Of a DNA stretch of 64,000 nt, positions 1-64,000 are shown piece by piece (position 1 is the stretch's first letter; each line of letters opens with the position of its first letter). The position numbers and the translations under genes are program-made. Origin of the DNA: Glutamicibacter uratoxydans (GTDB lineage Bacteria; Actinomycetota; Actinomycetes; Actinomycetales; Micrococcaceae); the NCBI RefSeq assembly GCF_006539925.1, contig NZ_BJNY01000006.1, positions 1 through 64,000 on the forward strand, read 5' to 3'. The notes under the pieces are model-generated. The model did no database searches. It saw nothing but the letters and a program-made list of their open reading frames with translations, and was not told where the DNA came from.

Positions 1-1346
1 GGGGCGATCGCAACGAGCGCAACAACGACCGCAATGAGCGCCGTGAACGCCGCGAGCGCAACAACGACCGCAATGACCGCGGGGATCGCAACGAGCGCGG
101 CAACAACCGCCGCGACCGCAACGACCGCAACCAGGATCGCAACGACCGGAACAACCGCAACCGCCGGAACCGCCGCGACGACGACGAGCCGCAGCTGAGC
201 GAGGACGACGTCCTGCTGCCGATCGCAGGCATCCTGGACGTGCTGGAGAACTACGCATTCGTCCGCACCGCCGGCTACCTGCCGGGCCCGAACGACGTCT
301 ACGTCACCCTGGGCCAGGTCAAGAAGTACAACTTGCGCAAGGGCGACGCCATCGTCGGTGCCATTCGCGCACCGCGCGAGGGCGAAACCCCGAACCCGCG
401 CCAGAAGTTCAACGCTCTGGTGCAGCTGACCTCCGTGAACGGCAAGAAGCCAGAGGACAACAAGGAGCGCGTCGAGTTCAACAAGCTCGTGCCGCTGTAT
501 CCGACCGAGCGCCTGCGCCTGGAGACCGACCCGAAGAAGGTCGGCCCGCGCGTCATCGACCTGGTCGCCCCGATCGGCAAGGGCCAGCGCGGCCTGATCG
601 TCTCGCCACCCAAGGCCGGCAAGACCCTGATCCTGCAGTCCATCGCGAACGCCATCACCACCAATAACCCAGAAGTGCACCTGATGATGGTGCTGGTGGA
701 TGAGCGTCCCGAAGAAGTCACCGACATGCAGCGCACCGTCAAGGGCGAGGTCATCGCCTCGACCTTCGACCGCCCGGCCGATGACCACACCACCGTGGCG
801 GAGCTCGCCATCGAGCGCGCCAAGCGCCTGGTGGAACTCGGCATGGACGTCGTCGTCCTGCTCGACTCGATGACCCGCCTGGGCCGCGCCTACAACCTGG
901 CGGCCCCTGCCAGCGGACGCATCCTCTCCGGCGGCGTGGACTCGGCGGCCCTGTACCCGCCGAAGCGCTTCTTCGGCGCCGCGCGCAACATCGAAAACGG
1001 CGGCTCGCTGACCATCCTGGCCACCGCGCTGGTGGAGACCGGATCCAAGATGGACGAGGTCATCTTCGAGGAGTTCAAGGGCACCGGCAACATGGAGCTG
1101 CGCCTTTCGCGCCAGCTGGCAGAGAAGCGCATCTTCCCGGCGGTCGACGTCAACGCGTCCTCCACCCGCCGCGAAGAGGCCCTGATGAGCGCCGAAGAGG
1201 TGCGCATCATGTGGCGTCTGCGCCGCATGCTCTCGGGCATCGACCCGCAGCAGGCGCTGGAAGTGCTCACCGGCAAGATCCGCGAGACCCAGTCCAACGC
1301 GGAGTTCCTGATGCTGGTCAACAAGACCACTCCGGACAAGCACTAG
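1..1346 (+). CDS. rho: Transcription termination factor Rho (5' end outside window)
   Basis: ATP-dependent RNA helicase that ends transcription by translocating along nascent RNA. The frame is open from base 3, so the start and most of the N-terminal domain lie upstream. The visible part opens with about 60 residues made almost only of Arg, Asn, Asp, Glu and Gly, then the RNA-binding fold (DVLENYAFVRTAGYLPGP). The hexameric ATPase follows, with a Walker A loop PPKAGKT near base 606, the Q-loop region VDERPEEVTDM, and the R-loop region EFKGTGNMEL. The Arg/Asn-rich insertion is typical of high-GC actinobacterial Rho and is thought to add RNA affinity. A strong hairpin follows the stop. The next gene, prfA, is the usual actinobacterial neighbour. 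Identity is certain; only the N-terminus is missing. Confidence 0.98.
   Translation, partial: GDRNERNNDRNERRERRERNNDRNDRGDRNERGNNRRDRNDRNQDRNDRNNRNRRNRRDDDEPQLSEDDVLLPIAGILDVLENYAFVRTAGYLPGPNDVYVTLGQVKKYNLRKGDAIVGAIRAPREGETPNPRQKFNALVQLTSVNGKKPEDNKERVEFNKLVPLYPTERLRLETDPKKVGPRVIDLVAPIGKGQRGLIVSPPKAGKTLILQSIANAITTNNPEVHLMMVLVDERPEEVTDMQRTVKGEVIASTFDRPADDHTTVAELAIERAKRLVELGMDVVVLLDSMTRLGRAYNLAAPASGRILSGGVDSAALYPPKRFFGAARNIENGGSLTILATALVETGSKMDEVIFEEFKGTGNMELRLSRQLAEKRIFPAVDVNASSTRREEALMSAEEVRIMWRLRRMLSGIDPQQALEVLTGKIRETQSNAEFLMLVNKTTPDKH
3..182 (+). repeat. Low-complexity Arg/Asn/Asp-coding repeat inside rho
   Basis: This stretch is built from iterated CGCAACGA-, AACGACCGC- and CGCAATGAC-type units that encode Asn-Arg, Asp-Arg and Glu-Arg runs in the rho frame. 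It is a coding repeat, not a CRISPR: units are 9-15 bases, in phase with codons, and have no unique spacers. It probably varies in length between strains by slippage. It continues upstream of the window. Confidence 0.8.
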
Positions 1347-1359
1347 TTCCGCACCCGCC

Positions 1360-1393
1360 ATGGCGTCCAGCTGTTGATTCAGCTGGACGCCAT
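1360..1393 (+). terminator. Hairpin terminator after rho
   Basis: A perfect 14-bp inverted repeat (ATGGCGTCCAGCTG and its complement) with a 6-base loop lies 13 bases after the rho stop. There is no U-tract, as in many actinobacterial terminators. It separates rho from prfA. Confidence 0.75.
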
Positions 1394-1518
1394 CGGCGCG
1401 TCAGCGTGCCGCTGCCACGCAGATCACGCCAGCACGCTCGCAGCGTGTCATAGATTTAGCCGTAGAATTTAATTCGGCCACCACCGGTCCCGCGTAGACA
1501 TAAAGGAAGAGCTACACC

Positions 1519-2592
1519 ATGTTTGAATCCGTCAAGTCGCTACTTGAGGAGCACGCCGCGATTCAGGCGCAGCTCTCCGATCCTGCGGTCTACGCCGACC
1601 AGTCCCTGGCCCGCAAGCTCGGCCGCCGCTCGGCGCAGCTGAACGGCATCGTCGAGGCCTACAACAAGTGGCATGCCGCCACCGAGGACCTGGAAGCCGC
1701 CAAGGAAATGGCCGACGAGGATCCGGACTTCGCCGAAGAGGTGGAAACCCTCACCGAGCAGCTGCCCGCGCTGGAGGAAAAGCTGCGCCGCCTGCTGATC
1801 CCGCGCGATGAGAACGACGGACGCAATGTCATCCTCGAAGTCAAGGGCGGCGAAGGCGGCGACGAGGCAGCCCTGTTCGCAGCAGACCTGCTGCGCATGT
1901 ACACCCGCTACGCGGAGCACAAAGGCTGGAAGGTGGAGATGATCTCCTACAACGAGTCCGACCTCGGTGGCTACAAGGACGCCCAGGTGGCCATCAAGGG
2001 CTCGTCCAACGACCCGGCGGAGGGCGTCTACGCCCACCTGAAGTTCGAGGGCGGCGTGCACCGCGTACAGCGCGTACCTGTCACCGAATCCCAGGGCCGC
2101 ATCCACACCTCCGCCGCCGGCGTGCTGGTGCTGCCGGAGGTTGACGAGCCCGAAGAGGTGGAGATCCACCAGAACGACCTGAAGATCGACGTCTACCGCT
2201 CCTCGGGCCCCGGCGGCCAGTCGGTGAACACCACCGACTCCGCGGTGCGCATCACCCACCTGCCCACCGGCATCGTGGTGGCCATGCAAAACGAGAAGTC
2301 GCAGATCCAGAACCGCGAAGCGGCCATGCGCGTGCTGCGCTCGCGCCTGCTGGCCCACCAGCAGGAGCAGATCGACGCGGAGAACTCGGCCCAGCGCGCC
2401 AGCCAGATCCGCACCATGGACCGTTCCGAGCGCATCCGCACCTACAACTACCCGGAAAACCGCATCGCTGACCACCGCACCGGCTACAAGGCCTACAACC
2501 TGGACGCGGTGATGGACGGCGACCTGCAGCCGGTCATCGAATCCTGCATCCAGATGGACGAGGAAGAGCGCCTGGCGGCGCTGGGCGAGTAG
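1519..2592 (+). CDS. prfA: Peptide chain release factor 1
   Basis: Class I release factor that reads UAA and UAG and triggers peptidyl-tRNA hydrolysis in the ribosome. It has 357 residues, the usual length. The GGQ hydrolysis motif is at residues 232-234 ([10 protein letters not shown]). The stop-codon recognition tripeptide is PVT at 187-189, the RF1 type rather than the SPF of RF2. An AAGGAAGAG ribosome-binding site lies about 8 bases before the ATG. It is followed after 11 bases by prmC, whose product methylates the GGQ glutamine, so enzyme and substrate are probably co-expressed. Confidence 0.98.
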
Positions 2593-2603
2593 CCTGCAAG
2601 CCC

Positions 2604-3533
2604 ATGGCGTCTGAAATCAGCACCGGCGGACGGCACGGCGCTTCCGCGCAGGACCAGCAGGATGGGCGCGAGGCCCGGCACCTGCAGATCTCTGCGCTGC
2701 GCCGCGCCGGCATCGCCCAGCTGGCCGCCGCCGCAGTGCCCAGCCCGATGGCGGACGCGGACCTGCTGGCTTGCTTCGTGCTCGGCATCGACAAGCCCGA
2801 GCTGAAGCTGCGCGAGCTGCGCGGCGAGAGCTTCACCGCGCAGCAGGCAGCGCAGTTCCGCGAGCTGCTTGCCGCCCGGGCCACCCGCATCCCGCTGCAG
2901 CATCTGACAGGGCAGGCATTCTTCCGCTACCTCACGCTCAAGGTGGGCCCCGGGGTCTTTTCCCCGCGCCCGGAAACCGAAGGCGTAGTCCAAGTGGGGC
3001 TCGACTTCCTCGCCGCGCAGCAGCTGGCGCATCCGCGTTGCGTGGATTTGTGCTCGGGATCGGGCGCAATCGCCGCGGCCCTGGCCACCGAGGCCGCGGG
3101 CTCGGAAGTCTGGGCGGTGGAGCTCTCCGACGACGCCATCGGCTACACCCGGGCCAACTGCGAACCCGTGGGAGTCACTGTGCTGCACCAGGACGCCTCT
3201 AAGCTCCCTGCCGAGCTGGAGGGCACGATGGACCTGGTCGTCTCCAACCCGCCCTACATTCCCCCCAATGCGGTGCCGCGCGAACCCGAGGTGCGCGAGC
3301 ACGATCCGCAGATGGCGCTCTATGGGCTGGGGGAGGACGGGCTGCAGATCCCGCGGGCCATCGCCGCTCAGGCCCGGCGCCTGCTGCGCCCCGGCGGGAT
3401 GTTCGTGATGGAACACGCAGAAGTCCAAGAGCACTCGGCGGCCCAGCTATTGCGCGAGGCCGGCTTCGCCTCGGTGACCGGGCACCTGGATCTGAGCGGC
3501 AGGCCCCGGTCTACCAGCGGCATCGCTTCCTGA
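2604..3533 (+). CDS. prmC: Release factor glutamine methyltransferase
   Basis: SAM-dependent N5-glutamine methyltransferase that modifies the GGQ motif of release factors. The SAM-binding segment VDLCSGSGAIAAAL is at residues 147-160 and the substrate-glutamine motif NPPY at 215-218. The conserved block LTGQAFFRYL-VFSPRPETE precedes them. At 309 residues it is somewhat long; about 25 extra N-terminal residues (rich in Gly, Gln and Asp) suggest the true start could be downstream, but no better start with a clear ribosome-binding site was found. It lies directly behind prfA and probably shares its transcript. Confidence 0.95.
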   Translation: MASEISTGGRHGASAQDQQDGREARHLQISALRRAGIAQLAAAAVPSPMADADLLACFVLGIDKPELKLRELRGESFTAQQAAQFRELLAARATRIPLQHLTGQAFFRYLTLKVGPGVFSPRPETEGVVQVGLDFLAAQQLAHPRCVDLCSGSGAIAAALATEAAGSEVWAVELSDDAIGYTRANCEPVGVTVLHQDASKLPAELEGTMDLVVSNPPYIPPNAVPREPEVREHDPQMALYGLGEDGLQIPRAIAAQARRLLRPGGMFVMEHAEVQEHSAAQLLREAGFASVTGHLDLSGRPRSTSGIAS

Positions 3534-3592
3534 GGCGCCCTTTGCGGCGCGATGAACCATAAACCAGCACCAGCACATGAAAGAATGAACCC

Positions 3593-4321
3593 GTGAGCAC
3601 ACGATTTTCGGTCAGCAACGAGCAGGAATACGCCGATGGCCTCGCGGCCGCGCGCCAGGCGCTGTCGGCCCAGCGCTGCATTGTCCTGCCCACAGACACC
3701 GTGTACGGGATCGGCGCGGACGCCTTCAGCGCGCAGGGCGTAGCCATGCTGCTTGCCGCCAAGGGACGCAGCCGCACGATGCCCCCTCCGGTGCTGATTT
3801 CCCAGGTCGCCACGATGGATGGGCTGGCCCGCGACGTTCCCGATGACGCACGCAAGCTCGCCGAGGCCTTCTGGCCCGGCGCGCTGACCCTGATCCTCCA
3901 GGCCCAGCCGTCGCTGACCTGGGATCTGGGCGAAACCCGCGGCACCGTGGGGCTGCGCGTGCCCAATGACCAGACGGCCCTGGATCTGCTGGCCGTCACC
4001 GGCCCGCTCGCCGTGTCTTCGGCCAACCGCACCGGAAACCCCGCCGCCACCACAGCCGACGAGGCCATGGACCAGCTGGGGGAGTCCGTCGACGTGTATC
4101 TCGACGGGGGCTCCCGGGGCGCTGACGGAGAAGAGGTGCTGCCTTCCACCATCGTCGACGCCACCGGAGAGACGCTGCGGGTGGTGCGAGCCGGCGCCAT
4201 CAGCATTGCAGAACTGCGCGTCGTGGTGCCGCAGATCCTCGACCTCGGACAAGAGCCTGACGCAGGCGCCGCCGCTTCAGAACCCCAGCCAGGCCAGGAC
4301 GCCACCGGCCAGGACGCATGA
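3593..4321 (+). CDS. tsaC: L-threonylcarbamoyladenylate synthase (TsaC/Sua5 family)
   Basis: Makes threonylcarbamoyl-AMP from threonine, bicarbonate and ATP, the first step of t6A37 modification of ANN-decoding tRNAs. The 242-residue protein carries the YrdC fold: a nucleotide-site segment LPTDTVYGIGADA early on, KGRSRTMPPPVLI, then WPGALTLIL and the SSANRTGNPA motif. It lacks the full Sua5 C-terminal domain and ends in an Ala/Gln-rich tail. The start is GTG. The stop overlaps the ATG of the next gene (ATGA), so translation of the two is probably coupled. The same gene order occurs in mycobacteria. Confidence 0.95.
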   Translation: MSTRFSVSNEQEYADGLAAARQALSAQRCIVLPTDTVYGIGADAFSAQGVAMLLAAKGRSRTMPPPVLISQVATMDGLARDVPDDARKLAEAFWPGALTLILQAQPSLTWDLGETRGTVGLRVPNDQTALDLLAVTGPLAVSSANRTGNPAATTADEAMDQLGESVDVYLDGGSRGADGEEVLPSTIVDATGETLRVVRAGAISIAELRVVVPQILDLGQEPDAGAAASEPQPGQDATGQDA

Positions 4322-5457
4322 GAAGCTATGTCATCCTGATCGCCTTCGGATTTGCGGTCTCCTACCTGCTCACACCGATCGTCAGATCGGTCGGGGAGAG
4401 GTACACCGTCGGGCAGAAAGTCCGCGCCAGGGATCAGCACAAGAGCCCCATCGTGAAATTCGGTGGAGTGGCGATCATCGCCTCATTCCTTGCCGGGCTC
4501 GCCCTGGCAAGCCAACTGCGGTTCTTCAACGGCATTTTCAGCAACCCCGAGCCGATCATCGGCATCGTGCTGGCAATGCTGCTGATCCTTGTCCTGGGGC
4601 TGGCCGATGACCTCTTCGACTTGCGCTGGTATGTGAAGCTGGCTGCCCAGATCACGGTGGGCCTGATCATTTCCACCCACGGCATCCTCATCCAGTCGCT
4701 GCCGGTGGGTTCGTGGGAGATCGACTACAAGTGGCTACAAATACTAGTCACTGTATTCTTGATCGTTTTGACGATGAATGCCATCAACTTCTCCGACGGG
4801 CTCGATGGACTCGCCGCCGGCCTGGCCGCCATCGGCGCCGCAACCTTCTTCGTCTATTCGTACATCCTGGCCACTCACGTCAGCGCCGAGGACTATGCCA
4901 ATGTCGGAGCACTGCTCTGCTCGCTGCTGCTCGGCGCCTGCTTAGGCTTCCTTCCGCACAATTTCAACCCGGCGAACATCTTCATGGGTGAAACAGGCGT
5001 GCTCGCAATCGGACTGGTTCTTTCGGTATCCGCGATCGCCGTCACCGGCGATGTGCGCGGACTGGAAGCGCAGAGGTTCCGGAACATCCCCGCCTATATG
5101 CCGATGCTGCTGCCGATGGTGATCGTCTTCCTACCAGTACTGGACCTTGTGCTCTCTGTTTTCAGACGCTTGGCGAATAAGCGCTCCCCGTTTTCGCCCG
5201 ATGCAAAGCACATTCACCACAAGATGCTTGCCCAAGGTCACTCGGTGCGTCGAGCAGTCATATTGCTTTACATTTGGGCCGGAACCATCGCCGTGACTGT
5301 GGTGTCTATCGCATTCATCCCAGTCGAACTGGTCTGGCCCATCGCCGTGCTGGTGTTCTTCGGCGTCGCCTTAGCAACGTGGAAACCGCTGGTCGTCGAG
5401 CGGTGGAGTGCCCTACGGGTGAAGTTTGGAAAAAAGTCGAGCGGAAAATTGCCCTAG
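4318..5457 (+). CDS. wecA: Undecaprenyl-phosphate sugar-1-phosphate transferase (WecA/Rfe, MraY family)
   Basis: Polytopic membrane enzyme that transfers a sugar-1-phosphate, probably GlcNAc-1-phosphate from UDP-GlcNAc, to decaprenyl/undecaprenyl phosphate to start cell-wall glycopolymer synthesis. The 379 residues hold about 10-11 membrane helices. Family motifs are visible: KVRARDQHKSPIVKFGG at the N-terminus, LADDLFDLRW, the Mg-site segment NAINFSDGLDGLAAG, FLPHNFNPANIFMGETG, and the C-terminal cytoplasmic SPDAKHIHHKML loop. It overlaps tsaC by four bases and is followed by the ATP synthase region, as rfe is in Mycobacterium. The exact sugar substrate cannot be read from sequence. Confidence 0.92.
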   Translation: MRSYVILIAFGFAVSYLLTPIVRSVGERYTVGQKVRARDQHKSPIVKFGGVAIIASFLAGLALASQLRFFNGIFSNPEPIIGIVLAMLLILVLGLADDLFDLRWYVKLAAQITVGLIISTHGILIQSLPVGSWEIDYKWLQILVTVFLIVLTMNAINFSDGLDGLAAGLAAIGAATFFVYSYILATHVSAEDYANVGALLCSLLLGACLGFLPHNFNPANIFMGETGVLAIGLVLSVSAIAVTGDVRGLEAQRFRNIPAYMPMLLPMVIVFLPVLDLVLSVFRRLANKRSPFSPDAKHIHHKMLAQGHSVRRAVILLYIWAGTIAVTVVSIAFIPVELVWPIAVLVFFGVALATWKPLVVERWSALRVKFGKKSSGKLP

Positions 5458-5465
5458 CCTGGATC

Positions 5466-5494
5466 CCGACAATCACTTCTATCTCGTGTAGAAT
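5466..5494 (+). promoter_or_regulatory. Candidate promoter for the atpI-like gene
   Basis: CCGACA (5466-5471), a 17-base spacer and TAGAAT (5489-5494) form a plausible sigma-70 type promoter in the wecA-atpI gap. Predicted start of transcription is near 5501, which excludes an ATG at 5500 as the start of the next gene. Confidence 0.45.
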
Positions 5495-5604
5495 TCAATG
5501 TGGATCTTCTTCCTTGGGCTTTGCGGCCCTGGGAGGACTTGAGTTTCATCAGCATCGATGGGTGCATGATGGTCGTTCGATTTAGACGAAGAAAGGATGC
5601 GGAC

Positions 5605-6039
5605 TTGGCTTCTGGTTCTGCCCGCGTCAGTGCTTCGTCTGCACCGAAGTCCATCTGGCTGCCGATTCTTGGCCTGTCATTGGTGTACTCGATCATTGCG
5701 AGCTTGGCCTTTTTCCTGATTTCTTGGCTGATCGCTGATCTTCAGTACGCACTCTCCGGGGCCCTGGCCGCCGGAATGGTTATTGGCTTTTTTGCTATTG
5801 GCATTCTCATTGCCGAAGCTGCCGGACGAATCCGCCGTTCGTGGGCTATGCCCGCATTTCTTGCGGTATTCGTCGTCAAGGTCTTCGGCATCGCCTTCGT
5901 TCTGTTGAACCTGGGGTTGCCCGTTTGGGTCGACCGCCAGGGATTCGTGCTTGCAGCTGCCATCTCTCTCGTTGCCTGGCAGGTTGGCGAGGTGCGTGCC
6001 TTCATGAAGGCCCGCCTTGCAATCTATAACGAAGAGTAG
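5605..6039 (+). CDS. AtpI-like small membrane protein
   Basis: A 144-residue membrane protein with four predicted helices (SIWLPILGLSLVYSIIASLAF onward, then an Ala/Gly-rich second helix, a third and a fourth). It occupies the place of atpI/Rv1303 directly before atpB. AtpI proteins are thought to help assemble the c-ring or supply Mg; this role is inferred from position and topology, as sequence similarity to AtpI is weak. The start chosen is TTG at 5605, seven bases behind a GAAAGGA site (5591-5597). ATG codons at 5500 and 5566 are in frame, but the first coincides with the predicted transcription start and neither has a well-spaced ribosome-binding site. Confidence 0.75.
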   Translation: MASGSARVSASSAPKSIWLPILGLSLVYSIIASLAFFLISWLIADLQYALSGALAAGMVIGFFAIGILIAEAAGRIRRSWAMPAFLAVFVVKVFGIAFVLLNLGLPVWVDRQGFVLAAAISLVAWQVGEVRAFMKARLAIYNEE

Positions 6040-6195
6040 GCCCAGCCTTCCGACAAATATGTCAAAGGAATGCTGTGAGTTTGATAAGCTTACTAACGGG
6101 TCATTTTCGGCCGTGCGCATAATCGTGCGCGGTTGAATCGGAATTCATCTTCAGGGAGACCTGAGGATGGCACTCTATCAGAGTTGATGCTTTTC

Positions 6196-6224
6196 TTGGC
6201 AACTCTGTGAGTTGCCCGTTTGAT
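6196..6224 (+). promoter_or_regulatory. Possible promoter before atpB
   Basis: The 265-base gap before atpB is AT-richer than its surroundings. TTGGCA (6196-6201), 17 bases and TTTGAT (6219-6224) could form a promoter; they overlap an 8-bp inverted repeat CAGAGTTG/CAACTCTG (6179-6186 and 6200-6207). A long leader of about 75 bases would follow. Weak prediction. Confidence 0.3.
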
Positions 6225-6304
6225 CTTTTCTTCACACGGTGAAAGGCAGTTACCGCCAGTCACCACCTTTTGCCCGTGACCGTTACTGCAGAGAGGACAG
6301 CGCG

Positions 6305-7117
6305 TTGCTCGCGTTTGCGCTCCCAATGGCCTCAGAAGAAGGCGGATTCGTTCCGCCGACCGTATCCGACACCCACCTGCCAGAGATTTTCCCTTGGCTG
6401 GCTGAGTACGGTACGGGTTTCGGCAAGCAGATGCTCATGATCGTACTCTCGATCGTGCTCATCACTTGGTTCTTCACCGCAGCCATCAAGAACCCGAAGC
6501 TGGTTCCAGGCAAGATGCAGTACATCGCTGAATCCGGTTACGCCTTCGTGCGTAACGGCATTGGCCGCGACATCATCGGCGAGAAGAACTTCCGTCCATG
6601 GGTTCCTCTGCTGTTCGCGACCTTCTTCTTTGTACTGCTGAACAACCTCTTCGGTGCAATTCCGTTCCTGCAGCTTCCATCGTTCTCACACGCTGGTTCT
6701 GCATACGCGATGGCAATCATCATCTACGGCACCTGGATTGCCGTAGGCCTGAAGAACCACGGTATCCGCTACTTCAAGCTGGCCGTTGTTCCGTCCGGTG
6801 TTCCGGGCTGGATCATGCCGCTGATGATTCCGTTGGAAATCATTTCAAACTTCATCGTTCGCCCGCTGACGCACTCGCTGCGTTTGATGGCAACGATGCT
6901 GGCTGGTCACATGATCGTGATGCTGGCTGCCGCCGGCGCACGCTACCTGATCGTAGTTCAGGACAACTTGGCCATGAACGGCCTTGGCGTTCTGATCATT
7001 GCCGGCTCGGTCGCAATGTACTTCCTGGAACTGCTGATCATGGTTCTGCAGGCGTTCGTTTTCGCCCTGCTGACCGCGATCTACGTCCAGGGTGCGATCG
7101 ATGCTGACGCACACTAA
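6305..7117 (+). CDS. atpB: ATP synthase Fo subunit a
   Basis: Proton-channel subunit of the membrane Fo sector; its two half-channels and essential arginine let protons reach the c-ring. About six helices; the arginine-bearing helix is visible as PLTHSLRLMATMLAGHMIVML, and the last helices as YFLELLIMVLQAFVFALLTAIYV. The start chosen is TTG at 6305 (MLAFALP), seven bases after GAGAGGA (6291-6297), giving 270 residues and matching the N-terminus I know for Arthrobacter AtpB. An in-frame ATG at 6239 would add 22 polar residues and is rejected. First structural gene of the atp operon. Confidence 0.96.
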   Translation: MLAFALPMASEEGGFVPPTVSDTHLPEIFPWLAEYGTGFGKQMLMIVLSIVLITWFFTAAIKNPKLVPGKMQYIAESGYAFVRNGIGRDIIGEKNFRPWVPLLFATFFFVLLNNLFGAIPFLQLPSFSHAGSAYAMAIIIYGTWIAVGLKNHGIRYFKLAVVPSGVPGWIMPLMIPLEIISNFIVRPLTHSLRLMATMLAGHMIVMLAAAGARYLIVVQDNLAMNGLGVLIIAGSVAMYFLELLIMVLQAFVFALLTAIYVQGAIDADAH

Positions 7118-7151
7118 GCCATAACTTCGTCACTTCCAACCATCAAAGTTC

Positions 7152-7172
7152 TTCCTTGAGCCACTCAAGGAA
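7152..7172 (+). other. RNA hairpin between atpB and atpE
   Basis: Perfect 9-bp stem TTCCTTGAG/CTCAAGGAA with a 3-base loop, 34 bases after the atpB stop and 54 bases before the atpE start. No U-tract follows, so it is more likely an mRNA processing or stabilising element than a full terminator. Confidence 0.55.
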
Positions 7173-7225
7173 TACCTCACAACCTACCGGCAAACAGCTC
7201 GGTATCTTGAAAGGAACATAATCAC

Positions 7226-7438
7226 ATGTTGCACGGCTCCCTGAATATGATCGGCTACGGCCTGGCTGCTATCGGTTCGGCCATCGGCGTGGGTCTGATC
7301 TTCGCTGCTTACATCAACGGTGTTGCACGTCAGCCAGAGGCTCAGCGTATTCTGCAGCCAATCGCCATGCTGGGCTTCGCCCTTGCAGAAGCACTGGCCA
7401 TCCTGGGCCTGGTCTTCGCCTTCGTCGTCGGCGCCTAG
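7226..7438 (+). CDS. atpE: ATP synthase Fo subunit c (proteolipid)
   Basis: Forms the rotating c-ring. The 70-residue hairpin protein has two helices: the first is Gly/Ala-rich with the GXGXG-like pattern ([21 protein letters not shown]), then the polar loop RQPE (35-38) that contacts subunits gamma and epsilon, then the second helix with the proton-binding carboxylate Glu55 ([10 protein letters not shown]). The lack of the extra polar ligands of Na-type rings suggests proton coupling. GAAAGGA at 7209-7215 is a strong ribosome-binding site. RNA hairpins flank the gene on both sides, fitting the need for many more c than other subunits. Confidence 0.98.
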
Positions 7439-7452
7439 TCTTTTCGCAACTG

Positions 7453-7478
7453 TAGTGGCCTCGCCACTATCGCGAGGC
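7453..7478 (+). other. Overlapping alternative hairpins between atpE and atpF
   Basis: TAGTGGC (7453-7459) pairs with GCCACTA (7463-7469). GCCTCG (7458-7463) can instead pair with CGAGGC (7473-7478). The two stems share bases 7458-7469 and exclude one another. They start 14 bases after the atpE stop and may protect the atpE message or lower read-through into atpF. Confidence 0.45.
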
Positions 7479-7518
7479 AGACACACAAGCGAAAACTAGT
7501 AGATAAGGAATAGTGAGA

Positions 7519-8073
7519 ATGAACAGCACTGACTTCATCCTCGCTGCGAGCGAATCGGCCAACCCGCTGGTGCCAAACCCGTGGGAAATTCTCGTCACGG
7601 GCGTTGGCTTCGCGCTCCTCTTGTTCATCGTCGTCAAGGTGATTGCTCCGAAGTTTGAGCAGTCCTACGAAGATCGCGTCACCGCGATCGAAGGTGGCTT
7701 GGAGAAGGCCGAGGCTGCGCAGAAGGAAGCAGAGGAGACCTTGGCACAGTACAAGGCCCAGCTTCTGGAAGCCCGCACCGAGGCAAACCGCATCCGCGAG
7801 GATGCTCGTAGCGAAGGTGCTCAGATCCTCGCAGATCTGAAGACCAAGGCAACCGATGAGGCTACTCGAATCACCGAGCAGGCTCAGCGTCAGATCTCGG
7901 CCGAGCGCACTGCTGCTCTGTCGTCGCTTCGCACCGACGTGGGCACCTTGGCCACCGAGCTTGCAAGCAAGATTGTTGACGAAGCTCTGAAGGACGATGC
8001 CCGTGCACAGCGCGTGGTTGATCAGTTCCTGAACGATTTGGAAGCTCAGCAGAACGCAGGTGCATCGAACTAA
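7519..8073 (+). CDS. atpF: ATP synthase Fo subunit b
   Basis: Peripheral-stalk subunit that anchors F1 to the membrane. A single N-terminal helix (residues about 25-45, ILVTGVGFALLLFIVVKVIAP) is followed by a long charged coiled coil, which begins EQSYEDRVTAIEGGLEKAEA. The ATG at 7519 sits eight bases from AAGGAA and gives 184 residues; an in-frame GTG at 7513 is an alternative too close to that site. The stop and the atpH start share one base (TAATG). The length is normal for b subunits. Confidence 0.96.
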   Translation: MNSTDFILAASESANPLVPNPWEILVTGVGFALLLFIVVKVIAPKFEQSYEDRVTAIEGGLEKAEAAQKEAEETLAQYKAQLLEARTEANRIREDARSEGAQILADLKTKATDEATRITEQAQRQISAERTAALSSLRTDVGTLATELASKIVDEALKDDARAQRVVDQFLNDLEAQQNAGASN

Positions 8074-8885
8074 TGGCAAGTGTATCGAGCGAGTCATTGG
8101 CAAAGGCTTTGGAGTTCGCTGAACCCAAGCTGGCACAGGCATCAATTGAGCTGCCGAAGGAACTGTTCGCGGTCCTGGAAGTACTGGATGCAAATGCCGG
8201 TCTCCGCCGAGCATTGACTGACCCAGCCCGTGAAGCCGCCGAGAAGGCAAGCCTGTTGGCACAGCTGTTGCGCGGAAAGGTTTCGGCAGATGCCGAGGCC
8301 ATCGTCGCCCAGCTGGCTTCCACCCGCTGGAGCTCGGAACGCGACATTAGCGATGCGCTCGAAACGCTGGCTGTCACTGCGGTGACCGCAGTGGCCGAGC
8401 AGCAGGACGGGCCTTCGGGGCTGGCCAAGCTGGAACAGGATCTGTTCTCCTTCATCGAGGTAGTTCGTGCTAACCACGAACTGCAGCGTGCGTTGGATGA
8501 TGCGCAGGCCCCAGCCGAGGCAAAGAGCGCTCTGGCGCTCAAGCTCGTGCCAAACGCGTCGAAGACCTCGCAGGCGTTGATCTCCCAGGCAGTTTCCGCC
8601 CCTCGCGGGCTGAAGCCGGTTTCCCTGGTTGAGCGCTTCGTTGAGCTGGTTGCCAAGCGGCAGCAGCGCTGGATCGCAGCGGTGACCAGCTCGGTCCAGC
8701 TTTCGCAGGCACAGCTATCGCGTCTTGAGACCAGCTTGAACAAGATCTACGGTCGCAAGCTGAAGCTCAACGCCACTACCGATCCATCGCTGGTCGGTGG
8801 CCTGGTCGTGAAGGTTGGCGACGAAGTTGTCGACGCTTCCGTGGCATCTCGTGTGGCCGAGTTGCGCCGCGCCCTGGTTGGCTAG
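8073..8885 (+). CDS. atpH: ATP synthase F1 subunit delta
   Basis: Connects the peripheral stalk to the top of the F1 head. At 270 residues it is the long actinobacterial form, about 90 residues longer than the E. coli protein, with an extra helical N-terminal region. The C-terminal family motif is visible as [35 protein letters not shown]. It overlaps atpF by one base and is followed by a 125-base gap before atpA. Confidence 0.95.
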
Positions 8886-9010
8886 GACTTTCTTCCCAGG
8901 CCCTTGAGGCTCGGGATCAAGTTCTGGCCCGCCAGGACCACCACAGACTTCATTCACATCGATTCATCGCTTTGCCGGTGGATCACAATTTAGGAGAGCA
9001 GGGACTGCAG

Positions 9011-10648
9011 ATGGCCGATTTGACCATCAACGCTGACGACGTCCGTAATGCCCTAAACGAGTTCGCATCATCCTACGAACCGGGTAAGGCATCGCGTACC
9101 GAAGTGGGTCGCGTTATCACCGCGAGCGACGGCATCGCAAAGGTGGAAGGCCTTCCTTCCGTCATGGCTAACGAGCTGCTGAAGTTCGAAGACGGCACTC
9201 TGGGCCTGGCCCAGAATCTCGACACCCGCGAAATCGGTGTCGTTGTGCTCGGCGACTTCACCGGCATCGAAGAAGGCCAGAAGGTAGAGCGCACCGGCGA
9301 GATCCTCTCGGTTCCAGTCGGCGACGCCTTCCTCGGCCGCGTGGTTGACCCGCTGGGTGAGCCACTGGACAACCTGGGCCCAATCGAGTCCGAGGGCCGC
9401 CGCGCCCTGGAACTCCAGGCACCAGGCGTAACCGAGCGCAAGTCGGTTCACGAACCGCTTCAGACCGGCATCAAGGCAATCGACGCCATGATCCCGATCG
9501 GCCGTGGCCAGCGTCAGCTGATCATTGGCGACCGCCAGACCGGCAAGACCGCAATTGCCGTCGACGCCATTCTGAACCAGAAGGCGAACTGGGCAACCGG
9601 CGACCAGACCAAGCAGGTTCGCTGCATCTACGTAGCAGTTGGCCAGAAGGCTTCGACCATCGCAGCTGTCCGCCAGACCCTTGAAGAGCAGGGCGCACTG
9701 GAGTACACCACCATCGTGGCGTCCCCAGCATCCGACCCAGCCGGCTTCAAGTACCTGGCACCATACGCAGGTTCGGCCATCGGCCAGCACTGGATGTACG
9801 GCGGCAAGCACGTTCTGATCGTGTTTGACGACCTGTCCAAGCAGGCTGAAGCCTACCGCGCCGTGTCGCTGCTGCTGCGCCGTCCGCCAGGACGCGAAGC
9901 TTACCCAGGCGACGTCTTCTACCTGCACTCCCGCCTGCTTGAGCGTTGTGCAAAGGTATCGGACGAGCTCGGTGCAGGTTCGATGACCGGTCTGCCGATC
10001 ATCGAAACCAAGGCGAACGACGTCTCGGCCTTCATTCCGACCAACGTCATCTCCATCACCGACGGCCAGATCTTCCTGCAGTCGGACCTGTTCAACGCCA
10101 ACCAGCGCCCAGCTGTCGACGTGGGTGTCTCCGTGTCCCGCGTGGGCGGTGCCGCTCAGGTCAAGGCCATGAAGAAGGTTTCCGGTACCCTGAAGCTTGA
10201 ACTGGCTCAGTACCGCGACATGCAGGCGTTCGCAATGTTCGCTTCGGACCTGGATGCAGCTTCCAAGCAGCAGCTGACCCGTGGTGCACGACTGATGGAA
10301 CTGCTCAAGCAGGGCCAGTACCAGCCGTACGCCGTCGAGGATCAGGTTGTCTCCGTGTGGGCCGGCACCAACGGCTACCTGGACGATGTTCCTGTGGAAG
10401 ACGTACTGCGCTTCGAGCGCGAGTTCATCGACTACCTGCGCCACCGCACCGAGGTTCTGACCGTTCTGGCTCAGACCGGCAAGCTGGAGGACGAGACCGT
10501 TGAAGCACTGAAGGCCGGCGTCGCCGACTTCAAGGCTGGCTTCTTCGGTCAGGGCGATGACCAGCTGGTTGCAGCCGGCCGCGAAGAGCACACAGCTCTT
10601 GACGCCGAGTCCGTTGACCAGGAACAGATCGTCAAGCAGAAGCGCTGA
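9011..10648 (+). CDS. atpA: ATP synthase F1 subunit alpha
   Basis: Non-catalytic nucleotide-binding subunit of the F1 hexamer. It has 545 residues with the P-loop GDRQTGKT at 173-180, the arginine-finger region [15 protein letters not shown], and the family signature [10 protein letters not shown]. The ATG at 9011 ([10 protein letters not shown]) is chosen because it gives the normal family N-terminus and follows AGGAGAGC; an upstream in-frame ATG at 8972 would place that Shine-Dalgarno sequence inside the gene. The C-terminus is an extended acidic tail typical of actinobacteria. Confidence 0.98.
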
Positions 10649-10658
10649 CATTTTCCAT

Positions 10659-10705
10659 AACGTTTAGGGGTACGGCGCCAGCTTTGGCGCCGCGCCCCAA
10701 ACGTT
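10659..10705 (+). other. Long hairpin between atpA and atpG
   Basis: Bases 10659-10680 pair with 10685-10705 as stems of 7, 4 and 8 bp, with one bulged base, a 2x2 internal loop and a 4-base loop. The stem is capped by CGGCGCCA/TGGCGCCG. It fills most of the 78-base gap and has no U-tract. It could attenuate transcription or set an RNA cleavage site within the operon. Confidence 0.6.
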
Positions 10706-10726
10706 GGGAATAAGGAAAGGACACAC

Positions 10727-13106
<2,380 letters not shown>

Positions 13107-13108
13107 CG

Positions 13109-13381
13109 ATGGCCGAACTTCAGGTCGAAATCGTCGCGGCCGACCACTTCGTGTGGTCGGGCGCTGCGAAGAAGCTGATCAAGGCTCGCACCGTCAACGG
13201 CGAGATCGGAGTTCTGCCCGGTCACGTTCCAACTTTGGCTGTGCTCGCCGCCGGCGATCTGGAAATCGAACCGGTTTCCGGGTCCCGCTTCACGGTTCAG
13301 ATCGACGGGGGCTTCCTCTCCGTTGATTCGGACCGCGTGGTGATCGTTGCCGACAACGCTGTGCTGGACAACGCAGCGTAG
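13109..13381 (+). CDS. atpC: ATP synthase F1 subunit epsilon
   Basis: Central-stalk subunit that couples the c-ring to gamma and can inhibit ATP hydrolysis. The 90 residues are essentially the N-terminal beta-sandwich (AELQVEIVAADHFVWSGAA, then NGEIGVLPGHVPTLAVL). The C-terminal two-helix inhibitory domain of about 45 residues found in E. coli is absent or vestigial, as is common in actinobacteria. The start is the ATG two bases after the atpD stop. Confidence 0.95.
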   Translation: MAELQVEIVAADHFVWSGAAKKLIKARTVNGEIGVLPGHVPTLAVLAAGDLEIEPVSGSRFTVQIDGGFLSVDSDRVVIVADNAVLDNAA

Positions 13382-13389
13382 GCGATGAA

Positions 13390-13818
13390 TTGATTGAGAT
13401 AACCGCACCAGTTCTTATAGCGCTGCTGGTTTTGGCCGGCATCGTGATGTTCTTTGGCGCCATGGCAGTGCGCCGCATTCAACTGCGGCGCACGCTGGGC
13501 ACCTTCGACGCCAGCATCCTCACGCCCAAGGGCAAATGGATGATGGTGATCGGCCGCTACGGCGGAGGGCATATAGACCTGTTGCGGTTTTTCTCTGTCT
13601 CGCCCATCCCACGCTTCGTCGTCGAACGTCGGGGGCTTGACATCACCGGCTGGCGCAAGCCGGACGAGCACGAAGTGCAGATGATTCCCCAGGGATTCGT
13701 CATTGTCGAACTGGTCCGCGGTGGGCAGCCGCTGTTGCTTGCCATGGACTATCAGGATTACACGGGATTCTCCTCGTGGCTTGAAGCCGGCCCGATCGCC
13801 GGATCCTGGCAGATTTAG
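13390..13818 (+). CDS. DUF2550 membrane-anchored protein
   Basis: Conserved actinobacterial protein of unknown function that always tails the atp operon (Rv1312-type). One N-terminal helix (LIALLVLAGIVMFFGAMAVRR) is followed by a soluble domain of about 110 residues rich in beta-strand signals. The start is TTG at 13390, eight bases after the atpC stop, giving 142 residues. The position suggests it is translated from the atp transcript; any role in the ATP synthase is unproven. A hairpin terminator follows. Confidence 0.85.
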   Translation: MIEITAPVLIALLVLAGIVMFFGAMAVRRIQLRRTLGTFDASILTPKGKWMMVIGRYGGGHIDLLRFFSVSPIPRFVVERRGLDITGWRKPDEHEVQMIPQGFVIVELVRGGQPLLLAMDYQDYTGFSSWLEAGPIAGSWQI

Positions 13819-13843
13819 CCGCTTCAAGCATCAGGAAACCCAA

Positions 13844-13890
13844 AAAATCCCGCTGCATCCTTCCTTGACGGGAGGAGGCAGCGGGATTTT
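13844..13890. terminator. Bidirectional terminator, end of atp operon
   Basis: AAAATCCCGCTGC (13844-13856) pairs perfectly with GCAGCGGGATTTT (13878-13890). A run of A before and T after makes it U-tract-like in both directions, fitting its place between the convergent atp operon and nagA. Confidence 0.85.
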
Positions 13891-13918
13891 GCGTTGTTCT
13901 GCCCGGTGGGCTGGCTGG

Positions 13919-15127
13919 CTAGAGCAGCTGTCCCTTGCGGAAGGTCTCAACCAGATTCAGCTGCGGATCGAGCACCAGGACATCGGCGGCGAAGCCATAG
14001 TGCAGCGAGCCGACCTCGTCGGCAAGCCCGATCAAGGACGCGGGGTTGACGGTGGCAGCGTAGATCGCCTGGACCAGCGGCACGCCGCTGGCGACGACGG
14101 TGCGCACGATGTCCAGCATCGTCGAGGTGCCGCCGGCCAGCGAGTTGTCCTTGACCAGGCGGGCCTGTCCCTGGGCCACGACGACCTCCTGCGGGCCCAG
14201 AGAGTACTGGCCGTCGGCCAGCCCAGTGGCGGCCATGGAATCGCTGACCAGGATGACCCCGCGGGCGCGGACCAGATTGAACACCAGCCGGATGGCGTCG
14301 GGGGACAGGTGCACCCCGTCGGCGATGAGTTCAAGCAGCGCGTCGTCGCGCAGGGCCATCTCCAAGCAGGCGCCCACCGGCCCGGGCTCGCGGTGGTGCA
14401 GCGACGGCATGCCGTTGAACAGGTGGGTGACGGTGGGCTTTTCGGTGAAGCCGTCGACGCCGGCGCTGCGCAGCTGCTCCCGGGCGAAGCGCAGCGAATC
14501 CGCGGTAGCTTGGAATGAGGCATTGGTATGGCCGAGCGAGGGAACGACGCCATAGGCGACGAGCTGGCTGATCAGCTCCTCGGTGCCTGCGAGCTCCGGC
14601 GCATAGGTCATGGTGCGCAGCTGTCCGCGGCTGGCCGCCATGAGCTCGTCGACGAACTCGGGCTGCGGGTCCGAAAGATAGCGCGGATCCTGGGCGCCGC
14701 AGCGGTCGTGGGACAGGAACGGCCCCTCGGCGTGGATCCCGGCGATCTGCCCGGCCTCGGCGAACTCGGCAAGGATTTCGGCTGCTTCGACCATTGCCGA
14801 GCGTTCGGCGGTGACCAGCGAGGCGAGCAGCGTCGTGGTGCCCGCGCGGTGCAGGAAGTCGATGGCCTGGCCCACCGCCTGGTGCTCGGGAGCCGCGAAG
14901 TCGGCGCCCACCGCGCCGTGGCAGTGGATGTCGATCAGCCCGGGGGTGAGGATGGCGCCTTCGGGCACCGGGTGCACCTGGAAGTCATCGGCGTCTTCCA
15001 GCAGCAGGAAGTCGTCCCGGTTGCCGGCAAAGCGGATGCGGTCCCCGTCGATGGCCAAAGCGCCGTCGGTGAGCTTGAGCCCGTCGGAGACCAGGGTGGC
15101 GAACATTACTAAGCGCGAAGCAGTCAT
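13919..15127 (-). CDS. nagA: N-acetylglucosamine-6-phosphate deacetylase
   Basis: Removes acetate from GlcNAc-6-phosphate, feeding amino sugars from wall recycling or chitin into glycolysis. This is an amidohydrolase fold of 402 residues with HXH metal ligands at H68 and H70 (DIHCHG), the metal glutamate in HAEGPFLS (E134), the histidine pair region SLGHTNAS and HLFNGM, and the catalytic aspartate in LVSDSMAATGL. It lies nine bases downstream of nucS on the same strand and may be co-transcribed. A TAAGCT box six bases before the ATG could also allow a leaderless transcript. Confidence 0.95.
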   Translation of the reverse strand: MTASRLVMFATLVSDGLKLTDGALAIDGDRIRFAGNRDDFLLLEDADDFQVHPVPEGAILTPGLIDIHCHGAVGADFAAPEHQAVGQAIDFLHRAGTTTLLASLVTAERSAMVEAAEILAEFAEAGQIAGIHAEGPFLSHDRCGAQDPRYLSDPQPEFVDELMAASRGQLRTMTYAPELAGTEELISQLVAYGVVPSLGHTNASFQATADSLRFAREQLRSAGVDGFTEKPTVTHLFNGMPSLHHREPGPVGACLEMALRDDALLELIADGVHLSPDAIRLVFNLVRARGVILVSDSMAATGLADGQYSLGPQEVVVAQGQARLVKDNSLAGGTSTMLDIVRTVVASGVPLVQAIYAATVNPASLIGLADEVGSLHYGFAADVLVLDPQLNLVETFRKGQLL

Positions 15128-15136
15128 GCTTACAGC

Positions 15137-15832
15137 TTAGAAGAGTCGGCCCGCCGAGTCATCGACTCCGCGCATTGCGTCGTAATCCAAGGTGAGGCAG
15201 CGGATGCCGCGGTCCTCGGCCAGCGTGCGCGCCTGTGGCTTGATCTGCTGGGCCGCGAACACGCCGGAGACCGGGCGCAGCAGCGGATCGCGGTTGAGCA
15301 GCTCCAGGTAGCGGGTGAGCTGTTCGACGCCGTCGATGTCGCCGCGGCGCTTGAGTTCCACCGCCACGGTGGCGCCTGAGCCGTCGCGGGCCAGGATGTC
15401 CACCGGCCCGATCGCCGTCATATATTCGCGGCGGATGAGCTTGTGCCCGTCGCCCAGCAGCTCGATCTGCTCGGCCAGCAGGCGCTGCAGGTCCGCCTCC
15501 ACGCCGTCCTTGATCAGGCCCGGGTCGGTGCCCAGCTCATGGGCCGAGTCGTGCTCAATGGACTGGAAGTTGATGGTCAGCTTGTCATCGGTTTTGGTGC
15601 TGGACACGATCCAGCTGCTGGTGGCGCCCAGGGCGGCGGCGTCCTCGTCGGGCGCGGCTTCGCGCAGGGTCAGCGGCGAGTTCATCCAGTTCAGCGGCTT
15701 GTAGCTGCCGCCGTCGGAATGGATGAGCACCGAGCCGTCGGCCTTGACCATGATCAGGCGGGTAGCCAACGGCAGGTGGGCCCGAAGCCGGCCCTCGTAA
15801 TCTACTGAACACTTTGCAACCACTAAACGCAC
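15137..15832 (-). CDS. nucS: Mismatch endonuclease NucS/EndoMS
   Basis: Cuts both strands at T-T, G-G and G-T mismatches; the actinobacterial and archaeal replacement for MutS/MutL. From the GTG at 15832 it has 231 residues ([16 protein letters not shown]), the family N-terminus. The C-terminal RecB-type nuclease core shows D145, E159 and K161 ([16 protein letters not shown]). The protein ends in RLF, like the clamp-binding tail described for corynebacterial NucS. The start is favoured over GTG 15841 because a TAAAGT box (15845-15840) ends exactly seven bases before it. Confidence 0.95.
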
Positions 15833-15839
15833 CCGACCC

Positions 15840-15845
15840 ACTTTA
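15840..15845 (-). promoter_or_regulatory. -10 box for leaderless nucS transcript
   Basis: TAAAGT on the minus strand ends seven bases before the GTG start of nucS, with no Shine-Dalgarno sequence between. This fits a leaderless message. Confidence 0.45.
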
Positions 15846-15891
15846 CTAGCTGGTTGCCCGTGCGGCCGGGCGATACGGCATGATTAATGAC

Positions 15892-16245
15892 ATGCCCCGT
15901 TCAAACCGCCCCCGCCGCAACTCCAAATCGCGTGGTTCCTCGCGCAGCTACTCGACTGAGGACTTCGAAGCGCAGGCAGGGGAGCAGGAGGTGTGGATGC
16001 AGCGCGCCCGCTATGGGGTGGAAGTGCTGCAGGACGCGCCGGACGGGCAGTGGCATGTGCGCAAGATTTCACCGCTGAACGCGCAGAAGATCTACTCCTG
16101 CCCGGGCTGCCACCGCAATATCGCCGTCGGCGTGGCTCATATCGTGGCCTGGCGCGCCGACCACTGGTCGGGGGACGACGCCTCCGCGGCGGCGCGCAGG
16201 CACTGGCATCCGCGCTGCTGGGAGACCCGCTCCTACAGGTACTAG
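15892..16245 (+). CDS. Conserved small protein with Cys/His zinc-site pattern
   Basis: 117 residues, divergent from nucS. The N-terminus is basic (MPRSNRPRRNSKSRGSSRS), then an acidic linker, then a compact domain with CPGCH, VAHIVAW and HWHPRCW, which looks like a four-ligand zinc site. Homologues next to nucS are usually annotated only as hypothetical or ATP/GTP-binding. The function is not known; the basic tail and zinc motif would suit nucleic-acid binding, but that is a guess. ATG 15892 is preferred to 15880 because the tail begins there and a CATGAT box precedes it by seven bases. Confidence 0.75.
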   Translation: MPRSNRPRRNSKSRGSSRSYSTEDFEAQAGEQEVWMQRARYGVEVLQDAPDGQWHVRKISPLNAQKIYSCPGCHRNIAVGVAHIVAWRADHWSGDDASAAARRHWHPRCWETRSYRY

Positions 16246-16264
16246 CCTCGGCTCCGGCGCGGTT

Positions 16265-17635
16265 CTAGAGCCGGTCCTGGCGGGCGATGAACACCTCGCG
16301 CAGCAGGATCATCGCGCTGGCCGCCACCGGGATTGCCATCAGCGCGCCGGCCACGCCCGCCAGCGCACCGCCGGCGATCACCGAGATCACCGCCACCGCA
16401 CCGGGGACCGCCACCGCACGGCGCATGATGCGCGGGGAGACGAAGTAGGCTTCCACCTGCAGGTAGCCGAAGTAGCACAACGCGTAGATCAGCGCGCTCT
16501 GCCAGCCCAGAGACAGGCTCACCGCGGTGACCAGCAGGCCCGCGATCACCCCGCCCACCAGCGGGATGAAGGCAAGCACCGCCACCGCCAGGGTCAGCAG
16601 GGCGGCGAAGGGCACCTTGAGGATCACCATCAGCAGCAGCGCCACCAAGCAGTTCAGGAACGCAACGGTGGCCTGGCCCATGACGTAGTTACCCACCGAA
16701 CGGGTGATGCGGGTTGCCAGTTCGCCCACGCGCTCGCGCTTGGAGCGCGGGGCCAGGCGCAGCCCGAAGCCCATGATCGTGGGCAGCGAGGCCAGGAAGT
16801 AGATCGCCAGCACCAGCACGATCAGGATGCCGAACATCGACTGCGCGACGGTCTGCGAAACGCCCAGCACGCCGCCGAAGACGTTGGTGATCGCACCGGA
16901 GTCGCCGAAGAAGCGGTTCACCTCGTCGTTGATGCGCTGGGTCAGCGCGTACTGCCGGTCGATCTGCACCAGCCATTCGCTGCCCAGGAAGTCGTCGATA
17001 TACGTCGGCGCATAGGTGATGAAGTTCGTGATCTGGGTGACCAGCGTCGGGATGATCAGCGCCATGAACCCGCCGAACACCGCGAGGATGCCCACCATCG
17101 TCGCCGCCACGGCCAACGGCCGGCTCAGCCCCTTGGACACCATGGCGCGCACAATCGGATCCAGCCCGAGCGCGATGAACAGCGCGATGGCGATCCAGGT
17201 AATCAGCGAGCCCACATTTGTCAGGACGTAGTAGCCGCCCAAAGCCAACCCGACGCCGATCGTTGCCAAGAAGCCCATGGAGATCGGGTGCAGCGCGGCA
17301 ATCGGCTCCGGAGCCTGCTCCGCGCCCTGTTCGGGAACCTCGCCCAGCGCGTCGGCGCGGCGCGGCGGGCTGAAGAAGCTGTTCAGCCTCCGGGCCAGGC
17401 GCCCGGGCCGGCGCGTTTGGACTGGGGCCGCCGGCTGGGCGTCGGGGGCAGTGCGCTCCGGGGCGTTGTGCTGGCCCCCGTCGGCGCCCTGCTGCGGAAC
17501 CTGAGAGCCGCCTGCATGCCGCGACCCAGCATCTGCCGGGGCGGCATCGCCGTCGGCGGCGTGCTGTGCGTGCTGCGGAGGATGCCCGCCGTTCACCTCG
17601 GGTTCGCGCCGTTCACGTGGCTGATCTGAGTGCAT
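16265..17635 (-). CDS. AI-2E family (PerM/YdiK) membrane transporter
   Basis: 456 residues: about 110 hydrophilic, Pro/Ala/Gln-rich N-terminal residues, then eight predicted helices typical of the AI-2 exporter/PerM family. Visible family features are GLDPIVRAMVSKGLSRPLAV, the large extracytoplasmic amphipathic section (FITYAPTYIDDFLGSEW), and the conserved C-terminal PLVGGVIAGLLV. Substrates of most members are unknown; some export autoinducer-2, others move Na or small metabolites. The start was placed at ATG 17635; a weak ribosome-binding site makes this uncertain by about 20 codons. Confidence 0.85.
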   Translation of the reverse strand: MHSDQPRERREPEVNGGHPPQHAQHAADGDAAPADAGSRHAGGSQVPQQGADGGQHNAPERTAPDAQPAAPVQTRRPGRLARRLNSFFSPPRRADALGEVPEQGAEQAPEPIAALHPISMGFLATIGVGLALGGYYVLTNVGSLITWIAIALFIALGLDPIVRAMVSKGLSRPLAVAATMVGILAVFGGFMALIIPTLVTQITNFITYAPTYIDDFLGSEWLVQIDRQYALTQRINDEVNRFFGDSGAITNVFGGVLGVSQTVAQSMFGILIVLVLAIYFLASLPTIMGFGLRLAPRSKRERVGELATRITRSVGNYVMGQATVAFLNCLVALLLMVILKVPFAALLTLAVAVLAFIPLVGGVIAGLLVTAVSLSLGWQSALIYALCYFGYLQVEAYFVSPRIMRRAVAVPGAVAVISVIAGGALAGVAGALMAIPVAASAMILLREVFIARQDRL

Positions 17636-17796
17636 GGCAACGAGCATACGCGCAGACGGGCGCAGATTGTGCTCAAAGACACCGCGTGCACAGGTCAAAT
17701 GAGTCAGCTCACAGAACCTTTTAGGAACAACGGGCGGGACATACTCGTTAGACTTGGGAAAGTACAGCTGCAGACGTAGGTAAATTAGGTGAAATC

Positions 17797-19506
17797 GTGC
17801 GAAAAGTAATCTCCGTGATCGCGATGCTGCTCGGGGCCGCTGCCCTGGTTGTCGGCATCGGACAGAAGACCTTTTGGGCCCCGCCCGAAACGGTCACCGC
17901 TACTATGCCCCAACTTGATGGAACAGCCCCGCTCACGCTGATTGAATCAAGCGTGAATTCGGAGAAGCTGGCCCCGGTTGAACTCGTGATCACCGGCGAC
18001 GGCGAATTCACCGCATCCCTTGGCCGCAGCTTCGACGTGGACTCCTGGGTGGGTGACGCCGCCCACGTCTCGGTGACCGGCATCGACACCGAGAACCACC
18101 AGATGCAGGCCTCCTTCGTGGACGGCAAGAAGGAGGTGCCGAACCCCAAGGGCGGCGACGTCTTCTTCGACTCGCAGACCGCCGACGGCACCATGACCTA
18201 CCGCTGGACCGCTCCGGATTCCGGAGACTGGTCGCTGCTGCTGGCCGCCGACGGCAAGGCCGACGCCCCGACCAACATCTCGGTGACCTACGCGAACAAC
18301 GCCGCCATGCCTTTCGCGCTGCCGCTGATCATCGCCGGCGCGCTGCTGCTGGTCTTCGGGCTGGCGCTGCTGGTGATGCGCACCGGCAAGGGCGCGGCGG
18401 CACCTGCCGCAAAGTCCACCTCGCAGCATTCCATCGCCGCCGCAGCCGTCGTCGCACTGGCGGTTTCCGGCGTTGCGGTGCCGATGGCTCCCAAGGACGA
18501 TGCCAGCGCGACCCCGACCGAGTCCGCCGCCACCGAAACCCCCGCCACCGAAACCGCTCCGGCGGAGGCAACTGCCAGTGGCGAAGGCGCGGAGCAGGCG
18601 GCGCCTGCGGCCTTCCCCGTCGTGACCGAGGAACAGCTCACCCGCATCCTGGCCGACGTGCAGAAGCAGGTGGGCAAGGCCGATGACGAGCAGGATGCCA
18701 AGGCCCTCGAAGCCCGCGCGGCCGGAGCCTTCAAGTACATCCGCTCCAGCCGGTACGACATCCTCAAGGACGACATCAAGGTCACCAAGCCGCTGGCCCT
18801 GAACACCTCGGTGCTGCGCTCGGCCGCCGTCCCGAACACCAGTGAAGCGAAGTTCCCGCGCGTGATCAGCGTCGTGACCGCCAAGGATGCGGACGCCGAA
18901 ACCCTGCCGATCGCGTTGACCCTGGTGCAGAACAGCGCGCGGGATAACTACAAGGTGGTCTTCGCCGAGCAGATGCTTCCCGGCGCCAGCTTCCCGGGCA
19001 TCGCCGTGGGCGATCCGTCGATCAAGCAGCTCGATGCCAAGGCCGAGGGCCTGCAGCAGACCCCTGCCCAGGCGCTGAAGTCCCTGGCCGACGTGCTGAG
19101 CAACGAAAAGTCCAAGGCCGCCGGCAAGTTCGCCGACTCGGAGTTCATCAAGGCGATCCACGCGGACCAGAAAGACGAGTCCAAGGAAGCGAACGAGGCA
19201 AAGGTCAAGTACTCGCGCAGCGTGACCGAGGGCGACACCAAGGCGGTCTCCACCCCTGACGGCGGCGCAATCGTCACCGGCAAGCTGAACCAGAAGGCGG
19301 TCTTCGAGCGCACCGAGGATTCGGACCCGCTCAAGGGCAAGGACGACCTGACCAAGAAGCTGCTGGGCAAGGCGAGCTCCACCGGAGACGTTGAAATCAA
19401 CTACGCCGAGCCAGTGATGATCTACGTGCCGGCCGAGGGCTCGGATGAGAAGATCCAGCTCATCGCCGCCGAGGTCGTCCTGCTGAACGCAAAGGAAGTG
19501 AAGTAG
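17797..19506 (+). CDS. Exported two-domain membrane protein of unknown function
   Basis: 569 residues. The N-terminal helix (VISVIAMLLGAAALVVGI) is followed by about 150 extracytoplasmic residues with a beta-rich pattern (a PESTD-like domain containing DSGDWSLLLAADG), a second helix at about 167-190 (FALPLIIAGALLLVFGLALLVM), a third weak helix, a Thr/Ala/Glu-rich linker, and a 300-residue C-terminal domain with no recognised motif or cysteine. AGGTGA precedes the GTG start. It ends three bases before the YbbN-like gene, so the two form an operon. I do not recognise the family; it resembles glycosyl-transferase-like or surface proteins annotated hypothetical in Micrococcaceae. Confidence 0.75.
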   Translation: MRKVISVIAMLLGAAALVVGIGQKTFWAPPETVTATMPQLDGTAPLTLIESSVNSEKLAPVELVITGDGEFTASLGRSFDVDSWVGDAAHVSVTGIDTENHQMQASFVDGKKEVPNPKGGDVFFDSQTADGTMTYRWTAPDSGDWSLLLAADGKADAPTNISVTYANNAAMPFALPLIIAGALLLVFGLALLVMRTGKGAAAPAAKSTSQHSIAAAAVVALAVSGVAVPMAPKDDASATPTESAATETPATETAPAEATASGEGAEQAAPAAFPVVTEEQLTRILADVQKQVGKADDEQDAKALEARAAGAFKYIRSSRYDILKDDIKVTKPLALNTSVLRSAAVPNTSEAKFPRVISVVTAKDADAETLPIALTLVQNSARDNYKVVFAEQMLPGASFPGIAVGDPSIKQLDAKAEGLQQTPAQALKSLADVLSNEKSKAAGKFADSEFIKAIHADQKDESKEANEAKVKYSRSVTEGDTKAVSTPDGGAIVTGKLNQKAVFERTEDSDPLKGKDDLTKKLLGKASSTGDVEINYAEPVMIYVPAEGSDEKIQLIAAEVVLLNAKEVK

Positions 19507-19508
19507 CA

Positions 19509-20423
19509 ATGAGCGAAGAAGCGAGCATCCCCTCGGCCCGCGGTGCGGTGGACCTCAGTTCGCTGTCCTCCCACCAGCTGCAGGCCACCGACGCCGACGC
19601 TGGCACGCAGCAGGCCACCTGGACCATGCAGCTCGACGAGGCCTCGTTCCAGCAGTTCGTCGCGCTCTCGCAGCGCGTGCCGGCGATCGTCTCGCTGGGC
19701 TCGCCGCGGGTGCAGGTCTCGGTGGACCTGGACACCGCGCTGAAGCAGCTGGTCGACGCCCGTGCAGGCTCGCTGGTGCTGGGCCTGGTCGACGCGGAAG
19801 CCTACCCGCAGATCGCCCAGGCGTTCCAGGCGCAGCAGATCCCGCTGGTCGTCGCGCTGGTCAACGGCCAGCCGGTGCCGCTGTTCCAGGGGCCTGCCGC
19901 TACCGACCAGATCGAACAGGTCTTCGGCCAGCTGCACCAGCTGGCGGTGCAGCAGGGCCTTAGCGGCACGGTTCCGCCCTTTGCGGGGCAGGCCGAGGCG
20001 CAGCCGGCCCTTCCGCCGCTGCACCAGAAGGCGGTGGATGCCATCGACGAGGGCGACTACGCCGCCGCCGAAGCTGCCTACCTGGAAGCCCTGAACGAGA
20101 AGCCGAACGACCACGAGGCCCAGGTGGGGCTCTACCAGGTCCGCCTGCTCTCGCGCACCCAGAACCTCGATTTGAACCAGGCCCGCGCCGCCGCGGCGGC
20201 CAACCCCGATGACCTGGCCGCCCAACTGGACGTGGCAGACCTGGACGTGGTCGGCGGCCACGTGGAGGACGCCTTCGCCCGGCTGGTGTCGCTGATCGCA
20301 CGGCTGGCGGACGAGGACCGCGAGCGCGTGCGCCGCCGGCTGATCGAGCTCTACGCAGTCATCGGCAACAACGACCCGCGCGTGGCGGCCTCCCGGCAGA
20401 AGCTGGCCCGCGTGCTGTTCTAG
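19509..20423 (+). CDS. YbbN/CnoX-like thioredoxin-fold plus TPR protein without cysteines
   Basis: 304 residues: a thioredoxin-like domain (about 35-150) and a C-terminal tetratricopeptide region beginning HQKAVDAIDEGDYAAAEAAYLEAL. This is the architecture of the holdase co-chaperone CnoX (YbbN) and of Rv1324. Where thioredoxins carry CXXC the sequence reads VSLGSPRVQV, and I find no cysteine anywhere in the protein, so it cannot do thiol chemistry. A chaperone or scaffold role is inferred. ATG 19509 starts two bases after the upstream stop, implying coupling to the exported protein. Confidence 0.85.
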   Translation: MSEEASIPSARGAVDLSSLSSHQLQATDADAGTQQATWTMQLDEASFQQFVALSQRVPAIVSLGSPRVQVSVDLDTALKQLVDARAGSLVLGLVDAEAYPQIAQAFQAQQIPLVVALVNGQPVPLFQGPAATDQIEQVFGQLHQLAVQQGLSGTVPPFAGQAEAQPALPPLHQKAVDAIDEGDYAAAEAAYLEALNEKPNDHEAQVGLYQVRLLSRTQNLDLNQARAAAAANPDDLAAQLDVADLDVVGGHVEDAFARLVSLIARLADEDRERVRRRLIELYAVIGNNDPRVAASRQKLARVLF

Positions 20424-20465
20424 CCCCCGCGGTCCAGCGGCGCGCAGCCGCGCCGCCCGCACCCA

Positions 20466-20504
20466 GCAGCGCCGGTGTTCCCATCCAGGGAGCACCGGCG
20501 CTGC
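20466..20504 (+). terminator. Hairpin terminator after YbbN-like gene
   Basis: A 17-bp stem (20466-20482 with 20488-20504) with one G-T wobble and a 5-base loop, with no U-tract. Confidence 0.7.
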
Positions 20505-20571
20505 CGTGCGCTGTGAGGATTAGCTCCAAAGGATGATGCATGCTGACTTGGGCGGTTGCTAATCTCGAGGT

Positions 20572-21311
<740 letters not shown>

Positions 21312-21330
<19 letters not shown>

Positions 21331-22877
21331 GCCTGAAGCTGCGCCTGCTGCGCAACGGGTTCAAGCGCTCGGTGGGGCAGCTGATCGGCGTGGTCATCGG
21401 AGGGCTCTATGTGCTGGGCATGATCGTAATGCTCGCCCTAGCCTGCTGGTTCACCGCCGAGCAGAACCCCTTCCCGGGGCAGCTGAGCATCCTGATCGGC
21501 TCCGTGGCGGTGCTTGGCTGGGCGGTGGTGCCGCCGCTGCTCACCGGCGTGGACCTGACCCTGGAGCCCTCCCGCTTCGTCCATTTCGGCATCGACCCCA
21601 AGGTGCTGGGCCCGGCCCTGGTGCTGGCCGGATTCATTTCGGTTCCTGCGCTGCTGACCATCCTGGGGCTGCTGGGATCCGCCGGCATGTGGCGGCTGCA
21701 GCCCGGGGTCATGCTGCTGGCGCTGGCCGCGAACCTTGCCACCGCGGTGATGGCGGTGCTCTTGTGCCAATACCTGACGATCATGGCCACCGCGCTGCGT
21801 GCCAAGCGCCGCTTCCGCGAGTTGACCTTCGGCCTGCTGTTCCTGCTGCTGGTCTCCCTGGGCCCGCTGCTCAGCTCGGTGATTTCGGCGGCCGAAACCA
21901 TGAGCGACTGGATCGATCCCATCTCGGCAGTGCTCGCCTACACGCCGCTGGGCGCCTTCAACGCATTGCCCGGGGCGCTGGCCGCCGGAGACTTCGCGCG
22001 GCTGGGCATTTGCGCGGTGCTCGGCGCGGTGTATCTGGGCGGGCTGTATGTGCTGCTGGTGCGAGCCACCGGCGCCGCGACCGCCGCCCCTGCGCCGCAG
22101 CAGCGCGCGGCCACCGCCCGTGGGCTGGGATTCTTCAAGCTGCTGCCCGCCACGCCGGTGGGCGCGGTGGCGGCCCGCGCGCTGACCTACTGGTTCAAGG
22201 ACCCGCGCTATGCGATCAGCATCCTGATGGTGCCGATGCTGCCGATCATCTTCTGGTTCGCCGGCAACCAGTCGGGCAGCTACACCATGATGTACTTCCT
22301 GGGCCCGCTGTTCGGCATCCTGCTGGGCTTCTCAATCTCCGCCGACGTCTCCTATGACAACACCGCCTTTGCACTGCACGTGCTCACCGGCATTTCCGGG
22401 GCGGCCGACCGAGCGGGGCGCGCGGCGGCCTGCTTCCTGGTCGGCATCATCCCGCTGCTGCTGGCAGCGGTGCTTCCAGCGGTGCTCTCCGACCAGCTTT
22501 GGCGCCTGCCCGGGGACCTAGGCCTGTCGCTGGCCGCCTTCCTGGTGGCCCTGGGCGTCTCCTCGGTGGCATCGGCGCGCTACACCTATGCGGTGGCGCT
22601 GCCGGGGGAGAACCCGATGAAGACCCCGCCGGGCAACGGCCTGCGCATGGCGCTGACCCAGCTGGGCACCATGGGCACCATGGCGGTGCTGCTGATTCCG
22701 GTGGCGGTGCCTTTCGGCATCGGGCTGGCGACGCAGTCCGCGACGCTGGGCTTCCTCGCCTTGGGCATTGGTCTGGTGCTGGGCCTTGGGCTGCTGGCCG
22801 GCGGGATCGTGCTGGGCGGCAAATGGTATGAACAGCGTGCGCCGGAGCTGTTCCAGGCGGTGTTGCTCAACCGCTAG
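21312..22877 (+). CDS. ABC-2 type permease
   Basis: Membrane partner of the preceding ATPase, 521 residues with about 12 hydrophobic helices and Ala/Leu/Gly-rich composition, so both halves of the pore may be in one chain. The start is ATG 21312 (MVAHILGLKLRLLRNG), five bases after GAGGGG, lying inside the end of the ATPase gene. The N-terminal basic amphipathic stretch (LKLRLLRNGFKRS) is typical of ABC-2 permeases. No substrate can be deduced. Confidence 0.9.
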
Positions 22878-22909
22878 CCGCGCGCGGCAAGCGGCGATCT
22901 GGGCGGCGT

Positions 22910-22937
22910 GGGCCGGACTGCGATGGCGGTCCGGCCC
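22910..22937. terminator. Terminator between convergent permease and HNH genes
   Basis: GGGCCGGAC (22910-22918) pairs perfectly with GTCCGGCCC (22929-22937) across a 10-base loop, followed by TTT on the plus strand. Confidence 0.75.
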
Positions 22938-22982
22938 TTTCCGCGCGCTGGGTGGCAATCGCTTGCCTAGCTGGTTCTGGCA

Positions 22983-24734
22983 TCAGCCCTGCGGCGGGGC
23001 GATGTGCTTGGGGACTCCGTCGGGGCAGTAGTTGCGCCGCAGCAGCTGTTGCGGATCGCGGTCCCTGGGCAGCAGCACCCAGGGCAGCCCCTGGACCCAG
23101 AACACCTTGATGAGCCCAAGATCCATCTCCATATGGTGCGTGCCGCAGCCGGGCACGGTATTGCCGGCACTGGTGCTTCCGCCCTGGCTGAAGGGCTTGA
23201 TGTGGTGGAATTGCAGCTGTTCCACGGCGGCGGTGCAGCCGGGGACGATGCAACGCCGGTCTCTTGCCAGCACCGCCTTCTGCACTGCCTCGGGCACCAG
23301 CCGCACGGCTCGCCCATAGTCCAGCAGCGCTCCCTTGGAGTTGAACACTGCCGGAATCAGCTCTGCATCGCAGAGCATGCGCCGCAGCGCGGCCGGGGGC
23401 AGAGCGACGCCGTTTTGTGTCTCGGCGTGGGCGGCGGCGATATTGCGCAGGTCGTCGATCTGCAGGTGGGCGATCAGCTGCGGGCGGATTCGCCGCCGGT
23501 TCCTTGCCGGATTCTCATCGGGCGGAGGGTCCTGCCTCGGGTAGCTGAAGTTCTCGAAATATTCGTATTGCAGCAGGTCGAGCAGGCCGTTGACAGCACG
23601 TTCTGCAGGGGCGGCCTCGTCGACGAATTCATCGTCGTCATTCCAGCGGGTGCCTTCGCCTTCGGGCAGCAGGTCGAGGATCGATCCCTCCTGGAAGCTT
23701 CCCGCCGAATCGTCCGCGCCGTTGGCAGGTGCCTGGTCCTCCCGCGATGCTGCGCCGGGGTGTGCTGCGTCGGGGCGCGCCGAGTCGGGGTTCTTGCGCG
23801 CCGCCTGGCCGGCCTGGGTGCGCGGGTTGCTGGCGTGGGCGCGGAAGGAGTCGATCAGCGCGCCTTCCAGCGCGGAGACGCACAACAGGTAGCGGCGCTC
23901 GTAGGGATTGGTGACGGGCAGAGGGAACAAGCCCCGGCGGATGCGCGGCGGCGGGTCGTCCTGGCCATCCTGCCCGCCTTGGTGCGCGGCATCCGTGATG
24001 AGGTTGGCGACGGCTTTCAGCGCCGCGGCGGCGGTGAATTCATTCTCCACTGCCGCCGCGGCATGTTCGTCGAGGGTGCGCCCATCGGCATGACGCAGGG
24101 TGGCCTCGGTGGAGACGCCCTCAAAGGTGCGGTCCTTGGGCTCGGCCTTGGCCAGCTTGGCGCTGACCAGGCGCACGGTGCACGGGTCGGCGTCGGGATC
24201 TTGGAATTTCTTGGCCAGGTGGGGGAAGCGCGGGGGCAGCTGGGCGCCGGAGGGGGAGCGGCGTCCGATCAGGTCCTGGGCGTCGAGCAGGGTGCGGTGC
24301 ATCGAGCCGTAGGTGCGCCCGGTCCAGGCCGCGAGCAGTTCGGCGGGGTTCTTGTAGCTGGTGCGGCCGGTGGCGCGCTCGGCGGGCTGCTCGGTGTCAG
24401 CCGGGGCGCCGCGCAGCTGGTCCAGCTCGCTCTGGGCCAGGGTATGGGCGGCGGTGGCGCTGGTGCGGTCGGCCGCTGCCAGCTCCATGCGCGTGGCTTC
24501 GAAGGACAGCTGCTGGGCGCACATCGCCATTTCCAGAGCCAGCCGCGGATCCTCGGTGTTCGCAAAGGCGCGGCGCAGCGCCGAGACAAGCTGTAGGCCG
24601 CCGGTGAACAGCGCGCGCAGCTGTGCGCCGGAGGGGAGCTCGTGCTCCTGCCGGCCGGTGCCGTACAGGGCCAGGTCGCGGCCCAGTGCGTCGATGGCGG
24701 CGCCAAGCTGCGCCGCGGGCTGCTGTGTGTTCAT
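22983..24734 (-). CDS. DUF222/HNH endonuclease (13E12 repeat family)
   Basis: 583 residues: an Ala-rich helical DUF222 region and a C-terminal HNH nuclease with CIVPGCTAAVEQLQFHHIKPF, SAGNTVPGCGTHH and following residues. The two CXXC-like pairs and the HH motif are complete, so the domain looks intact. The family is repeated many times in actinobacterial genomes (REP13E12 in mycobacteria) and behaves like a dispersed, possibly mobile gene; no function is established. Between the domains is a Pro/Ala/Gly/Asp-rich low-complexity linker. ATG 24734 was chosen; ATG 24755 and an upstream extension to 24848 are possible. No terminal repeats were found. Confidence 0.88.
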   Translation of the reverse strand: MNTQQPAAQLGAAIDALGRDLALYGTGRQEHELPSGAQLRALFTGGLQLVSALRRAFANTEDPRLALEMAMCAQQLSFEATRMELAAADRTSATAAHTLAQSELDQLRGAPADTEQPAERATGRTSYKNPAELLAAWTGRTYGSMHRTLLDAQDLIGRRSPSGAQLPPRFPHLAKKFQDPDADPCTVRLVSAKLAKAEPKDRTFEGVSTEATLRHADGRTLDEHAAAAVENEFTAAAALKAVANLITDAAHQGGQDGQDDPPPRIRRGLFPLPVTNPYERRYLLCVSALEGALIDSFRAHASNPRTQAGQAARKNPDSARPDAAHPGAASREDQAPANGADDSAGSFQEGSILDLLPEGEGTRWNDDDEFVDEAAPAERAVNGLLDLLQYEYFENFSYPRQDPPPDENPARNRRRIRPQLIAHLQIDDLRNIAAAHAETQNGVALPPAALRRMLCDAELIPAVFNSKGALLDYGRAVRLVPEAVQKAVLARDRRCIVPGCTAAVEQLQFHHIKPFSQGGSTSAGNTVPGCGTHHMEMDLGLIKVFWVQGLPWVLLPRDRDPQQLLRRNYCPDGVPKHIAPPQG

Positions 24735-24873
24735 GGCACCAGTGTTGCCCGGCATCCTGCCCTGCGGCGCCCGCGCAGCGCGAGGTGTGGATAACCGGGC
24801 GCAGGGAAGCTGCCCGGGCGCGGATGTGCAGAAGCTCCCACCTGTCATTCACCCATTGCACGGCGCCGCGTAC

Positions 24874-24879
24874 TAGACT
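24874..24879 (+). promoter_or_regulatory. -10 box for leaderless DUF3039 transcript
   Basis: TAGACT ends seven bases before the ATG of the DUF3039 gene with no Shine-Dalgarno sequence between, as in leaderless actinobacterial messages. Confidence 0.5.
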
Positions 24880-24886
24880 TGATGCC

Positions 24887-25138
24887 ATGGTGGAACAGTC
24901 AGAAGAAACCCGCGGCGGCACGGCGACGATCGAGCGCACCGAGGTCCGCGAAAACATCGAGGCAGGCGACCACGAGCGCTTTGCCCACTACGTGCGCAAG
25001 GAAAAGATCATGGAGTCGGCGCTGTCCGGCGAACCGGTGATCGCCCTGTGCGGCAAGGTGTGGACCCCGGGCCGCGACCCGCAGAAATTCCCGGTCTGCC
25101 CGGAGTGCAAGGAAATCTACGAGTCCTTGATGGGCTAG
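24887..25138 (+). CDS. DUF3039 small protein
   Basis: 83 residues. An acidic N-terminus is followed by HERFAHYVRKEKIMESALSGEPVIALCGKVW and KFPVCPECKEIYE: a His and three Cys arranged like a zinc ribbon. This is the DUF3039 family, found across actinobacteria directly ahead of a superfamily II helicase, as here (gap of 60 bases). The function is unknown; a role as helicase cofactor or regulator is inferred from the constant pairing. Confidence 0.9.
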   Translation: MVEQSEETRGGTATIERTEVRENIEAGDHERFAHYVRKEKIMESALSGEPVIALCGKVWTPGRDPQKFPVCPECKEIYESLMG

Positions 25139-25198
25139 TGCGCGCGCGGAAAACGCGCCCGAAGAGATGAACATGTACGCGGTCCGGGAAAAGGGTAA

Positions 25199-26965
25199 AT
25201 GACGCAGGCACTTTTTGATTTTGGCGACAAGCTTCCACTGGAAGACAAGCTGCCGGTAGCGTATCCGGAACGAGCCGCCTGGGGCACCGGGCCGAAGCTG
25301 CGCGCCTGGCAGGCCGAGGCGCTGGCCAAGTACTTCGAGACCGAGCCGCGCGACTACATGGCGGTGGCGACCCCCGGCGCAGGCAAGACGACCTTCGCGC
25401 TACGCCTGGCCAAGGTGCTGATCGACTCGGGCAAGATCAACCGCATGATCGTCGTCGCCCCCACCGACCACCTGAAGAAGCAGTGGGCCGACGCGGCGGC
25501 GCGGGTGGGCATTGCGCTGGACCCGAACTACAAGAATTCCGACGGCCGCCATGGCTCGCACTACCTGGGCGTCGTCGTCACCTACGCCCAGGTGGCGCTC
25601 AAGCCGGCGGTGCACCGGGCGAAGACCGAAAACGCGCGCACCCTGGTGATCATGGACGAGGTCCACCACGCCGGCGATGCGCTGAGCTGGGGCGACGGCA
25701 TCCGCGAGGCCTTTGAACCGGCTACCCGCCGCCTGGCGCTGACCGGCACCCCGTTCCGCTCCGACTCGGCCCCGATTCCCTTTGTGCAGTACGTCGACGA
25801 GGGCGACGGCATCCGGCGCTCCAAGGCGGACTACACCTATGGCTACGGCAGTGCGCTGGCCGACCACGTCGTGCGCCCGGTGCTGTTTATGGCCTATTCC
25901 GGCGCGATGCGCTGGCGCACCGCCGCGGGCGAGGAGATGGAGGCGAACCTCGGCGCGGGCTTCACCAAGGACGTCACCGCCCACGCCTGGCGCACCGCGC
26001 TGGACCCGCACGGGGACTGGATCCCCTCGGTGCTGCAGGCCGCCGACCGCCGCCTGTCAGAGGTGCGCCGCACGGTGAAGGATGCCGGCGGCCTGGTCAT
26101 CGCCACCGATCACGAGGACGCCCGAGGCTACGCGGCCCAGCTGGAAGCAATCTGCGGGGAAAAGGTCACTACGATCCTCTCCGACGACCCCAAGGCCTCG
26201 GAGAAGATCGACGAATTCTCCGCCTCCGATGCGCGCTGGATGGTTGCCGTGCGCATGGTATCTGAAGGCGTCGACGTGCCCCGGCTGTGCGTGGGCGTGT
26301 ACGCCACATCCACCTCCACCCCGCTGTTCTTCGCCCAGGCCGTGGGCCGCTTTGTGCGCAGCCGCAAGCGCGGCGAGGTGGCCAGCGTGTTCCTGCCCTC
26401 GGTGCCGGTGCTCATGGCGCTGGCCAATGAGATGGAAGTGGAGCGCGACCACGCGCTGGACCGCGAAGGCTCGGACGCGGACCAGGGGTTGGACGATGAC
26501 CTGCTGGAGGCGGCGAACAAGGAAGACAAGGCCAGCGACGAGCTGACCCGCAGCAAGTTCGAGGCGTTGAACTCGCAGGCTTCCTTCGACCGCGTGCTCT
26601 TCGACGGCGGCGAATTCGGCACCGGCGCGGAGCTGGGCAGCGACGAGGAGCTGGGCTTCCTGGGAATCCCGGGCCTGCTGGACACCGAGCAGGTCTCCGA
26701 GCTGCTGCGTGCCCAGCAGAGCAAGCAGATCAGCAATGGCGGCTCCAAGCCGGCGCCGGTCTCCGACCACCGGCGGATGATGGACCTGCGTACCAAGCTG
26801 TCCAAGAACGTCTCCGCCTGGTCTGCGCGCACCGGCACCCCGCACGCGCAGATCCACACCAAGCTGCGCAATGTCTGCGGCGGGCCCGCCGTGCCGCAGG
26901 CCACCGCGGACCAGCTGCAGGCGCGCATCGAGAAGCTCCAGGACTGGTTCGTCGGGCGCAAATGA
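25199..26965 (+). CDS. Superfamily II (XPB/DEAH-like) DNA helicase
   Basis: 588 residues. Walker A is ATPGAGKTT (57-65), motif Ia is VVAPTDHLKKQW, motif II is DEVHHA (153-158), motif III is LTGTPFRSD, and the C-terminal RecA-like half shows VRMVSEGVDVPRLCVGVYAT and FFAQAVGRFVRSR (motif VI). This is the XPB/RecG-like restriction-enzyme-helicase group common in actinobacteria. A C-terminal domain of about 170 residues after motif VI has no known motif. A GGGTAA site precedes the ATG. Likely in DNA repair or transcription-coupled work; the substrate is not known. Confidence 0.9.
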   Translation: MTQALFDFGDKLPLEDKLPVAYPERAAWGTGPKLRAWQAEALAKYFETEPRDYMAVATPGAGKTTFALRLAKVLIDSGKINRMIVVAPTDHLKKQWADAAARVGIALDPNYKNSDGRHGSHYLGVVVTYAQVALKPAVHRAKTENARTLVIMDEVHHAGDALSWGDGIREAFEPATRRLALTGTPFRSDSAPIPFVQYVDEGDGIRRSKADYTYGYGSALADHVVRPVLFMAYSGAMRWRTAAGEEMEANLGAGFTKDVTAHAWRTALDPHGDWIPSVLQAADRRLSEVRRTVKDAGGLVIATDHEDARGYAAQLEAICGEKVTTILSDDPKASEKIDEFSASDARWMVAVRMVSEGVDVPRLCVGVYATSTSTPLFFAQAVGRFVRSRKRGEVASVFLPSVPVLMALANEMEVERDHALDREGSDADQGLDDDLLEAANKEDKASDELTRSKFEALNSQASFDRVLFDGGEFGTGAELGSDEELGFLGIPGLLDTEQVSELLRAQQSKQISNGGSKPAPVSDHRRMMDLRTKLSKNVSAWSARTGTPHAQIHTKLRNVCGGPAVPQATADQLQARIEKLQDWFVGRK

Positions 26966-26989
26966 CGCCGAAGCCGCCGGGAATAGTGG

Positions 26990-26995
26990 GATACT
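26990..26995 (+). promoter_or_regulatory. -10 box for leaderless DUF2156 gene
   Basis: GATACT ends six bases before the ATG at 27002, without a ribosome-binding site. Confidence 0.4.
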
Positions 26996-27001
26996 CCTGC
27001 T

Positions 27002-28693
27002 ATGACTAGTGCGAATCTCAGCGCTGTGGCCAAGGTGCGGCGGCGCGACAACGCGCGGGCGGCGGCCTCCTACATTGCCGTCGCGCTGGCGCTGATCAGC
27101 CTCGCGGCCCCGATGTTTCGCGGGCTGCACGGCCTGTTTCCGGCGCTGCTGCCCGAGTTCTTGGTCCAGGTTTCCCGGGTCTATGCGATCTTCGGCGCCT
27201 TCGGCCTGCTGGTCGTGGCCAAGTACCTGCGCTCCGGAAACCGGGTCGCCTGGGCCGGATCCATGGCGCTGCTGGCGGCGAATACCGTGCTGCACCTGGG
27301 GCGCGGCGCGGATCTGCCGGTGGCGGTGCTCAGCGCCGCGGCCCTGGCATGGCTGGCCTGGCAGCACCGGGCCTTCCCCGTCTGGCCGGGCAGGGTGCTC
27401 ACCCGCCGCGTCATCGTCGTCACCCTGGTGGTGCTCGGCGCAGCCACGCTGATCGCCGCCGGGGCGCTGGTGCACCATGCGCGGCGCACCGGGCAGAGCT
27501 TCGGCGCTGGGGTGGGGCAGCTGTTCGGCGCGCTGAACGGGGAGCTGCACGAGACATCGAGCCACCCGCACGTCGCCGGATTCATCGCGCTGCTGATCTG
27601 CCTGCTGGGCACCGCCGGCTGGTTCCTCTGGGACGGGATGCGCCGCCGGCAGGTGGGTTCGCGCGAGCAGCTGGCCGCCCGGGAACGGGCCCGCGCGGTG
27701 CTCGCGGCCCACGGCGGCGGAACCCTTGACTACTTTGCGCTGCGCGATGACAAGGCATTCTTCTTCCTGCACAATTCGGTCGTCGCCTACGCAGTGCGCG
27801 GCTCGGTGGCGCTGGTCTCCCCGGACCCGATCGGGCCGGCGGCCGAACGCGAAGAAGTCTGGGCGGAGTTCATGCTCTTCGCCGAACGCCGCGGCTGCTC
27901 GGTCAGCGTGATGGGCGCGGCCCAGGACTGGCTGGGCATCTACGAGGCTTCCGGGCTGCGCAGCGTCTACCTGGGCGACGAGGCCATCGTCGACAGCGCC
28001 GGATTCTCCCTGGCTGGCAAGAAGTCCAAGTCGCTGCGCCAGGGCCACGCCCGGCTGCTGCGCGCCGGCTACCGCGTCGAGCACATCAAGGCCCCGCAGG
28101 TGCCGGCGGCGTTGCGCGCGCAGCTGCTTGAACTGAGCACCCAGAGCCGGCAGGGCGAGGCCGAGCGCGGTTTCTCCATGACGCTCTCGCGCCTGTTCGA
28201 CCCGCTGGACACCGAGCTGCTGCTGTCCATCGCCTTCGACGCGGCCGACGCGCCGCAGGCGTTCATCCAATGGGTGCCGGCGTCCAAGGTGGGCGGCTGG
28301 TCGCTGGACGTGATGCGCCGCTCCACCGCGCAGGAGCTGCCCGGCGGGCTGACCGACTTCATCATCATCGAGACCCTTGCCATGATGGCGGGCTCCGGCG
28401 GCGGGGGACTGGGGTTGAACTTCGCGGTGCTGCGCGAGGCGGTGCAGGGCGGCGCCGGGGCCTCGCGCCTTGAAAAGCTGGTGGCCAAGCAGGCCTCCAA
28501 GCACGCCCAGGTGGCCTCCCTGTACAAGTTCAACGCCAAGTACGATCCGCGCTGGGCCCCGCGCTATGCTGCCGTGGGCACCATCGACCTCTGGCTTGCC
28601 CAGGGCCTGCGCATCGCCCAGGCCGAGGGCTATGCCGAGCTGCCCGGGCTTGACCGCTTTGCGGCGCGGGCCGAACACCAGCAGGATCACTGA
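27002..28693 (+). CDS. DUF2156 / lysylphosphatidylglycerol synthetase C-terminal-domain membrane protein
   Basis: 563 residues: six or so N-terminal helices (to about residue 220), then a GNAT-like DUF2156 domain like that of MprF and LysX. Visible blocks are FFFLHNSVVAYAVRGSVALVSPDPIGP, KSKSLRQGHARLLRAGY, and GLGLNFAVLREAV. MprF transfers lysine or alanine from tRNA to phosphatidylglycerol and flips the product, masking surface charge against cationic peptides. Whether this member has that activity is not known; it lacks an attached tRNA synthetase domain. The stop overlaps the next start (TGATG). Confidence 0.88.
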   Translation: MTSANLSAVAKVRRRDNARAAASYIAVALALISLAAPMFRGLHGLFPALLPEFLVQVSRVYAIFGAFGLLVVAKYLRSGNRVAWAGSMALLAANTVLHLGRGADLPVAVLSAAALAWLAWQHRAFPVWPGRVLTRRVIVVTLVVLGAATLIAAGALVHHARRTGQSFGAGVGQLFGALNGELHETSSHPHVAGFIALLICLLGTAGWFLWDGMRRRQVGSREQLAARERARAVLAAHGGGTLDYFALRDDKAFFFLHNSVVAYAVRGSVALVSPDPIGPAAEREEVWAEFMLFAERRGCSVSVMGAAQDWLGIYEASGLRSVYLGDEAIVDSAGFSLAGKKSKSLRQGHARLLRAGYRVEHIKAPQVPAALRAQLLELSTQSRQGEAERGFSMTLSRLFDPLDTELLLSIAFDAADAPQAFIQWVPASKVGGWSLDVMRRSTAQELPGGLTDFIIIETLAMMAGSGGGGLGLNFAVLREAVQGGAGASRLEKLVAKQASKHAQVASLYKFNAKYDPRWAPRYAAVGTIDLWLAQGLRIAQAEGYAELPGLDRFAARAEHQQDH

Positions 28694-29565
28694 TGCTGCC
28701 GGCCCTGATCGCCGCGGTGGCGGCAAGCATCGGCTACGGCAGCGCTTCGGTGCTCGAAGCGGCAGCCGCCCGCCGCGCCACCGGCGCCCGCGTCTTTACC
28801 CAGCCGATCTACCTGCTGGGCATCGCCCTTGACCTGTTGGCCTGGGCCGCCTCGCTGTATGCGCTGCAGTTCCTGACGGTGTTCACCGTGCAGGCGCTGC
28901 TGGCAGGCTCGCTGGTGGTCACGGTGCTGCTGGCGCGCTGGGTGTTCGGCACCGCCCTGGGCACGCAGGCGCTGGCCGCAATGGGCCTGCTGGTGCTGGG
29001 CCTGGTGGTGATCGCGCTGTCCACCGGCGAGCAGCCGGCCGGCGGCGCCCCCGACGGCCTGGTGCCGGTGCTGGCTGCGGTACTGGTGCTGCTGCTGGCG
29101 GTTTTGGCCGCCTGCTACCGGCGCCGGCTCCCGCTGCTCTTCGCCGCCCTTGCCGGGCTGGCGGCCAGCGCCGCGGCCCTGGCGGCGCGCAGCCTGGATT
29201 TGTCCGCCATCTCCTGGGGACTGCTGGCCGATCCGCTGCCGTGGATCATCGCGGTTTCGGGGGTGCTCGCCATGGTCGCCTATACGCGGGCCCTGGAGCA
29301 GGGGAGCGTGGGGCCGTTGACCGCGCTCTACACGGTGATCGAGGTGCTGGTGCCGGGCATTGCCGGCATGGTGCTGCTGGGCGATGCCGCCCGACCGGGC
29401 TGGGAAGCTGCAAAATTCGCCGCCATCGCCCTGAGCCTGGCGGCCGGGGTGTGGCTTGCCCTGCGCGGCGGGGCGGATGCGCTGATGGCGGCGACCGGGG
29501 CCGCGCCGGCGCAGGATGACAACCAGAAGGACGCCGAACAGGAAGCCGAGGGGATGAGCTCATGA
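28693..29565 (+). CDS. DMT (EamA-like) membrane transporter
   Basis: 290 residues, nine or ten short helices in two similar halves, the pattern of the drug/metabolite transporter superfamily. The closing charged tail is acidic (QDDNQKDAEQEAEG). It overlaps the preceding DUF2156 gene by one base and the following gene by four, so all three are translated from one message. Such proteins next to lipid-modifying enzymes may flip lipids, but a substrate cannot be read from the sequence. Confidence 0.85.
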   Translation: MLPALIAAVAASIGYGSASVLEAAAARRATGARVFTQPIYLLGIALDLLAWAASLYALQFLTVFTVQALLAGSLVVTVLLARWVFGTALGTQALAAMGLLVLGLVVIALSTGEQPAGGAPDGLVPVLAAVLVLLLAVLAACYRRRLPLLFAALAGLAASAAALAARSLDLSAISWGLLADPLPWIIAVSGVLAMVAYTRALEQGSVGPLTALYTVIEVLVPGIAGMVLLGDAARPGWEAAKFAAIALSLAAGVWLALRGGADALMAATGAAPAQDDNQKDAEQEAEGMSS

Positions 29566-30263
29566 ACAAGATTCAGGAATCCAGGAGCACCGCCCGCCGT
29601 GCGCTGATTGCGCGCTGTGCGCTGCGGGCCGGCGCTGCCGCCTATAGCGCGGGAATCGTCTCCGAGGCGCTGCTGCGCTGGCCGCTGAACCCTGCGACCA
29701 CGCTGCTCTCCGAGCTGGCGGCTCGGGACCGCGGCTACCGCAGGATCTTCCAGGCATCGGACGTGTGCGCCGGTGCGCTGTTCGCCGCCTCCGGCCTGCA
29801 GCAGACTCGCAGCGCCAAAGTCGGCAAGGCCGGCAAGCTGGCCGCGGCGAGCCTGGTGGTGTTCGGCGCGGCCACCATCGCCGATGCCTTCAGCCCGCTG
29901 GACTATCCGATCTCCCACGCGGCGCTGCGTCCGGGGACAGGAGATGGGGCAGGAGATGAACCGTGGGCGCCGAGCATCAGCCACAACGCGCACTTCGTGA
30001 CGACGACGATTGCCGGCAGCGCCTCGGTCGGGATCTGCTTAGAGCACTGGAAACTGGCCCGCCGCGCCCCGCGCCGCTCCGGTGCAGCTGGCGTGCTGCG
30101 CGCGGCCGCGGCTCCGGCCACGGTGGCGCTGCTGTTGACCGGGGTGGCGGCGCTGGCCTCACCGAAGCTGCTGCCCGGCGCGGTGCAGCGGGTGCAGACG
30201 CTGGCCTTCGCCACCGTGTGCCTGGACCTGGCGGCGCTGCAGGCGCAGGAAGAGGCCGATTAG
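29562..30263 (+). CDS. DUF998-type membrane protein
   Basis: 233 residues with about six weak helices. The early motif PATTLLSELAARDRGYRRIFQASD resembles DUF998, where a conserved SELG-like turn follows the first helix. A short insertion rich in Gly/Asp (PGTGDGAGDEPW) occurs mid-protein. ATGA overlap with the upstream gene. The function is unknown. The stop codon lies in a 16-bp tandem duplication. Confidence 0.7.
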   Translation: MNKIQESRSTARRALIARCALRAGAAAYSAGIVSEALLRWPLNPATTLLSELAARDRGYRRIFQASDVCAGALFAASGLQQTRSAKVGKAGKLAAASLVVFGAATIADAFSPLDYPISHAALRPGTGDGAGDEPWAPSISHNAHFVTTTIAGSASVGICLEHWKLARRAPRRSGAAGVLRAAAAPATVALLLTGVAALASPKLLPGAVQRVQTLAFATVCLDLAALQAQEEAD

Positions 30264-30289
30264 CCCCTTGCCCGATTAGCCTCTTGCCT
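30258..30289 (+). repeat. 16-bp tandem duplication at the stop codon of the DUF998 gene
   Basis: GATTAGCCCCTTGCCC is followed directly by GATTAGCCTCTTGCCT (14 of 16 identical), and a third partial unit GATCAGCCC begins next. The first copy carries the TAG stop. Confidence 0.7.
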
Positions 30290-30291
30290 GA

Positions 30292-30885
30292 TCAGCCCAA
30301 GGTCAGCACGGTGACCCCAGCCTCGCGCAGCTGCTCATTGACCGATGGCATGTTCTGCGGGTCCACCGCGGCGGTGAACGGGCTGATCACGGTGGTGGCG
30401 AACCCCGCGGCGGCCGCGTCCAGGGCGGTGGCCCGTACGCAGTAATCGGCGGCCAGGCCCACCACATCCACGGCGGTGATCCCCTGCTCCTTGAGCCAGT
30501 CGCCCAGCAGGGCGCCGGACTCGTCGGCGATGTCCGCCTGGGGATCCAGCAGCCGTGCCTCGAAGCCCGAATAGGCTGCGGCGAAGCGGCCCTTGGCAAA
30601 GTGCGCGTCGGCCTGCAGCTGCGCCAGCAGCGGGTGCAGCGCCGCCCCGGAGGTGCCTGCCACGCAGTGCACCGGCCAGGAGTCGACGTAGTCCGGGGTG
30701 GCGGAGAAGTGCTCCCCGGGATCGATGTGCCAGTCCTGGGTGGTGGCGATGACCTGGTAGGCGTCGCGCCGCTCGGCGGCGTCAGCGGCGATTCCGGCGG
30801 CCACCACATTGCCTCCGGCAACCGCCAGCGCCCCGCCTTCGCAGAAGTCGGGCTGCACATCGATGATCAAAAGGGCTCGGGTCAT
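30292..30885 (-). CDS. pncA: Nicotinamidase
   Basis: Hydrolyses nicotinamide to nicotinic acid for NAD salvage (and pyrazinamide to its active form). 197 residues with the catalytic triad D9 (LLIIDVQPDF), K98 (FAKGRF) and C149 (ADYCVRAT), and the metal-site residues D51, H53 and H59 (TQDWHIDPGEHF). It lies 82 bases downstream of pncB on the same strand, so the two successive salvage enzymes probably share a transcript. Confidence 0.96.
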   Translation of the reverse strand: MTRALLIIDVQPDFCEGGALAVAGGNVVAAGIAADAAERRDAYQVIATTQDWHIDPGEHFSATPDYVDSWPVHCVAGTSGAALHPLLAQLQADAHFAKGRFAAAYSGFEARLLDPQADIADESGALLGDWLKEQGITAVDVVGLAADYCVRATALDAAAAGFATTVISPFTAAVDPQNMPSVNEQLREAGVTVLTLG

Positions 30886-30967
30886 GACTGCCTCCGTGGG
30901 GATTGGGATGCCGGTGGTTCGTGGGGAACAGCTTAGTGGGCGGTGCTGTGAGCCGCGTGGGAGCGGG

Positions 30968-32266
30968 CTAGCCGCGCACCATGATGGTCGGGATCACCGG
31001 CTCGCCGCGCTGCAGCTTGCGGGCCTCGCCGGGCATCTCCTGGATGGAGGCGTGGTGGCGGGCCACCGCCTTGGCGACGCCCTCGGCGCCGGTGTAGGAC
31101 GCATCGACCTGGCCGTCGATGACCAGCGGCACCATCAGGTCGCGCTCCGGCTCGCCGGTGCTGTACGGCGCGGTGGAGACGACCTCCGCCACGGCGCGGC
31201 CGCGCTCGTTGAGCTGGCGCACCGCGAACTTGCGTCCGCCCACGCTGGCCTTGTTGGCGGCGGCCTTGGCCACCGACACCCAGTCGCCGGCATCGTTCTG
31301 CCGGGAGACCAGCTTGTAGACCATGGAGGCGGTGGGGTGCCCGGAGCCGGTGACCAGCGCGGTGCCCACGCCGTAGGCGTCCACCGGGGCGCTGGCCAGG
31401 GCCGCGATCGCGTATTCGTCCAGGTCCGAGGTGACGGTGATCTTGGTGTTCCAGTTGCCCAAGTCGTCAAGCAGCTTGCGGACCCAGCCTGCCTGCTGAA
31501 CCAGGTCGCCGGAGTCCAGGCGCACTCCGCCCAATTCCGGGCCTGCCACGTCGACCGCAGTGCGCACGCCGGCTTCCACGTCGTAGGTGTCCACCAGCAG
31601 CGTGGTGCCGCGGCCCAGGGAATCGACCTGCGCCTGGAAGGCGGCGCGTTCGGTGTCGTGCAGCAGGGTGAAGGAGTGGGCAGAGGTGCCCAGGGTCTGC
31701 AGCCCGTAGCGGGCGCCGGCCTCCAGGTTGGAGGTGGCGGTGAATCCGGCGATGACCGCGGCGCGGGCCGCGGCCACGGCGGATTCCTCATGGGTGCGGC
31801 GCGAGCCCATTTCGATGCACGGGCGGTTGGCGGCGGAGGCGATCATGCGCGAGGCGGCGGAAGCGATGGCCGAATCGTGGTTCAGGATCGACAGCAGGTA
31901 GGTTTCGATCACGCAGGCCTCGGCGAAGGTGGATTCCACCATGAGCAGCGGCGAGTTCGGGAAGTACAGCTCGCCCTCGGCATAGCCGGTGATGCTGCCG
32001 GTGAACTTGAAGTTCTCAAGGTACTTCAGGGTCTCGTCGTTCACGACCTTGTGGTCCTTGAGGTAGCGCAGTTCGTCGTCGCCGAAGTGGAAGTCTGCCA
32101 GGCCTTCGAGCAGGCGGCCGGTGCCCGCCACCACGCCGTAGCGCCGGCCGTCGGGCAGGCGCCGGGAGAAGGCTTCGAAGAAGCTGCGTCGGTGCGCCGC
32201 GCCGGAGGCCAATGCCGCCTGCAGCATGGTCAGCTCATAGTGGTCGGTGAAGAAGCTGGTGCGCAT
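30968..32266 (-). CDS. pncB: Nicotinate phosphoribosyltransferase
   Basis: Joins nicotinate to PRPP to give nicotinate mononucleotide, the step after PncA. 432 residues with the family N-terminus FFTDHYELTMLQAAL, the conserved EMGSRRTHEESAV segment bearing the phosphorylated-histidine region, GTSAHSFTLLHD, and DTYDVEAGVRTAV. CAGGAGCG is a good ribosome-binding site. Divergent from clpS across 146 bases. Confidence 0.96.
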   Translation of the reverse strand: MRTSFFTDHYELTMLQAALASGAAHRRSFFEAFSRRLPDGRRYGVVAGTGRLLEGLADFHFGDDELRYLKDHKVVNDETLKYLENFKFTGSITGYAEGELYFPNSPLLMVESTFAEACVIETYLLSILNHDSAIASAASRMIASAANRPCIEMGSRRTHEESAVAAARAAVIAGFTATSNLEAGARYGLQTLGTSAHSFTLLHDTERAAFQAQVDSLGRGTTLLVDTYDVEAGVRTAVDVAGPELGGVRLDSGDLVQQAGWVRKLLDDLGNWNTKITVTSDLDEYAIAALASAPVDAYGVGTALVTGSGHPTASMVYKLVSRQNDAGDWVSVAKAAANKASVGGRKFAVRQLNERGRAVAEVVSTAPYSTGEPERDLMVPLVIDGQVDASYTGAEGVAKAVARHHASIQEMPGEARKLQRGEPVIPTIMVRG

Positions 32267-32400
32267 GAACGCTCCTGGATCGAAGTGGTGCTCGTCGTGG
32301 GCCGGGCGCGCGAAAGTGCGCGGCAGCCGAAATTCACTGTATAACGGCTCGCAGCCGATGCGTTATTTGGCGCCGCCGTGTGGCGCACAGGCATCGGGCG

Positions 32401-32406
32401 TAAAAT
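32401..32406 (+). promoter_or_regulatory. -10 box for leaderless clpS
   Basis: TAAAAT ends six bases before the clpS ATG; no Shine-Dalgarno complement lies between. Suggests a leaderless transcript. Confidence 0.5.
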
Positions 32407-32412
32407 GGGGGC

Positions 32413-32697
32413 ATGACCGCAATGCCCGATGTACTATCTTCCCCGCAGGCCCGGGTGGTTCCCGAGAAGGCGTGGCGCCTGATCGTGTGGAACGACCCGG
32501 TGAATTTGATGAGCTATGTCTCCTATGTTTTCCGCTCCTACTTCGGCTTCTCCCAGCAGCGCGCCGACACATTGATGATGCAGGTGCACAACGACGGCTC
32601 CTGCACCGTGCGCAGCGGCTCCCGCGAAGCCATCGAATCCGATGTGCAGGCGATGCACAACTTCGGCCTGCAGGCCACCATGACCCAGGAGGACTAG
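32413..32697 (+). CDS. clpS: ATP-dependent Clp protease adaptor ClpS
   Basis: N-end-rule adaptor that delivers substrates with bulky N-terminal residues to ClpAP/ClpCP. The 94 residues show WRLIVWNDPVNLMSYV, the canonical DPVN turn and hydrophobic pocket, then VHNDGSCTVRSGSREAIESDV. Starts at ATG 32413; an in-frame ATG three codons on is possible. Two bases separate it from the DUF2017 gene, whose Shine-Dalgarno lies in the last codons of clpS. Confidence 0.96.
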   Translation: MTAMPDVLSSPQARVVPEKAWRLIVWNDPVNLMSYVSYVFRSYFGFSQQRADTLMMQVHNDGSCTVRSGSREAIESDVQAMHNFGLQATMTQED

Positions 32698-32699
32698 GG

Positions 32700-33278
32700 G
32701 TGGCCAAGGCCTTCAAGAACGGCTCGCGCGGCATCACCGGCTCGCTGCATTCGGCCGAGCGCAAGCTGCTGCGCGAACTGTTCGGCGACATCATCCACAT
32801 GCTCGAAGAGCGCGCCGAGGTGCACCGGCTGCCCGATGACATCGACCCGCTCTACGCGCTGACAGGCATCCGTCCGGCCGAGCTGGCGCTGCCGCCGATC
32901 AAGGACGCGGCGCTGGCCCGGCTGCTGCCGGATGCCAGCGATGACAAGGAGATCGCCGACGAGCACCGCCGGCTCACCGAGGCGGACCTGATCTCGGAGA
33001 AGCTCGGACGGCTGCGCGAGGCGCAGTTTTTGCTGGAAACCGATAAAATCGTGCTTGATCCGGCCGGAGCCCAGCGCTTCGCGCAGGCGCTGAACGATGT
33101 GCGCCTGGTGCTCGCGCAGCGCCTGGACATCCGCGACGAGGCAGACTCCGAGCGGATCGCGCAGATGGTCGACGCCAAGGATGTCACCAGTCCGGAGGAA
33201 TACCTGGCGCTGGTCTACAACCTGGTCTCCTGGGTGCAGGACACACTGATGTTCGCGCTGATGGACGCCGAGAACTAG
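32700..33278 (+). CDS. DUF2017 protein
   Basis: 192 residues, helical, charged, actinobacterial DUF2017 family, always beside clpS and murI. The start is GTG 32700 ([11 protein letters not shown]), six bases after AGGAGGA at 32687-32693; a longer reading frame to 32247 lacks such a site and would overlap clpS entirely. The function is unknown. Confidence 0.88.
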
Positions 33279-33285
33279 GAAGCAC

Positions 33286-34209
33286 GTGAATTCATTTTTT
33301 GCCACCGGACAGGTTTCGGTGCCAGAAGCCAATACCCCCATCGGCATCTTCGATTCGGGCGTGGGCGGGCTGACGGTGGCCCGCGCCATCATCGACCAGC
33401 TGCCCGGCGAGTCGCTGATCTACGTGGGGGACACCAAGAACTCGCCCTACGGCCCGCTGCCCATCGCACAGGTGCGCGCCAATGCGCTGGGCGTGATGGA
33501 CGAGCTGGTCGACGCCGGGGTGAAACTGCTGGTCATCGCCTGCAACTCGGCCTCTGCGGCGGTGCTGCGCGATGCCCGCGAACGCTACACCGCACGCTAC
33601 GGCATCCCGGTGGTGGAGGTCATCCAGCCGGCGGTGCGACGCGCGGTGGCAGGCACCAAGAACGGCAAGATCGGCATCATCGGCACCCAGGCCACCGTGG
33701 GCTCGCGCGCCTATGAGGACGCCTTCGCCGCGGCGCCGAACCTGGAAGTCACCTCCGTGGCCTGCCCGCGCTTCGTCGAATTCGTGGAGTCCGGCGTTAC
33801 CGCAGGAGCCGAGCTGCTGGGCGTGGCCGAGGAATACCTGGCTCCGCTGCAGGCCGCCGGGGTGGACACCTTGATCCTGGGCTGCACCCACTACCCGCTG
33901 CTGACGGGCGTGATCTCCTATGTGATGGGGGATTCGGTGACCCTGGTGTCCTCCGCTGAGGAGACCGCCAAGGACGCCTTCCGGGCGCTGACCCGGCATT
34001 CGCTGGTGCGCGATGACGGGGTTGCGGCGCGTCACGAATTCCTTGCCACGGGCAACGCTGATAGTTTTGGGGTACTGGCACGCCGTTTCCTCGGCCCCGA
34101 GGTCTCAGCGGTGCGCCATGTGGACCATGTGGCCGCCCACTATCCGACCGGAGCCATCGCGCGGATCACCCCGCAGATGATTGCCGCGTCGAAAGCGAGT
34201 ACCGAATGA
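33286..34209 (+). CDS. murI: Glutamate racemase
   Basis: Makes D-glutamate for peptidoglycan. 307 residues; the two catalytic cysteines are C86 (VIACNSAS) and C200 ([10 protein letters not shown]). The [13 protein letters not shown]-terminus is diagnostic. Starts at GTG 33286, preceded by AGGAAGC; an N-terminal extension of about 15 residues precedes the family core. Ends in a four-base ATGA overlap with the MBL-fold gene. Confidence 0.97.
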
Positions 34210-35147
34210 AGCTGACCATCATTGGATGCACCGGGTCTTTCCCTGGGCCGGGATCGCCCGCGTCCTGCTACCTGGTGTCGGCCTTTGATGGCACCCGGGA
34301 CTGGAAGATCCTGCTGGACCTCGGCTCCGGCGCACTGGGCGTGCTGCAGCGCTACACGGACCTGAAAGACATCGACGGGATCATGATTTCCCACCTGCAC
34401 CCGGACCACTGCATGGACCTGTGCGGTCTGCATGTAGCGATCCGCTGGGATCCCAACGGCTGGGGCCGGGAGAAGATGCTGGTGCACGGCCCGGCGGACA
34501 CCGCGAACCGCATCGAGACCGCCTATGGGCTGCCCGAAGGCGACACGATGCACCAGGACTATAACTTCAAGGTATGGGAATCGCTGAAGCCGGTGCACAT
34601 CGGCCCGTTCACCATCACCCCGTACCCGGTGCGCCACCCGATCGAGGAAGCCTACGCGCTGCGCGTTGAAGCGCACGAGCCGGGTCCCGACGGCGAGATC
34701 CTCACCAGCGTGCTGACCTATTCGGGGGACACCGACTCCTGCGACGGACTGGTGGACGCCGCGCGCAAGGCCGACATGTTCCTCTGCGAGGCGGCCTTCG
34801 AAGAGGGCCGCGACGACCACATTGACGGGGTGCACCTGACCGGCAAGCGCGCCGGCGAAATGGCCACCGCGGCGCAGGCCGAACGCCTGCTGCTCACCCA
34901 CATTCCGGTGTGGACCGACATCAACAAGGTCGTGGACGAGGCCAAGGAAACCTATGACCGCGGCATCGCCGTGGCGGTGTCCGGAGTGACCTATGGGGTG
35001 TACTCCGGCAGCCTGAAGGACGGGAAGGACCCCGAGCTGTTCAAGGGCGACAAGGGCACCGACTACCTCAAGACGCGCACCGGCTCGCTGCCGGTGGTCA
35101 CCTACGAGAAGACCCGCAAATTCCCGCTGCTCAAGCGCAAGAAATAG
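34206..35147 (+). CDS. MBL-fold hydrolase, Rv1339-type cyclic-nucleotide phosphodiesterase
   Basis: 313 residues, metallo-beta-lactamase fold with HLHPDH (H63, H65, D67, H68) and a YSGDT metal-aspartate motif followed by HIPVWTD. The nearest relative by position is Rv1339 of Mycobacterium, an atypical class II cAMP phosphodiesterase that also follows murI; RNase Z-like annotation is common. cAMP hydrolysis here is inferred from synteny. An additional C-terminal basic tail ([12 protein letters not shown]) is present. Translationally coupled to murI. Confidence 0.9.
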
Positions 35148-35164
35148 CTCCGCGCAGCATCGAC

Positions 35165-35204
35165 CCCACGGCTAGGCACCGAAGCACCGGTGCCTAGCCG
35201 TGGG
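35165..35204. terminator. Bidirectional hairpin, overlaps the CatA-like stop codon
   Basis: A perfect 16-bp stem (CCCACGGCTAGGCACC and its complement) with an 8-base loop. The right arm contains the last codons and stop (35194-35196) of the convergent catA-like gene. Confidence 0.85.
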
Positions 35205-35871
35205 CGTTAAACCACGTCAGGTCGCTGCACAATTCGGCGAAGTACTCCAGCAGCCGTGCGCTGTGGAAGCCGTCCATGGCGGCATGGTGCACCTGCAGCG
35301 CCACCGGCAGGTAGACCCGGCCGGCGCGCTCCGCATATTTTCCGAGGGTGATGATCGGCGCCAGGTGCCCCTGGTCCTTGGCGATGTTCAGGTTGAACCC
35401 GGTAAACGATGCCCAAGGGATCGAGGAAATATCGAAGCTGTTCGCCGGAGGCTCGCCCAGCGGGAAGAACTGCGTGCTGGATTTGTGCTCCTGGAGCAGC
35501 TGCGCCACATGGTCGTGGAATTCGGCGAAGTCGCCGTTGTAGTGTGCGGGGACGGCGCAGAAGCTTTCGGTTTCAGGATTGAACACGGTGAACACCGGGT
35601 GCACCACCGGCCAGATCGCGGGCTTTCCCTCGGAATCCAGGGTCAGGCGGGCCTCGGGAAGCCTGTTGACCGCCGTCGCCAGCAGCCAAATCTGCGTTGG
35701 ATACGTCTTGAACCTTGAATCATGCAGCGCATAGACAAGGTCAGTGACATCGATGTCGAGCGTCATCGAGTAGGTGCAGGGGGAAGCCTGCAGGAAATGC
35801 TGGAACTGCTCGGCGCGGGGCCAGGCAGCCAGATCGATGGGTTGTGCTTCGGGGCTGGTGGGGCTGCTCAT
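35194..35871 (-). CDS. CatA-type chloramphenicol O-acetyltransferase homologue
   Basis: 225 residues of the trimeric CAT (type A) family. The active-site motif HHAAMDGF is at 195-202; H196 is the base and D200 the structural aspartate. The N-terminal half shows YSMTLDIDVTDLVYAL and the ASFTGFNLNIAKDQ segment, the usual SFTGF loop. All the catalytic features are present, but whether chloramphenicol is the natural substrate is not known; many chromosomal homologues act on other alcohols. The start at ATG 35871 was chosen; an upstream extension to 35931 is open. The divergent PACE gene suggests a resistance-type locus. Confidence 0.88.
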   Translation of the reverse strand: MSSPTSPEAQPIDLAAWPRAEQFQHFLQASPCTYSMTLDIDVTDLVYALHDSRFKTYPTQIWLLATAVNRLPEARLTLDSEGKPAIWPVVHPVFTVFNPETESFCAVPAHYNGDFAEFHDHVAQLLQEHKSSTQFFPLGEPPANSFDISSIPWASFTGFNLNIAKDQGHLAPIITLGKYAERAGRVYLPVALQVHHAAMDGFHSARLLEYFAELCSDLTWFNAHG

Positions 35872-35951
35872 GAGCACATCTTTGCACGAATTAGCCGAAG
35901 GTGAGCTTAATGACCAGAAGATGCCATGCATTTTTGTGCGTGCTACCTTGG

Positions 35952-35961
35952 TGGTTAACCA
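35952..35961. promoter_or_regulatory. Palindrome between catA-like and PACE genes
   Basis: TGGTTAACCA, a perfect 10-base palindrome within a longer imperfect one (GGTGGTTAACCAAC), in the 155-base divergent gap. Could be an operator for a shared regulator; none is encoded next to it. Confidence 0.3.
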
Positions 35962-36026
35962 ACAACGACCATGGACGCGAACCCTGATTCAGGACTTCCT
36001 GTGGTGAACCGCAAGGAGAGAAAATC

Positions 36027-36467
36027 GTGTCCGCATCGCTTCGTCGTCTTGTCTATGTCCTGTCCTACGAGCTCATCGCCGTGGCCGCGACAACCTTTGG
36101 CCTATGGGCCCTGGGCTATTCCGGGTCGCACTCCTCGATGGTGGCAGTGGTTTCCTCGGGTACCGCCCTGGTCTGGAACTACCTGTTCAACCTGCTCTTT
36201 GAATCCTGGGAACGACGCCAGGCATCCACCCGTCGCACGCTGGCCCGCCGCATCGCCCACGCGCTGGGCTTTGAGGGCGGTCTGGTGCTCATCCTGGTTC
36301 CGCTGCTGGCGCTGATCCTGCAGGTGGGCATCCTTGAAGCCCTGGTGCTGGAGGCAGGGCTGCTGGTCTTCTTCCTGGTCTACACCTTCGTGTTTGCGTG
36401 GGCCTTCGACCAGCTGGTCCCCGCGCCGCACAGCAGGCCGCAGGAGGCGGAAGCCCTGCACAGCTGA
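36027..36467 (+). CDS. PACE family efflux protein (bacterial transmembrane pair)
   Basis: 146 residues, four helices in two BTP pairs. Features of the AceI/PACE family are visible: a glutamate in helix 1 (E15, SYELIAV), NYLFNLLFESWE (51-62), RRIAHALGFEGG, and a final helix with FAWAFDQLVP. AceI exports chlorhexidine and short-chain diamines. The start is GTG 36027 with AAGGAGAG about ten bases before it. Whether a biocide or a natural polyamine is the substrate is unknown. Confidence 0.9.
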   Translation: MSASLRRLVYVLSYELIAVAATTFGLWALGYSGSHSSMVAVVSSGTALVWNYLFNLLFESWERRQASTRRTLARRIAHALGFEGGLVLILVPLLALILQVGILEALVLEAGLLVFFLVYTFVFAWAFDQLVPAPHSRPQEAEALHS

Positions 36468-36483
36468 GCGCAATAACGCCGAC

Positions 36484-36523
36484 GGCGGCCCGCTGCCTGA
36501 AGATCTCCAGGTGGCGGGCCGCC
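36484..36523. terminator. Bidirectional terminator between PACE and FAD-reductase genes
   Basis: GGCGGCCCGC pairs with GCGGGCCGCC (36484-36493 with 36514-36523), plus CCTG/CAGG further in, separated by a TG/TG internal loop; 8-base apical loop. Confidence 0.8.
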
Positions 36524-36549
36524 GCGCTGTGCAAGGGGCCGCGAAGGGC

Positions 36550-37779
36550 CTAGAGCTCGCCCAGCGGCACCGAAGGATCGGCCAGCTTGGCGGCATCCAC
36601 GCTCCTGCCCGAGAGGATCAGCGACTTCACGTCGTCGACCACATCCCAGACGTTCACGTTCATGCCGGCCAGCACCCTGCCTTCGGCGCTGACCCAGAAG
36701 GCGAGGAATTCCAGCGAACCTGCGTCGCCGCGCACCACGATCTTGTCATAGGAGCCGTTGGGAGCATTCCCGATGTACTCCATGCCCAGATCGTATTGGT
36801 CGCTGAAGAAGTACGGCAGCTCGGTGTATTCGGTGGGTTGTCCGGTGATGCTGGCGGCCACCGCGGCGGGCTGGTTCAGGGCTGTAGCCCAGTGCTCCAC
36901 GCGCACGCGGTGCCCCAGGACCGGGTGGGCCTGGTTGGCAATGTCTCCCACCGCAAAGATTTCCGGGTTGCTGGTGCGCAGCGCGGCATCCACCAGCACG
37001 CCGTTCTCCACATCCAGGCCTGCCGACTCGGCGAGCTGAACCTCGGGGGCCACGCCGATGCCGATGACCACGGCATCCGCCGGGACGACCTCGCCGCCGG
37101 CCAGCATGACGCCGGTGGCCGCGGACCCCTCAACGGCCAGCTCGGTGATTTTCACCCCGGTGCGCAGGTTCACGCCGTGGTCGGTGTGCAGCTTGGCAAA
37201 GACCGCCGCATTTTCAGGGCCCAGGACGTTCAGCAGCGGCGCCGCGGCGCCCTCCAGGATGGTCACGTTGGTTTCCGCCGCCCGGGCGGCCGCCGCTACT
37301 TCCAGCCCGATCCAGCCGCCGCCGATGATCACGAGGTTCTTGCCCTTGCCGAAGTGGCTGCGGATGTTGGTGGAGTCCTCCACTGTGCGCAGGTAGTAGA
37401 CGTTGGACGCATCGGTGCCCGGCAGCGGCAGGCGGCGGGCCGCTGAACCAGTGGCCAGGATCAGCTTGTCCCAGCCCACGATCTCGCCTGCCTCGGTGGC
37501 CAGGGTCTTGGCCTCGGGGTCGATGGAGACAACGCGCGTGTTCTGGTGCACGCTGATCTCGTGCTCCTGGTACCACTGCCCATCGTGCACCAGCGCGTCG
37601 GCGAATTCACTCTTGGACTGCAGGTAGTCCTTGGAGAACGGCGGGCGCTCGTAGGGAAGGTGGTCTTCTGCGGCGAAGATGCTGATGGCTCCCTCGAAGC
37701 CCTTGGCGCGCAGCTCTTCTGCGCTCTTGGCGCCGGCCAGACCGCCGCCGATGATTGCCACATGCTGTTGATTGCCCAT
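36550..37779 (-). CDS. FAD-dependent ferredoxin/NAD(P)H oxidoreductase
   Basis: 409 residues of the BphA4/ThcD ferredoxin-reductase class. The FAD-binding GXGXXG is IIGGGLAGAKSAEELR at the N-terminus, the NAD(P)-binding one is VIIGGGWIGLEVAAAAR, and the second FAD motif is EIFAVGDIANQ. Starts at ATG 37779, seven bases from GAGAGGA; GTG 37782 is just before it. It is the last of three co-directed genes (DoxX, FolE, reductase) and may supply electrons to a ferredoxin-type partner not encoded here. Confidence 0.9.
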   Translation of the reverse strand: MGNQQHVAIIGGGLAGAKSAEELRAKGFEGAISIFAAEDHLPYERPPFSKDYLQSKSEFADALVHDGQWYQEHEISVHQNTRVVSIDPEAKTLATEAGEIVGWDKLILATGSAARRLPLPGTDASNVYYLRTVEDSTNIRSHFGKGKNLVIIGGGWIGLEVAAAARAAETNVTILEGAAAPLLNVLGPENAAVFAKLHTDHGVNLRTGVKITELAVEGSAATGVMLAGGEVVPADAVVIGIGVAPEVQLAESAGLDVENGVLVDAALRTSNPEIFAVGDIANQAHPVLGHRVRVEHWATALNQPAAVAASITGQPTEYTELPYFFSDQYDLGMEYIGNAPNGSYDKIVVRGDAGSLEFLAFWVSAEGRVLAGMNVNVWDVVDDVKSLILSGRSVDAAKLADPSVPLGEL

Positions 37780-37816
37780 CACAGGGTCCTCTCGATCAAT
37801 GTACCGTGAAAATCTG

Positions 37817-38476
37817 CTAGTTCATCAGCCCGGAGAACGACAAGAATTCCTGCCGGGCGCTGGTGCTGTGGCGCAGGTGGCCCAGCAGCGCCGAGGTGAC
37901 GGTGCTGGTGCCCGGGGTATTGACTCCGCGCAGCGTCATGCAGGAATGCTCGGCGGCGATGACAACGCCCACCGCGCGCGGGTTCAGCTCGTCCTGCAGC
38001 CAAGTGGCGATCTGCTGGGTGAGCCGTTCCTGGGTCTGCGGGCGGCAGGAGAAGTGCTCGACGATGCGCGCAAGCTTCGACAGCCCGACAATGCGCTCGC
38101 CGGGCAGGTAGCCGACGCAGGCTTTTCCGGTGAAGGGCAGCAGATGGTGCTCGCACAGGGAGCGCACCGGGATGTCGCGCACCATGACCAGCTGGTCGTA
38201 CTTCTCCTCGTTGGGGAAGGTGGTCAGGTTGAACTCGCGCGGGGTGAGCATCTGCGCCCAGGCCTGCGCCATGCGGGCAGGGGAGCGCTGCAGGTGCACC
38301 GCGTTCAAGTCCATGCCCAGCGCCGCGAGGAAATCGGCCGCGGCGCGTTCGGCGGCGTCCAGGTCCATCCGGTGCTGGCCACCGCCGGCAGGAACCCTGA
38401 CCGGCAGGCCCAGGCCTGCCGGATCAAGCTCCCCTTCCAGTTCGATGCCTTCGTCGAGCTGCGTGAAGTGACTCAT
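37817..38476 (-). CDS. folE: GTP cyclohydrolase I
   Basis: Converts GTP to 7,8-dihydroneopterin triphosphate, the first step to folate or biopterin. 219 residues; the zinc ligands C108, H111 (SLCEHHLLPF) and C179 (EHSCMTLRG) are all present, so this is the zinc-dependent type IA. An N-terminal extension of about 35 residues (acidic, then Gly/Gln-rich) precedes the core. It overlaps doxX by four bases (ATGA), with AAGGTGG six bases before the ATG. Actinobacteria usually carry another folE beside ftsH, so this may be a paralogue with a special use; that cannot be checked here. Confidence 0.92.
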   Translation of the reverse strand: MSHFTQLDEGIELEGELDPAGLGLPVRVPAGGGQHRMDLDAAERAAADFLAALGMDLNAVHLQRSPARMAQAWAQMLTPREFNLTTFPNEEKYDQLVMVRDIPVRSLCEHHLLPFTGKACVGYLPGERIVGLSKLARIVEHFSCRPQTQERLTQQIATWLQDELNPRAVGVVIAAEHSCMTLRGVNTPGTSTVTSALLGHLRHSTSARQEFLSFSGLMN

Positions 38477-38946
38477 TTGCGTCCACCTTGGGAATGTCGT
38501 GCGCCCCACGGGGCGTCGTATTGATTGGCGAGGCGAGAGAGCGCAAGGGCCGCTACAAGCAGGCCGACATCGCGCAGGGCTACATCAAGAACGCCGCCGA
38601 GCAGCAGCAGGTTCACCACGATGCCGGCCAGCCACAGGGCCACCACGTAGCTGGCATAGCGCGGTTTGACGGCAATGCCGATCGCGGCGAAGATTTCCAC
38701 GGCTCCCACGATGTACATCGCGCTCTGCGCAGAGAACGGCAGGAATCCGACAACCCAGCCTGCCAGATAGTCCGGCCAATAGGTCATCACATTGGCGAAC
38801 TTGTCCAGTCCCATCAACAACGGCAGGACGACAAATCCAATGCGCAAAATCCAGAATGCGCTGAACGACGGATCCGTACGGACCCGTGCACCAAAGCTTG
38901 CCTGAGTCAGTGAAGCCGAAGGCCTTTCACTGAATGCAGCATTCAT
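38473..38946 (-). CDS. DoxX-family membrane protein
   Basis: 157 residues with four helices (WILRIGFVVLPLLMGLDKFANVM onward). DoxX proteins occur in redox-linked membrane complexes and are thought to help buffer radical stress in mycobacteria. AGAGGGTGG before ATG 38946 is a good ribosome-binding site. It is the first gene of the doxX-folE-reductase unit, divergent from a Cys-rich regulator across 91 bases. Confidence 0.85.
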   Translation of the reverse strand: MNAAFSERPSASLTQASFGARVRTDPSFSAFWILRIGFVVLPLLMGLDKFANVMTYWPDYLAGWVVGFLPFSAQSAMYIVGAVEIFAAIGIAVKPRYASYVVALWLAGIVVNLLLLGGVLDVALRDVGLLVAALALSRLANQYDAPWGARHSQGGRK

Positions 38947-39005
38947 GATCACCACCCTCTAAAACTAATGTTCGTAAGTCTTAGAATTCTCCCCGGAAAC
39001 CTTTT

Positions 39006-39011
39006 TGTCAA
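39006..39011 (-). promoter_or_regulatory. -35 element for doxX operon
   Basis: TTGACA on the minus strand (39011 to 39006) is a perfect -35 hexamer; the -10 would lie about 38983-38988 in AATTCTAAG, which is poor. The divergent gap also has TTGTCA on the plus strand at 39005-39010. Confidence 0.35.
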
Positions 39012-39037
39012 GATCCATTGTTGATAGAATTTGGAAT

Positions 39038-39733
39038 ATGACGAAGAACCAGAAAACAACATCAGATGCGGTGCTTAAATCGCTGGGTGACCCGGTTCGA
39101 CGACGTCTGTTCGACTTCGTGTCGCAAAGCAGTGCGCCGGTGGGCCGCGATGAAGCCGCCAAGGCTTCCGGGACCAGCAGGACCCTGGCCGCCTACCACC
39201 TGGACAAGCTCACCGAAGCCGGACTGCTGGCAACCACCTTTGCCAGAATCCAGGGCAAGACCGGTCCCGGGGCTGGGCGCCCTGCCAAACTCTACGAACT
39301 GGCACAGGAAGAGGTCTCGCTGAGCGTGCCCCCGCGCAACTACCGGCTCCTGTCGAGCCTGCTGGCCGCCGCCGCGGCGGCCGACGAGTCCGGCATGGTC
39401 CAGCAGGCGCTGCTGGAAGCCGCGCGCAGCGAAGGCGAAAGCCTGGGCGCCGGAGCAGATGATTTGATGCAGCTGCTCGACGAGCTGGGCTACGCGCCGG
39501 TGCAGGAGGACGACGGCAGCATCTGCATGGAAAACTGCCCTTTCCACATGGTGGCCCAGCATCAAACACAGCTGGTGTGCTCCATGAACTACCACCTGAT
39601 CGACGGGGTGCTGCGGGGCTGCGCCTGCACCTCGGCTCAGGCGGAACTGAGCCCGCGGCCCGGAAAATGCTGTGTGGTGATCCACCCCGACTCCCAATCG
39701 TCAGTTGGTAAATTGCCGCCTGTTGGTGGATAG
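39038..39733 (+). CDS. HTH regulator with SufR-like cysteine motif
   Basis: 231 residues. An N-terminal winged HTH (LKSLGDPVRRRLFDFVSQ, SGTSRTLAAYHLDKLTEAGLL) is followed by a C-terminal domain with C163, C167, C181, C195, C197, C211, C212. The spacing C167-x13-C181-x13-C195-x15-C211 is close to the SufR pattern that holds an Fe-S cluster. So it may sense iron-sulphur status, oxygen or NO. It faces the doxX operon, its likely target. Only nine bases separate its stop from rph, which it may feed by read-through. Confidence 0.85.
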   Translation: MTKNQKTTSDAVLKSLGDPVRRRLFDFVSQSSAPVGRDEAAKASGTSRTLAAYHLDKLTEAGLLATTFARIQGKTGPGAGRPAKLYELAQEEVSLSVPPRNYRLLSSLLAAAAAADESGMVQQALLEAARSEGESLGAGADDLMQLLDELGYAPVQEDDGSICMENCPFHMVAQHQTQLVCSMNYHLIDGVLRGCACTSAQAELSPRPGKCCVVIHPDSQSSVGKLPPVGG

Positions 39734-39742
39734 GATGGAATC

Positions 39743-40477
39743 ATGACTTTACGTGCTGACGGCCGAGGCGCCGCGCAACTTCGAGACATTACCATCACCC
39801 GCGGCTGGTCCGCCCAGGCAGAGGGGTCTGCGCTGATTGAATTCGGCAACACCCGCGTGCTGTGCACCGCTTCCTTCACCGAAGGCGTGCCGCGCTGGCT
39901 CAAGGGCGAGGGCACCGGCTGGGTCACCGCCGAATACGCCATGCTCCCTCGCGCCACCAATACCCGCAACTCCCGCGAATCGGTCAAGGGCAAGCTGTCC
40001 GGCCGCACCCACGAAATCTCACGCCTGATCGGCCGTTCGCTGCGTGCAGTGGTGGACACCAAGGAACTGGGCGAAAACACCATCGTGCTCGACTGCGATG
40101 TGCTGCAGGCTGACGGCGGCACCCGCACCGCGGCCATCACCGGCGCCTATGTGGCGCTGGCCGAGGCCGTCGAATGGGCCCGTTCCCAGGGCATCCTGAA
40201 GCCGAATGCCAAGGTGCTCTCCGACTCGGTCGCCGCCATCTCGGTGGGCATCATCGACGGAACCCCGATGCTCGACCTGCCCTACGAGGAAGACTCGCGC
40301 GCCGAGACCGATATGAACGTCGTGGTCACCGGCTCCGGCGACTTCGTCGAAGTGCAGGGCACCGCCGAAGGCGTGCCGTTCAAGCGCGAAGAACTCGACT
40401 CGCTGCTGGACCTGGCGCTGATCGGCACCACCGAGCTGGCGCAGATCCAGCGCGACACCCTGCGGGCCGGCAAATGA
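39743..40477 (+). CDS. rph: Ribonuclease PH
   Basis: Phosphorolytic 3' to 5' exoribonuclease that trims tRNA and rRNA ends. 244 residues with the PNPase/RNase PH core: [36 protein letters not shown] and the catalytic region [25 protein letters not shown] (as ...[12 protein letters not shown]...). TAGGATGGAATC precedes the ATG. ATGA overlap with rdgB, the usual actinobacterial pair. Confidence 0.97.
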
Positions 40478-41109
40478 GCGCACCGGTAGTAGTCCTCGCC
40501 TCGCACAACGCAGGCAAGCTGCGCGAACTGCGCGAGCTGCTGCGCGGCCAGGTGCCGGGCCTGGACGTCGACACCCAGGTCATCGACGCAGCGACCGCCG
40601 GCGCCACCGACCCGGTGGAAGACCAGGTGACCTTCGAAGGCAATGCGCTGAAGAAGGCCCGCGAAGTCGCCGCGAGCACCGGGCTGATCGCCCTGGCCGA
40701 CGACTCCGGGCTCAGCGTTGATGTGCTCGGCGGCGCGCCGGGCATCTTCTCCGCCCGCTGGTCCGGCGTGCACGGCAATGACGAAGGCAACATCGACCTG
40801 CTGCTGGCGCAGTTGGGCGACATCGCCGCCGAGCACCGCGGCGCACAGTTCGTCTGCGCCGCAGCCCTGGCCACACCAACCGGCAACGAGCACGTCGAGC
40901 TGGGCAAGGTGGAAGGCATCTTGCGCACCGAACGCGCCGGAGAGCACGGCTTTGGCTACGACCCGATCTTTGAGCCGTCCGGCTCGGGCAAGACCATGGC
41001 TGAGCACACCCCGGAGGAAAAGAACGCCACCTCGCACAGGGCCCGCGCATTCGCCGCCCTGCTGCCTGCGATCATCGACGAGGTCACCAAGGCGCTGGCC
41101 GCCTCCTGA
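40474..41109 (+). CDS. rdgB: Non-canonical purine NTP pyrophosphatase
   Basis: Hydrolyses dITP, XTP and dHAPTP, keeping mutagenic purines out of DNA. 211 residues with the Ham1 motifs [39 protein letters not shown] and [24 protein letters not shown] 40474 overlaps the rph stop by four bases; an upstream reading frame from 40174 is an artefact within rph. Confidence 0.96.
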
Positions 41110-41131
41110 TCCCGCCGCCACGCGACAAGAA

Positions 41132-41172
41132 TTCGGCCCCGCAGTTCTCGGCTCGAAAACTGCGGGGCCGAA
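41132..41172. terminator. Bidirectional terminator, rdgB and CotH genes
   Basis: TTCGGCCCCGCAGTT and AACTGCGGGGCCGAA form a perfect 15-bp stem with an 11-base loop; lies between convergent rdgB and cotH-like genes. Confidence 0.85.
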
Positions 41173-41186
41173 CTATGCACAGCCTC

Positions 41187-42833
41187 TTATGACTGGTCGG
41201 CCAGAGTCGAGGCGTTGGAAGAGGGCTCGTCCTCTTCTTCCGAGCGAGGCTGCACGCTGCCTGGCTGGCTGCTGCTGACATCTGCGGTGAAATACGCCGC
41301 GATCTTTGACGACTCGCTGGCGATGGTCTCTGCATCGACGAGGTCCACCGCTTGCTCGGTCAGCAATGTGCTCCACTTGTCCAAGATCTTTTTGGCGGTG
41401 CCGGAGTCATAGAGCTTGGTTTTCAGCTCGCTCTTGGCCTGCTCTACTTTGGCGTTGAATTCGTCATTGGCCAAGAACCGTGTGACCAGAGGATTGCTCT
41501 TGGAGCCAAAGCCGCGTCCGCCTTGGGTTTGCGCATCATCGGGCTTGGCCCCATCCTGACCGCCTGGCATCTGCGGGCGCTTGCCGTTGCCGGGGTCCAT
41601 GCCCTGGAATGTGATGTCGTTAGGCATTTTTCCTTCCACCAGCGACTTCAAGACTGTGATCAGCTGCGCGCCGCTGTTCAAAGCCATCCCTTCGGGCAGT
41701 GCGGCGCCATCGGGGAGGACGCCCTTCAAAATCTGGGTCTTGGCATCTGCAAGGTCAGCGCCATCGGGCAAAAACTGCTTCAGCAGCGAATCGCTGTCAA
41801 AATCCTGCCGGCGGCCGGGATTTTGTCCTCCATCCGGATTCTTGCCCCAGCCCATGCCTCCAAATGAGAGGTTCTGGTCCCAGGCGACCACTGTCATGGT
41901 GCCGTTGGATTGGTCATAGCGCAGGTATGAATTATTGCCGGGGCCGTCGATATCGTCGCTGTTGGAGACCAAATCCTGCATCGCCAGATAGGCGGCGAAC
42001 TGGTTGACATCCAGCTTCTGTGCCAGCTGCGAAGCGAAGTCTTCATCCGAAGAATTGTTCACAAAGTTCAAGAATTCGGCCACCGGGGTGAGAACCTCTC
42101 GGCCTGATTCGACGCTGAACGCCGATTCGTAGTCGCTACCCTGATCTCCGCGGTAGGAGTAGTCCCCGCTGGCGTCGGCTTTGTAGGTGATGCCGTCTTC
42201 GTTGAACGATTCCTGGCTGTACAGTTCGTCCGACGGATTGTCGATGACCAGCCTCAGTTGGGCGTCCTTTCCGTTGAACGTGAACCGCGTGGCTGCTGCG
42301 TGTTCGGTGGCAAGTCCTGCCTCGCCCAGCAGTTCGAGTGCCACCGCCTCATTGAGCGAGGTCTGGGAGTTATTGGTTCGCACCACAAATTGGGTGCGTC
42401 CGGAATAGCTTTGGCCTTTCACGTATTTGTCCAGTCGGATCTGCCAGGGCAGGTCCGCCGCATTGGAACTGGTATCTGCCTGTCGAAGAGTCGAATTGCC
42501 CTTCAACCTCAGACCGACATTGGTGAATTCTTTCCCGTCGATGGTGACAGTCGCGCTGACCCATTCCTTGGACTGGTCGTCTTCATAGGCCTTGAGCGCT
42601 TTCTGCACGGAATCTTCGGATACCTCGACGTTGATCTCGTGGACCTTGTCGCTGTTGAAGAAGCTTGCGGTTTCGGTGCTGACACTGGTGTTGATGACGC
42701 TGCTGCTTTGTGAATCAGGTGAAGCCGAAGCAGAGCAGCCTGCCAAGGCGAGAGCCGCAATGGACAGGGAAGCGGCCAGCATGTTGAGGCGGGAGTAGCG
42801 TCGTCCCGGACGGTCGGGGACTGGTGGGTTCAT
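41187..42833 (-). CDS. CotH kinase family lipoprotein
   Basis: 548 residues. A signal peptide with lipobox LALAGC (Cys33) marks it as a secreted lipoprotein. The CotH fold is visible: VGLRLKGNSTLR, LPWQIRLDKYVKGQSYSG, EAVALELLGEAGLA, and VVAWDQNLSFGGMGW, which corresponds to the metal-binding aspartate region. Bacillus CotH proteins phosphorylate spore-coat proteins. A Gly/Met/Asn/Pro/Gln-rich repeat region follows the kinase domain (residues about 360-460), then a C-terminal helical part. It forms an overlapping operon with the VTC gene. Confidence 0.9.
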   Translation of the reverse strand: MNPPVPDRPGRRYSRLNMLAASLSIAALALAGCSASASPDSQSSSVINTSVSTETASFFNSDKVHEINVEVSEDSVQKALKAYEDDQSKEWVSATVTIDGKEFTNVGLRLKGNSTLRQADTSSNAADLPWQIRLDKYVKGQSYSGRTQFVVRTNNSQTSLNEAVALELLGEAGLATEHAAATRFTFNGKDAQLRLVIDNPSDELYSQESFNEDGITYKADASGDYSYRGDQGSDYESAFSVESGREVLTPVAEFLNFVNNSSDEDFASQLAQKLDVNQFAAYLAMQDLVSNSDDIDGPGNNSYLRYDQSNGTMTVVAWDQNLSFGGMGWGKNPDGGQNPGRRQDFDSDSLLKQFLPDGADLADAKTQILKGVLPDGAALPEGMALNSGAQLITVLKSLVEGKMPNDITFQGMDPGNGKRPQMPGGQDGAKPDDAQTQGGRGFGSKSNPLVTRFLANDEFNAKVEQAKSELKTKLYDSGTAKKILDKWSTLLTEQAVDLVDAETIASESSKIAAYFTADVSSSQPGSVQPRSEEEDEPSSNASTLADQS

Positions 42834-43618
42834 AGCGAAGACTCCTCAGGGTGGAGGTGAAATTGGGTGGTCAGTTTGTGCTTGGTGCTGTGATGCCATC
42901 GGTTGGCCGGCAGGCTTTGATTCATCAGGCTCATGCCGGTGGCGAATTTTGAGATTCTCGATGGCCGGATGCCGTGCTGCCACAGCAGCTTGTCGGCAGG
43001 CCCTGCATGATGGGCTGACTTGGTTTCCACGATGACTTCACTGCAGCGCAGCAGTGAACCCGAGGAAGGATCGCGCCATGTCAGCTGCTCGTCGACCGTG
43101 ACGCGGCTGTTCGTTGCCGCCAGGTACAGGGTGGTCCGGGCATAGGAGGATTCGATCACCGCGCTGAGCTGGGCTAGATCGATCGGGCATGCGCCCAGGT
43201 CCGATTCCAAGGTTGAGGCAATGTAGGCCAGTGCCGCCTTGTCCAAGTCGCTGCTGCGCAGGTAGTCGTGTTCGATTCGTTCCTTGACGGTTTGGGACCG
43301 GGCGCCTTCGGTTTTGACCTCCAGATAGCACTGCAGGGAGTCCGTATAGCTGCGGGTGCGGATCTTGAAGCGCCGACGTCGGGGGTGTGCTGCCAAGTAG
43401 TAGCTGGTCAGCTGTGGGGTGTCGAAGTACATGGAGCGATAGCGGAATGACCTGAGCCCGTCGATGGCGAGGATGCGGGCCCCCGAGGCCAGCATCGGCA
43501 ACAGTCGATCTGCTTGAAGCGATGAAAGTATGTATTTCCGGTCGGTTCGGGTTTGCAGGGCAGCGGCTTCATTCAGCGCGTCCAGACTGATTGCTGCAAG
43601 GTCGGATGCCCAGGTCAT
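42830..43618 (-). CDS. VTC-domain polyphosphate polymerase
   Basis: 262 residues of the triphosphate-tunnel VTC family that makes polyphosphate from ATP in yeast vacuoles. Tunnel residues are present: R27-K28 (RTDRKYI), R59 and R61 (FRYRSMYFDT), R81-R83 and K85 (RRRRFKIRTR), E100 and K102 (YLEVKTE), R161, E198 and K200 (VIVETKS), K224. No transmembrane segment is seen, so the active site is likely cytosolic. ATGA overlaps with both neighbours. The function in bacteria is largely unproven. Confidence 0.9.
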   Translation of the reverse strand: MTWASDLAAISLDALNEAAALQTRTDRKYILSSLQADRLLPMLASGARILAIDGLRSFRYRSMYFDTPQLTSYYLAAHPRRRRFKIRTRSYTDSLQCYLEVKTEGARSQTVKERIEHDYLRSSDLDKAALAYIASTLESDLGACPIDLAQLSAVIESSYARTTLYLAATNSRVTVDEQLTWRDPSSGSLLRCSEVIVETKSAHHAGPADKLLWQHGIRPSRISKFATGMSLMNQSLPANRWHHSTKHKLTTQFHLHPEESSL

Positions 43619-44262
43619 CGGGTCTCCTGGACAAGTGCTTGAGGGCTGGGAGCTGAGAACTGTGCGGAAGTAGCAGCAGAGTTTGTCTCTATAGGCTCCG
43701 CACCGGTGACTGGGGGAGTTGCGGCTGAGAAGCGGACTCGGAGAACGGTCTTGTCATTGACCAGATCCAGCAGCTGCACCGTGTACTGGTGAATTCTTGC
43801 TCCGCCCAGTACCTGGCTCAGGTATGACTCGAGTTGTTCTTCTGTGGCAAAAGTGCGGTCAAGCACGACTTCCTGGTGGCGGTAGCGGCGGAGGACCTTT
43901 GAATTGTCGACCACCAGCATGACCACCAGGATCAGCGCAATCAGCGCCATGGCGACCCACAGGGGCGAAGGGGTCATGCCGGAAATTAGTCCAATGGCCA
44001 GGGCCGAGAAGTAGTAGGCGATTTCGTGCTGCTCAAGCTCATTTGACCTCAGTCGAATGATCGAGAGCACCCCGAACAGCCCCATGCCGAGGCCGATGCC
44101 CACGGTGCTGGAGGACAGCGCTGCGGCCACGGCAAAGACACCGATATTGATGCCGAAATAGGACACAAACAGATCCCGCCTGCGGTGCCGCGGCAGGTAC
44201 AAGCATGCTGTCAGGATGCTGATGGCGACGAGGTCGACCACAGCGAAAAGCAGGATATTCAT
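43615..44262 (-). CDS. DUF4956 membrane protein
   Basis: 215 residues; about four N-terminal helices, with GLGMGLFGVLSIIRLRSNELEQHEIAYYFSALAIGLISG, the conserved GhhRLRS-type block of the family, and a soluble C-terminal part (FATEEQLESYLSQVLGGARIH) of about 70 residues. CAAGGAA is eight bases before the ATG. First gene of the operon. DUF4956 proteins recur beside VTC and CotH proteins across bacteria and could act as the membrane channel or anchor for the polymerase. Confidence 0.9.
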   Translation of the reverse strand: MNILLFAVVDLVAISILTACLYLPRHRRRDLFVSYFGINIGVFAVAAALSSSTVGIGLGMGLFGVLSIIRLRSNELEQHEIAYYFSALAIGLISGMTPSPLWVAMALIALILVVMLVVDNSKVLRRYRHQEVVLDRTFATEEQLESYLSQVLGGARIHQYTVQLLDLVNDKTVLRVRFSAATPPVTGAEPIETNSAATSAQFSAPSPQALVQETR

Positions 44263-44532
44263 CGGATTGATTCCTTGAAAGAAAATCGGGAAGGGGGTCT
44301 TTCCAAGGCTTGTATCTGTGGCTGTGCGACAACTTTGGCATCATCTTGAAACGGCTAAGGAGCAGGTCAATATCGTAATTTTTGATTGATTGGGGTGAGG
44401 TTTCCTGTGGATGAAAATTGCAGAATCTAGCCTATTTTCAGGTTTTATCCGGGATTTAGTATGCGAATAGTTTGCACTTTCTATGAGTCGTCCCGTTGAG
44501 GGGGTTGCATGTGGCGCCACTGTGGTTCTATG
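44263..44532. other. AT-rich divergent intergenic region
   Basis: About 270 bases of notably lower GC between the DUF4956 operon (minus) and the GntR operon (plus). It holds a weak minus-strand promoter (TTGACC at 44370-44365; GATGAT at 44345-44340, 19-base spacer) and, on the plus side, the promoter and operator described next. No coding sequence or repeat was seen. Confidence 0.5.
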
Positions 44533-44534
44533 GT
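44505..44534 (+). promoter_or_regulatory. Promoter for the GntR/ABC operon
   Basis: TTGCAT (44505-44510), 18-base spacer, TATGGT (44529-44534). The -10 touches the palindromic operator, so binding there would block it. Confidence 0.5.
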
Positions 44535-44554
44535 TAGTTACATGAGTAACTAAC
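44533..44554. promoter_or_regulatory. Palindromic GntR (YtrA-type) operator
   Basis: GTTAGTTAC, four bases (ATGA), GTAACTAAC: a perfect 9-bp inverted repeat starting at the -10 region and lying 57 bases before the regulator start. Such AC/GT-rich palindromes are typical of YtrA-family GntR sites. A related half site GTTGGTAAC lies about 15 bases downstream. Confidence 0.75.
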
Positions 44555-44611
44555 CAGCTAACTAAGTGGTTGGTAACAGTTGAAATTGTCGGCAACAGAG
44601 AGGAGTCGGAA

Positions 44612-44971
44612 GTGATCGATGATTCCAAGCCGATCTTTCTGCAGATTGCCGAACTGATTGAGAACGACATCATCTCCGGCGTATTGGCCGAAGAATCGCA
44701 GGTTCCATCGACAAACGAGTTCGCAGCCTTCTATCGGATCAATCCAGCAACTGCCGCCAAGGGAATCAACAGGCTGGTTGACGAGGGGCTGCTATATAAG
44801 AAGCGGGGAATCGGGATGTTTGTGGTCCAAGGTGCACCAGAAAAATTGCGCCAGCAGCGCCGTGAACATTTCGCGAATCAGTTCATCGCCCCGCTGAAAG
44901 CCGAAGCAGCCAAGCTCGGCATCAACGAAGATGAACTGCTTGCCATGATCAAAGCCAACTCGCCGACTTAG
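44612..44971 (+). CDS. GntR-family regulator, YtrA subfamily
   Basis: 119 residues: a winged HTH (PIFLQIAELIENDIISGVL, VPSTNEFAAFYRINPATAAKGINRLVDEGLLYKKRG) and a short dimerisation helix, the YtrA layout without an effector domain. GTG 44612 sits six bases after AGGAG (44601-44605); an upstream in-frame start at 44570 has no such site. It heads an operon with an ABC ATPase and permease and probably represses it through the palindrome above. Confidence 0.93.
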   Translation: MIDDSKPIFLQIAELIENDIISGVLAEESQVPSTNEFAAFYRINPATAAKGINRLVDEGLLYKKRGIGMFVVQGAPEKLRQQRREHFANQFIAPLKAEAAKLGINEDELLAMIKANSPT

Positions 44972-45011
44972 CCATTGTGCGGCGGGTTGCAATAAACATC
45001 AGGAACGAGCC

Positions 45012-45929
45012 ATGAGTGAAGCCCCAGCAATTCTCACCCGGGCGCTGAGCAAAACTTACAAGGATGTCCGCGCCCTGGACAACGTCAACCTCGAACTTCC
45101 AGCAAACCGAATCTACGGACTGCTGGGACGCAACGGAGCCGGAAAGACGACGCTCATGTCGATTCTGACCGGGCAGAACTTCGCCACGGAGGGAGAAGCT
45201 GAGATCTTTGGCCACACACCCTTCGAACACGATCCCACCCTGTCGCGCATCTGCTTCATCCGGGAGTCGCAGAAATACCCAGATGACTTCAAAGCTTCTC
45301 AGGCATTCAAAGCAGCAGCGATCTTCTTTGAGAACTGGAATGAAGAATTGGCGCAGGATCTGGTCCGAGCGTTCAACCTGCCCGTAAAACGCAGAATTAA
45401 AAAGCTTTCCCGTGGACAGCTGTCGGCGGTCGGCGTCATCATCGGCATGGCATCGCGCGCCGAGATCACGTTCTTCGACGAACCCTATCTGGGCCTGGAC
45501 GCTGTAGCCCGGCAGATCTTCTACGACCGACTGATTGAAGATTTTGCGCAGTTCCCGCGGACCATTGTCCTGTCAAGCCATCTGATCGACGAGGTGTCCA
45601 ACCTCTTGGAGCACGTGATCGTCATCGACCAGGGGCGAATCGTCATCAACGCGGAAGCCGAAGAGCTGCAGGGAGCGGCCTTCACCGTCACCGGCAATGC
45701 GCAGAAGGTCGCTCAATTCACTGCCGGATGCAAGGTGCTGCACCGCGATGCGCTGGGCAGCCTTGCAAGTTTGACGGTCCAAGGACGGCTCAGCGATCAG
45801 CAGCGCCGCGAAGCGGCAGAGCTTGGACTGGACCTCAGCCCGGTGTCCCTGCAGCAGCTGGTCGTGCGCAGCACATTGAATGCAGCCGCCGACCAGAACG
45901 GAACCATGGAACAGGAGGCGCGCAAATGA
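45012..45929 (+). CDS. ABC transporter ATP-binding protein (YtrB-like)
   Basis: 305 residues, with Walker A GRNGAGKT (39-46), signature LSRGQ (132-136), Walker B ITFFDEP and the His switch LSSHLIDEV. The C-terminal ~80 residues form the extra domain of YtrB-type subunits. It is the second gene of the GntR operon and overlaps the permease by four bases. In Bacillus, ytr genes respond to cell-wall antibiotics; the same is only a guess here. Confidence 0.92.
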   Translation: MSEAPAILTRALSKTYKDVRALDNVNLELPANRIYGLLGRNGAGKTTLMSILTGQNFATEGEAEIFGHTPFEHDPTLSRICFIRESQKYPDDFKASQAFKAAAIFFENWNEELAQDLVRAFNLPVKRRIKKLSRGQLSAVGVIIGMASRAEITFFDEPYLGLDAVARQIFYDRLIEDFAQFPRTIVLSSHLIDEVSNLLEHVIVIDQGRIVINAEAEELQGAAFTVTGNAQKVAQFTAGCKVLHRDALGSLASLTVQGRLSDQQRREAAELGLDLSPVSLQQLVVRSTLNAAADQNGTMEQEARK

Positions 45930-46621
45930 ACCGCATCATCAAAGTTGCCCGCATGCAGCTGATCAACAAATGGACCTTCATCGGCATTCCGCTGCTGGTT
46001 CTCGCCTGCTCGTTCCTGCTCACTTTGGCCATTTGGGCGATTGTCCGCCGAGCCGGCGCAGAGGATTCGGTGTACAGCGGCGGCGCACAGGCGCCCATGT
46101 GGTACTTCCTCGCCCTGGGCATCCAGGCGCTGACGCTGACCTTCCCGTTCTCTATGGCAATGAGCGTCTCACGGCGTACGTTCTATCTGGGAACCGTGGC
46201 GCTGTTCAGCGTGTGCGCCTTGGCATTGTCGATCTTTTACTACCTGATGGGACTGGTGGAAACCGCGACCAGCGGATGGGGAGTCAACGGTCAGTTCTTT
46301 GCCCTTGGATGGGTGGCCGAAAACAACGCGGTGGTCCAGATCGCCTTCTATTGGGTGCTGATGTCCCTGCTGTTCATGCTCGGCTTCTTTTCAGCCACCC
46401 TGTATATGAGGTGGCGCACCACCGGAGTGCTGCTTTTCACCATCTCGCTGGCAGTAGTGCTGCTGGGGACAGTCGCCATCATTACCTATGGGGACCACTG
46501 GCCGGCGGTGGGGCAGTGGCTGGCGGCCTGGACTGCCGGGTCCGTGACCCTGCTGGGCGCAGGACTGGCTGTCGTGCTGGCGGGAGCTTCCTATCTGACG
46601 CTGCGCAAGGCGACAGCCTAG
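45926..46621 (+). CDS. ABC-2 type permease of the GntR operon
   Basis: 231 residues with six helices, starting MNRIIKVARMQLINKWTFIGIPLLVLACSF. ATG 45926 overlaps the ATPase stop (ATGA). Charged loops are short, so it likely dimerises to make the pore. The substrate is unknown. A very strong hairpin follows. Confidence 0.9.
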   Translation: MNRIIKVARMQLINKWTFIGIPLLVLACSFLLTLAIWAIVRRAGAEDSVYSGGAQAPMWYFLALGIQALTLTFPFSMAMSVSRRTFYLGTVALFSVCALALSIFYYLMGLVETATSGWGVNGQFFALGWVAENNAVVQIAFYWVLMSLLFMLGFFSATLYMRWRTTGVLLFTISLAVVLLGTVAIITYGDHWPAVGQWLAAWTAGSVTLLGAGLAVVLAGASYLTLRKATA

Positions 46622-46627
46622 GAAACG

Positions 46628-46672
46628 CAAGAAGCCTGCCACCTCGTTCTTGGCGAGGTGGCAGGCTTCTTG
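46628..46672. terminator. Bidirectional terminator, permease and MFS genes
   Basis: Perfect 19-bp stem (CAAGAAGCCTGCCACCTCG and complement), 7-base loop; the right arm ends in CTTCTTG. Lies 13 bases from the convergent MFS stop. Confidence 0.9.
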
Positions 46673-46684
46673 CTGCGGGGCGAA

Positions 46685-47911
46685 CTAGCTCAGTTCAGCT
46701 CCGCGCCGCTCGGGAATCAGGAACATGGCGCAGAAGCCAAGCAGATAGATGACCGGCAGCATTGCCAGCGCGGCCGGGAAGCCATAGGACTGTGCGAGCA
46801 GGGCGATGACCAGCGGGGCGAAGCCGCCGACGCCGCGGCCGATGTTGAACAGCACGTTCTGTGCGGTGGCGCGGGCATGGGTCGGGTAGAGCTCGGCCAG
46901 CAGGGCGCCGTAGCCGCCCAAGGTGCCGTTGGCGAAGGCGCCCATCACGAAGCCTGCCGCCATGAGCAGCGCATGGTTGGTGATCTGCGAGTATGCGAGC
47001 ACCGAAACTGCAGCGCCGATCTGGAAGATCCAGAATGCGGCACGGCGCGAGACGCGGTCGGCCACCTGGCCGAAGGCAATGATGCCGACCATCATGCCGG
47101 CGACAGTCACCGCGGTCCACAGGCTTGAACCGGTCAGGGTCATGCCGTACTGCTTGGCCAGGTAGGTCGGCAGCCAGGTCATGATGCCGAAGTAGCCGAA
47201 GTTCTGCACGCTGGTCAGGATGATCATCGCCAGCGAGATGCGGCGGGCAGCCGGGGTGTTTACCAGCGGCGCCAATGACTGGCGCAGCGACGGACGGTGA
47301 TCGGACGCAGCGAATTTTTCAGGCTCTTCCACGCCCTTGCGCACGAACATCGCGAAAACCGCTGGAATCGCGCCGATGACAAAGAGTGCACGCCAGCCGA
47401 AGGCGGCGATGACCGGCGCGGAGATCAGCGCGGCGGCCAAGACGCCGCACTGGAATCCGATGCCCACCCAGCTGGTGGCCCGGGCGCGCCAACGGGCGGG
47501 GACCGCCTCGGCCGCCAGCGTCATTCCGATGCCGAACTCGCCGCCGATGCCGATGCCTGCGATAAACCGGTAGGCTGCCATGTCCCAGAAGCCTGTGGCC
47601 ACCGCCGAAAGTCCGGTGAAGACGGCAAAGATCAGCACCGAGTAGGTCAGGATCTTCACGCGGCCAAACCGGTCGGCCAGCACGCCGAAGACGAATCCGC
47701 CCAGCACCGCGCCGAGCAGGGTCAGCGTCGCCAGCGAGCCTGCCTGCGGATTGCTCAGCCCGAAGCTCGCGGTGATTCCCGTCAGCGCGAAGGAGAGGAT
47801 GAGCAGGTCGAAGCCGTCCAGGCCATAGCCGATGGCCGCGGCGAAGACCGCCTTGCGTGCGTACTTGTCGGATTTTTCGGCCGGTGGACTTGCCGGTGTT
47901 TGTGTGGACAT
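46685..47911 (-). CDS. MFS transporter (AAHS-like)
   Basis: 408 residues, 12 helices. Loop 2-3 reads GVLADRFGRVKIL, a D-R-x-G-R motif; the AAHS/SHS-type segment YGLDGFDLLILSFAL opens helix 1, and loop 8-9 GQVADRVSRR. Members import aromatic acids, sialate or sugars with protons. No neighbouring catabolic gene identifies its substrate. GAAAGGCC precedes the ATG. Confidence 0.88.
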   Translation of the reverse strand: MSTQTPASPPAEKSDKYARKAVFAAAIGYGLDGFDLLILSFALTGITASFGLSNPQAGSLATLTLLGAVLGGFVFGVLADRFGRVKILTYSVLIFAVFTGLSAVATGFWDMAAYRFIAGIGIGGEFGIGMTLAAEAVPARWRARATSWVGIGFQCGVLAAALISAPVIAAFGWRALFVIGAIPAVFAMFVRKGVEEPEKFAASDHRPSLRQSLAPLVNTPAARRISLAMIILTSVQNFGYFGIMTWLPTYLAKQYGMTLTGSSLWTAVTVAGMMVGIIAFGQVADRVSRRAAFWIFQIGAAVSVLAYSQITNHALLMAAGFVMGAFANGTLGGYGALLAELYPTHARATAQNVLFNIGRGVGGFAPLVIALLAQSYGFPAALAMLPVIYLLGFCAMFLIPERRGAELS

Positions 47912-48181
47912 GGAGGCCTTTCAGCTGCTGGGGTGATGATCGCCAAAAGTGGGCAAACGACTCAATTTTACGGCAAAACTGCGGCCGGGGCCCCATTTTT
48001 GGTGTGCTTTTGGCCATGGACGGCTGCTGCCAGCGTGCCCGCCGCAGCGGCGCGGCCGGCTCGGTTGAAGCATGTCAGGAGTCGAACATGGTGCTGATCC
48101 GGCGGCTGTCCAGCGCGCAGTCAAGCACGGGGAAGATGGCCTCAGAAGGCCAGCCTGGGGCCGATTGAAAGGCTATGGAAG

Positions 48182-48187
48182 TATACT
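48182..48187 (+). promoter_or_regulatory. -10 box for leaderless exonuclease gene
   Basis: TATACT ends seven bases before GTG 48195, without a Shine-Dalgarno sequence. Strong sign of a leaderless message. Confidence 0.55.
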
Positions 48188-48194
48188 TGACTGC

Positions 48195-49196
48195 GTGGCA
48201 TTGGACTTCACTGCAGTAGATTTTGAAACGGCAAACGGATTTATCGGCTCGGCCTGCTCGGTCGGCCTGGTCAAGGTCCGCTCGGGGCGGATCGTTGAAA
48301 CCGCTCAATGGCTGATGAAACCACCGGCAGGCTTCGACCACTTCGACCCGCGCAATGTCTCGATCCACCACATCACACCAGAGATGGTTGCAGCGTCTCC
48401 GCGCGTGGACGAGCTGCTCGACGACCTGATGGACTTTGTCGGGCCTGATGTCCTGGTTGCCCACAACTCGGCCTTCGACTCGGGCGTCATCCGCGCCGCC
48501 AGCGAAGCCAGCGAGCGTCCGGTCAGCGAAATCGCGCACCTGTGCACCGTGAAGCTTGCCCGCAAGGCCTACGACCTGCCCAGCTATTCGCTGCCCTTCG
48601 TCGCCGAGGAGGCAGGGCATCCGATCGAGAACCACCATGAGGCCTTGGCGGATTCAACCGCCTGCGCCTGGGCGATGATCGACATGGCCCAGCGCGCCGG
48701 CAGCACCACCGTGCTGCAGGCTGCCGACCACTACAAGGTGGGCATGGGCCTGACCCGCGCCTGGAAGCCGGGGGACGAGCTGTCCCGGGCCACCAAGGAC
48801 GCCCAGGGATGGCTGGCTGCCGGGCACAAGCTGCCGGCCCAGGACGCCTTCGCCAACTGGCCACAGGAAGGGCCCAACCCCGAGCCGAATCTGCACGCCG
48901 ATCCCAGCCATCCGCTCTACGGGCAGGTGCTGGTCTTCACCGGAAACCTAGGTATGCCCCGCCCGCAGGCCAAGCAGCTGGCGGCCCAGAATGGCGCGCA
49001 GACCGCCTCTCGGGTTACCCGCGCCACCACCGCGCTGGTTGTCGGCGACGGATTCATCCCGCAGGATCTGGCCACCGGCCGGCTGACCAATAAGGCCAAG
49101 CATGTGCTGCGCCTGAGGGAAAAAGGTCAGAAGGTCACGATTATTTCCGAGGGCGAGTTCCTGCAGCTTGTCGGGGGCTTCTCGCTGACCGCCTAG
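48195..49196 (+). CDS. DnaQ-like 3'-5' exonuclease with BRCT domain
   Basis: 333 residues. The exonuclease DEDDh motifs are ExoI DFETA (D9, E11), ExoII HNSAFDSGVI, ExoIII NHHEALADSTACAW. A linker leads to a C-terminal BRCT domain (about 240-330: YGQVLVFTGNLGMPRPQAKQLAAQNGA, ATTALVVGDGFI). This fusion is known in actinobacteria and may link DNA trimming to damage signalling. The GTG start at 48195 is set by the -10 box; upstream in-frame codons are read through noncoding DNA. Confidence 0.92.
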   Translation: MALDFTAVDFETANGFIGSACSVGLVKVRSGRIVETAQWLMKPPAGFDHFDPRNVSIHHITPEMVAASPRVDELLDDLMDFVGPDVLVAHNSAFDSGVIRAASEASERPVSEIAHLCTVKLARKAYDLPSYSLPFVAEEAGHPIENHHEALADSTACAWAMIDMAQRAGSTTVLQAADHYKVGMGLTRAWKPGDELSRATKDAQGWLAAGHKLPAQDAFANWPQEGPNPEPNLHADPSHPLYGQVLVFTGNLGMPRPQAKQLAAQNGAQTASRVTRATTALVVGDGFIPQDLATGRLTNKAKHVLRLREKGQKVTIISEGEFLQLVGGFSLTA

Positions 49197-49291
49197 GCAC
49201 GGATGCGGGGAAACGGCATGCTAAACCCGCTGCGTGTGAGGCGGCTGCTGTTAGGTTGGAAGTGTCTTGACCCCCACCTAAGGCACCGAGC

Positions 49292-49669
49292 ATGATCACC
49301 TTCCTTGCCGATCCTCCTGCGGGCTTCGTTCTCGCCATGGCTGGAATCCTGTTTGTCGCCTGCCTGGCGGCATTCCTTGTCAGGTTCGCGCACCTTGCCC
49401 GTTGCGGGGTCTTCGCCGCCGCCAGCGCGGTCATCCTCACCGGCCTGGCCGTGGTAACGCTGCTCATGCCGCTTTCCTTGGACGGAACCACCTGCGGCAT
49501 CGCCGCCAGCGCGCCAGGAGCCGAGACGGCCACCAGCATCTGCCAGGTCGTCCAGCAGACGGTATTCGAATCGGCCGCCTGGCTGGCGTTGGCCGGGGTT
49601 GCCGCGACGTTCCTCAGCTTCGCCCCGTCCCTGCGACACAAGCCGCAGCCTGCCCGCGCGGCGGCCTGA
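49292..49669 (+). CDS. Small membrane protein of unknown function
   Basis: 125 residues, three helices (FVLAMAGILFVACLAAFLV, VFAAASAVILTGLAVVTLLM, AAWLALAGVAATFLSFA), four cysteines of which two (TTCGI, SICQV) could form an extracytoplasmic disulphide between helices two and three. Seen only as a hypothetical protein. It is alone on its transcript; a hairpin follows. Confidence 0.7.
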   Translation: MITFLADPPAGFVLAMAGILFVACLAAFLVRFAHLARCGVFAAASAVILTGLAVVTLLMPLSLDGTTCGIAASAPGAETATSICQVVQQTVFESAAWLALAGVAATFLSFAPSLRHKPQPARAAA

Positions 49670-49676
49670 ATTCCCA

Positions 49677-49719
49677 CGCAAAGGGCGCCGGCTGCTTCTA
49701 GCAGACGGCGCTCTTTGCG
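49677..49719. terminator. Bidirectional hairpin after the small membrane protein
   Basis: A 19-bp stem (49677-49695 with 49701-49719), 5-base loop, one G-T wobble and one mismatch; TTTGCG at the right arm. Separates the gene from the convergent ADP-ribosylglycohydrolase-like gene. Confidence 0.75.
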
Positions 49720-49752
49720 GATCTGTTGGATATCTTGGCGGTTGGTGCTGGC

Positions 49753-50691
49753 CTAGACCAGCAGGGCCATCCAACGGTCGTGCAGCTCTGAAATTACGTC
49801 ATCCAGCGCGGTGGCCGGGCGCTCGCCAATGGCATCCGAGCCGTGCAGCGCCGCCAGCAGCGCCACCGCGTAGGCGTCGGCTTCCGGATCGCGGAGGATT
49901 TCCTCATCGGCGCTGTGCACCTCGACGGCTTCCACATCGGATTCCGGCTGCTCTTCGGCGGCTTCAAAGTAGCTTTTGTAGGCGTCGGCGGGGGATTGGC
50001 CGATCGAGGCGCTGATGCGCGCGACGATGTCCTGCAGGGCCGCGGCGGCTTCGCCTTCCAGCGGTTCGAGCAGCGCGGGCCAGCTAGCGGCCGCCTCTTC
50101 GCCTTCTTCCATGGCCGAACGCACGATCTTCGCCGCGGCAATGCACACGGCGGCGGCCTGGGCGTCATGGGTGAGGAACGCTGCCGAGCGGGCCAGGGAT
50201 TCGGTGGTGCTCACCGGAACGCGGCCCAGCAGCGCCGCAATGGCCGCGCGCGGCAGCACGCCGGTGGAGTCGGCCCCGGCGCCGGTAGGCCGGCCGGCCT
50301 GGCCCATTTCATTGCTGTTCAGCCCGTTGAGGTTGTTCTCGTCGCCCGGGTGGATTTCCTCGAAGATCTCCACGTGGGCTAGTTCCTCGTCGATCCAGCG
50401 GTTCAGCGGTTCCGGTGCTCCGTCGGGGAACGCTCCGGTCAGCTTGCGGTAGCTGCGCAGGGCGGCCAGCCACATGCAGGCGGCTTCGTCGCTGGCCACG
50501 CCGTCGTTGGCCCATTCCAGGGCTTCGAGCAGGCCGTCGGCAAGGTAGAGCGGGAGGATTTCGGTGGCCCCGGGATCAATGTCGTCGCGGGCGTGGGTTG
50601 CGCCGTCGGCTAGGCCGAGCAGAATGGCGAACACCTTGTCTGAGTAGTTCTCTGGCAGGAGTGCAATTTCACCGGTTTCATTCACATCCAA
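49753..50691 (-). CDS. ADP-ribosylglycohydrolase-fold protein, likely inactive
   Basis: 312 residues. The layout matches ADP-ribosylglycohydrolases (DraG/ARH): FAILLGLADGA at the start, a Leu/Ala-helix (LYLADGLLEALEWANDG), THDAQAAAVCIAAAKIVRSAMEEGE in the centre, and EADAYAVALLAALHG at the end. But the metal motifs are changed: the usual TDDT near the start reads GATEIL, and the final DXDS-like site reads DPEADAY. So it may be a pseudoenzyme. The start is TTG 50691, ten bases from AAAGGA; a longer frame to 50883 is not supported. Divergent from sbcD. Confidence 0.7.
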   Translation of the reverse strand: MDVNETGEIALLPENYSDKVFAILLGLADGATHARDDIDPGATEILPLYLADGLLEALEWANDGVASDEAACMWLAALRSYRKLTGAFPDGAPEPLNRWIDEELAHVEIFEEIHPGDENNLNGLNSNEMGQAGRPTGAGADSTGVLPRAAIAALLGRVPVSTTESLARSAAFLTHDAQAAAVCIAAAKIVRSAMEEGEEAAASWPALLEPLEGEAAAALQDIVARISASIGQSPADAYKSYFEAAEEQPESDVEAVEVHSADEEILRDPEADAYAVALLAALHGSDAIGERPATALDDVISELHDRWMALLV

Positions 50692-50737
50692 CAGTCTAAT
50701 GTCCTTTGTGTCCGTGTGATTGCATAAGGTGGAAAAT

Positions 50738-51904
50738 ATGCGATTGCTACACACCTCCGATTGGCATCTGGGGCGCACATTCCACGGTGCGTCGCTGCTG
50801 GAGTCCCAGCGCACGGTCCTTGCCGAAATGATCCAGATCACCCGGGAGCAGAAGATCGACGCCGTGCTAATTTCCGGCGACATCTACGACCGCGCGCTGC
50901 CGCATGTGGATGCTGTGCGGCTGTGCAACTGGGCGCTTCGCGAGCTGGCAGCCACCGGGGCGAAGATCATCTTGACCAGCGGCAACCACGATTCGGCCTC
51001 CCGGCTGAACTTCGGCGCTGATCTGCTGGACGCCGCCGGCGTCCACATCTACGCAGACCTTCAGCGGATGCTCACCCCGGTGCTGCTCGACGCAGCAGAC
51101 CACCAGGTGGCAGTCTATGGCGTTCCCTATCTGGAACCCCGCATGGTCATGGACCAGCTGGGCGTTGAGAAAGCCACCCATGAATCGGTCGTGGCGGCGG
51201 CCATTGAACGCATCAACGAGGATCTTGCGCGCCGGCGTGCAGAGGGCAATTCGGTGGTCTCGATTTCCATGGCTCACCTCTTTGCCGCCGGTGGCGTCGG
51301 CAGCGACTCCGAACGCGAATTGAGCACCGGCAACCTGGACGTGGTGCCGGTGGAGCTTTTTGAGCACTTCGACTACACGGCACTGGGCCACCTGCATGGG
51401 CGGCAGAAGGTGCGTGAGCATGTGCGCTACTCTGGCTCGCCGCTGGCCTATTCTTTCTCCGAAGCCAAGCAGATCAAGGGCGTCTGGATTATCAATACCA
51501 CCGCCGATGGGCTCGGCGAGGTTGAAGAGGTGCTGCTTTCGGTGCCCAAGCCACTGGCCACCCTGCGCGGGGAGCTGGAAACGCTGCTGGCGGACCCCGA
51601 GCTTGAATACGCGGTGGACGCCTGGTGCCAGATTACGCTGACCGACAAGGAACGCCCGGCCGACGCCATGAACCGGCTGCGCGAGCGCTTCCCGGACACC
51701 GTGGTGTTGAACTTCGACCCGCAGGGCGTGGAGGCCAAGGATCAGCCGAGCAGCTACGCTCAGCGCCTTGCCAAGTCCTCCAGCACCGAAGACCTGGTGG
51801 ATGGCTTCATCGAGCATGTTCGTGAACGCGCCGCCGATGAGGAAGAAAAAGAGCTGGTCCGTTCGGTCATCACCGCCACTCGTGAAGCAAAGGCAAGCCT
51901 GTGA
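50738..51904 (+). CDS. sbcD: Exonuclease subunit SbcD
   Basis: Mn-dependent nuclease partner of SbcC, cleaving hairpins and DNA ends. 388 residues with the phosphoesterase motifs DWHLG, GDIYDR, GNHDS, HLHGRQ and a capping C-terminus. ATG 50738 follows AAGGTGG by five bases; an in-frame ATG at 50720 lacks this. GTGA overlap with sbcC, so the complex is made together. Confidence 0.95.
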   Translation: MRLLHTSDWHLGRTFHGASLLESQRTVLAEMIQITREQKIDAVLISGDIYDRALPHVDAVRLCNWALRELAATGAKIILTSGNHDSASRLNFGADLLDAAGVHIYADLQRMLTPVLLDAADHQVAVYGVPYLEPRMVMDQLGVEKATHESVVAAAIERINEDLARRRAEGNSVVSISMAHLFAAGGVGSDSERELSTGNLDVVPVELFEHFDYTALGHLHGRQKVREHVRYSGSPLAYSFSEAKQIKGVWIINTTADGLGEVEEVLLSVPKPLATLRGELETLLADPELEYAVDAWCQITLTDKERPADAMNRLRERFPDTVVLNFDPQGVEAKDQPSSYAQRLAKSSSTEDLVDGFIEHVRERAADEEEKELVRSVITATREAKASL

Positions 51905-54900
51905 GAATACACCAGCTGCAGATCCAGGCCTTCGGCCCCTTTGCGGCCGCCGAGGTCATCAACTTCGACGAGCTGGCCGAGGGCGGGCTCTTCCTGCTCG
52001 ACGGCCCGACGGGTGCCGGCAAGTCAAGCATCCTCGATGCCATCTGCTATGCCCTCTACGGCTCGCTGCCGGGCAACCGCACCGGCAGCCGGCAGATCCG
52101 CTCTGACCATGCAGCCGCCGGCGTCGAGCCGCAGGTCATCTGCGAGTTGACCATCGGCGACCGCCGCTTCGAAGTCACCCGCTCGCCTGCCTGGATGCGT
52201 CCCTCCAAGCGCGGGAAGAACAAGACCACCGAGCAGAAGGCGGCCAGCCACCTTCGCGAATGGGTGGGTGGGGCGTGGGAGCAGCTATCCACCCGCAATG
52301 ACGAGGTGGGCCAGATCCTCGGCGGTCTGCTGGGCCTGGACCGGGACCAGTTCACCAAGGTGGTGATGCTGCCGCAGGGCGGCTTCGCAGACTTCTTGCG
52401 CGCCAAGGCCAAGGACCGCGAAGACCTGCTGGCCAATCTCTTCGACACCAGCGACTATGCCGCCATTGAGGAAGAATTCGCCGCCAGGTTGAACCTGGAG
52501 CGCAAAAACACCGAAGCGCTGGAAGCAGAGCTCACGGCCAGTGAAAATGTGATCCGCCATGACGCCACTGCCTTTTTGACCCAGCACGAGCAGGCCGAGG
52601 CAGACGAACAAGTCCAGGCCGCGGCAGCGGGGCTGAGCATTGAGGAAGAATTCTCCAATTACGCGCAGCGGATCCAGAGCTGTACTCAGCACTACTCAGG
52701 AGCCGCCGAAAGCGCCAGGACCTCGTTGAAATCCGCCCAGCAGCTGGTTCGCGACCTGGAAGAGCGGGTTCGCGTTTTTGCCCTGCTGGCGCAGCTGAAA
52801 GCCAAAGTGGAGGACCACGAGCTGCAGCATCCAGCCGCTGTGGACGCCGCGGCCAAGGTGGAAAAAGATGCCAAGGCTGCCTCGGTGCGAGCCTATTTGG
52901 AAGCATCGACTGCGGCGGCCGAGCTGCGCGACTCCACCGCGCAGGCTCTGGCCTCCGTTCAAGCCAGGCTCAAGGCCGAGCAGGATTACGACCTTGCCGA
53001 TTCAGCCGAGTCGTTTACGCAGGTCTCTGCACTGGTCAAGGAGCAGGAAGCCGAACTGACTATAGCCAAGGCCGCATTGCGCGAGGAGGCTGGCCGCGAA
53101 CAGCTGGCCAAGGAACTGGAAGCGGCCAAGAAACTGCAGCAGGCCACAACCACGCAGGAAAGCAAGGCGCGTGAAAACCTTGAGGCGCTGCGCGGTGAAC
53201 GCGAAGAACTCGAGGCACAGGACACCGACCAGCAGGCGGCCGATGCGGCGGTGCAGGAGGCGAAAACCGCACAGCAAGCCATCGAAGCCCAGCTTGAACA
53301 GGCCAAGCTGCGCGACAAGCTTGAAGGCACCATAGCCAAGGCGGAGCAGGCAGTTGCCGCGCAGTCGCTGAAAGTTGTCGACGCCGAGAAGGCGCTGCTG
53401 GAACTTCGCCGCACGCAGCTGGAACAGAGTGCGCTGCGCTTGGCCGCCGCCCTGGAAGATGGAACACCTTGCATGGTCTGCGGGGCCACCGAACACCCGG
53501 ACCCGGCCCGCGCCGACGCCCAGGCGAAGCTGATCGACGATGAACAGGTTGAACAGCTCAGCGCCGCAGTGGACAAGGAACGCGCAGTGCTGACCACGCT
53601 GGGCAACCAGCGCGAGGCGGTTGCCACCAGGCTGGAAGCCGCCAGCGAGGCAGCCGCCGGCGGTAGCGTCGAGGACTTGCAAGCCAAACTGGCGCAGTGC
53701 ACAGATCAGCTCAAGGCCGCCAGTGAACACGGCGCCGCGGTCGCTACGCTGAATAAGAAGATCGAAGCTCTGCGCAGCCGGATTGAGAAGGACAGCGCCG
53801 CGCATTCGCAGCTGCTCGTCGACCTGGCCGCCGCGGAGAGCACGGTGAAGAACCAGCAGGCCAAGCTGGAAGAACTGGACCACAAACTGCAGACCGTGCG
53901 TGCCGAGCACGAAAGCCTTGAGCAGAAGGTTGCAGTTCTCCAAGAACGCGCCGCCGCGTTCACCCGCGGGTACAACGCACTGGGCCGCTGCCGGGAGGCT
54001 CGAAAAGCCGCCGAAGCCGCCAGCCAGCGCTGGGAGGACGAGCGCGGCGCCGCTGGTTTTGCCGACACCCAGGCCTATCAGGCGGCGGTGCTGGTGGAGG
54101 CTGATCGCCAGGCGCTGCGTGCACTGATTCAACAGGACACCGAACGGGCCAGTTCGATTGCAACCCTGCGCGCTTCCGCCGACTACCAGCGCGGTGTGCA
54201 GTTGATCGCGCAAGGAGCCTCCGCCCCGGGAGAGGAAGAAATTGAGCAGGCTGCTTCCGCGCTCACCGCTGCAGATCTAGCCTTCGAAGCGGCACGCAAG
54301 GTGCAGGTGCAGGCGCAGTCCCAGCTGCAACGCCACCACGATGCGGTGCAGCTTCTGCACACCCAGCGCGAAGCAGCAGGTCCGAAGATCGAGGCCTACC
54401 GCCGGCTGCGCGCCCTGGCCGAGGTAATCCGAGGCGGCGGCGAGAACCTGTACAAGATGACGCTGAGTACCTATGTGCTCGCCGCCCGCCTGGAGGAGGT
54501 GGCGGTGGCGGCCACCGAAAGGCTCAAGGTCATGTCGGGGGAGCGGTACTCCCTGCACCACGACGACTCCAAGCAGGGCAACTCCAAGTCCGGCATGGGC
54601 CTGACCGTGCTTGACTCCTGGACCGGAAAGCACCGCGAAACCCAGACCCTCTCCGGCGGTGAGACCTTCATGGCCTCCCTGGCCCTGGCTCTCGGGCTGG
54701 CCGATGTGATCTCCCACCATTCGGGAGCCGTGGACATGCAGACGCTGTTTGTGGACGAGGGCTTCGGCTCGCTGGATGCCGAGACCCTCGAACAGGTGAT
54801 GGCCGCCTTGGAGAATTTGCGCGCCGGCGGGCGCACCATCGGGCTGGTGTCCCATGTTGCGGAGATGAAGCAGCGCATCACCAACCGCGTCAGCGTGGTG

Positions 54901-54957
54901 AAGACCCAGTATGGCTCGCGCATCGAGCGTGAGGTTAAGCAACTAGCCGCACTATGA
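51901..54957 (+). CDS. sbcC: Exonuclease subunit SbcC
   Basis: SMC/Rad50-like ATPase, 1018 residues. Walker A GPTGAGKS (35-42); two long coiled coils around a zinc hook CMVC at 524-527 (TPCMVCGATEH); the signature TLSGGETFMASL and Walker B LFVDEGFGSLD close the ATPase. GTG start overlapping sbcD. Complete and intact. Confidence 0.97.
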   Translation: MRIHQLQIQAFGPFAAAEVINFDELAEGGLFLLDGPTGAGKSSILDAICYALYGSLPGNRTGSRQIRSDHAAAGVEPQVICELTIGDRRFEVTRSPAWMRPSKRGKNKTTEQKAASHLREWVGGAWEQLSTRNDEVGQILGGLLGLDRDQFTKVVMLPQGGFADFLRAKAKDREDLLANLFDTSDYAAIEEEFAARLNLERKNTEALEAELTASENVIRHDATAFLTQHEQAEADEQVQAAAAGLSIEEEFSNYAQRIQSCTQHYSGAAESARTSLKSAQQLVRDLEERVRVFALLAQLKAKVEDHELQHPAAVDAAAKVEKDAKAASVRAYLEASTAAAELRDSTAQALASVQARLKAEQDYDLADSAESFTQVSALVKEQEAELTIAKAALREEAGREQLAKELEAAKKLQQATTTQESKARENLEALRGEREELEAQDTDQQAADAAVQEAKTAQQAIEAQLEQAKLRDKLEGTIAKAEQAVAAQSLKVVDAEKALLELRRTQLEQSALRLAAALEDGTPCMVCGATEHPDPARADAQAKLIDDEQVEQLSAAVDKERAVLTTLGNQREAVATRLEAASEAAAGGSVEDLQAKLAQCTDQLKAASEHGAAVATLNKKIEALRSRIEKDSAAHSQLLVDLAAAESTVKNQQAKLEELDHKLQTVRAEHESLEQKVAVLQERAAAFTRGYNALGRCREARKAAEAASQRWEDERGAAGFADTQAYQAAVLVEADRQALRALIQQDTERASSIATLRASADYQRGVQLIAQGASAPGEEEIEQAASALTAADLAFEAARKVQVQAQSQLQRHHDAVQLLHTQREAAGPKIEAYRRLRALAEVIRGGGENLYKMTLSTYVLAARLEEVAVAATERLKVMSGERYSLHHDDSKQGNSKSGMGLTVLDSWTGKHRETQTLSGGETFMASLALALGLADVISHHSGAVDMQTLFVDEGFGSLDAETLEQVMAALENLRAGGRTIGLVSHVAEMKQRITNRVSVVKTQYGSRIEREVKQLAAL

Positions 54958-54971
54958 CTGGACACTGCCAT

Positions 54972-55000
54972 TGGCACTAGCTATCTTGAAACTAGTGCCA
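54972..55000 (+). terminator. Hairpin after sbcC
   Basis: TGGCACTAG pairs with CTAGTGCCA (perfect 9 bp, 11-base loop), 15 bases past the stop; no U-tract. Confidence 0.65.
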
Positions 55001-55113
55001 TTCGGCATGTATGGGCAATTTGTGCGTCGAGGGGTGTGGGACGGCGCACGCTTCGTGTTGGAGATTTGTTGACTCAACATACCTTGCACCGTGACGATGC
55101 AAAGGAACCCGCC

Positions 55114-56343
55114 GTGAAATCCGGTTACTCGGCGCTGCTGCCCATGGTCGGCGCACCATTCATCCCCCTGACATTCCTTGCCCGGCTGCCGCTGGCCATG
55201 CTGACCATCGGGTCGATGACCCTGGTGATCGCCAGCACCGGATCCTATGCACTGGGTGGCCTGGCCGCCGCCATGGTGGGCATCGGCTCGGCAGTGGGCG
55301 GCCCAAGCATCGGCTACATCGCCGACCGAATTGGCCAGCGCCCGGTGCTCATCACTGCCGCGGTGCTGCACACCCTGCTGCTCGTTGCGCTGAGCATCTT
55401 CGGCAACTCCGGACCCGACCTCTCCGCAGGCCTGCTGATCGGCCTGTGCCTGGCCGCCGGAGCCACCGGGCCGCAGGTCGGTCCCATGTCCCGCGTGCGC
55501 TGGATTGCGATCTCCCGCCAGCGCAAGCAGGAGCCGAAGACCCTTTCCGCCGCGTTGAGCCTGGAATCGATGCTCGATGAGCTCGGCTTCGTCTTCGGCC
55601 CGGTGGCCGTCGGCCTGCTCGCCTCCCTGCTGGCGCCGGTGCTGCCGCTGTATATTGCAGCGGTCCTGACCATCATCCTGGTGCCGCTGTTCGCCCTGCA
55701 CCCCACCGGTAACGCGGTCACACCGAGCGCGGCCGCGCAGCACGGGGCCAAGGCGGCCATCGGCAAGGGGCAGGTCGCGGCGATCGGCGCCCTGGTGCTG
55801 AGCATGATTGCCCTGGGCACGGTCTTTGGCTCCACCGCCGCCGGAACCCTGGCCTTTGCCGGTGCCCAAGGCGACTCGAATCAGGGCGGCCTGCTCTATG
55901 GCGCCATGGGGCTTTCCAGCGCGATCGCCGCAGTGTCCGTGGCTGCCTGGCCCCAGGGATTCACCCAGATCAGCCGCTGGATCACCTGCGGCGCGGTGCT
56001 GACGGTGCTCAGCTTCGGCATGCACCTGGCCGACACCACTGTGTGGATGCTGGCGGCATTGTTCATCGCCGGCTTCGGCGTGGGCCCGGTCATCGTGACG
56101 GTGATGACCCTTGGCGGGGAAGTGGCTCCGCCGCAGCGGCTGTCTACCGTGATGACGATGCTCTCGGCCGGAATCGTGGTCGGCACCGCCATCGGCAATG
56201 GGCTGGCCGGCCTGCTGGCCGAATCGATGGGCTACCTGGGGGCGTTTTGGGTTGCCACCGGCGCCTCGGCAGTCATCCTGGTCTCCGCCGTGCTGATGAA
56301 GCTGGTCGTCGCGCGATCCGCCTCCCTGCGCAGGGTGCGCTAG
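55114..56343 (+). CDS. MFS transporter
   Basis: 409 residues, 12 helices, starting MKSGYSALLPMVGAPFIPLTF. Loop 2-3 reads GYIADRIGQRPVLI. GTG 55114 lies seven bases after AAAGGA (55101-55106); longer frames from 55036 or TTG 55069 have poorer sites. Ends in a basic tail. The substrate is not predictable; no regulator is attached. Confidence 0.87.
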   Translation: MKSGYSALLPMVGAPFIPLTFLARLPLAMLTIGSMTLVIASTGSYALGGLAAAMVGIGSAVGGPSIGYIADRIGQRPVLITAAVLHTLLLVALSIFGNSGPDLSAGLLIGLCLAAGATGPQVGPMSRVRWIAISRQRKQEPKTLSAALSLESMLDELGFVFGPVAVGLLASLLAPVLPLYIAAVLTIILVPLFALHPTGNAVTPSAAAQHGAKAAIGKGQVAAIGALVLSMIALGTVFGSTAAGTLAFAGAQGDSNQGGLLYGAMGLSSAIAAVSVAAWPQGFTQISRWITCGAVLTVLSFGMHLADTTVWMLAALFIAGFGVGPVIVTVMTLGGEVAPPQRLSTVMTMLSAGIVVGTAIGNGLAGLLAESMGYLGAFWVATGASAVILVSAVLMKLVVARSASLRRVR

Positions 56344-56370
56344 ACCGGAGCCGCCGCAGAAAGCCAAGAA

Positions 56371-56412
56371 GCAGCGAGCCGCCGAGACCACAGGGTCTCG
56401 GCGGCTCGCTGC
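56371..56412. terminator. Bidirectional terminator, MFS and IclR genes
   Basis: Perfect 19-bp stem (GCAGCGAGCCGCCGAGACC and complement), 4-base loop, between convergent genes. Confidence 0.88.
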
Positions 56413-56436
56413 CGTTGTCCGTCATTAGGGCGGTGT

Positions 56437-57144
56437 CTAGGCTCCGGAACGTTCTTCCAGCGCCTCGGTGATGTTCAGCGCCGCTTCCTTCAGCGCCCGG
56501 ACGATGCCCTCGCGTTCGGGCTGCAGCGAGGTGGGATAGAGCACGGCCAGCGTGGCAGGGGCGCACTGCTGGCTGATGATCGGCACGGCGATGCAGCTGG
56601 CCCCGGGGCTCACCTCGTCCTGGGTGCAGGCATACCCGTCGATGCGCGCTTCCCTGGCCTGGGAGCGGTATTCGATGCCGGTTTCCTTGGCCTTCCACTG
56701 TTCCTTGGTGAACAAGGACTGGATGGCGATGCTGTTTGCGCCCAGATCCATGGAATGGACCGAGCCGGCCCGGTGCTCCATGATCTTGCAGTCCTGCCGG
56801 GGCTGGGCCGACTGCAGGGTGGTGCAGACATCGTGCTCCCAGACGGCGAGGAACGCCGTCATCGACAGCTGGTTTGCCAGTGCGGCGATTTCGGGTGCGG
56901 CGGCATTCTGCAGGTCTCGCTGGACGGAGCGGGCAAGCACGCTCAGGCCGGCCGCTGGGCGGATGTGCCCCGCCTCGTCGCGGCTGAGCAGCCGGTGTTG
57001 TTCTAGGGTGCGGATGATGCGGTAGGCGATTGAACGGTGGACTTCCAGCTGTGCGGCGACATCGGCGATGGAGAGGGCCGATGGAGCTGCCGCGACGATT
57101 TCAAGTACCTGGACTCCGCGTGAAAGGGTTTGCGACGTTGGCAT
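56437..57144 (-). CDS. IclR-family transcriptional regulator
   Basis: 235 residues with an N-terminal winged HTH (TLSRGVQVLEIVAAAPSALSIADVAAQLEVHRSIAYRIIRTL) and an effector-binding GAF-like domain (C-terminal, with GASCIAVPII). Members sense small carboxylic or aromatic compounds. It faces the MHS permease gene, 279 bases apart, and probably controls it. GTG/ATG at 57144. Confidence 0.93.
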   Translation of the reverse strand: MPTSQTLSRGVQVLEIVAAAPSALSIADVAAQLEVHRSIAYRIIRTLEQHRLLSRDEAGHIRPAAGLSVLARSVQRDLQNAAAPEIAALANQLSMTAFLAVWEHDVCTTLQSAQPRQDCKIMEHRAGSVHSMDLGANSIAIQSLFTKEQWKAKETGIEYRSQAREARIDGYACTQDEVSPGASCIAVPIISQQCAPATLAVLYPTSLQPEREGIVRALKEAALNITEALEERSGA

Positions 57145-57362
57145 GATTTAGATCTTCTGGCGCGGGGCGGACCAGGGGAGCAGCCCGGGCGCCGGGTGGT
57201 TTCAGTGAATAAAGAAACCTGGTCCTCGTAGTTCACTATTAGAACAGATCGCAGGACACTTCGGCGAATAATTTGCTGACTAGCGTCTTTGCGTGCTTGA
57301 TCATGGGTTGATGCTGAAGTGTTACATCGCTGGTATTGTGATGCGACTCACTTATCGCCTAG

Positions 57363-57394
57363 TATGATCTTGTCTAACCGTCCGAACGGTCGGT
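57363..57394 (+). promoter_or_regulatory. Promoter and operator-like site before the MHS permease
   Basis: TATGAT (57363-57368) is a good -10; the best -35 (TTGTGA, 57336-57341) has a 21-base spacer. Just downstream, ACCGTCCGAACGGTCGGT (57377-57394) is an imperfect palindrome made of ACCG/CGGT halves, close to the transcription start. It is a likely repressor site; IclR proteins prefer other shapes, so the binder is uncertain. Confidence 0.45.
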
Positions 57395-57423
57395 AACTAA
57401 ACTCGCATCAAGGGGACACCTCA

Positions 57424-58761
57424 ATGTCTAATACCGTTTCCCGGACCCAGGAAGAGCGGCGCGTTCTCGCCGGCACCCTGGTGGGAACCACTATTGAGTG
57501 GTACGACTTCTTCATCTTCGCGCAGCTCACCGCGACCCTGTTGACGCCGCTGTTCTTGGCGCCGTTGGGAGAATCAAACCCGGGCTTGGCCCAGATCCTG
57601 TCCTTCGCTATGATCGGCATCTCCTTCTTCTTCCGCCCGCTGGGTGCAATCATCGCCGGCCACCTGGGCGACCGCTATGGACGCAAAAAGATCCTGGTGC
57701 TCACCCTGATCCTGATGGGTGCTGCTACCGCACTGATCGGCGTGCTGCCGACCTATGCGACCGCGGGCATCCTGGCTCCAATCCTGCTGGTGCTGCTGCG
57801 CGTCATCCAGGGCTTCTCTGCCGGCGGCGAATGGGGCGGCGCGGCATTGATGGCAGTGGAGCACGCTCCGGACCACCGCCGCGGCTACTTCGGCGCCTAC
57901 CCGCAGATCGGCGTGCCCATCGGCATGATCCTGGCCACCGGACTGCTCTACATCCTGCGCGTGGCAATGACCCCAGAGCAGTTCACCGCCTGGGGCTGGC
58001 GCATTCCATTCCTGCTCTCCGTGGCGCTGATCCTGGTCGGCTACATGATCCGCCGTGCCGTGGAGGAATCCCCGATCTTCAAGCAGATGGCAGAACGCAA
58101 GGCTTCGGAGCACACGCCGCTGAAGGAACTGATGCGCAGCAACTTCAAGCAGGTTGTCCAGGCCGCGCTGATCTTTATCTCCAACAATGCCGCTGGCTAC
58201 CTGGTGATTGCGTTCTTCATCTCCTACACCACCAAGGTGCTGAACATGCCAGTGGCGCCGGTGCTGCTGGCCACCACCATCGGCTCCTTCGGCTGGCTGA
58301 TCTTCACGCTGGTCGGTGGCTGGCTCTCGGACAAGATCGGCCGCCGCGCCACCTTCGTCTGGGGCTACGCACTGGTGTTCATCTGGATGATCCCGATGTT
58401 CATGCTCGTGGACACCGGCAACATCTACCTCTACACCCTGGGCATCTTCGTGCTGACCATCGGTTTGGGCCTGTCCTACGGCCCGCAGTCGGCCATGTAC
58501 GCCGAGATGTTCCCGGCCCACATCCGCTACTCGGGCATCTCCATTGGCTACGCCATCGGCGCGATCCTGGGCGGCGCTTTCGCGGCCACCGTGGCGCAGA
58601 TCCTGCTGCAGGCCACCGGCGCATCGATCTCGATCGCCATCTACATCATGGTGCTGACCATCATCTCCGTTGCGGCGGTGCTGTGGGTCGGCGAAACCCG
58701 CGGCCGCAGCCTGCATCTGGAAGAGGTCGAGGGTGAATCGTCGAAGGTTGACCACGCCTAG
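57424..58761 (+). CDS. MHS-family metabolite:H+ symporter
   Basis: 445 residues, 12 helices. The family start is GTTIEWYDFFIF (MHS signature IEWYDF), loop 2-3 GHLGDRYGRKKIL, and RVIQGFSAGGEWGGAALMAVEH in helix 4. These symporters move shikimate, alpha-ketoglutarate, proline or citrate. The substrate is unknown, but an IclR partner fits an acid. AGGGGACACC precedes the ATG. Confidence 0.93.
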   Translation: MSNTVSRTQEERRVLAGTLVGTTIEWYDFFIFAQLTATLLTPLFLAPLGESNPGLAQILSFAMIGISFFFRPLGAIIAGHLGDRYGRKKILVLTLILMGAATALIGVLPTYATAGILAPILLVLLRVIQGFSAGGEWGGAALMAVEHAPDHRRGYFGAYPQIGVPIGMILATGLLYILRVAMTPEQFTAWGWRIPFLLSVALILVGYMIRRAVEESPIFKQMAERKASEHTPLKELMRSNFKQVVQAALIFISNNAAGYLVIAFFISYTTKVLNMPVAPVLLATTIGSFGWLIFTLVGGWLSDKIGRRATFVWGYALVFIWMIPMFMLVDTGNIYLYTLGIFVLTIGLGLSYGPQSAMYAEMFPAHIRYSGISIGYAIGAILGGAFAATVAQILLQATGASISIAIYIMVLTIISVAAVLWVGETRGRSLHLEEVEGESSKVDHA

Positions 58762-58780
58762 GCTGAACCCCTGCTGAACC

Positions 58781-58826
58781 TCATGGCCGGATAAGACACA
58801 GTAATCGTCGTCTTATCCGGCCATGA
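58781..58826. terminator. Bidirectional terminator, MHS permease and LacI genes
   Basis: TCATGGCCGGATAAGAC and its exact complement form a 17-bp stem with a 12-base loop, between the convergent genes. Confidence 0.88.
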
Positions 58827-58830
58827 TTAG

Positions 58831-59838
58831 TTAAAGCGGCGGGCGGGTCGTTGAGCCTCGCACGATCAGCCGATGCTCCACCTGGTGGGCCATGGCGGGT
58901 TCCTGTCCGCGGATGGCCCGCATCAGCATGCCCACCGCCATCTCGCCCTGTTCGTGAGGCAGCTGCTGGATGGTTGTCAGCGAGAACAAGGCGGCAAGCT
59001 CGTGGTCATCCACGCCAACCACCGACAGGTCCTGCGGCACGCTCAGGCCCAGGTCCCGAGCTGCCAAGATCGCGCCGATAGCCATCTCGTCGCTGACCGC
59101 AAAAACCGCGGTGGGCCTGGTCGCCGGATTGCCCAGCAGCTGCTTGGCCACCTCATAGCCCTGGGCCATGGTGAAATCGGCCCCCACGATCAGTGCGGGA
59201 TCCACCTCGATTCCAGCCTGTGCCAGGGCGCGCTCATAGCCGATGCGGCGGTGCGAGGGCACCTGGAAATCGACATCGGTCTCCAGCGAGCCGCCGATAA
59301 ACCCGATCCGCGAATGCCCCAGCGAAATCAAGTGCTCGGTGGCCAAGGCAGACACCGCCTCGTCGTCCACATGCAGGGTGGGGACCTTGGGCAGCGGCCC
59401 GCCGACTCCGACCAACGGCTTGTTCAGTGCATGCAGGGCCACCAGCTCGTCCTCGGAAAGCTCCACATTGATGGCGATGACGGCGTCCACGCGCTGGCGC
59501 TGCAGGAAATCGGAGAAGACCCTGTCGCGCTGCTTCGGATCCTTGCTCAGCTGGTACAGGGTAGTGTCATACCCTTCGCGCATCAGCGCGGTGCAGATCC
59601 CCTCCAGCACGCTGGCATAGAACCAGTGGTTGATCACCGGAACCAGCACGCCGATATTGCGGGTCCGGCCCGAGGCGAGGCCCGAGGCGCTGGAGGAAAC
59701 GACATAGCCCAGCTCGGCGGCGGCCTGCTGCACGGCGGCCAGCGCCGATGCCGACACATTGCCCCGGCCCGACAGGGCGCGGGACACCGTCGCTACCGAA
59801 ACGCCGGCGGCTTCGGCGACGTCTTTGATTCCGGCCAC
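58831..59838 (-). CDS. LacI-family repressor of the maltose/glucoside locus
   Basis: 335 residues. The HTH reads GIKDVAEAAGVSVATVSRALSG, the hinge GYVVSSSASGLASGRT, then the sugar-binding domain. It is the second gene after the GH13 glucosidase on the same strand (gap 89 bases). The two identical-type palindromes upstream of the glucosidase and malE are its probable targets. GAAAGGATC precedes the ATG. Confidence 0.93.
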   Translation of the reverse strand: MAGIKDVAEAAGVSVATVSRALSGRGNVSASALAAVQQAAAELGYVVSSSASGLASGRTRNIGVLVPVINHWFYASVLEGICTALMREGYDTTLYQLSKDPKQRDRVFSDFLQRQRVDAVIAINVELSEDELVALHALNKPLVGVGGPLPKVPTLHVDDEAVSALATEHLISLGHSRIGFIGGSLETDVDFQVPSHRRIGYERALAQAGIEVDPALIVGADFTMAQGYEVAKQLLGNPATRPTAVFAVSDEMAIGAILAARDLGLSVPQDLSVVGVDDHELAALFSLTTIQQLPHEQGEMAVGMLMRAIRGQEPAMAHQVEHRLIVRGSTTRPPL

Positions 59839-59927
59839 GATGATCCTTTCACGTAATGCGCGGCCCCCGTGCCAGACAATGGCTGCTCAGGGCCCACGCT
59901 CCAGATTACCCGGTGGGCACAGTGCTT

Positions 59928-61607
59928 CTACTTGGTAAACCAGATGGTCGACTCGGCCGCGACCTGCCCCGCAGCATCCTGCACGGCGCTTGATGCCAGC
60001 TGCACCGATCCGCGCAGGCGCTCAGGCAGGGGCTGGGCTTCGGGGGAGAAGTTGGCGACCATGATGACCGAGGAGTTGCTGAACATCAGCACCTGCTCAC
60101 TTTCCGACTCCAGCCAGGCCAAGGCGCCTGCGCCCAAAGCATGCTCCCGGCGCAGCGCGAGCAGCGCGGTGTACAGGTTCAGGGTGGAGCCGGGATCCTG
60201 TTGCTGTGCATCGCGGGCATAGCCAGCCCAATATTCCGGCTGGGGCAGCCAGGATGCGCCGGTGGAGGAGAAGCCTGCGGCGGGGCTGTCAGCTTCCCAG
60301 GGGATCGGCACGCGGCAGCCGTCGCGTCCATAGCGCTCGCCGTTCGTGCGGAACCACGTGGGATCCTGACGTGCCTCATCGGGCAGCTCCGCCACTTCTG
60401 GCAGGCCCAGCTCTTCCCCCTGGTAGATGTACGCGCCCCCGGGCAGGGCGAGCATCAGTGCGCTGGCCGCCCGGGCCCGGCGCAGGCCGACCGCGGGATC
60501 CGGAAGGTTCGGCGTCTTGGGTCCGATGCCTTCGCCCTGCGGATTCTCGTCGGTCAACGCCAAGCGCGTAGCATGCCGCACCACGTCGTGGTTCGACAGC
60601 ACCCAGGTGCTCGGAGCCCCTACCGCAGCGAACTCCCGCAGCGACTCGTCGATGGTGTACCGGATCTGCGCCGCGTCGAATCCGCAGGACAGGTACGGGA
60701 AGTTGAATGCCTGGTGCATTTCATCGGAGCGCACCCACTTGGCCATCAGAGACAGGGGATTAACCCAGGCCTCGGCGCAGAGCACGCGCTCGCCGTCGTA
60801 CTCGTCGAGCACGGTGCGCCAGTCGCGGTAGATCTCGTGGACTCCGTCCTGGCCCCACCAGGGTGCGAGCTCTTCGGTTCCGCCCATGGAAGCGGCCGTT
60901 GGATCTGGCGTGAAGTCGGGAAGCCCCTCGGCCTTGATCAGGCCGTGGGCCACGTCGACGCGGAATCCATCGGTGCCGCGGTCCAGCCAGAAGCGCAGCA
61001 CATCGCGGAACATGGCTCGGACATCCTCGTTGTGCCAGTTGAAATCCGGCTGCGAGGAATCAAAAATATGCAGGTACATCTGGCCCGGCGTGCCGTCGGG
61101 GTTGGTGGTTTGGGTCCACATCGGCCCGCCGAAGACCGAGTCCCAGTTGTTGGGGTAGCCGGATTCGGGGGCGTCCCGGAAGATGAAGCGGTCGCGTTCG
61201 GGCGATCCCGGGTCGGATGCCAGAGCTTCTTGGAACCATGGATGCTTATCGGAGCAGTGGTTCGGCACGAGGTCGACGATGACGCGCAGCCCAAGCTCAT
61301 GGGCTCGGGCAACGAGCCGGTCGTAGTCCTCCAAGGTGCCGAACAGTGGGTCTACGTCGCAGTAGTCCGATACGTCGTATCCGGCGTCCTTCTGGGGCGA
61401 GGCGAAGAAGGGGGAGAGCCAGATGGCATCGACGCCCAAGGCGGCCAGAGAGTCCAAACGCTGGGTCATGCCCGGCAGATCGCCCATTCCATCGCCGTTT
61501 GAATCTGCAAACGAGCGTGGATAAATCTGGTAGATCACCGACGAGCGCCACCACTCGTCGCCGTTGGACGTGGGGGAAGAGTCGGCGGAGGAACGCATTT
61601 GAGTCAT
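59928..61607 (-). CDS. GH13 alpha-glucosidase (oligo-1,6-glucosidase type)
   Basis: 559 residues. The catalytic residues are nucleophile D218 (GFRVDVAHG), acid E279 (LCAEAWV) and D341 (LSNHDVVRH). The N-terminal block SSVIYQIYPRSFADSNGDGMGDL is typical of alpha-glucosidases that split maltose, isomaltose or trehalose-like sugars imported by MalEFG. ATG 61607 was chosen; ATG 61619 and 61598 are possible, and no strong ribosome-binding site is present. Probably cytoplasmic (no signal peptide). Divergent from malE. Confidence 0.93.
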   Translation of the reverse strand: MTQMRSSADSSPTSNGDEWWRSSVIYQIYPRSFADSNGDGMGDLPGMTQRLDSLAALGVDAIWLSPFFASPQKDAGYDVSDYCDVDPLFGTLEDYDRLVARAHELGLRVIVDLVPNHCSDKHPWFQEALASDPGSPERDRFIFRDAPESGYPNNWDSVFGGPMWTQTTNPDGTPGQMYLHIFDSSQPDFNWHNEDVRAMFRDVLRFWLDRGTDGFRVDVAHGLIKAEGLPDFTPDPTAASMGGTEELAPWWGQDGVHEIYRDWRTVLDEYDGERVLCAEAWVNPLSLMAKWVRSDEMHQAFNFPYLSCGFDAAQIRYTIDESLREFAAVGAPSTWVLSNHDVVRHATRLALTDENPQGEGIGPKTPNLPDPAVGLRRARAASALMLALPGGAYIYQGEELGLPEVAELPDEARQDPTWFRTNGERYGRDGCRVPIPWEADSPAAGFSSTGASWLPQPEYWAGYARDAQQQDPGSTLNLYTALLALRREHALGAGALAWLESESEQVLMFSNSSVIMVANFSPEAQPLPERLRGSVQLASSAVQDAAGQVAAESTIWFTK

Positions 61608-61637
61608 GACGGTAACCATAAAGGAAAAATCACCACA

Positions 61638-61651
61638 TGTAAACGCTTTCA
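61638..61651. promoter_or_regulatory. LacI operator 1 (glucosidase side)
   Basis: TGTAAACGCTTTCA, a palindrome around the central CG typical of LacI-family repressors, 30 bases before the glucosidase start. Confidence 0.8.
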
Positions 61652-61759
61652 CTTTTATTGAAGGTAGCTCTTGAGGCGAACGTGGGCGTGAAGCGAGGTT
61701 CCGGGTTTTCAAACTGATTTTATGGATCTTCTTGTCAATCTTCATGATCTATGCCACTC

Positions 61760-61773
61760 TGGAAACGCTTACA
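61760..61773. promoter_or_regulatory. LacI operator 2 (malE side)
   Basis: TGGAAACGCTTACA, matching operator 1 in 12 of 14 bases. It overlaps a TACAAT -10 box at 61770-61775, so repressor binding would block malE transcription. Confidence 0.82.
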
Positions 61774-61775
61774 AT
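61770..61775 (+). promoter_or_regulatory. -10 box of malE promoter
   Basis: TACAAT; no good -35 at 16-18 bases upstream. Transcription would start near 61782, giving a leader of about 92 bases. Confidence 0.45.
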
Positions 61776-61873
61776 TAAGTTGTGGATTACAGCTCGAATG
61801 ATCCCGACCCAAGGGCTGCAGCATGATGTATCCCGGCGGTCCTCTGGACAAAGTTGTCATGAAAGGACATCCC

Positions 61874-63133
61874 ATGAAGGTGAAGAAGCGTTCCCTGCTC
61901 TGGGGCACAGCTATGACCGCCGTCGCGGCACTGTCATTGACTGCCTGCGGAACCGGCGGCGGCACCGCCCCCGAAACCTCGCCCGCCACCGAGCAGTCCT
62001 CGCCAGCCGCTGACGCCGGTTCGCTGACGGTGTGGGTTGATGCCAACCGTGAACCTGTGCTCAAGGAAGCGGCCGCTGACTTCAAAAAGCAGTCGGGTGT
62101 TGACGTCAAGCTTGTCATCAAGGACTTCTCTAAGATCCAAGAGGACTTCCTTAAGCAGGTGCCCACCGGCAAGGGGCCTGACATCACCATTGGAGCCCAC
62201 GACTGGCTGGGCAACCTGGTGAACAACGGCGTCGTCCAGCCGGTGGAATTGGGGGACAAGGCAGCAGGCTTCCAAGACGTGGCAATCAACGCCATGAGCT
62301 ACGAAGGCAAGACCTATGGCGTGCCCTATGCCACCGAAAACCTGGCGCTGCTGCGCAACAAAAAGCTCGCCGACAAGGCACCTGCCACCTTTGACGAGAT
62401 GATCGCCCAGGGGGAGAAGGCCGGTACCGAATTCCCATTCCTGGTCCAGGTCTCTGAGGTCGGCGACCCATTCCACCTCTACCCGTTCCAGACGTCATTC
62501 GGCGCACCGGTCTTCGGCACCGATGACAAGGGAGCCTACAACCCGAAGGATCTGCAGATCGGCAACGAAGGCGGCCAGGAGTTCGCCAAGTGGCTGGCCG
62601 AGCAGGGCAAGGCAGGCACGTTGAAGACCTCGGTCGATGCTGACATCGCCAAGGAAAAGTTCGTTTCCGGAGACTCGCCATTCCTGCTCACCGGCCCATG
62701 GAACGTCGATGCGGTGAAGAAGGCCAAGATCGACTTGGCCATCGACCCGATCCCCAGCGCAGGCGGCAAGGACGCCCAGCCGTTCGTAGCGGTCCAAGGC
62801 TTCTTCGTCTCATCCAAGACAGAGAACCTGCTGGCGGCTACCGAGTTCTTGACCAACTACATTGGCACCGCCGAGGTGCAGACCAAGCTCTATGAAGTGG
62901 GCAACCGGCCGCCGGCCAACAAGCAGGCATTCGAAGCCGCCAAGGCCGACGAAGCCATCGCCGCCTTCGGCGCGGTAGGGGAGAACGGCGTGCCCATGCC
63001 GAATATCCCGGAAATGGCAGCCGTCTGGGAATTCTGGGGTGTCGCCGAGGCTGAAATCATCAACGGCAAGGCCGACCCGGTCAAGCGCTGGAAGCAGATG
63101 ACCGCCGATATCCAGAAGGCGATTTCCAAGTAG
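61874..63133 (+). CDS. malE: Maltose/maltodextrin ABC transporter substrate-binding lipoprotein
   Basis: 419 residues. The signal peptide with lipobox LSLTAC (Cys25) gives a surface lipoprotein. The solute-binding fold shows GSLTVWVDANREPVLKEAAADFKKQSGV, GPDITIGAHDWLGNLV, and YGVPYATENLALLRNK, matching maltose-binding proteins. AAAGGA is six bases from ATG 61874; upstream ATGs at 61823 and 61859 are rejected. Followed by a hairpin and malF. Confidence 0.95.
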   Translation: MKVKKRSLLWGTAMTAVAALSLTACGTGGGTAPETSPATEQSSPAADAGSLTVWVDANREPVLKEAAADFKKQSGVDVKLVIKDFSKIQEDFLKQVPTGKGPDITIGAHDWLGNLVNNGVVQPVELGDKAAGFQDVAINAMSYEGKTYGVPYATENLALLRNKKLADKAPATFDEMIAQGEKAGTEFPFLVQVSEVGDPFHLYPFQTSFGAPVFGTDDKGAYNPKDLQIGNEGGQEFAKWLAEQGKAGTLKTSVDADIAKEKFVSGDSPFLLTGPWNVDAVKKAKIDLAIDPIPSAGGKDAQPFVAVQGFFVSSKTENLLAATEFLTNYIGTAEVQTKLYEVGNRPPANKQAFEAAKADEAIAAFGAVGENGVPMPNIPEMAAVWEFWGVAEAEIINGKADPVKRWKQMTADIQKAISK

Positions 63134-63152
63134 TCTCTGCCCTCATCCACCC

Positions 63153-63189
63153 ATCGGGGCAGCGCACCGCACCTGGCCGCTGCCCCGAT
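63153..63189 (+). other. Hairpin between malE and malF
   Basis: ATCGGGGCAGCG pairs with CGCTGCCCCGAT (perfect 12 bp, 13-base loop), 20 bases past the malE stop and 25 before malF. It probably lowers read-through or protects the malE message, giving more binding protein than permease. Confidence 0.7.
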
Positions 63190-63213
63190 TCACTACCCGG
63201 GAATACCTGAACG

Positions 63214-64000
63214 ATGTCACTGACCCAAGAGCGCAAGCCGCCGCAACTGTCGCCGGCCGCCCGCCGTTTCGCCCACGCCTCCTCCACCTCGCTGGGAGCC
63301 ATGCTGGCCAAGATCATCATGATCGCCATCGTGGATGCCACAGCACTTTTTGCGCTGTTCACCGCCATCGGCCGTGAAGCCTGGGCCATTGCAGGGGTCA
63401 TTGCGGCGATCACCGCCGCGATCAACCTGGTGTACTTCAAGCGCGGCTGGCTGCCTGCCAAATACCTGCTGCCGGGCACCATCTTCCTGCTGATCTTCCA
63501 GGTCTTCGTCATCGGCTATACCGGGTACATCGCCTTCACCAACTACGGCTCGGGCCACAACTCGACCAAGGAGGACGCGGTGATGGCGCTGCTGCAGTCG
63601 AACCAGGAGCGCGTCCCGGATTCTCCGGCCTACCCGGTGACAGTCCTTGAACGCGATGGGCAGCTCTCGCTGCTGGTCACCAGGGACGGGACCAAGATGA
63701 TCGGCGACAGCGATGATGCGCTGGCCCCCGCCAGCGATGCCGATCTTGCCGGCTACACCCAGCTGCAGTTCGCCGACCTGCTGGGGCGCCAGCAGGAAGT
63801 GACTTCGCTGCGGGTGCCGATCAGCCAGGACCCGGCGCAGGGTTCGCTGCGCACCTCGGACGGGCGCACCGCCTACCAATATGTCTCCAACCTCGTGTAC
63901 GACCAGGCCGCAGACACCATGACCGACTCGAAAACCGGCGTGGTCTACTCGGATACCGGGGTCGGGGCATTCACCGCCGGCGACGGGACGCAGCTGATGC
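63214..64000 (+). CDS. malF: Maltose ABC transporter permease MalF (3' end outside window)
   Basis: The 262 visible residues contain three N-terminal helices (MLAKIIMIAIVDATALFALFTAI, AIAGVIAAITAAINLVYF, YLLPGTIFLLIFQVFVIGYTGYIAF), then a long extracytoplasmic loop (from TNYGSGHNSTKED), the P2-loop feature of MalF that contacts MalE. The remaining helices and the EAA loop lie beyond the window. ATG 63214; ribosome-binding site weak. Follows malE in the expected malEFG order. Confidence 0.94.
   Translation, partial: MSLTQERKPPQLSPAARRFAHASSTSLGAMLAKIIMIAIVDATALFALFTAIGREAWAIAGVIAAITAAINLVYFKRGWLPAKYLLPGTIFLLIFQVFVIGYTGYIAFTNYGSGHNSTKEDAVMALLQSNQERVPDSPAYPVTVLERDGQLSLLVTRDGTKMIGDSDDALAPASDADLAGYTQLQFADLLGRQQEVTSLRVPISQDPAQGSLRTSDGRTAYQYVSNLVYDQAADTMTDSKTGVVYSDTGVGAFTAGDGTQLM

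Follow-up and report, generated by a model that had tools for sequence, protein, structure and literature searches.

The locus at 41187..44262 of the window, by which we mean the whole 64,000-nucleotide stretch analysed here (Glutamicibacter uratoxydans, GCF_006539925.1, NZ_BJNY01000006.1, positions 1-64,000), raises the question of what a DUF4956 membrane protein, a VTC-domain protein and a CotH-family lipoprotein accomplish together. The three genes follow one another on the minus strand in the order DUF4956, VTC and CotH, and a 4-base overlap lies at both junctions (43615-43618 and 42830-42833; TCAT on the plus strand, that is, ATGA). The Pfam matches of all three proteins exceed the curated cut-offs.

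Table 1. Features of the trio and its borders in the window, with the loci that share the NAGPA-to-Cthe_2159 gene order
Feature	Position	Strand	Basis
DUF4956 membrane protein, 215 aa	43615..44262	-	ORF + Pfam PF16316
VTC-domain protein of 262 aa with a Vtc4-type polyphosphate polymerase tunnel, predicted to be soluble	42830..43618	-	ORF + Pfam PF09359
CotH-family kinase-like lipoprotein, 548 aa	41187..42833	-	ORF + Pfam PF08757
Lipobox LAGC, CotH residues 30-33	42735..42746	-	sequence
CotH Gly-rich stretch, about residues 324-452, 3' of the WDQNLSFG motif	41478..41864	-	sequence + alignment
Strong hairpin, probably a terminator, in the gap that separates CotH from the convergent gene	41132..41172	.	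fold computation
Region between the trio and the divergent GntR gene, probable promoter site	44263..44569	.	ORF layout
Order NAGPA...Cthe_2159	L047, L050-L054, L056, L057, L059-L063, L065-L068 and others		

A folding energy of -33 kcal/mol was computed for 41126-41190, which contains the hairpin; the hairpin is not among the matches of the consensus terminator scan, and the sigma-70-like promoter scan found no match for the trio. The convergent gene beyond the hairpin (rdgB, as taken by eye) and the divergent GntR gene on the other side are shared with Arthrobacter sp. S41 (L045) and Glutamicibacter sp. JC586 (L046), and their retention in both relatives makes the trio look self-contained. Beside the trio, at 44570-46621 of the window, we observed by eye the divergent GntR-type regulator, an ABC ATPase and a membrane gene; the regulator and the ATPase match the phenol-soluble modulin export models PmtR and PmtA, far under the cut-off.

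The window VTC protein matches PF09359 (E 4.2e-22) and shows the tunnel fold of the Vtc4-type polyphosphate polymerases. Its residues R87, R89 and E198 correspond to R264, R266 and E426 of Vtc4 and are unchanged in all 38 aligned relatives; mutation of these three residues inactivates yeast Vtc4 according to the available text of PMC8749416 and PMC9911596. The Pfam scan of this protein matched VTC only, and an SPX domain was not found. Single-sequence PDB searches returned nothing significant, and the structural matches of both VTC and CotH came from profiles. Judged from residues and fold, the window protein is likely a polyphosphate-making enzyme of the Vtc4 type.

The DUF4956 protein matches PF16316 (E 3.6e-56), which was its sole Pfam match at E up to 0.01; the Pfam MgtC model PF02308 matched neither this protein nor anything else across the window's own genome. 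The AlphaFold model (mean pLDDT 84.3, pTM 0.68) contains five helices, 3-26, 29-51, 56-71, 78-96, and 101-118, followed by a C-terminal beta-alpha-beta-beta domain. The PDB sequence search gave no relative at E up to 10, and the fold search against solved structures gave no full-length match, a result that does not exclude one. Y22, R70, and R72 are invariant across 66 aligned relatives and R25 is nearly so; by the positive-inside rule, R25, R70, and R72 should face the cytoplasm. When compared by hhalign with a profile of 14 MgtC proteins (the loci with clean ORFs out of 30 MgtC loci fetched), a divergent DUF4956 group of 9 sequences gave 97.7% and a broad set of 66 sequences gave 92.2%, both over about 190 columns, and a narrow actinobacterial set of 10 sequences alone gave 23.3%. 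The two DUF4956 groups gave 98.1% against each other over 102 columns, and the controls (reversed profiles, GtrA-GT2 proteins, and VTC) remained at or below 1.3%. Profile comparison, read against these controls, indicates that DUF4956 is remotely related to MgtC. The membrane protein of the streptococcal trio is described in the available text of PMC12345266 as an MgtC-like protein that has an ACT domain and four membrane segments, and from its place in the trio it is probably a DUF4956 protein.

The window CotH matches PF08757 (E 1.9e-28), as do 27 of 27 aligned relatives drawn from 42 CotH loci, and its profile matches the Bacillus CotH structure 5JD9 (E 2.6e-32). Residues D293 and D319, each conserved in 26 of the 27 relatives, occupy the positions of D228 and D251 in Bacillus subtilis CotH, residues whose loss inactivates the Bacillus kinase (PMC7821199, available text). 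The lipobox ends in Cys33, and we predict a kinase-like surface lipoprotein with both catalytic aspartates. An NCBIfam lipoprotein-model match was dismissed at 17.1 bits against a cut-off of 60. Cellulose-binding or chitobiase C-terminal domains are found on some relatives, the extra domains being CBM2 (2/27), CHB_HEX_C_1 (3/27), and Fn3_assoc (3/27). A sequence-only reading of this DNA had already named the four-base overlaps, the VTC tunnel residues and the lipoprotein nature of CotH, with all of which our analysis agrees. It had also described a Gly/Met/Asn/Gln-rich CotH domain; this stretch of ~129 residues is indeed rich in Gly (23) and contains 10 Gln, next to Asp 13, Leu 12, and Pro 11, but Asn occurs only 6 times and Met falls outside the eight commonest letters.

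Whole-genome counts, which are free of best-scoring bias and cover the window's own phylum and family, identify what is conserved. DUF4956 occurs in 20 of 198 phylum genomes, VTC occurs in the same 20 (Fisher p 8e-28, for related genomes with kinship uncorrected), and the two are adjacent in all of them. Sixteen of the 17 phylum genomes with CotH lie within these 20, as do eight of the nine with Cthe_2159 (PF14262), whose beta-helix proteins bind cellulose and polygalacturonic acid (PMC6712302, available text). One or both of these partners, most members of which carry export signals, are present in 20/20 pair genomes vs 2/178 genomes without the pair (Fisher p 2e-25, which overstates independence because the genomes are related). 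All three genes lie within 6 kb in 14 of the 20 pair genomes, and CotH is found at most 6 kb from VTC at 17 of 23 places in the phylum sample, in 14 genomes. The family sample holds the pair in 54 of 197 genomes, and one further genome, 71% complete, holds a weak DUF4956 fragment alone; CotH occurs in 18 family genomes, 15 of these with the pair, and 11 of 18 CotH places are at most 6 kb from VTC. With CotH as the sole partner counted, 39 family pair genomes are without it. In the genus sample, 11 of 12 genomes have the pair, five of these also have CotH, and it sits beside the pair in 5/5. Among 14 named control genomes, only Bacteroides ihuae, Corynebacterium glutamicum and Methanosarcina acetivorans hold both DUF4956 and VTC; the latter two also hold CotH, B. 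ihuae holds Cthe_2159, and B. subtilis has CotH alone. The conserved unit is thus the DUF4956-VTC pair with an exchangeable exported partner, CotH or Cthe_2159. A second pair lies elsewhere in the window's genome (contig C20, L025:3296-8088), with a DUF1307 lipoprotein upstream, a response regulator and a histidine kinase downstream, and neither CotH nor Cthe_2159 nearby.

We further compared 101 loci, namely 80 contig loci, 20 other genome regions and the window; the 80 have the highest scores among 544 confirmed relatives of the window DUF4956, which biases them to Actinomycetota. In this set, with its 80 best of 544, VTC is present in 99/101 loci, CotH in 42, Cthe_2159 in 56, both partners in six, neither in nine, and Cthe_2159 without CotH in 50. 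The two loci without a VTC neighbour (L096:2796-3350 and L121:9990-10586) are both on MAG contigs, and CotH adjoins DUF4956 in L096. Several of the nine partnerless loci stop close to a contig end, and two of their genomes (G108 and G147) carry CotH on another contig. On a quick DUF4956 tree with long-branch warnings, at least seven partner changes are counted when the rows are restricted to those having a single partner inside 5 kb (87 of 101, which drops the 14 that have both partners or neither), and exchange is therefore recurrent; scored as CotH presence or absence over all 101 rows, the tree gives 11 changes. The sequence-only reading had the trio recurring in distant bacteria: recurrence of the three families beyond the genus stands, in the phylum genomes as well as in controls such as Corynebacterium glutamicum and Methanosarcina acetivorans, but it is the pair that is conserved, and CotH can give way to Cthe_2159. 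Its suggestion that DUF4956 could anchor or export the VTC product is in keeping with a membrane partner that almost always adjoins VTC, the function itself being predicted.

The DUF4956/VTC order is inverted in a distant group (L034-L044), CotH is divergent from the pair in some loci, and several loci, the window genome's second copy included, have two-component genes close to the pair. No gene fusion among the DUF4956, VTC, and CotH families was found in the ORFs of the 101 loci. An NAGPA-type phosphodiester glycosidase is near 35/101 loci and a GtrA-GT2 protein near 36/101 (80 being the best of 544), typically in Arthrobacter relatives and mostly upstream there, where NAGPA, GtrA-GT2, DUF4956, VTC, and Cthe_2159 form a conserved order; this order suggests a lipid-linked sugar in the same pathway. 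Clusters c7 and c12, frequent neighbours at face value, were taken as antisense ORFs lying over NAGPA and Cthe_2159, since both clusters turn up where these genes are absent from the greedy list and the full ORF search restores the genes. A widened CotH model reached 43 loci through extra ORFs that we suspect to be cellulose-binding modules, and the stricter set of 42 was used. An Arthrobacter-like six-gene cluster of NAGPA, GtrA-GT2, DUF4956, VTC, Cthe_2159, and CotH is seen in Sporosarcina beigongshangi (L066, ~7700-14624), either by horizontal transfer or from a contaminated or misnamed assembly.

The trio itself is not new. The available texts of PMC7112168 and PMC12345266 present cotH-PPP-DUF4956(-DUF4832) as accessory genes, next to pelDEADAFG in the former, in streptococci, clostridia and bifidobacteria. 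In S. intermedius, deletion of the membrane gene raised Pel and deletion of cotH lowered it, either deletion cut aggregation in artificial sputum by more than half, and for deletion of VTC the available text reports no change (PMC12345266). The same text states that such synteny outside the Pel locus was not found in the authors' 2025 analyses, and the loci gathered here go against that statement. PelG, the sole Pel gene tested, is absent from the window's genome and from 20/20 pair genomes; it exceeds the cut-off in two of 198 phylum genomes and matches weakly in three more, none of which has the pair. The window thus provides one of many cases that do not depend on Pel, and since the set exists in relatives without Pel polysaccharide genes, its job must be more general. 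In open-licence literature searched with the family names combined, no paper presenting a Pel-independent trio as such was found; PMC11677781 mentions a polyphosphate polymerase and also a CotH protein. What is new is the pair as a conserved unit, the exchangeable partner and the Pel-independent occurrence.

Our working reading, which we rate at about an even chance, is a compact envelope system in which cytoplasmic polyphosphate synthesis would be followed by outward passage by way of DUF4956 and by use at the surface together with CotH. Going by residues and fold, VTC would polymerise phosphate from ATP in the cytoplasm. The MgtC-like DUF4956 would hold VTC at the membrane and might let the chain pass outward, a role in which the pairing comes from genomics and the translocation is modelled on the membrane part of the eukaryotic VTC complex. 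Outside, CotH would act on or with the product, most likely modifying or organising surface polysaccharide or protein, as suggested by the export signals, by neighbours that bind carbohydrate and by the Pel phenotypes published for relatives; in other genomes the carbohydrate-binding Cthe_2159 would replace it. ATP is lacking outside the cell, and a bolder extension, drawing on this lack and on the genomic link, would make exported polyphosphate the phosphoryl donor of extracellular CotH, in a self-fuelled surface phosphorylation with DUF4956 as a new MgtC-related polyphosphate channel. We hold this extension to be quite improbable, because no kinase is needed at the many loci that carry Cthe_2159 without CotH.

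The pair might instead make or turn over polyphosphate inside the cell, contributing to phosphate and ATP homeostasis as MgtC regulators do, with CotH merely sharing the operon. The remote relation of DUF4956 to MgtC and the nearby two-component genes would fit, but an exported partner accompanies the pair in every phylum genome that has it and is rare elsewhere, and 16 of the 20 pair genomes already have a PPK1 domain, so that we consider intracellular homeostasis unlikely. A different enzymatic role, with VTC as a phosphate or nucleotide sensor or hydrolase and DUF4956 signalling the phosphate state to envelope-building enzymes, seems distinctly unlikely: the residues essential in Vtc4 do not vary, and the conserved N-terminal R-x-x-x-K aligns with Vtc4, whereas tunnel hydrolases carry ExExK. 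Phosphate could also be put directly on a lipid-linked or surface glycan, giving a phosphoglycan and not free polyphosphate. The NAGPA and GtrA-GT2 neighbours and the extra domains of some CotH relatives speak for such a product, but neither of these two genes was found near the window copy or in roughly two thirds of the loci, and VTC resembles a polyphosphate polymerase; we judge this very improbable.

If the pair makes and exports polyphosphate, it would give bacteria an equivalent of the eukaryotic VTC complex, one that relies on an MgtC-like membrane protein, as well as a surface polyphosphate route separate from PPK. DUF4956 would gain a function, the CotH and Cthe_2159 surface proteins would be tied to phosphate polymers, known Pel accessory genes would be freed from Pel, and the source of phosphate for extracellular kinases would become testable.

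Compared with the Bacillus spore coat kinase (5JD9), the window CotH shares the kinase core and both catalytic aspartates, but it is a lipoprotein, has a Gly-rich stretch and shares its operon with VTC; the genus of its host is not known to form spores. The profile similarity of DUF4956 to the MgtC family (PF02308) is nearly full-length and includes the C-terminal domain, but its conserved motif is GLFGVLSIIRLRS instead of GFLGAG, and it almost always lies beside VTC. The Pel accessory genes comprise the same three families in one set, with a secreted CotH and a membrane protein that has a C-terminal ACT-like domain and is MgtC-like per the 2025 authors; unlike them, the window and the pair genomes are without PelG, and no Pel locus was found. 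In NELoc-2 of Clostridium perfringens, the available text of PMC2879425 places VTC genes beside a CotH gene and tubulin/FtsZ-labelled genes, which by position would be DUF4956-like; there, unlike the window, the phylum is another, the pair is duplicated and a chitin-synthase-like gene is nearby. In the eukaryotic VTC complex (Vtc1/3/4), the membrane part differs from that of the window, which is a separate gene of another family, and the window polymerase has no SPX match in the Pfam scan, but both systems have a tunnel domain with the equivalents of R264, R266, and E426 and pair the polymerase with a membrane component.
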